Virus record (IMG/VR): IMGVR_UViG_3300048672_000193
Coordinates: 1 to 22,794 of that record
Length of the DNA: 22,794 nt
Strand: one strand, 5' to 3'
Origin: a virus
Below are positions 1-22,794 of this stretch, piece by piece (the first letter of the stretch is position 1; the number at the start of each line of letters is the position of its first letter). The notes under the pieces are model-generated. The model searched no databases and had not been told where the DNA came from. It was given only the letters and a program-made list of their open reading frames with translations. The position numbers and the translations under genes were made by a program.

Positions 1-158
1 CCCTAATCATCGACACGCCCTCGGGCATTACTACGCGAAAAGTAGCGGATGCTACACCAAATGTAGCATTTAGTCTACCCCCAGGGGAGTACAAGCCTGA
101 TGGAAAGGGAGGATGGCGGCAAACTAAACGAGAGAAGCAAAGGGAGGAAATGGAATGA
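1..158 (+). CDS. 3' end of an unrecognised gene (partial)
   Basis: An open frame runs in from the left edge and stops at the TGA at 156-158. The visible part encodes 51 residues, starting LIIDTPSGITTRKVADATPN and ending in a charged, Lys/Arg/Glu-rich tail (KREKQREEME). The stop shares an ATGA with the next start, the same coupling used by its neighbours, which supports it being real. No family is recognised from this C-terminal fragment. The proline/glycine-rich stretch LPPGEYKPDGKGGW is probably a loop or linker. Confidence 0.6.
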   Translation, partial: LIIDTPSGITTRKVADATPNVAFSLPPGEYKPDGKGGWRQTKREKQREEME

Positions 159-514
159 AACATGAAGGATATTTCAAGCAGAGATTAAAGCCAAACGCAA
201 ACAATCCAAGAGAGGTCGCTTTTGCGGAACAATGGAAGGTGGAAAACCGGGAAAGGGTTACTGGGTTCATCATGCAGCATCTTGTCCCAGGTTATACTAA
301 GCGGGACGCTGAAGTAGCCGCAACGGTGGTGCAATGGTTAGGGTCGAATGTTGGGATGTCATTCATTAGGGAAACCATCAAGCGATGTCCTTCGATAGCC
401 AAAGAGCTAGGCATCAAGGGTGGATGTCATTTGGGGGATTCTACTATTAGTCCTGAATTTCATCGACAGGTAAAAGACTGGTTTCGGCAAATGCCCAGGA
501 AGGAGAGGCCATGA
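155..514 (+). CDS. Hypothetical phage protein, 119 aa
   Basis: Starts at an ATG overlapping the previous stop (ATGA) with AGGGAGG just upstream. The product is basic and probably helical. Its most distinctive part is AATVVQWLGSNVGMSFIRET (about residues 55-74), a stretch like the QWLGTNVG motif that I recall from other uncharacterised phage proteins. No catalytic residues or membrane segments are visible. It lies in the block of small genes ahead of the nuclease and terminase genes, so a role in DNA metabolism or packaging is possible but is only inferred from position. Confidence 0.75.
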   Translation: MKHEGYFKQRLKPNANNPREVAFAEQWKVENRERVTGFIMQHLVPGYTKRDAEVAATVVQWLGSNVGMSFIRETIKRCPSIAKELGIKGGCHLGDSTISPEFHRQVKDWFRQMPRKERP

Positions 515-678
515 GTGAGGAAATCTACAAAAACGATGAATTAGTTGATTCCGAAGCCCTAAACGGACTCAGAGAGGATCATCATGAAGATTGCGAAAAT
601 TGCGGAACTTCAATGGTGGTTAACGTCCCTCATTTGAAATTCTGCCCAGGATGTGGGCAAATGATATACAAGCCATGA
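511..678 (+). CDS. Small zinc-ribbon protein, 55 aa
   Basis: The ATG overlaps the stop of the 119-residue gene (ATGA), and AGGAGAGG lies just upstream. The acidic N-terminus is followed by a four-cysteine set, C28xxC31 and C45xxC48 (CENCG and CPGCG), the classic zinc-ribbon spacing. Such tiny ribbons bind zinc and often contact nucleic acid or protein. The partner here is unknown. A further small Cys-rich gene starts 6 bases downstream. Confidence 0.7.
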   Translation: MSEEIYKNDELVDSEALNGLREDHHEDCENCGTSMVVNVPHLKFCPGCGQMIYKP

Positions 679-684
679 GGTGAA

Positions 685-975
685 ATGAAAACGCGTCTCT
701 GTGCCAACTGCCACACCGAATTCAACGCCCGCGATAAGCGCCAGGTCCTCTGCAAAGCCTGCAAGTACGAGGCCCACAAAGCCGTCATGCGCGAATACCA
801 TCGCCGGGGATACACTCGCCCTCATGCCCAGTACATCGGCACCAGCAAGCCCCCTCGAGGAGCGCGCACTTGTAAATGCGGCAAGCCCGTCCCTGACTCC
901 TATCGCTACCCAATCTGCGATAAGTGCCGGTCAAGAATGGCAGGAATCGATGATATGTATGGAGTGATAGCATGA
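685..975 (+). CDS. Cysteine-rich putative zinc-binding protein, 96 aa
   Basis: Two clusters of cysteines are visible: C6xxC9 with C23xxC26, and C63xC65 with C78xxC81. This suggests two zinc sites of ribbon or treble-clef type, separated by a basic linker (about residues 30-60). The start follows GAGGTGAA at short spacing. Its codons are richer in C (GCC, CGC, TAC) than those of the terminase region. A nucleic-acid-binding accessory protein is likely. HNH endonucleases also carry paired CxxC ribbons, but I see no convincing HNH histidine-asparagine-histidine core. Confidence 0.7.
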   Translation: MKTRLCANCHTEFNARDKRQVLCKACKYEAHKAVMREYHRRGYTRPHAQYIGTSKPPRGARTCKCGKPVPDSYRYPICDKCRSRMAGIDDMYGVIA

Positions 976-1148
976 AAAATCTGCATCGCGCTAATCTTAT
1001 TGCCCACAGATTTTGCCCATCATGGAGATGGCACGTTCTGCAAACCTGGGAGCTCCAACGCATTAAGAGCCACTGGTTTTGCAAGGGGTGTCCCTTACTC
1101 CAATTTTTAGGTGTAGGAAGAGCCTATAGGAGAGCAATCGGGAGATAA
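972..1148 (+). CDS. Small basic protein, 58 aa, function unknown
   Basis: The ATG overlaps the preceding stop (ATGA), and GGAG at 961-964 gives acceptable spacing. The product is rich in Arg, Trp and His, with C15, C37 and C40 (CKGC), and so may bind one metal ion. It ends 2 bases before the nuclease gene start. The evidence is coupling and position; no family is recognised. The frame could be fortuitous, since it is short. Confidence 0.5.
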   Translation: MKNLHRANLIAHRFCPSWRWHVLQTWELQRIKSHWFCKGCPLLQFLGVGRAYRRAIGR

Positions 1149-1150
1149 GT

Positions 1151-1549
1151 ATGACCCGTTGGACCCAACAGGAATTAGATGAATACATGGTTAGAAAAAC
1201 CTACGGAAAATCTCCATGGAGAGATCGCGCCTCCACCTTCTCCACCGACGTAGACGATGGCCACGAGTCCAAACTCCAAGCCAAAATCGAGAAATGGTGC
1301 GATACCTGGGGCCACCCAAAACTCTCCTTCCGCCAATCCCCTAAAATAAAGACCATCCTGCCCCCTGGTATGCCCGACCTTGTAATATTCCTCCCAAAGG
1401 GTAGGGTACTATGCCTTGAACTTAAAAGTCGATCTGGGAGGCTGTCAGACGCTCAGAAACAGATGAAACTCCAGTTCATGCACCACGGCCATGATATCAT
1501 CGAAGTACGCTCCTTTCGCTCCTTCCTGAAAATAATAGAATCCCCTTGA
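1151..1549 (+). CDS. VRR-NUC type PD-(D/E)XK nuclease, 132 aa
   Basis: The core of the restriction-like nuclease fold is visible: E39 in the first helix, G73-M-P-D76, the catalytic ExK as E90-L-K92 in CLELKSRSG, and Q102 in SDAQK, followed by a helix and a strand (HDIIEVRSF). This order and the total length match stand-alone VRR-NUC domains, which cut branched or flap DNA and are common in phages. The start has GGGAG six bases upstream. It lies directly before the small terminase gene, so a role in clearing branches from replicating DNA before packaging is plausible. That role is inferred from position. Confidence 0.85.
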   Translation: MTRWTQQELDEYMVRKTYGKSPWRDRASTFSTDVDDGHESKLQAKIEKWCDTWGHPKLSFRQSPKIKTILPPGMPDLVIFLPKGRVLCLELKSRSGRLSDAQKQMKLQFMHHGHDIIEVRSFRSFLKIIESP

Positions 1550-1619
1550 GAAATATTGCATTGACCTCCCCTCCTGTTCCCTTCACACTATCACTATCTC
1601 ATCTAACCGAGGTCATTAA

Positions 1620-2159
1620 TTGGTAGCAGCTGTAGAACAAAGACATCCAGGTGGTAGACCTCGTAAATATCAAGACCCAACTCAACTCCAAATCCTCATC
1701 GATCAATACTTTGCAAAATGTGATGCTACCATAATTCAAAAACAAGTCGTCCAAAAAGGCCAGATTATCCTCGTTCCAACTCCTGAGCCCTACACAATGG
1801 CAGGACTAGCTGCTCACCTGGAAATAGATAGAAGAGACCTCCTAAAGTATAGTGAATACGAAGAGTTCGTTCCCGTCATTGCACAGGCTCGCCGTAAAAT
1901 TGAGGTTCAAAACATCAATCTTGGCCTAGTCGGATGTCATGATTCTCGCCTCGCTGCTCTGAATTTAGCTAGTAACTATGGATACTCAGAGAATAAAGCT
2001 GAAGTAAACGTTCAAGTCAATGTTGCGATGCTCCAGGACGGTGAGCTAGAGGCCAAGCTTGCCAGGCTGGTCGAGAAGGTAGGGATCGACCAGCTGAAAC
2101 AACTGGCTCCTCCGGAGACTGTAAGTGCCTTATGTCAAGAGAAACAGAAGGATAAGTAG
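1620..2159 (+). CDS. terS: Terminase small subunit, 179 aa
   Basis: The TTG start follows GAGGT with six bases between; no better start precedes the GGRPRK motif at residues 11-16. The layout follows the P22 gp3-like and similar small terminases: GGRPRKY, then a helix (LQILIDQYFAKC), the helix-turn-helix-like segment PYTMAGLAAHLEIDRRDLLK at 57-76, a run of helices, and a charged tail. The protein recognises phage DNA and starts packaging with the large subunit. Unusually, a helix-turn-helix gene and a 64-residue gene, after a 308-base gap, lie between it and the large subunit gene. The residues 36-56 that precede the HTH form a longer linker than I would expect. Confidence 0.85.
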   Translation: MVAAVEQRHPGGRPRKYQDPTQLQILIDQYFAKCDATIIQKQVVQKGQIILVPTPEPYTMAGLAAHLEIDRRDLLKYSEYEEFVPVIAQARRKIEVQNINLGLVGCHDSRLAALNLASNYGYSENKAEVNVQVNVAMLQDGELEAKLARLVEKVGIDQLKQLAPPETVSALCQEKQKDK

Positions 2160-2340
2160 TTGATATTGTTCCAAGGTCCTATAACTTACATTATGTCAAC
2201 TAATGAGCTAAGTATAGGATATCGTTGAGGAAGTAGTGTTAAAGTGGAATCTGTTTACACACAAGAATTGAGAGCTAGGAAAAGTAATTCTTATAGCAGA
2301 CAGGGGGGAGGGCGCAGGCGAGCCACGGGGTCAGAACGTG

Positions 2341-2390
2341 GGTATTGGACAAGCACCCGGGGTATTCTGAGAAGTCTGGGAATTGGTATT
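2341..2390 (+). repeat. Three GGTATT repeats
   Basis: GGTATT occurs at 2341-2346, 2361-2366 and 2385-2390. The first two copies extend to GGGTATT and are 20 bases apart, and the third copy lies 24 bases further on, so spacing is about two helical turns. The copies fall in different codon phases, so coding constraint does not explain them. Short iterated sites like this can bind a protein such as the small terminase. Chance is not excluded for a 6-base word. Confidence 0.35.
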
Positions 2391-2393
2391 CCC
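2378..2393 (+). repeat. Small inverted repeat (hairpin)
   Basis: GGGAAT and ATTCCC flank a TGGT loop, giving a perfect 6-bp stem. It is not followed by a run of T, so it is not a typical intrinsic terminator. It overlaps the third GGTATT copy. Confidence 0.45.
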
Positions 2394-2467
2394 TTAGTTA
2401 AGTATCTTATTAGTAGCGTGCCCTTATCGGCATTCCGTTTTTAGGCATCTGGATAATGAGGGTATAA

Positions 2468-2968
2468 GTGACTGAAAAGACTATCATAAGGAGAGAGAAA
2501 AATAGGCAAAATCCTTACGCGCAGATAAGTAGGAAGGCATTGCAAAACAAGGAATTATCGTGGAAAGAGAAGGGGTTACTAGCTTATCTGCTGAGTCTGC
2601 CTGACGATTGGCAAATTTACGTTAAGGAATTACCGAAGCATTGCAAGGACGGGATTAAAGCGACCAGGTCGGCATTGAACGGATTGAAGAAGCACGGGCA
2701 TGTGCGTGGTATGATTAAGAGAGACGAGAAAGGCAGGTCTACGGGGTACGAATATGTGGTGTATGAGACACCGATGAAGGAAGTAAAGAGGAGGACGAAA
2801 AAACCTGAGTTAAGCGATTGGGAATTAGAGCAGCTCTGGGTAGAGAAAGAAGAGAAACGGAAGGAGATGTTTAGGGAATCGCTTATGGTAGGGTTGGACA
2901 AACAAGGTGACGATTATTTGAACATTGCTGAAAAGTACGGGGAGCAACTGAATCCTGAATGGCACTGA
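2468..2968 (+). CDS. Winged helix-turn-helix protein, 166 aa
   Basis: The GTG start has GAGGG five bases upstream. Residues about 18-105 look like the HTH_36-type winged helix found in replication initiators and phage regulators: a helix starting SWKEKGLLAYLLSLPDDW, a KELPKHCKDG turn, a recognition helix IKATRSALNGLKKHG, then a wing of basic strands ending in YEYVVYE. A Lys/Glu-rich helical tail follows. It should bind DNA. It sits between the two terminase subunits, so candidate roles are control of late genes, a second packaging-site binder, or replication initiation. The sequence alone does not decide between these. Confidence 0.75.
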   Translation: MTEKTIIRREKNRQNPYAQISRKALQNKELSWKEKGLLAYLLSLPDDWQIYVKELPKHCKDGIKATRSALNGLKKHGHVRGMIKRDEKGRSTGYEYVVYETPMKEVKRRTKKPELSDWELEQLWVEKEEKRKEMFRESLMVGLDKQGDDYLNIAEKYGEQLNPEWH

Positions 2969-3153
2969 GTCGCAAAGAGAAAGGGGAACTTACCTGGAAG
3001 GAAGCTAAGGATCTGGAGGATGCTTCCTTGAGGAGAAGGCTGAAGGGATTTATGCTAAGGCCGGAACTATTGAAGCCTGGGGTTAAGTTTAGGACGATGG
3101 ACGGGGCTGAATACTATATTGCGCCTGATGGGAGCAGGAGAAGATGTCCCTAA
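2959..3153 (+). CDS. Small basic protein, 64 aa, unknown
   Basis: Starts inside the end of the winged-helix gene and ends 10 bases inside the large terminase gene, so it is translationally linked on both sides. The product is strongly basic. Its N-terminus (ALSRKEKGELTWKE) resembles the start of the large terminase (SLNRKEKEMLVLL), which may reflect a local duplication or chance. The C-terminal half, FRTMDGAEYYIAPDGSRR, reads like a small beta-hairpin motif. No family is recognised. Confidence 0.65.
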   Translation: MALSRKEKGELTWKEAKDLEDASLRRRLKGFMLRPELLKPGVKFRTMDGAEYYIAPDGSRRRCP

Positions 3154-4670
3154 ACCGCAAAGAGAAAGAGATGTTGGTATTGCTTCTTCAGGAGAAGGAG
3201 CGGAGGCGGAGGACGCGGAAGATATTGACGTTCTACCCGGATGAGGGGCCGTTGAGGAGGGAGCTGTACCCGAAGCACATGGAGTTTTTTGAGGCTGGGA
3301 AGAAGTACCGGGAGAGGTGTGCTCTGAGTGCGAACAGGACTGGCAAGACTGAGGGGATTGGGTGCTATGAGACGGTGTGTCATGCTACTGGAAAGTATCC
3401 GGAGTGGTGGCAGGGATATCGGTTTGACAGACCGATCAGGGCATGGATTTGCGGGACGACTAACCAGACGACCAGGGACATTTTGCAGTATAAACTACTG
3501 GGGCCACTGGACGATTTAGGGACTGGCTTGATGTGGGGTGATGATATTATCAAGGAGAGTGTCAAGCGGAAGGCGAGCAACGTGCCTGACACGATTGAGA
3601 CTTTCTCGGTGAAGCATATTTCCGGGGGCCAGTCGGTTCTGGGGTTCAAGAGCTATGAACAGGGGAGGAAGAGTTTCGAGGGTACGGAGCAGGACTTGAT
3701 TTTCCTGGATGAGGAAGTGCCAGCGGATATTTATACTGAGTGCTTGATCCGGACGATGACTACTCACGGTCTGATTCTGTTGACGTTTACCCCTCTACAG
3801 GGGGTGAGTGATGTGGTGCAGATGTTCTGGAGAGCCGAAGAGGATGCTGAGATGGAGAACCGGGACCCGAACAGGTTTCTGGTCCAGATCAGTTGGCAGG
3901 ATGCTCCTCCGCACCTGAGCGTGCAGGATCGGGAAGCTTTCTACCAGAGCATCCCCCCACACGAGAGGGAGGCCAGGAGTAAGGGTAAACCGAGCCTGGG
4001 CAGTGGGGCTGTGTACCCGATTTCCGAGGAGGATTTCGTAGTAGACGACTTCCAGTTTCCCGATTATTGGCCCAGAGGGTACGGGTTTGATGTAGGGTGG
4101 AAGGCGACTGCTGCGGTATGGGGGGCGCACGACAGGGAAAACGATGTGGTGTACATCTATTCCTGCTACAAAAAGGGATTCTCAGAGCCACCGGTGCATG
4201 TTGAGGCCATCCAGAGCAGAGGAAAATGGATCAACGGGGTGGCAGATCCAGCTTCCAGGGCTTCCTCTCAGAAGGACGGTAGTAAGCTTTTAGAAGAATA
4301 TGTGAACTTAGGGCTTAGATTAACTCAGGCCGACAATGCTGTTGAAGCTGGAATTTTCGATGTCTGGACAAGGATTTGCAGCGGAAGGTTAAAGGTTTTC
4401 AAGAGCTGTACCCCCTGGCTACAGGAATTCCGGATGTACCAGAGGGACGATAAAGGGAAGGTGAAAAAGATGAACGATCACCTGATGGACTGCACTCGGT
4501 ATCTGATCAAGTCGGGAATCCGGGTGATGCAGGCCATGCCGGTAGAACAGTGGATAACCAGGAACGTCCCAAAGGCGACCTATAACCCATTGACCTTTGG
4601 GCTAAACTCAGCTATGGCTGTACCTCAAATTGAATATAATCCCCTGACTTTTGGTTTCGGGAGGGCTTAG
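3144..4670 (+). CDS. terL: Terminase large subunit, 508 aa
   Basis: This is the DNA-packaging motor. The ATPase half shows Walker A SANRTGKTE (62-70, K68/T69), Walker B DLIFLDE (184-190) with catalytic E190, and the coupling motif TFTP (214-217). The nuclease half shows the acidic residues of the RNase-H-like fold: D316 in GFDVGW, D368 in VADPA, and D445 in MNDHLMDC. Length and order match the Terminase_6/COG5565 group. GGAG lies just upstream of the ATG. The extreme C-terminus carries YNPLTFG twice (480-486 and 498-504). The two copies differ at DNA level only at silent positions, which suggests a short peptide under selection, perhaps for docking on the portal. Confidence 0.95.
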   Translation: MSLNRKEKEMLVLLLQEKERRRRTRKILTFYPDEGPLRRELYPKHMEFFEAGKKYRERCALSANRTGKTEGIGCYETVCHATGKYPEWWQGYRFDRPIRAWICGTTNQTTRDILQYKLLGPLDDLGTGLMWGDDIIKESVKRKASNVPDTIETFSVKHISGGQSVLGFKSYEQGRKSFEGTEQDLIFLDEEVPADIYTECLIRTMTTHGLILLTFTPLQGVSDVVQMFWRAEEDAEMENRDPNRFLVQISWQDAPPHLSVQDREAFYQSIPPHEREARSKGKPSLGSGAVYPISEEDFVVDDFQFPDYWPRGYGFDVGWKATAAVWGAHDRENDVVYIYSCYKKGFSEPPVHVEAIQSRGKWINGVADPASRASSQKDGSKLLEEYVNLGLRLTQADNAVEAGIFDVWTRICSGRLKVFKSCTPWLQEFRMYQRDDKGKVKKMNDHLMDCTRYLIKSGIRVMQAMPVEQWITRNVPKATYNPLTFGLNSAMAVPQIEYNPLTFGFGRA

Positions 4671-4672
4671 AT

Positions 4673-4873
4673 ATGTCATTCTTGTTTCCGTCTAAATCGG
4701 TTTCGATACCTCCAGCCGTAGCGGCTCCTACGGTGGACGATTCAGCTGTTAAGGAAGCGGCTCAGGCTGAGACTGACAAGATCAAGAAACGCCGGGGTAT
4801 GGCTTCTACGATTGCTACCAGTGCGGAGGGGTTGACGAGTACCCCGACGACATTGAAGACGACTTTGGGGTAG
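4673..4873 (+). CDS. Small conserved head-module protein, 66 aa
   Basis: Starts 2 bases after the large terminase stop with GGGAGGG upstream. It is Ala/Thr/Ser-rich, with a helical middle (KEAAQAETDKIKKRRG) and a C-terminal pattern RRGMASTIATS then TLKTTLG. As I recall, small proteins with this pattern (ASTILT followed by KKTLLG) often lie next to portal genes in phages. Their function is not established. It may be a minor virion or assembly protein. Confidence 0.7.
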   Translation: MSFLFPSKSVSIPPAVAAPTVDDSAVKEAAQAETDKIKKRRGMASTIATSAEGLTSTPTTLKTTLG

Positions 4874-4879
4874 GGCGAG

Positions 4880-6625
4880 ATGGCAGATTCAAGGACCGAC
4901 GACGAGAAAGCTAAGGACGCTCAGAAAATCCTGGGACTCCTCGAGGATGCCAGGCGACCCGTAGAGCCGATGATTGACGAGATCATCAAGTTTGTCCATC
5001 ACGGACGCCGAAAAGTGACGGACAGTGGTACTCCTAAAGGTCAGAAAACAGGGATAGACATCTATGACGGTACAGCCCTCAGCGCGGCAAACCTGGCGGC
5101 AGACGGCATCCACGGGAACCTCTGTTCCTCAAATATTCATTGGTTTGACTTCATCCTACCTGGGCGTATTAACTTTCCTGGGACTTCAAAAATGAGAGCA
5201 TTCTCAAGTAAGCGGATGGACGAGTACCCAGATATCAGGAAGTGGCTGGATGATTGCGAGGAGGTACAGTACGCAGCCTATTTGAGATCCAACTTTTACG
5301 ACTTTTCTCCGGACTATATCCGGGAAGGAATCACCATCGGAACCGCCTCGGCTATCGTGGAAGAGGATGTTTCACGTGCAACGATTGTGTTCACTTTGCC
5401 ACACTTCAGGGAATGTTATATTGCTGAGAATCAGTGGGGATTGGTAGACACTTTCTACCGGGTTTTCAAGCTGAATCTCAGGCAATTAGTGCAGAAGTTC
5501 GGGAAGGAAACTATCTTTAGCCTGGACGCCAATTTTAAGCAAGAGATGGACAATAATCCCTATTCCGAGAAAGAAATCATCCACGCAATTTACCCCAGGG
5601 CAGATTACGATTCCGGGAAAATAGACTCAAAGAATATGCCGTGGACTTCCCTATGGTTGCTCCGGGCGTCCCCGTTCAAGATTATAGATGAAAGCGGCTA
5701 TCAGGATCTTCCGGTAGTATCTTGGAGATGGAGAAAGAACTCCGATGAGACTTACGGACGGTCCCCTGCGTGGGACGCCTATGTGGACATCATGAAAGCC
5801 AACCAGCAGGCTAAAACTAACCTGTTGGCAGGGCATAAGATGGTCGATCCCCCGATGGTAGCGTCTGATGATCTTCGAGGGAAAGTGGCAAATACCCCTG
5901 GAGGTTGGACCTGGATTCCTGGGGCCCTGACCAAGGACCGTATCCCGATGCCGATGATTCAGGGGATTCAACTTCCTTTCGGGATTGACCAGCAGGAGAG
6001 AACAGATAAAGCGATCAAGGAGCACTTCCACACTGACTTTTTTCTGATGTTGTACCAGGCCGCTTTCAATAAAGTAGACCTTACGGCCACTCAGGTCATA
6101 GGGATGCAGGGGGAACAAGCGGGTATTCTGGGCACCAGGATAGGACGGTATCAATCAGAAGGTCTCAACAGAATTCAAGACAGGGTCTTCAATATCGAAA
6201 CTCGGGCTGGCCGGATGCCCGCTCCCCCTCAAATCCTAGTGGATTTTGCTGGGATGAACATCGAAATAGACTATCTAGGCCCCTTGGCGCAGTCTCAGAA
6301 GAGACTTTTCAAGGTGCAGGGTATCAGAGCAGGATTGGAACTGGCTCAGGGCATCTCGCAGGCCTTCCCTATGGCGGCTGACCGTATAGACCCCGATAAG
6401 ACGATGGATCAGGCGATGGAAGCGGTGGGTTTCCCGGCTTCCTGTCTCCGGGATGACGCAACAGTCAAGGCTATTCGTGACAAAAGAGCACAAACTCAGG
6501 AGGCCATGCAGCAAATTCAGATGGCTTCAGAGGCTTCGAAGGCGACTCAGAAATTGTCTAAACCTATGGAACCGAACAGCCCGATGGCAGCATTAACCGG
6601 AGGAGGACAACAGCAGAATGCCTGA
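4880..6625 (+). CDS. Portal (head-tail connector) protein, 581 aa
   Basis: It resembles the T7 gp8-like head-tail connector family in length and motifs. DGTALSAANLAADGIHGNL lies at 63-81. A central segment at about 293-325 carries GRSPAWDAYVDIMKANQQ followed by a KMVDPP strand. The C-terminal part (about 355-500) has the helical QLPFGIDQQERTDKAI and FNKVDLTATQ patterns. Twelve copies should form the ring at the capsid vertex through which DNA enters and to which the tail attaches. The C-terminal tail is Gln/Ala-rich and helical (TQEAMQQIQMASEASKATQ). Its last codons supply a GGAGGAGG ribosome site for the next gene, which begins inside it. Confidence 0.92.
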   Translation: MADSRTDDEKAKDAQKILGLLEDARRPVEPMIDEIIKFVHHGRRKVTDSGTPKGQKTGIDIYDGTALSAANLAADGIHGNLCSSNIHWFDFILPGRINFPGTSKMRAFSSKRMDEYPDIRKWLDDCEEVQYAAYLRSNFYDFSPDYIREGITIGTASAIVEEDVSRATIVFTLPHFRECYIAENQWGLVDTFYRVFKLNLRQLVQKFGKETIFSLDANFKQEMDNNPYSEKEIIHAIYPRADYDSGKIDSKNMPWTSLWLLRASPFKIIDESGYQDLPVVSWRWRKNSDETYGRSPAWDAYVDIMKANQQAKTNLLAGHKMVDPPMVASDDLRGKVANTPGGWTWIPGALTKDRIPMPMIQGIQLPFGIDQQERTDKAIKEHFHTDFFLMLYQAAFNKVDLTATQVIGMQGEQAGILGTRIGRYQSEGLNRIQDRVFNIETRAGRMPAPPQILVDFAGMNIEIDYLGPLAQSQKRLFKVQGIRAGLELAQGISQAFPMAADRIDPDKTMDQAMEAVGFPASCLRDDATVKAIRDKRAQTQEAMQQIQMASEASKATQKLSKPMEPNSPMAALTGGGQQQNA

Positions 6626-6899
6626 GTGGTTCGAACTGGAGTCAGAAAAGCGAACGGATGTCTTGATGGACAAGTATCGGCACGTTTTCCTAGGGTCGGA
6701 CATAGGCAAGGAAGTTCTCGGAGATATCCTTCAGGTATGTCATTTCGGATGCACTCTGGACCCCGACAACAAAGTGCAGGTGAGTGAATACAATGTGGCT
6801 ACCCACATCCTGAGCAAGTGCGGGATATTCGCTCCTGGAACCCTGAAGGATGTGATGAATGCCTTGGCGAGCGTGATGCCGGACCCAGACCATGTATAG
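6618..6899 (+). CDS. Bbp19-like small virion-region protein, 93 aa
   Basis: Starts within the end of the portal gene, with the ribosome site GGAGGAGG inside the portal's Gly-Gly-Gly-Gln codons. The pattern YRHVFLGSDIGKEVLGDIL, then HFGCTLDP, then EYNVATHILSKCGIF matches the small alpha-helical protein family that includes Bbp19 of phage BPP-1. A gene of this type commonly follows the portal gene. Its exact role is unknown; a connector or minor capsid component is a reasonable guess. Confidence 0.7.
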   Translation: MPEWFELESEKRTDVLMDKYRHVFLGSDIGKEVLGDILQVCHFGCTLDPDNKVQVSEYNVATHILSKCGIFAPGTLKDVMNALASVMPDPDHV

Positions 6900-7065
6900 G
6901 TTGAAGTGTGCCGATGAACTCAGGTTGGTAGCCAAGAGGATAGCTAGGAAGCAGAGAGATATAGACGAATTGAATAATTGGATTGACAGGATAGAAGTAG
7001 AATATCGAAGAGTCAGGATTGAACTCCACAAATGGAGGTCAGGAGAGTATGGCAGGGAAAGCTAA
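6892..7065 (+). CDS. Small charged coiled-coil protein, 57 aa
   Basis: The ATG lies 8 bases before the end of the Bbp19-like gene, and the frame ends at a TAA inside the next gene. The product is rich in Arg, Glu and Ile/Leu in a heptad-like pattern (DELRLVAKRIARKQRDIDEL, then WIDRIEVEYRRVRIELHKW), so a single long helix is expected. It fills the only gap in a chain of coupled genes, which supports it being real. Function is unknown. Confidence 0.6.
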   Translation: MYRLKCADELRLVAKRIARKQRDIDELNNWIDRIEVEYRRVRIELHKWRSGEYGRES

Positions 7066-7231
7066 ACAGTGGATTGCTAGCGCAATCAAGCATCCTGGGG
7101 CACTTCATCGCGCCCTCGGGGTTCCGCAAGGGGAAAAGATACCGGCTAAGAAGCTTGCAGCAGCTAGCAAGAAGGGCGGAAGATTGGGTAAAATGGCTAG
7201 GTTAGACGAAACACTTAAAGGATTCCATTAA
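7049..7231 (+). CDS. Small basic conserved phage protein, 60 aa
   Basis: I chose the ATG at 7049, with AGGAG upstream, rather than an in-frame TTG at 7019. The motif WIASAIKHPGALHRALGVP followed by GEKIPAKKL is, from memory, shared by many short phage proteins near the portal and capsid genes. It is strongly basic (Lys-rich) and may contact DNA or acidic virion proteins. No function is established. Confidence 0.75.
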   Translation: MAGKAKQWIASAIKHPGALHRALGVPQGEKIPAKKLAAASKKGGRLGKMARLDETLKGFH

Positions 7232-7233
7232 GA

Positions 7234-7485
7234 ATGGCAGTCTTCCGGAAGCCGATATCCATTGACGAGATGAATCAGGTTGAATCTCTGATCAAAACCA
7301 GATATTCGGATACGGAAGATACGGTTTGTGATCATGTCAGAGAGATTTACAGGCTTTCGAGAATTGGAGTTTCGGATATTGACGTTCGGAATATCATCCA
7401 GTCAGAGTGTAAAACAGTCATGGTGTACGCGAAGCGGATGGACAAGGCCTTGAAGAAGTTTCACAAGGGGGATTATAGCCTGTGA
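7234..7485 (+). CDS. Hypothetical protein, 83 aa
   Basis: Begins 2 bases after the preceding stop. The product is probably all-helical, with a regular pattern of hydrophobic residues. No cysteine pairs or catalytic motifs stand out (C32 and C59 are isolated). Its stop overlaps the next start (GTGA). It is not recognised. Its place in the coupled chain between portal and scaffold suggests a morphogenesis or regulatory role. Confidence 0.7.
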   Translation: MAVFRKPISIDEMNQVESLIKTRYSDTEDTVCDHVREIYRLSRIGVSDIDVRNIIQSECKTVMVYAKRMDKALKKFHKGDYSL

Positions 7486-7619
7486 TTAAGCCAGTCGGCG
7501 GAGGAAAGTACGTGGTCTATTCAGAGAGCGGAAAGCCGATGAGCAAACCTGTTTCTCTGGGAGCCGCAAAGAAACGTCTGGCGATGATCGAGTGGTTTCG
7601 GGATAAAGGTAAGAAATGA
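7482..7619 (+). CDS. Very small conserved phage protein, 45 aa
   Basis: Starts at a GTG overlapping the previous stop (GTGA). The pattern GGGKYVVYSESGKPMSKP followed by AAKKRLAMIEWFRDKGKK fits a short beta-hairpin plus helix. I recall it in many phage mini-proteins as 'yVv.SesGK.lg..t..eA.kRL.qvE.Fk'. Function is not known. It ends in a lysine-rich tail that overlaps the next ATG (ATGA). Confidence 0.65.
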   Translation: MIKPVGGGKYVVYSESGKPMSKPVSLGAAKKRLAMIEWFRDKGKK

Positions 7620-7768
7620 GAGAAGACATAATGTTTTATCGTGGGAAATTACTTACAGACATGACCCGAGATGAGTTACTAGAGGCCATTAAGCAACTCG
7701 CATCAATCCACAAAGAAGAGTCAATGGAGCACATCCGACAGTTGCGAATACTACGGAAAGGGAAATAA
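7616..7768 (+). CDS. Small helical protein, 50 aa, unknown
   Basis: The ATG overlaps the preceding stop and the TAA overlaps the following ATG (TAATG). The product is a charged, probably two-helix peptide (MTRDELLEAIKQLASIHKE, then EHIRQLRILRKGK). The domain is not recognised. Its coupling on both sides is the main support. Confidence 0.55.
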   Translation: MREDIMFYRGKLLTDMTRDELLEAIKQLASIHKEESMEHIRQLRILRKGK

Positions 7769-7920
7769 TGATCGATATCCGCTGTATGAAATGTAAAAGG
7801 CTTTTGATGAAAGCTGAATTCGTAAAAGGGCAGATAAAATGTCCTAAATGCGGATACATTCAGCCAATAATCAAGGCAGAAGAAATAATAAAAATGATGA
7901 GACAACTACCAGCAAGATAA
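7768..7920 (+). CDS. Com-like zinc-finger protein, 50 aa
   Basis: It carries C6xxC9 and C25xxC28 in the pattern IRCMKCKRLLMKAE followed by IKCPKCGYIQ. This closely follows the Com family, whose founder is the phage Mu protein that binds the mom mRNA leader and frees its ribosome site. The length fits. Com relatives without a neighbouring mom gene are frequent in phages and are of unknown role. Here it is the last gene before a strong terminator and the scaffold-capsid block, so an RNA-binding regulator of late-gene translation is possible but unproven. Its start overlaps the previous stop (TAATG). Confidence 0.75.
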   Translation: MIDIRCMKCKRLLMKAEFVKGQIKCPKCGYIQPIIKAEEIIKMMRQLPAR

Positions 7921-7955
7921 GAGCTATTCGATAGCCTAAAACTTAGAGCCTTACG

Positions 7956-7995
7956 AAGGCCAGTTTCCGAGAAATCGGGGCTGGCCTTTTTATTT
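7956..7995 (+). terminator. Intrinsic (Rho-independent) terminator
   Basis: AAGGCCAG at 7956-7963 pairs with CTGGCCTT at 7981-7988. The interior can add CCGA/TCGG around a GAAA loop (7967-7978). A T-rich tail, TTTTTATTT, follows at once. This ends the small-gene block upstream of the scaffold gene. Read-through or a separate promoter must serve the capsid genes. An upstream GCCTT at 7948-7952 can pair with AAGGC at 7956-7960 and compete with the terminator. Confidence 0.85.
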
Positions 7996-8017
7996 CAACT
8001 TAACGGAGGTTTTCATC

Positions 8018-8773
8018 ATGGCAGAAGGCGACCAAGTGAGCGGAACAGGCGATCAAGGTCAAGGTGGGGCTCAAGGGAGCCAAGAATCTCTAGGATGGAG
8101 AGCTGGTCTTCCCGGAGAATTCCGTGAGAACGATTGGGCCAAGGCTCATGGCAAGGTGGGCGATTTTTTCAAGGATGCCATAGCAGTCAAGACCGAGCGT
8201 GACACGCTGAAAACTCAACTAGGGAAGGCGATTTTCAAACCGGGAGAGAATGCAAAACCTGAAGAGATAGCGTCTTACCGTAAGGCGATGGGGATTCCCG
8301 AGAAGCCAACGGAGTACGAGTGGGCAACCACTGAGGGCCTTGAGAATGACCCAAAGATGATGGAGTGGGCCGGTGGTGTATTCCACAAGGCCGGTCTCAG
8401 CAAGGACCAGGCAAAGTTGGTCAGTGGCGAGTGGAACCAGTTTATTCAGGGGATGCTCGTTGCCGAAGAGAACTCCACAAAGGAAGCCAAAGCGAAAGCT
8501 GAAGCTGAATTCAAAAAAGAACTCGGGTCCGATGAGAAATACAAGGAAGCAGTCGCCGTAATCGGTAGAGTCTGGAAGAAGCTTTCCAACTCTGAGTTTG
8601 ACGCTTTCCTGGACGATACAGGTATCGGGAATGACGCTAGGCTTTTGAAATTCGTGTACGAGGTTGCAAAAAAAACCGGGGAGGACTTGAGCTTGAAGGG
8701 ACAACCCTCCAGGCAGACAGGGCCGTCTCCGGGCATCATTTATGACAAATCGCCTGCTCCTCCACAGAACTGA
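8018..8773 (+). CDS. Capsid scaffolding protein, 251 aa
   Basis: It lies directly upstream of the major capsid gene with a GGAGGT ribosome site. The composition is that of scaffolds: acidic, helical, Lys/Glu/Ala-rich, with a Gly/Gln-rich unfolded N-terminus (about 1-24). Family-like signposts include WRAGLPGEFR near residue 27, KPGENAKPEEIASYRKAMG followed by IPEKPTEYEW (about 74-102), and a helical Ala/Lys/Glu stretch at about 155-170. Scaffolds of this type guide shell assembly and leave before DNA fills the head. The C-terminus is Pro/Ser-rich. Assignment rests on position and pattern, not a catalytic motif. Confidence 0.8.
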   Translation: MAEGDQVSGTGDQGQGGAQGSQESLGWRAGLPGEFRENDWAKAHGKVGDFFKDAIAVKTERDTLKTQLGKAIFKPGENAKPEEIASYRKAMGIPEKPTEYEWATTEGLENDPKMMEWAGGVFHKAGLSKDQAKLVSGEWNQFIQGMLVAEENSTKEAKAKAEAEFKKELGSDEKYKEAVAVIGRVWKKLSNSEFDAFLDDTGIGNDARLLKFVYEVAKKTGEDLSLKGQPSRQTGPSPGIIYDKSPAPPQN

Positions 8774-8799
8774 GTAGGCGAGGAATGGAGGTTTAAAAA

Positions 8800-9813
8800 A
8801 TGACGGCAGTTCTTGGATACTACACCCTTATGGATGTAGTTAATTCATATACCAGTCTGGACAGTCAGGCAAGCTATGTGTTTGCTGCGAATGTCTTGGC
8901 TAGGAAGTGTCCCTTTTTCATGGATGCTCCCATGGTTCCTTCGAACCAAATCATGAGCAACATCGGGGCAAGGGTGACTTATATTCCGTCCCCCGGCACC
9001 AGGCGCTTCAACGAGGGCGTGGCCCCCAGTGCGGCTCATTCAACCCCTTTCACCGATCCGATTGCCATGATCGAGGATTACTCCGAGGTGGATTATGCAC
9101 TCTGGAGAATCCAAAACGACCCGAACAGGTGGCGTCAGAATCAGGACAAACTGAAGATCGAGGGCATGACTCAGAAGGCCGAAGACCTGATCATCTACGG
9201 CAGCTTGGCAGATGATCCTGGGGCTTTCAATGGCTTTGCAACCAGGTATAACAGCCTGACCAAGAGGCCGAATGGAGACTCGACCTGGCCATATTGCGTG
9301 ATCGGCACAGGTGGAAGCGGTAGCGACACTACTTCCATTTTTATGATCGAGTGGGGTGAAGAGAAAGTCCATTTTGTTTACCCCAAAAACTTGGTGGCTG
9401 GGTTGAATATCGAAGACCTCGGGAAAGAGACAGTCAACTCGAACTCTCTTGCTGCTCCCAAGTATTTCGAGGCTCTTCGGACCCATTTTTCCCTGTACTT
9501 CGGTTTGGTGATCCACGACGAAAGATGTGTCCAGAGAATCACCAACATCGAGGTGTCCGGTACTTCCAATATCTTTGATGAGGAAGACCTTTTCACGGCC
9601 ATGAATCGACTCCCTAACGGTGGGGACGGAGCTGTGATCTACTGCAACAGGGACATCAAAACTGCAATGGATATTGCGGCCAGCAACAAAACCAACGTCC
9701 TCTATCAAATGGATATGAGCGGGGATGTTTTCGGAAGACCTGTAACCCGGTTCAGGGGTGTTCCTGTCAGACTTGCTGACATGATCGACTCTACTGAAAC
9801 GGTTGTGGCCTAA
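8800..9813 (+). CDS. Major capsid protein, 337 aa
   Basis: It follows the scaffold gene with GGAGGT upstream of its ATG and precedes the cement gene. Length and pattern fit the BPP-1 Bbp17 / GP7-type capsid proteins: an N-terminal LMDVVNSYTSLDSQASYVF region, then an E-loop-like basic stretch IQNDPNRWRQNQDKLKIEGM, with GFATRYNSL and VYPKNLVAGLNIEDLGKETV in the middle. FRGVPVRLADM near the C-terminus is the strand-turn-strand typical of this group. An HK97 fold is inferred from the family. A long open frame on the opposite strand here is a shadow. Confidence 0.88.
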   Translation: MTAVLGYYTLMDVVNSYTSLDSQASYVFAANVLARKCPFFMDAPMVPSNQIMSNIGARVTYIPSPGTRRFNEGVAPSAAHSTPFTDPIAMIEDYSEVDYALWRIQNDPNRWRQNQDKLKIEGMTQKAEDLIIYGSLADDPGAFNGFATRYNSLTKRPNGDSTWPYCVIGTGGSGSDTTSIFMIEWGEEKVHFVYPKNLVAGLNIEDLGKETVNSNSLAAPKYFEALRTHFSLYFGLVIHDERCVQRITNIEVSGTSNIFDEEDLFTAMNRLPNGGDGAVIYCNRDIKTAMDIAASNKTNVLYQMDMSGDVFGRPVTRFRGVPVRLADMIDSTETVVA

Positions 9814-9825
9814 GAAAGGAGGTGA
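9813..9825 (+). promoter_or_regulatory. Unusually long Shine-Dalgarno sequence
   Basis: AGAAAGGAGGTGA, 13 bases, precedes the cement gene ATG at 9832, with nine bases between GGAGG and the ATG. It matches the full complement of a 16S rRNA 3' end of the form UCACCUCCUUUCU. Most other genes here have 4-7 matching bases. High translation of an abundant virion protein would explain it. Confidence 0.75.
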
Positions 9826-9831
9826 CGCGCA

Positions 9832-10236
9832 ATGCCTATGTACGATTACAAATACCTGTTGACTGAAGATGTTGACGGGATGGCCAGTGCAACTGGCGTG
9901 TATTCCACAAACGAGATTGACTTCGGACGAGCTACCCCGAATGTCTCGGCAGACGGTAATTTTGGAGCGCATATCGTGATTACGCAGGCCTACACGGCTG
10001 TTAATAGTGGGTGCGATATCCATGTGATGCACAGTTCTGCTGTGAATGCCAACACCCGCTTGATCACAAGGCGGCTTTCTCAAACTCAACTGAAGGTGCT
10101 CGGGGCGCATTATTTCATCCCGATTCCTCCAGCTCATTTGAGGTACGTCAGGCTGATGTATATTCCGGTTTCGGAAACCTCGACTCTCGGTTACCATGTT
10201 GCATGGTTGGGGCCGAATACGGACGGCGGAATCTAA
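9832..10236 (+). CDS. Bbp16-like capsid cement (decoration) protein, 134 aa
   Basis: It sits immediately after the capsid gene and resembles the BPP-1 Bbp16 cement family. An N-terminal VYSTNEIDFGR strand leads to an alternating beta pattern (AHIVITQAYTAVNSGCDIHV), then LSQTQLKVLGAHYFIPIP and the end motif HLRYVRLMYIPVSETSTLGY with LGPNTD. In BPP-1 this protein forms jellyroll trimers that strengthen the capsid. Expected copy number is high, in keeping with the long ribosome site in front of it. A hairpin follows the stop. Confidence 0.8.
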   Translation: MPMYDYKYLLTEDVDGMASATGVYSTNEIDFGRATPNVSADGNFGAHIVITQAYTAVNSGCDIHVMHSSAVNANTRLITRRLSQTQLKVLGAHYFIPIPPAHLRYVRLMYIPVSETSTLGYHVAWLGPNTDGGI

Positions 10237-10249
10237 ACCTTTAACCCAG

Positions 10250-10271
10250 GGGTGGGGCTTCGGCCTCACCC
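10250..10271 (+). terminator. UUCG-capped hairpin after the cement gene
   Basis: Nine-bp stem (10250-10258 with 10263-10271, one G-T wobble) closed by C(TTCG)G, the most stable RNA tetraloop. Only AATTT follows, so it may be a weak terminator or a 3' stabiliser of the capsid-cement mRNA. It lies 14 bases after the stop and just before the next ribosome site. Confidence 0.65.
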
Positions 10272-10287
10272 AATTTAAGGAGTATTT

Positions 10288-11040
10288 GTGGCAAAGGTAT
10301 TCCTAGCTGTACCTCAGTACAAAAAGCTTCATCCGACTGAGATTCAGAGGATCAAGCATGAACTGGAGATGGAAGATTATGAGTGCATCCTGGACGGTTT
10401 CCATCCCAAGTTCGATCATGCAGTCTCCGGCCTGATAGCGAACGAAAGACACGAGATTAGGTTCTCGTCTATCACCGGAGATGGCAACCTGCCAAGGGCT
10501 AGGGCTATTCATCTCGGGATGTGGCGGGAAGAATACGACACTCCTGATAGGTGCGATTATTTCATGATTGTGGATGATGATATCAGCTTCAATCCTGAAG
10601 CAATCGACATTCTGATAGGGGATGATAAGCCGATAGTAGGGGGGATCTATACTTTCAAGACTACAGATCCAGGTTACGTTGGCAAGGCTTGCACTCGATT
10701 CTTCAAAAGACAGGTCCTTAGTCCCAATGGACCTTTCGAGGTTCAATGGCTCAACGGTGGTTTTATCATGGTGAAGGCCGAAACCCTACTGAAGATGATA
10801 GATGCCTACCCGGAGTTAGTAATCGATGTTCCAAAGGAATCCTCGGGAAAGATAACAGCCAAGGAGACTTGGGCACTCTGGACTCCGCGAGTTTATCACG
10901 ACAATGGAGACAGACTTTTCTTAGGGGAGGACTGGTCTTTCTGCCAGAGAGCAAGAGAAATAGGATTCAATATTTATGCTGACCTGAGAGTAAAACTTGT
11001 TCATTGGTCGGCGGAGGACGGTTACGCGATTCATATCTAA
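10288..11040 (+). CDS. GT-A fold glycosyltransferase, 250 aa
   Basis: The GTG start has AAGGAG five bases upstream. The features of a nucleotide-sugar transferase are visible: GDGNLPRARAI (64-74), the metal-binding DxD as VDDDISF (95-101), WLNGGFIMVK (154-163, acceptor-side strand), and GEDWSFCQR (213-221), matching the catalytic ED of family-2-like enzymes, with H239 near the end. No signal peptide or membrane segment is seen, so it should act in the cytoplasm. It lies between cement and tail genes. Possible targets are a virion protein, phage DNA bases or a host sugar polymer. The enzyme class is fairly sure; the target is unknown. Confidence 0.85.
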   Translation: MAKVFLAVPQYKKLHPTEIQRIKHELEMEDYECILDGFHPKFDHAVSGLIANERHEIRFSSITGDGNLPRARAIHLGMWREEYDTPDRCDYFMIVDDDISFNPEAIDILIGDDKPIVGGIYTFKTTDPGYVGKACTRFFKRQVLSPNGPFEVQWLNGGFIMVKAETLLKMIDAYPELVIDVPKESSGKITAKETWALWTPRVYHDNGDRLFLGEDWSFCQRAREIGFNIYADLRVKLVHWSAEDGYAIHI

Positions 11041-11049
11041 GGAGGATTT

Positions 11050-11313
11050 ATGGCTTTAGCAAAGTGTATAACTAGATGCTGGAAGGGGGATACATCGAGG
11101 AGATACTGGCCTGGGGATCAGGACGATATTGACCCGAATCATCCTGTGGCAAAGTATTTCGAGTTTTTGGATAAGGGCGTCAAAAAAGCTGAAGTTTTTA
11201 AGTGCGCAAACTGCGGTAAGGAGTTCAACTCAGTTTACAAACTCAGGGGCCACAATATGAGGTGTCGGCCTAAAACGGTTGCCCCTCCAGAGTCAAGTGT
11301 ACTCCCCACTTGA
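11050..11313 (+). CDS. Zinc-finger protein, 87 aa
   Basis: A GGAGGATT ribosome site precedes the ATG. The C-terminal half has a CCHC finger, C52xxC55, H68, C72 (CANCGKEFNSVYKLRGHNMRC, split as CxxC, 12 residues, HxxxC), close to a C2H2 finger with the last His replaced by Cys. The N-terminal half (TSRRYWPGDQDDIDP with HPVAKYFEF) is a motif seen in other small phage proteins. The stop codon lies inside the 3' arm of a hairpin. It is paired with the glycosyltransferase gene. It could bind nucleic acid or fold as a structural zinc element. Confidence 0.75.
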   Translation: MALAKCITRCWKGDTSRRYWPGDQDDIDPNHPVAKYFEFLDKGVKKAEVFKCANCGKEFNSVYKLRGHNMRCRPKTVAPPESSVLPT

Positions 11314-11315
11314 CT
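11291..11315 (+). promoter_or_regulatory. Hairpin spanning the stop codon
   Basis: AGTCAAGTG (11291-11299) and CACTTGACT (11307-11315) form a perfect 9-bp stem with a TACTCCC loop. The TGA of the zinc-finger gene (11311-11313) lies in the 3' arm, so translating ribosomes would melt it. It forms the first of two hairpins in tandem. Confidence 0.6.
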
Positions 11316-11324
11316 TGTCCCAGT

Positions 11325-11363
11325 GGCAGGCTAAGGGCTTTGTCCTTTTCACCTTAGCCTGCC
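11325..11363 (+). terminator. 12-bp perfect hairpin, terminator-like
   Basis: GGCAGGCTAAGG (11325-11336) pairs without mismatch with CCTTAGCCTGCC (11352-11363) around a 15-base, T-rich loop. It is not followed by a clear T run (CTTCCTAAAG), so it may act as an mRNA end-stabiliser or partial terminator before the tail genes. Confidence 0.6.
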
Positions 11364-11386
11364 CTTCCTAAAGTGAGGTTTAGAAT

Positions 11387-12379
11387 ATGGCTTACTCGAT
11401 TCTAGGAATTGTAAACATGGCTTTAGGAAGGATTGGGGTAAAGAGAATAACTTCCTGGCCTGATGCTACAACATCTCAAGGTATAGCGGCTAACGCTGTT
11501 TGGGAGTTCATTCGCGATGAGGTACTTGAATCAAGAGACTGGCGGTTTGCTAAAACTAGGAGTGTGCTTGCTCAATATCCTCCTTTTGCTGATGTTGATT
11601 TTGGGGATAGTCGGCACCTCTATGTTGTGGGAATCCTTGATCAGGATGATGTAACCGACTTGTCAGTAAAAGTGCAGACAGCGGCGGATGATGTTCTCGC
11701 CGTTTCGGTTGATTCAGATACAACCATCCTCATAGAACTTGCCGATACAACTTCAACCAAGAATACAGCGGCATTGATTCAGGCAGCTATCCGCGCTTTG
11801 TCAACGGTAAATGGAATAGACGTCACAACATGGACTGCCGAGGAGAACGAAGAATATGTGGCAGATCGACCGACCTCTGGAATCGACCTGGACGCTGTCG
11901 ATATTTTAGATGGTCCGGTATCGGGATATCAGTACGCCTACAGGCTCCCTGATGAGTTTCTGAGAATAGCTCGAGGGCGTCCGGAAGACCTGTCTGTCTA
12001 TCCTTCAGGAGCCTATTCATCGAGCTACATCTCAGGGCAACTTGAGATTCGGGGAGTTCAATTCTCCTATATTGTCGAGAACTATGCAAACAATCTGAGA
12101 TGCCTTCTGACCGATTATTCAAACGAAAGTTATCCTCTAATCCTGACTTTCATCAAACGAGTGATAAACCCGACGACCTACACGGGGCACTTTGTCAGTG
12201 CCTTAGCTTTCAGGCTTGCAGCTGAATTAGCATGGCTTCAGACAGAGAGTGCTACCAAATACCAAACTATGATGAATCTCTATCAGGAAGCATTAAAAAG
12301 AGCGGACGGGCTGAATCAATCCTCCGATGAGGTTCAGGACGAACTTGGATCCGATCTGTGGGTGAACGCAGGACGATGA
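11387..12379 (+). CDS. Tail tubular protein A-like adaptor, 330 aa, with an inserted domain
   Basis: The N-terminus ILGIVNMALGRIGVKRITS and the WRFAKTRSVL strand (52-61) are hallmarks of T7 gp11-like tube proteins, which form the ring joining portal to nozzle. The rest of the family pattern resumes at YQYAYRLPDEFLRI (181-194) and ends with the helical FRLAAELAWLQTES region (275-288). Between the two (about 70-172) sits an extra beta-rich domain with LAVSVDSDTTILIELADT and a Thr/Asn-Thr-Ala helix (KNTAALIQAAI), the style of small domains in phage tail proteins. A core gp11 of about 200-230 residues plus this insert explains the length. GTGAGG lies upstream of the ATG. Confidence 0.85.
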   Translation: MAYSILGIVNMALGRIGVKRITSWPDATTSQGIAANAVWEFIRDEVLESRDWRFAKTRSVLAQYPPFADVDFGDSRHLYVVGILDQDDVTDLSVKVQTAADDVLAVSVDSDTTILIELADTTSTKNTAALIQAAIRALSTVNGIDVTTWTAEENEEYVADRPTSGIDLDAVDILDGPVSGYQYAYRLPDEFLRIARGRPEDLSVYPSGAYSSSYISGQLEIRGVQFSYIVENYANNLRCLLTDYSNESYPLILTFIKRVINPTTYTGHFVSALAFRLAAELAWLQTESATKYQTMMNLYQEALKRADGLNQSSDEVQDELGSDLWVNAGR

Positions 12380-12573
12380 GAACGATTAAAAGGTTCTACC
12401 TGATTGATGGTGATCTGTACGATGGAAGAAAGAACAAGATCCTTGATAAATTCGCAACGGTTCAGGAGCTTGAAAAACAGTTGAAGGACAAGGACGATAA
12501 AATCAAGGAACTGACTGACAAACTGGCATCGGTTACAACAGATGTCAAAGCTTTGAAGGATAAGAAAGTATAG
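12376..12573 (+). CDS. Small coiled-coil protein, 65 aa
   Basis: I chose the ATG at 12376, which overlaps the previous stop (ATGA), over an upstream in-frame GTG at 12358 that lacks a ribosome site. A short N-terminal strand unit (KRFYLIDGDLYDGRKNKIL) is followed by a long Lys/Asp/Leu heptad helix (VQELEKQLKDKDDKIKELTD), expected to form a coiled coil. It lies between tube adaptor and nozzle genes and is probably a minor tail or assembly protein. No family is recognised. Confidence 0.7.
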   Translation: MRTIKRFYLIDGDLYDGRKNKILDKFATVQELEKQLKDKDDKIKELTDKLASVTTDVKALKDKKV

Positions 12574-12574
12574 A

Positions 12575-15500
12575 ATGCCTAATGCTACTCCATTGATTTG
12601 TTCATTCAATTCGGGCGAGTTAAGTCCTCGCTTGGATTCTAGGGCTGACCTTCAGAAATACTTTTCCGGATGCCGTACTTTGGAAAACTTCATTCCGTTG
12701 GTCGAGGGTGGAGCAAAGAGGATGCCAGGAACTTACTTCGCACTTGAAACGAAAGACTCAACTAAGAAATCTAGGCTCATCCCATTCCAGTTTTCTACGG
12801 TTCAATCCTATGTCATTGAAGCAGGGGATCAATACTTTCGATTCTACAAAGAGGATGGTCAGATATCAACTCCGGATGCCTACACGAAAATTCTTCTTCA
12901 TTGCGATGATGACGACGAATCCACTGATTTTACAGATTCGTCTGCATCGCCTCATACCTTAACAGCTGAAGGAGATGCTCAGATTGATACCGCTCAGAAG
13001 GTTTTCGGTACATCTTCGGGTCTATTCGATGGGAATGGTGATTATGTTACTATCCCCGATCACGCAGACTTCAATTATTCAACCGGAACCCTGACATGGG
13101 ATACATGGATAAAGTTCAATGCTGTTGTTGGGATGCATGTTCTTTATATGCAGAAGGATACCACTTCGGGGGATCATATCCTTTTCTGGCAAGATCACTC
13201 TGAAGGGAAGATTCATTTTCAGGTCACGAATGGCGGGGCTGTTGTTATCAATGAATCAGCAGCGTGGGCTCCTTCCGCTTCAACTTGGTATCACCTTGCG
13301 CTCATCCGAGGGTGGGGCGGGGTAGCCAATGATTGGGCGATAACGATCAACGGAACGGAGATCCATACTTTTACGAACTCCGGAACCATGCCCGACCATG
13401 ATCAGGTGGTAACGCTCGGAGGGAATTTAGGAAATTACGCCATTGATTATATGGGTAGGCATCCTCTCATCACCGTAGCCAATGGCGCAAATAGATCGTC
13501 GTCAGAATCTAAATTCGGTTCAGGATCATGGCATTTTGATGGTTCGGATGACAATCTGAACATGCTGGACCACGCCGATTGGGATCTCACCAACACGACA
13601 AATTACACAATCAGTATATGGGTAAAACACACAGATCATGCTGGAACAGAATCCTATATCTCTCAGTATGTGGATGCCAATAACTTCTGGTGGCTAGGGC
13701 ATATCCACGGGTCTGGTATAACTTTTCAAATCCAAGTTGGAGGAGGAGCTGCGGAGGTTAACATAGCCGGAGGTGAGATAACAGACACAAACTGGCATTT
13801 CATCACCCTCTGTAAAGTCGGAACTAGTTATGGTGTCTATAAGGATGGTATTCAGGTTGCCTATGTTTCGTATGCTGGCACGGACACCTATGCGGGCGGA
13901 CTGTATATAACTGGCATCGCCGGTAATTTCGATGGCTACATGGAAGACATCTTTATCTCCCATGCAAACGCATTTTCAGCTTCCCCTGTTGTCGGACTAA
14001 CTGATGTTATCCCAGTTCCGACTTCTCCCCTTTCAGTTGACTCCAACACAAAACTCCTCATTCGGGGTGATGTTACCGACTTCAATGGGTGGATTGATGA
14101 AATAAGAATTTCAAAGGGAATTGCTAGGTGGACAGTTAATTTCACTTCTCCAACACAACCATACCCCTTCAAGGATTCTGTCTCTTTAACGGGTGGTGGA
14201 GGAACATCTTACGAGATAGTTACTCCGTACTTGGAAGCGGATATTTTTGAGCTTAAAGTGACTCAGAGTGCAGATACATTATACTTGGTTCATCCAAATT
14301 ATGAACCTAGAAAGTTGACAAGAACAGATCATACGGACTGGAGCCTAGATGTCATAAGTTTTACGGCATCTCCTTTCGGGGCAGGAGATTATCCAGGTGC
14401 GGTGGCATTCTTCGAGCAACGTCTATGTTTTGGAGGATCAGACGCTAATCCTCAGACCATCTGGTGTTCAGTTTCAGGCGACTATGAAAATATGACGACC
14501 GGGACGGACGATGATAGTGCAATCATCTACTCTCTTGTTTCTGATAAGGTAGACAGAATTAGATGGATGATAGGTCAGGACTATATGATGGTTGGAACAG
14601 TTGGTGGTGTCTGGAAGTTTGGTGCGACCAACACGGGGGATCCTCTTACCATTTCGAACGTATCAGCTAAAAAACAAATCAGCCTTGGTGTTAAAAACGT
14701 AGATTGTGAATCTGTTTCCGACGCTATTCTATGGGTATCCAGATCAGGACTCTCTTTAAGGCAGCTCACCTATTCCTGGGAAGCCGATAAGTACATAGCT
14801 CCTGATATGACCAGAATTGCAAAGCATATCGCATTAGGCGCAACCCTGGAAACATCCGGTATTGTGGATATGGATTTTCAATCTGAACCCCTACCCGTCA
14901 TATGGGCGGTACGGGCTGATGGTCAACTCCTCGGGATGACCTATGAAATTCAAGAGCAGATTTACGCATGGTTCAGGGTGGTGACGGATGGACAATTCGA
15001 GTCGGTAGCTTGCATTTCCTCAGAAAACAATGAAGACCAAATTTGGGTGATAGTTAATAGAAAAATCAACGGATCTGATGTCAGGTATGTCGAGTATTTT
15101 AAACCTATGGATTTCTATTCCAAACTCGAGGACTGTTTCTTTTTGCATTGCGGCTTGACCTGGGATGGAGGTTCTTCAATCAGTATCACAGGGATAACCA
15201 AAGCTAATCCTGCTGTAGTTACGGCGGCAGGGCATTCCTTTATCAATGGAGATAAGGTCAGGATTCAGGATGTCGAAGGAATGATCGAGGTTAACATTGG
15301 AACCGACACGGCTTACACAGTTGCAGCTTCAGACCCGGACGGAGGGACTTTTCAACTCTCAGGGATTGACTCGAGCTTATTTACTGCCTACTCCGATGGC
15401 GGGACGGTCCAGAAAGTGAAAAACTCGTTTGTCGATCTGACTCACCTCCAGGGCAAAGAAGTCCAAATCATGATAGACGGGGTTGTTCATGGCATCGAGA

Positions 15501-15871
15501 CTGTGACAGCCGGAGCGATCACCCTTGATTGGTATGGAAACAAGATCCACGTAGGCTTGCCCTTCACTTCCATCCTGGAACCGATGAAATTGAATGCCGG
15601 GAGTGCCCTTGGGACTGGCAGGAGTAAAAAGCAAAGGGTATCTAAAATTGAGGTTACACTTTTTGAATCCCTCGGTGGTCAGGCTGGACCTAGTCAAAAT
15701 GAACTCCTTGATTTGAATTATGACGGAGCAACGGATCTCTTCACCGGGGAAATCGAGTTTCAGATGGATTCGAATTGGGGTAATGAGGCCACCATTTCAA
15801 TCGTTCAAGATGACCCACTACCGATGACGGTTTTATCTATAGTTCCTCATCTTTCACTGGAGGAAGGTTGA
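12575..15871 (+). CDS. Tail nozzle protein (T7 gp12-like) with LamG-like domains, 1098 aa
   Basis: The N-terminus FNSGELSPRLDSRADLQKYF and NFIPLVEGGAKRMPGTYF is characteristic of podovirus tail tubular B / nozzle proteins. The matching later parts are FELKVTQSADTLYLVHPNY (558-576), PGAVAFFEQRLCFGG (607-621) and LQGKEVQIMIDGVV (958-971). Two LamG-like jellyrolls interrupt it. One has TKILLHC (104-110), LFDGNGDYVTIPDHADF and WYHLALIRG (238-246). The other starts near residue 294, with HFDGSDDNLNMLDHADW and a C-terminal FDGYMEDIFISH. A second N-strand (TKLLIRGD, 492-499) is joined straight to a second C-part (GWIDEIRISKGIARW, 505-519). A further beta insert lies at 865-948 (ITGITKANPAVVTAAGH). 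LamG folds commonly bind glycans, so surface binding is plausible. Confidence 0.85.
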   Translation: MPNATPLICSFNSGELSPRLDSRADLQKYFSGCRTLENFIPLVEGGAKRMPGTYFALETKDSTKKSRLIPFQFSTVQSYVIEAGDQYFRFYKEDGQISTPDAYTKILLHCDDDDESTDFTDSSASPHTLTAEGDAQIDTAQKVFGTSSGLFDGNGDYVTIPDHADFNYSTGTLTWDTWIKFNAVVGMHVLYMQKDTTSGDHILFWQDHSEGKIHFQVTNGGAVVINESAAWAPSASTWYHLALIRGWGGVANDWAITINGTEIHTFTNSGTMPDHDQVVTLGGNLGNYAIDYMGRHPLITVANGANRSSSESKFGSGSWHFDGSDDNLNMLDHADWDLTNTTNYTISIWVKHTDHAGTESYISQYVDANNFWWLGHIHGSGITFQIQVGGGAAEVNIAGGEITDTNWHFITLCKVGTSYGVYKDGIQVAYVSYAGTDTYAGGLYITGIAGNFDGYMEDIFISHANAFSASPVVGLTDVIPVPTSPLSVDSNTKLLIRGDVTDFNGWIDEIRISKGIARWTVNFTSPTQPYPFKDSVSLTGGGGTSYEIVTPYLEADIFELKVTQSADTLYLVHPNYEPRKLTRTDHTDWSLDVISFTASPFGAGDYPGAVAFFEQRLCFGGSDANPQTIWCSVSGDYENMTTGTDDDSAIIYSLVSDKVDRIRWMIGQDYMMVGTVGGVWKFGATNTGDPLTISNVSAKKQISLGVKNVDCESVSDAILWVSRSGLSLRQLTYSWEADKYIAPDMTRIAKHIALGATLETSGIVDMDFQSEPLPVIWAVRADGQLLGMTYEIQEQIYAWFRVVTDGQFESVACISSENNEDQIWVIVNRKINGSDVRYVEYFKPMDFYSKLEDCFFLHCGLTWDGGSSISITGITKANPAVVTAAGHSFINGDKVRIQDVEGMIEVNIGTDTAYTVAASDPDGGTFQLSGIDSSLFTAYSDGGTVQKVKNSFVDLTHLQGKEVQIMIDGVVHGIETVTAGAITLDWYGNKIHVGLPFTSILEPMKLNAGSALGTGRSKKQRVSKIEVTLFESLGGQAGPSQNELLDLNYDGATDLFTGEIEFQMDSNWGNEATISIVQDDPLPMTVLSIVPHLSLEEG

Positions 15872-16320
15872 TGTGCAAAGTCATCCCTTATGAGGCAGTC
15901 CATGCTTATATCATCCTGGAAAACAACGTCAGGGAATACGATCTTCAGCTTTCCAAGATTGCTGAGTGGGATATGTGGCCGAGTCGGTTTGCTCAGTCAG
16001 GGCCCGCATTCACACTCATTCATGAGGGAAAGGTGATAGGTTGTGGAGGAGTGGTCCTTCAGGACTGGAAACGTGGCGAAGCATGGATGTTGCTCGGAGC
16101 AGGATTCGAGAAGTTTACCCTGAGCCTTTGCAGGGCAGTCAAAGACAAACTAGCCGAGATTGTTAAAAAGCACAACCTAAAAAGGGTGCAGGCTACCGTC
16201 AACCCTACTCACACGGCAGGACAAAAGTTTCTACAGTTCTTCGGATTCCAGGAAGAGGGACTTTTGAGGCATTACGGGCCTGAAGGGTCGGACTATCTCA
16301 TGTATGCGAGGATCTACTAA
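15871..16320 (+). CDS. GNAT-fold protein at the T7 gp13 position, 149 aa
   Basis: The ATG at 15871 uses GGAGGAAGG and overlaps the preceding stop by one base; an in-frame TTG just before it is less likely. It shows a GNAT-like pattern: strand FTLIHEGKVIGCGGVVLQD (47-65), the central helix region, then strand RVQATVNPTHTAGQKFLQFF with GFQEEG (125-130) and YGPEGSDYLMYAR at the end. In T7-like phages the gene in this place encodes internal virion protein A (gp13). Proteins like this are often annotated as N-acetyltransferases. Whether it is enzymatic or structural cannot be said from sequence. Confidence 0.75.
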   Translation: MCKVIPYEAVHAYIILENNVREYDLQLSKIAEWDMWPSRFAQSGPAFTLIHEGKVIGCGGVVLQDWKRGEAWMLLGAGFEKFTLSLCRAVKDKLAEIVKKHNLKRVQATVNPTHTAGQKFLQFFGFQEEGLLRHYGPEGSDYLMYARIY

Positions 16321-16790
16321 TGTCAATGGCAGCACTTCCTTTCATTTTTGCAGGGGTGAGTGCAGTCGGCTCTATCATGTCGGCAAACGCTCAGGTTCAA
16401 GAGGGAAAAGCACAGGAAGCGGCTTACAATTACAATGCTCAGGTGACGACTCAGAATGCCGCAACCGAGGAAGAAGCAAGCAGGCTGAAGTTGAGAAAGC
16501 TTTTAGGAACTCAGGCTGCGATGTACGCCAAAGCCGGGATTGATCTCTCTTCAGGTAGCCCTCTCCTGATGCTTGCAGATACGGCGGCACAGGGTGAACA
16601 GGAAGCTTTGAGCATCCGGTACAAAGGCCAAAATGAAGCAAATCTTCAGAGATTCTATGGACAGCAGGCGTCTAAAACAGCAACAGCGAAGGCAACAGGG
16701 ACATTAGTAACTGGCCTAGGAAATGCTGGGTTAAGTGGGTATGCAGCATACAATAAAAGTCCAAGTCTGACTTATGATTGGTACAAATAA
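16320..16790 (+). CDS. Internal virion protein, T7 gp14-like, 156 aa
   Basis: It has the gp14 style: a short hydrophobic N-terminal segment ALPFIFAGVSAVGSIMSANA (4-23), then a long Ala/Gln/Glu-rich helix, an AMYAKAGIDLSSGSPLLML motif (about 66-84) common to this group, and a glycine-rich C-terminus (GTLVTGLGNAGLSGYAAY). In T7, gp14 is ejected with gp15 and gp16 and forms the channel part in the outer membrane. The start overlaps the previous stop (TAATG), and the stop overlaps the next start the same way. It is a little shorter than T7 gp14 (196 residues). Confidence 0.8.
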   Translation: MSMAALPFIFAGVSAVGSIMSANAQVQEGKAQEAAYNYNAQVTTQNAATEEEASRLKLRKLLGTQAAMYAKAGIDLSSGSPLLMLADTAAQGEQEALSIRYKGQNEANLQRFYGQQASKTATAKATGTLVTGLGNAGLSGYAAYNKSPSLTYDWYK

Positions 16791-18340
16791 TGCCTATAAT
16801 TCCGAAACCTAATTTTCAAGTTGTCCCTACGGAGGCTCCTGTTTCTCCAGCAATGGCTGGCGCTCCTGCGGGTGCTGCTGCTCAGACCTGGAGTGATATA
16901 GCTGGGGAAGCGAATAAGGCATCCAGGTACATCAGTTATGTTCAGGAAGCAGCGGCAAAAGTCAAGGCAGCTGAACTGGGTCAAGCAATAGACGACGATT
17001 TCAAGGATGCAACGGCATCCTATAAGATGAGGACGGACTTCGAGAACTTCCAGACGGACGCCGAAAAACAGACTAACGCCTTATGGGAGAAGTACCAGAA
17101 AGCCGGAGCCGATGATCCCAGATTAGCACAGGTTATTCAGGCCACCTTTCAGAACAAGGCAAGGGACTTCAGCCGAACCATAGGCGTGAAATATGCTGAA
17201 CAGGTAGCGAATCGAGGACGTGGAATTCTGGACCAAAATATGACGACTGCTCTGGACAGCTATTCCAATGAACTAGATCCGAACCAGAGAAAATTAATAG
17301 CCGATAGATTTATTGCTGAAGCTCATCAGATGGCAGAGAGTGGCATCATCCCTTTTAAGGAAGCGGTGGACCTGAGTAAGAACTTTACTGATAGTGCGGA
17401 GTCCGTCAGGGTTGAGAAAGCTATCCAGGCAGACCCTCTCAAGGCGATTGCCGATCTCCGGGGAGGGGAGTACCAACTCAACCCGACTATCAAGCAACAG
17501 AAGATAGAGAAAGCTCAGACCAAAATTGACCAGGATGAGCGGCAAGCCAAGATAGAGGAAGACCGACTTGACAGGCAGATGGAGAAGGTCAGGAAAACGG
17601 TTATCGACAAGAACGACTTGGATATGGAGCAGGCTTATTACAATGGGACCCTGAAAGTTAAGGACCTTGATGCTTTGGCATCCAATCAGATGATCAGTCT
17701 AGGGACCTACAACCGGATCAAGGAAAAACTTAATAAGGGTGAACCAGACCAGAACGATAGGTTTGTAGTCGGGGAAATAGCCTCTATGATAGAGATGCAC
17801 GATATCGAAGGTGCAAGGAAAGCCCTGGAAACCGCAGCAAATAAAGGCCAGATCAAGACTGAAACCTATGTCAGTATGAGGAAAGAACTGGCATCAAAGG
17901 CCTTCGGGGATGCGACTCGCTACGTCAATAAGTACACCGAGCCCTCACCCTTAGAAACGAATATGGACATGATGTTTAGGAGGGCACAGATAAACGCTGA
18001 TGCGATAGATGAACTCACCTTGAGGGCAGGCAAAGGTGAAGATCCAGGGGTTGTCAAGTACGAGATCATCAAAAGGATAAAAGGCACCCAGGAAAAGGTG
18101 ATTTCTCAGATGAGAGACCCGAAGTTTTTGACTGGAGATAAAGTTGACCGAAAAGCCCTTGCTGAAGCTAAACAAAAAACCCTCGACGCTTTCAGGAATG
18201 GAACCATTTCAGGGCCAGACTATAACGATGAACTTCAGTTAATATCGAACATCGAGGGAAGCCTGAAGTATCTAGACCTTCTGAAAGGATCTGATGCCGA
18301 TATGAGTTCTGAAATGAAATCCATGAAGGTTGGTAAATAA
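16790..18340 (+). CDS. Internal virion protein at the T7 gp15 position, 516 aa
   Basis: The chosen ATG overlaps the preceding stop (TAATG); an upstream TTG in frame has no support. The N-terminus is a Pro/Ala-rich linker (MPIIPKPNFQVVPTEAP), followed by an almost all-helical body with long Lys/Glu/Gln stretches, such as 235-260, where EEDRLDRQMEKVRKT is likely coiled coil. Position and helical character fit T7 gp15 (747 residues), which lines the periplasmic part of the DNA-ejection conduit. This one is shorter. No enzymatic motif is visible. The next gene starts at the base that ends it. Confidence 0.75.
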   Translation: MPIIPKPNFQVVPTEAPVSPAMAGAPAGAAAQTWSDIAGEANKASRYISYVQEAAAKVKAAELGQAIDDDFKDATASYKMRTDFENFQTDAEKQTNALWEKYQKAGADDPRLAQVIQATFQNKARDFSRTIGVKYAEQVANRGRGILDQNMTTALDSYSNELDPNQRKLIADRFIAEAHQMAESGIIPFKEAVDLSKNFTDSAESVRVEKAIQADPLKAIADLRGGEYQLNPTIKQQKIEKAQTKIDQDERQAKIEEDRLDRQMEKVRKTVIDKNDLDMEQAYYNGTLKVKDLDALASNQMISLGTYNRIKEKLNKGEPDQNDRFVVGEIASMIEMHDIEGARKALETAANKGQIKTETYVSMRKELASKAFGDATRYVNKYTEPSPLETNMDMMFRRAQINADAIDELTLRAGKGEDPGVVKYEIIKRIKGTQEKVISQMRDPKFLTGDKVDRKALAEAKQKTLDAFRNGTISGPDYNDELQLISNIEGSLKYLDLLKGSDADMSSEMKSMKVGK

Positions 18341-21300
18341 TGCCTGAGATACCGAAAACGACTTTAGCACCTGATAAGGAAACTCAATTCCAGACTGATT
18401 ACAAGTCATGGTCTGATTCCAGCGGCATGAATCCCAATCCTGATGCTCCTGAACATTTCTATGACTATCGGGGAGCTTGGCAGTCAGGATCTATGCCGAC
18501 TAAAAAGGGTGGTCATTGGCCTGATACTTATAAGCTTCCTGGACATCCGACTTTTAGCGTAGAATCAAAATACTATCAACCTGGCATGAAGGCAGGATAT
18601 TGGGAAGGTGATACTTATATGCCTATAGGACCAGGAACAAATGATGACACCTCACAAAACTATCTCCTCTCCCGCCAGATTGCTCATGAATATAACTCTC
18701 CTGGGGTACAGAATTATCTGTCTTCCCCTCAGATAGATAGGGGGCCGGTAGACACCAGGCTAGGCCCTGAGACGAATGCCCGGCCTAATGAACAGATGTT
18801 TGCCAAACCCCCCACGGTTCCGATTGACCAAATACCAACGGCTCAGGGGGAAAAGGGTGGGCTGGAAACTCCATACCTCGACCCGCCTATGGCAGCGGCT
18901 TCAGGGTTTGGTTTCGGTGGCAAGATGGCTCTGGATACGGGCATGAAACTGATGCCTGCTCTCGGGAAGGCTCTTGTGCAAGGAATTGTGGGAGGGATTT
19001 CAGACTATCCCGTAGGAGCATTAACCGAGGAAGTCGTTGAGCCACAACACCCGGTTCTAGCTATTCCTTTCAATATGCTTGTCGGTGCTGTTTCCTGGAC
19101 GGCTGTTGATAAAGCCATAGGGAAGGGCGTTGAGAAAGGGCTTGAGGAGTTAGGCGGCGCTGTCAAGAAAACACCTGAGTTAGTCAATAGCCTTGTTCAA
19201 GATATGAAGATGAGGCTTCAGGATACTTCGGGAGGAGGGAATATATGGAAGGACCTAAAAACATTCACCCCTAGTTATACTGCTGAAGATTTTGAAATAT
19301 CTCCTGAAAAAATGTCACAGTTAAAGACTGGGGTTTTAGCTTTCAAAGTTGGCAATGAAGTTATTCAAGCTAAGATAGGTTCTAAGATTAACGGTCAAGT
19401 AATTTACAACCATGCAGATTTAGGAATAGCCAAAGGGATTGACTTTGATACCGCTAATCCAGGTTTCTTAGATAAATCAGGAATTTTTGTTCCTCAGTTT
19501 CCTCAGGAATCCGTTCTGAAATCTGTTGTCAATACCCTGAATGAAGAGTTTGGGAACCTGAAAACCAAACTCAAGGATCAGGGTGGTGGTGGACAACTGA
19601 TAGGTCCTAAAAAGAGCCTTCAGGAAGCCTACTCGGAACTCAAGTCAAAGTTAGGTTACTCCTCTGTTCCGATAGCTGACCTTAGAGACAGAATGGGAAT
19701 TTCCCAACAGGAAATAGATTCACTTCTTAGGTCTGAAGGTAAGAAAGGGAATATCTCACTTTCTGTAGGTGACTGGTCTCTTTCTCCAGAGCATGTCAGA
19801 TCAGGCAAGGTTCAAATCGGAGATTATAGGTATCTTCTAGCTAGACTGAATGAGCCAACAGAGGAGGCAATTACCCCCCCCATAGTGCAAACTGCACTTA
19901 AAAAAGAAGAGAATCCCGTCCTGCAAGACCTTCAGACTAAGACTCCCAATCCTGTCCAGGAAAAACTAGCGGGTGCCATGAAAACGGCTGTACCTCTTAC
20001 AAATGAGACTATCCGAGCCGACTTGACAGGTTCCGCTGAAACCCTTCCCCAGTATCTCGGGAGTATCAATAAGGACTACCTGGACACCCCGGACAAGATC
20101 AAAGGTTTGATCAACCTGAACACGCAGCAGTTCAAGGCTCAATTCACAGAAGCTCGCAGGGGAGTGCGTACATGGGAGGAAACAGAGCAGGCTGCAAAAC
20201 AATACACCCTGACTGATCTTCTCGGAAGGGACGTAGGTCAAGCCTATAATGCCGAGCAGATCCAGAACGCTAGGCACCTGGTAGTTTCCTCTGCTGAGAA
20301 CCTTCAATCTATGCGAGAGGCTATAAGGGTAGGGACTGCCACCGAGGAAGACAAGTTCAAATTCATGCAGGCTTTCTCCCTTCATTATGCAATCCTAGAA
20401 CAGGCTGAAGGGATAGCTTCCGAGGCTGGACGGGCATTGAATATCTTCCGAAAAGTCACAGGTCCCGGTGGTGCAGGCCAGGCTAGACAAATGCGTGAGA
20501 TGATGAAACAGATGCCAGCTAGTCCGGAAGAACTAGCAGACGCTCTTTCCTTCATGGATAACCCTATCCAGGTGAATAAACTTGTCAAAGGTGCCATGAG
20601 AGCCACATTAAAGGATATGTTCCTGGAAGCTTGGATCAATGGCTTGCTCTGGTCTCCGATCACCCAAATGGCTAATATCGGTGGGAACACAGCATTTGCC
20701 AATATGCAGATACCGGAGCGATTTCTGGCTTCCATCTGGTCAAAGATTTTCAGAGATGACGCTATTTCGATGAGAGAGCCCCTTCAGATGCTTTATGGTA
20801 TGTTCGAAGGGTTCAAGGATGGCTTAGTTGCAGGAGCGAAATCTTTTAAAAGTGGCCTTCCTCCGGATGCTACCAGCAAGATGGAGACAGCCAGATACCG
20901 GGCGATCACGGCGGGGAATGTTAGGCAATTGCCGCTTATTCAAAAACTATCTCCCAACTCTCTCCAGGAAGGTGGATTTCCAGCTAGGGCCGTCAATCTC
21001 CTCGGAGAGGTAGTCAGGATGCCAGGTAGGGCTTTAATGGCGGAGGACCAGGTTTTCAAGTCTGTGGGGTATCGCATAGAGCTGAGGGCACAGGCGGCTA
21101 GGATAGTTTCTCAGGAAAAACTCTCTGGAAACGACTTTGAAACCAGGGTGAGCCAGATATTGTCTGACCCAGAGAAGTACGCCCCAAGTGCTCATTTGGC
21201 GGCAATAAATGCGGCTTCCTATCTAACATTTACCAATCAATTAACTTCAGCAATGGGAAGAGCGCTTTCTAGTCCAAGTCCGACTGGCAATCCGATAGGG

Positions 21301-22452
21301 GATATTATTATCAAAACTATTGCTCCCTTTGTGAAGACACCAGCCGACATTTTTAAGGCTGGGGTCGAAAGGACACCATTTGCTTTCCTCTCTAAGAGAA
21401 TTTTGGACGATATTAAAGCCGGAGGTGCACGAAGGGATTTAGCCCTCGGGCGAATATCATTCGGATCAATGTTGATGGGTGTTACCGCAATTGCTGCGGC
21501 TAATGGACTTATCACCGGAGCTGGACCCTCTGATCCGAAGCTTCAGGCAAACCTGAGACGGCAGGGATGGCAACCTTTCTCTTTCCATATCGGTAACAAC
21601 TATGTCCAGTTCAACCGCATGGAGCCGGTAGGTACGGTCATGGGGTATGCGGCGGCTTTCACGGAATTGGCTTCCTTGGCCGGAGAGGAACTTGCCCCAG
21701 AGATAGAGGATTTAGCTAGTGCTATCGTGAAAAGCATCTCTAAGAACGTGACCTCGAAAACTTTCATGCAGGGGATATCTAGTTCCATTGAAGCCATGAA
21801 CGATCCGGACCGATATGGAAGCAAATATATCCAGAACTACGCAGCTAGTATGGTCCCAAATGTTTCATCCGCCGTCGAGAGGGCCATGGATCCAGAACAA
21901 AGCGCAGTCTATGGGATGATGGATGCTATCAAAGCTAAGATACCATTTCTTTCCAGGGATCTTCCTCCTCGTCGGGATCTTTGGGGAGATGTCGTTACCA
22001 CTCAGATAGGAAAAGGCGACAGGTCTTGGCTGGAGGTCGCTTACAGTCTCGTCTCACCTATCTATATCTCTAAGGGAAAGGATTCACCGATTGACAAGGA
22101 GCTGACTAGGATGAAATTCGGGGTATCAATGCCAACTAGGAGACAAACGATCATAGGAACTCCCCTAGAACTTCAGCCAAAGATGCTCGATGACCTGATC
22201 GTCATGATGAACAAGGACCCATTCCAGCAAGGGAAGGATCTCAAGGACGTACTAAACGAATTCGTGAAGTCACCGGATTATAAATTAATGCCGGACGACA
22301 TGAAGCAGGACAAGATAAACACGATAATATCCAAGGCCAAGAATGTTGGGAAAATAAGACTCATAGAGAAATATCCTATCCTTATCCAACTTGCACAAGC
22401 TTGGGAACAGAGGATAGCAGGAGAAGGAATAACCATAGCAGGAGGACAATAA
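18340..22452 (+). CDS. Giant internal virion / DNA-ejection protein (T7 gp16-like), 1370 aa
   Basis: Position, length (T7 gp16 is 1318) and content fit the largest ejection protein. Its N-terminus has the motif YDYRGAWQSG and HWPDTYKLPGHPTF (about 42-70), shared by related phage giants. Glycine/alanine-rich hydrophobic stretches occur near 185-260 and 1042-1062 (SMLMGVTAIAAANGL), as for a protein that enters membranes. AGRALNIFRKVTGPGG (about 695-710) and LLWSPITQMANIGGN (about 769-783) follow a pattern I recall from polyvalent phage proteins. T7 gp16 carries an N-terminal lytic transglycosylase. I see no transglycosylase-type ES plus GLMQ motif here, so murein cutting must lie elsewhere or use another fold. 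C-terminal GGACAATAA doubles as ribosome site context for the next gene. Confidence 0.85.
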   Translation: MPEIPKTTLAPDKETQFQTDYKSWSDSSGMNPNPDAPEHFYDYRGAWQSGSMPTKKGGHWPDTYKLPGHPTFSVESKYYQPGMKAGYWEGDTYMPIGPGTNDDTSQNYLLSRQIAHEYNSPGVQNYLSSPQIDRGPVDTRLGPETNARPNEQMFAKPPTVPIDQIPTAQGEKGGLETPYLDPPMAAASGFGFGGKMALDTGMKLMPALGKALVQGIVGGISDYPVGALTEEVVEPQHPVLAIPFNMLVGAVSWTAVDKAIGKGVEKGLEELGGAVKKTPELVNSLVQDMKMRLQDTSGGGNIWKDLKTFTPSYTAEDFEISPEKMSQLKTGVLAFKVGNEVIQAKIGSKINGQVIYNHADLGIAKGIDFDTANPGFLDKSGIFVPQFPQESVLKSVVNTLNEEFGNLKTKLKDQGGGGQLIGPKKSLQEAYSELKSKLGYSSVPIADLRDRMGISQQEIDSLLRSEGKKGNISLSVGDWSLSPEHVRSGKVQIGDYRYLLARLNEPTEEAITPPIVQTALKKEENPVLQDLQTKTPNPVQEKLAGAMKTAVPLTNETIRADLTGSAETLPQYLGSINKDYLDTPDKIKGLINLNTQQFKAQFTEARRGVRTWEETEQAAKQYTLTDLLGRDVGQAYNAEQIQNARHLVVSSAENLQSMREAIRVGTATEEDKFKFMQAFSLHYAILEQAEGIASEAGRALNIFRKVTGPGGAGQARQMREMMKQMPASPEELADALSFMDNPIQVNKLVKGAMRATLKDMFLEAWINGLLWSPITQMANIGGNTAFANMQIPERFLASIWSKIFRDDAISMREPLQMLYGMFEGFKDGLVAGAKSFKSGLPPDATSKMETARYRAITAGNVRQLPLIQKLSPNSLQEGGFPARAVNLLGEVVRMPGRALMAEDQVFKSVGYRIELRAQAARIVSQEKLSGNDFETRVSQILSDPEKYAPSAHLAAINAASYLTFTNQLTSAMGRALSSPSPTGNPIGDIIIKTIAPFVKTPADIFKAGVERTPFAFLSKRILDDIKAGGARRDLALGRISFGSMLMGVTAIAAANGLITGAGPSDPKLQANLRRQGWQPFSFHIGNNYVQFNRMEPVGTVMGYAAAFTELASLAGEELAPEIEDLASAIVKSISKNVTSKTFMQGISSSIEAMNDPDRYGSKYIQNYAASMVPNVSSAVERAMDPEQSAVYGMMDAIKAKIPFLSRDLPPRRDLWGDVVTTQIGKGDRSWLEVAYSLVSPIYISKGKDSPIDKELTRMKFGVSMPTRRQTIIGTPLELQPKMLDDLIVMMNKDPFQQGKDLKDVLNEFVKSPDYKLMPDDMKQDKINTIISKAKNVGKIRLIEKYPILIQLAQAWEQRIAGEGITIAGGQ

Positions 22453-22453
22453 C

Positions 22454-22794
22454 ATGCCAGGCACAGTAGCGGTTAAATATGACAAAATCATGCTCAGGGG
22501 GCAGATAGAGAGAAAGGTTTTAACCCTAGATTGGGTGGCCGATTCTTCTGCCCACACGATACCGGATACGGATCTGACAGATGAGGTTTATAAGATCGGT
22601 GGATGGTATCTATATTCAGCGAAAACTATCCCTGGGGCAGGGGTTGCCCCAACGGATCAGTATGACATCGCTGTCAATGATGCCGATGGCTTCGATATTG
22701 CTGGTGGTATGCTGGCCAATAGAGACGATACAGATACCGAATTAGTAAACATTGGAACAGCTGCAAGTGGGTTCCCAGTGGTTGAAAGTGATTT
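22454..22794 (+). CDS. 5' part of a tail/virion protein gene (cut by the window)
   Basis: The ATG at 22454 follows AGGAGG and the stop of the giant gene by one base. The 113 visible residues include WYLYSAKTIPGAGVAPTDQY (51-70), DIAVNDADGFDIAGGM and LANRDDTDTE. This pattern is one I recall from small virion-associated proteins near fibre genes. The type looks beta-rich. Whether it continues into a fibre is unknown because the frame is open to the edge. Confidence 0.7.
   Translation, partial: MPGTVAVKYDKIMLRGQIERKVLTLDWVADSSAHTIPDTDLTDEVYKIGGWYLYSAKTIPGAGVAPTDQYDIAVNDADGFDIAGGMLANRDDTDTELVNIGTAASGFPVVESD

Follow-up and report, generated by a model that had tools for sequence, protein, structure and literature searches.

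How the pieces of LamG domains fit together in a phage nozzle protein is the question raised by the window, the whole 22,794-nucleotide stretch of DNA that was analyzed here. It is a fragment of an uncultured podovirus in which the genes for terminase, portal, capsid, gatekeeper, and nozzle follow in the usual order. The nozzle was placed among T7-like nozzles by homology of its body to phrog_376 and by its position after the gatekeeper (tail tubular A), and a tblastn search with its open reading frame matched 343 phage records, the top ones being tail tubular B. A scan of viral contigs with the whole nozzle protein returned no match, and a PDB sequence search with the LamG region returned only matches at chance level. 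The protein is homologous along the whole nozzle body to T7 gp12-like nozzles (tail tubular B), including gp13 of Pelagibacter phage HTVC010P, which matches it at residues 8 to 97 and again from residue 546; residues ~101 to 540 are an insertion relative to HTVC010P. The two nozzles differ in this slot, which holds LamG1 and LamG2 in the window and a small FCCH-like domain in HTVC010P (residues 83 to 181), while the FCCH-like domain of the window nozzle lies at residues 849 to 948 (15119 to 15418). As the position of this domain indicates, the nozzle has interchangeable plug-in slots. Coordinates and carriers are collected in Table 1.

Table 1. Positions of the nozzle gene, its upstream neighbor and its LamG pieces in the window, and proteins that carry the nested layout
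Feature	Position	Strand	Basis or members
Upstream ORF, 5' of nozzle	11387-12379		phrog_394 tail protein
Nozzle (tail tubular B-like) protein, 1098 aa	12575..15871	+	phrog_376 tail protein, 9.4e-187
N1, first strand of host LamG1 (TKILL, res 104-108)	12884..12898	+	matrix, 33.0 bits; AF2 strand
Core1 of host LamG1 (res 109-282)	12899..13420	+	PF13385; collinear with L092 to res 282; host clade
Insert, permuted LamG2 (res 283-502)	13421..14080	+	missing from single-LamG nozzles; folds alone, pTM 0.90
Core2 of LamG2, without leading N-strand	13454..13927	+	matrix scan; PF13385 1.9e-9 on insert alone
C2, last canonical strand of LamG2 (FDGYMEDIFISH, res 452-463)	13928..13963	+	AF2 strand 453-462
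C2-N2 linker (HANAFSASPVVGLTDVIPVPTSPLSVDSN type)	13964..14047	+	motif also follows C in LamGs of the insert clade
N2, relocated first strand of LamG2 (TKLLIRGD, res 492-499)	14048..14071	+	matrix, 21.7 bits; strand 492-496 in full model and insert alone
C1, last strand and tail of host LamG1 (NGWIDEIRISKGIARWT, res 504-520)	14084..14134	+	AF2 strand 504-514; aligns with C of empty-site nozzles
Nested LamG in nozzles			window, L001, L037, L038, L091, L094, L166
Nested LamG in second tail-associated protein family			L020, L025, L088
Nested LamG in a 463-aa protein			L090

Two further genes of the window were noted. Between the capsid-region and tail genes, positions 10288 to 11040 encode a protein of phrog_1574, of unknown function and with a glycosyltransferase-like look (IVDDDISF), for which Pfam and PDB searches gave no match. 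Directly 3' of the nozzle, as in Pelagibacter phages, lies a GNAT acetyltransferase-like gene (15868 to 16320) that also has similarity to the internal virion protein phrog_308.

The earlier note had described an odd succession of LamG pieces in the nozzle, with TKILLHC at residue 104, a first core running to residue ~293, a second core directly after it, FDGYMEDIFISH at 452 to 463, TKLLIRGD at 492, and GWIDEIRISKGIARW at 505, and translation of the frame agrees, with core1 reaching residue ~282 to 293. The order is thus N1-core1-[core2-C2-N2]-C1, positions 13454 to 14074 corresponding to residues 294 to 500. The 1104-codon frame was scanned with a weight matrix trained on 25 N-strands from other LamGs; the 98th percentile of shuffle maxima was 5.6 bits. 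Only N1 and the strand at residue 492 were recovered, and no scoring site was present in the stretch before core2. Core2 is therefore truly without a leading strand of its own, a genuine N-strand coming only after C2. Pfam Laminin_G_3 (PF13385) matched both cores in two stretches (7.5e-20). Against a cut-off of 27.6 bits, the protein scored 72.1 with its best stretch at residues 152 to 286, which places LamG1 in the family, and residues 290 to 502 alone scored 38.3, which places LamG2 there as well. In a tandem LamG array each unit has the order N-core-C; the window nozzle does not.

Relatives without the insert exist, L092, L101, and L098 lacking it where the window, L166, and L094 carry it. 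The L092 nozzle has a single ordinary LamG and is without exactly residues 283 to 502 of the window protein: residues 7 to 282 align to L092 residues 34 to 308, and residues 503 to 875 to L092 residues 310 to 676. The comparison with one-LamG nozzles that had been proposed thus reveals a clean insertion. Between L166 (nested) and L101 (single), the flanks are 97% and 93% identical, C1 is 89% identical, and LamG1 is 51% identical; between L094 and L098 (with and without the insert), the corresponding values are 88% and 84%, 89%, and 54%. DNA similarity between L166 and L101 stops near codon 198 and is back at codon 523, immediately before C1. These breakpoints indicate that part of LamG1 and the insert were swapped as one block, the right edge of which is the N2/C1 junction. 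The host LamG of L094 has an additional small inserted domain at about residues 130 to 200; it separates N1 from core1 and occupies the loop where permuted LamGs are cut.

In a tree of 73 domains, host-type and insert-type cores fell in different parts. With six nested proteins available, their host cores formed one clade (100/98), apart from all insert cores, and a tree with more sequences grouped nine of ten nested hosts together (84/95). On this branching, the nested hosts could have had one origin. The inserts are not monophyletic and may go back either to one insertion followed by swapping or to several insertions. Among cores whose C-strand could be typed automatically, many further cores not being typable in this way, those of the host clade were followed by an ISKGIARW-type C in 51 cases and by an insert-type C in none; those of the insert clade were mostly followed by an H.N.F.A.P-type C (39, with 10 exceptions, several of which are low-scoring cores). 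Within nested proteins, the outer core and outer C are of the same kind, as are the inner core and inner C. L011 had been taken as a plain single-LamG nozzle and was dropped in favor of L092, L098, and L101; its single nozzle LamG (L011:3238-3879) joins an insert-clade core to a host-type C strand and is possibly a chimera or a collapsed nested form.

That the outer pieces match each other and the core clades differ argues against a collapsed tandem array, the alternative that the earlier note had offered. In that history, three ordinary N-core-C LamGs would have lost C1 plus N2 and the third core by two deletions. LamG tandems are indeed common in these phages (L004, L031, L054, and L065), and the linker before N2 is the one found between tandem units. 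However, both deletions would have to be precise, and they would have had to leave one host-type pair (core1 with the final C) and one insert-type pair (core2 with C2). A double deletion would not predict the empty-site pairs, whereas the one-LamG nozzles show a clean insertion at residues 283 to 502, and no three-domain nozzle intermediate was found. Moreover, the strand that it leaves over is needed by LamG2 in the predicted fold described below. We therefore disfavor the collapsed array and consider it improbable.

AlphaFold2 (AF2) prediction of nozzle residues 95 to 542 (448 aa) gave a model with pLDDT 89.6 and pTM 0.84 from a thin alignment of 21 rows, in which permuted relatives were included and from which single-LamG rows were kept out because MAFFT spread them wrongly over both domains. 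Strands were predicted at residues 104 to 108 (N1), 453 to 462 (C2), 492 to 496 (N2), and 504 to 514 (C1). When residues 290 to 502 were folded alone, with N1 and C1 absent, the model (pLDDT 91.7, pTM 0.90) was a ConA-like jellyroll in which residues 492 to 496 were still a strand; the partner of this strand must therefore lie within the inner domain. In the prediction, as the earlier note had proposed, the late N-strand completes the inner jellyroll, and residues 294 to 463 do not make a complete jellyroll without it. With the N motif missing before core2, present after C2, and forming a strand in the isolated insert model, LamG2 is, by prediction, a circularly permuted domain. The suggestion that the two domains share strands fared less well, as N2 forms in the insert alone and the full model has a separate C1 strand; strand sharing between LamG1 and LamG2 appears unlikely. 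Foldseek searches with the insert alone matched LamG/ConA-like domains (E about 1e-6), with perlecan LG3 at a TMt of 0.62. For closure of the host across the insert, the full model predicts C1 as a strand with confidence, and topology and the single-LamG relatives suggest that it would pair with N1.

It could also be supposed that N2 is a spare or linker strand in a hairpin with C1, which would leave LamG2 an incomplete jellyroll, and strands 492 to 496 and 504 to 514 are only 7 residues apart in the model. Yet N2 is still a confident strand without C1 and bears the canonical N-strand signature, and LamG1 already has a next-to-last strand of its own, so that we regard such a hairpin as very unlikely.

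The nested layout was found in 11 contigs and at least three carrier proteins. All 11 have nine residues from the KLL of N2 to the G of C1 (pattern [KRA]L[LY]-x9-G..(D/T)E); a pattern scan for the N2-C1 junction gave 7 matches, one of which was real (L020). The recurrence of the piece order in ten other contigs indicates that neither coincidence nor misassembly of the window contig produced it. The window is a fragment of an uncultured virus, but a reading-frame or assembly artifact of a metagenomic contig is a negligible prospect, as there is one open frame and its piece order is shared by those ten independent contigs and by three or more carrier proteins. The nested layout is a real, reusable way for phages to stack such domains. 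By eye, the insert of L088 looks like a different LamG type, so that inserts may be interchangeable. Permuted LamGs with the order core-C-N were also seen flanked by Ser-rich linkers (L002) and, with labels given by eye, in an apparently CBM-like context in L052 and in SPRY-like contexts in L013, L056, and L067. In the latter three and in L068, the final N-strand of the permuted LamG leads straight into the SPRY-like segment (TKLLIHSDFDGGLGADSSGN). Among phage isolates, tblastn of the insert plus C1 gave nine records with weak LamG or C-strand matches, in which no nested pair was recognized; the three isolate regions inspected (Rhizobium phages Y60 and Y5A and Pseudomonas ZC08) are single ordinary LamGs.

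The nozzle of L001 (2153 to 5176, protein residues 100 to 1106) contains an apparent four-level LamG nest and a CBM-like domain. Its pieces, all on a single contig, read N1 core1 [core2 C2 [core3 C3 [core4 C4 N4] N3] (CBM-like) N2] C1, and loop halves (HANSFSADPSSW ... DIITVPTGEHTADGD-TKLLMH; HADPYNIDPSKP ... DIYTVPTKPQ) stand on both sides of each deeper insert. By its sequence, L001 reads as recursive, with three permuted LamGs one within another. In L043 (5227 to 8451), a canonical LamG apparently lies within the C-N linker of a permuted LamG. We judge it evenly balanced whether the system as a whole is recursive, that is, whether loop-permuted LamG cassettes enter the loops of further domains, among them the C-N loops of permuted LamGs already in place, in the manner of Russian dolls.

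Several components of this arrangement are already known, namely, LamG itself, circular permutation in its fold class, nested insertion, and permuted inserts. Both window domains match LamG (PF13385), with its ConA-like jellyroll, by sequence, and the insert also does so by fold. The best PDB matches of the window pair were LamG pairs (laminin LG4-5 and neurexin LNS) whose domains are arranged differently overall; for LG4-5 the whole-model TM was only about 0.3. Known LG pairs are end-to-end tandems, whereas in the window one LamG is permuted and lies inside the other. Concanavalin A, in which the termini have moved inside the sandwich, is permuted after translation and stands alone; the window domain is of the same fold class, but it is permuted at the gene level and serves as an insertion cassette. 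The natural circular permutation of concanavalin A relative to favin has been reviewed (PMC3320104). Nested domain insertions of the form A1-B1-C-B2-A2 are catalogued in ECOD, with nesting to six levels; inserted domains may be permuted, and 65.8% of the catalogued insertions join different H-groups (PMC13114784). The window resembles these in that one domain interrupts another and differs in having a permuted LamG in a LamG, possibly recursively (L001), with inserts exchanged between virus relatives. No description of nested or permuted phage LamGs was found in the open-access literature (PMC text), and the use of such a nest, one LamG permuted within another and perhaps in several layers, as a mobile phage tail-protein module is apparently undescribed.

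Overall, we conclude that LamG2, with the order core-C-N and cut after its first strand, is very probably plugged into a loop of LamG1, each domain closing its own sandwich and the whole forming an exchangeable accessory module. The simplest reading of the earlier note, a circularly permuted LamG within another, is upheld by the insert fold, the empty-site nozzles, the C signatures, and the free-standing permuted LamGs. The LamG1 jellyroll would sit in the N-terminal insertion slot of the nozzle, and LamG2, opened at the loop that follows its first strand, would enter the loop between the next-to-last and last strands of LamG1. Such a cut would bring the ends of LamG2 close together, making the domain insertable into the loop of another without disturbing it. 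N1 would then close with C1, and N2 with C2, and the fixed nine-residue N2-C1 step probably sets the mutual pose of the two domains. Close relatives appear to gain or lose the pair by recombination with its right edge at the N2/C1 junction, and recombination within the conserved strand motifs may spread it. The fold and the tail-tip location suggest accessory surface or glycan binding as the likely function, in which the second jellyroll would offer a second binding face for glycans or other surface polymers in adsorption.

The usual view is that phage binding proteins grow longer through tandem repeats or by fusion end to end. In the nested layout, a fold famous for circular permutation has been opened at a point that brings its termini together and placed within a domain of the same fold. 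This occurs in several carrier proteins and possibly in multiple layers, and it illustrates how a domain can naturally become a unit that plugs into loops. Repeat-based annotation mis-orders nested permuted domains. Pairs with and without the insert among close relatives make its gain, loss, and effect on adsorption directly testable and, if the system is truly recursive, recombination would reshuffle LamG stacks between phage tail proteins.
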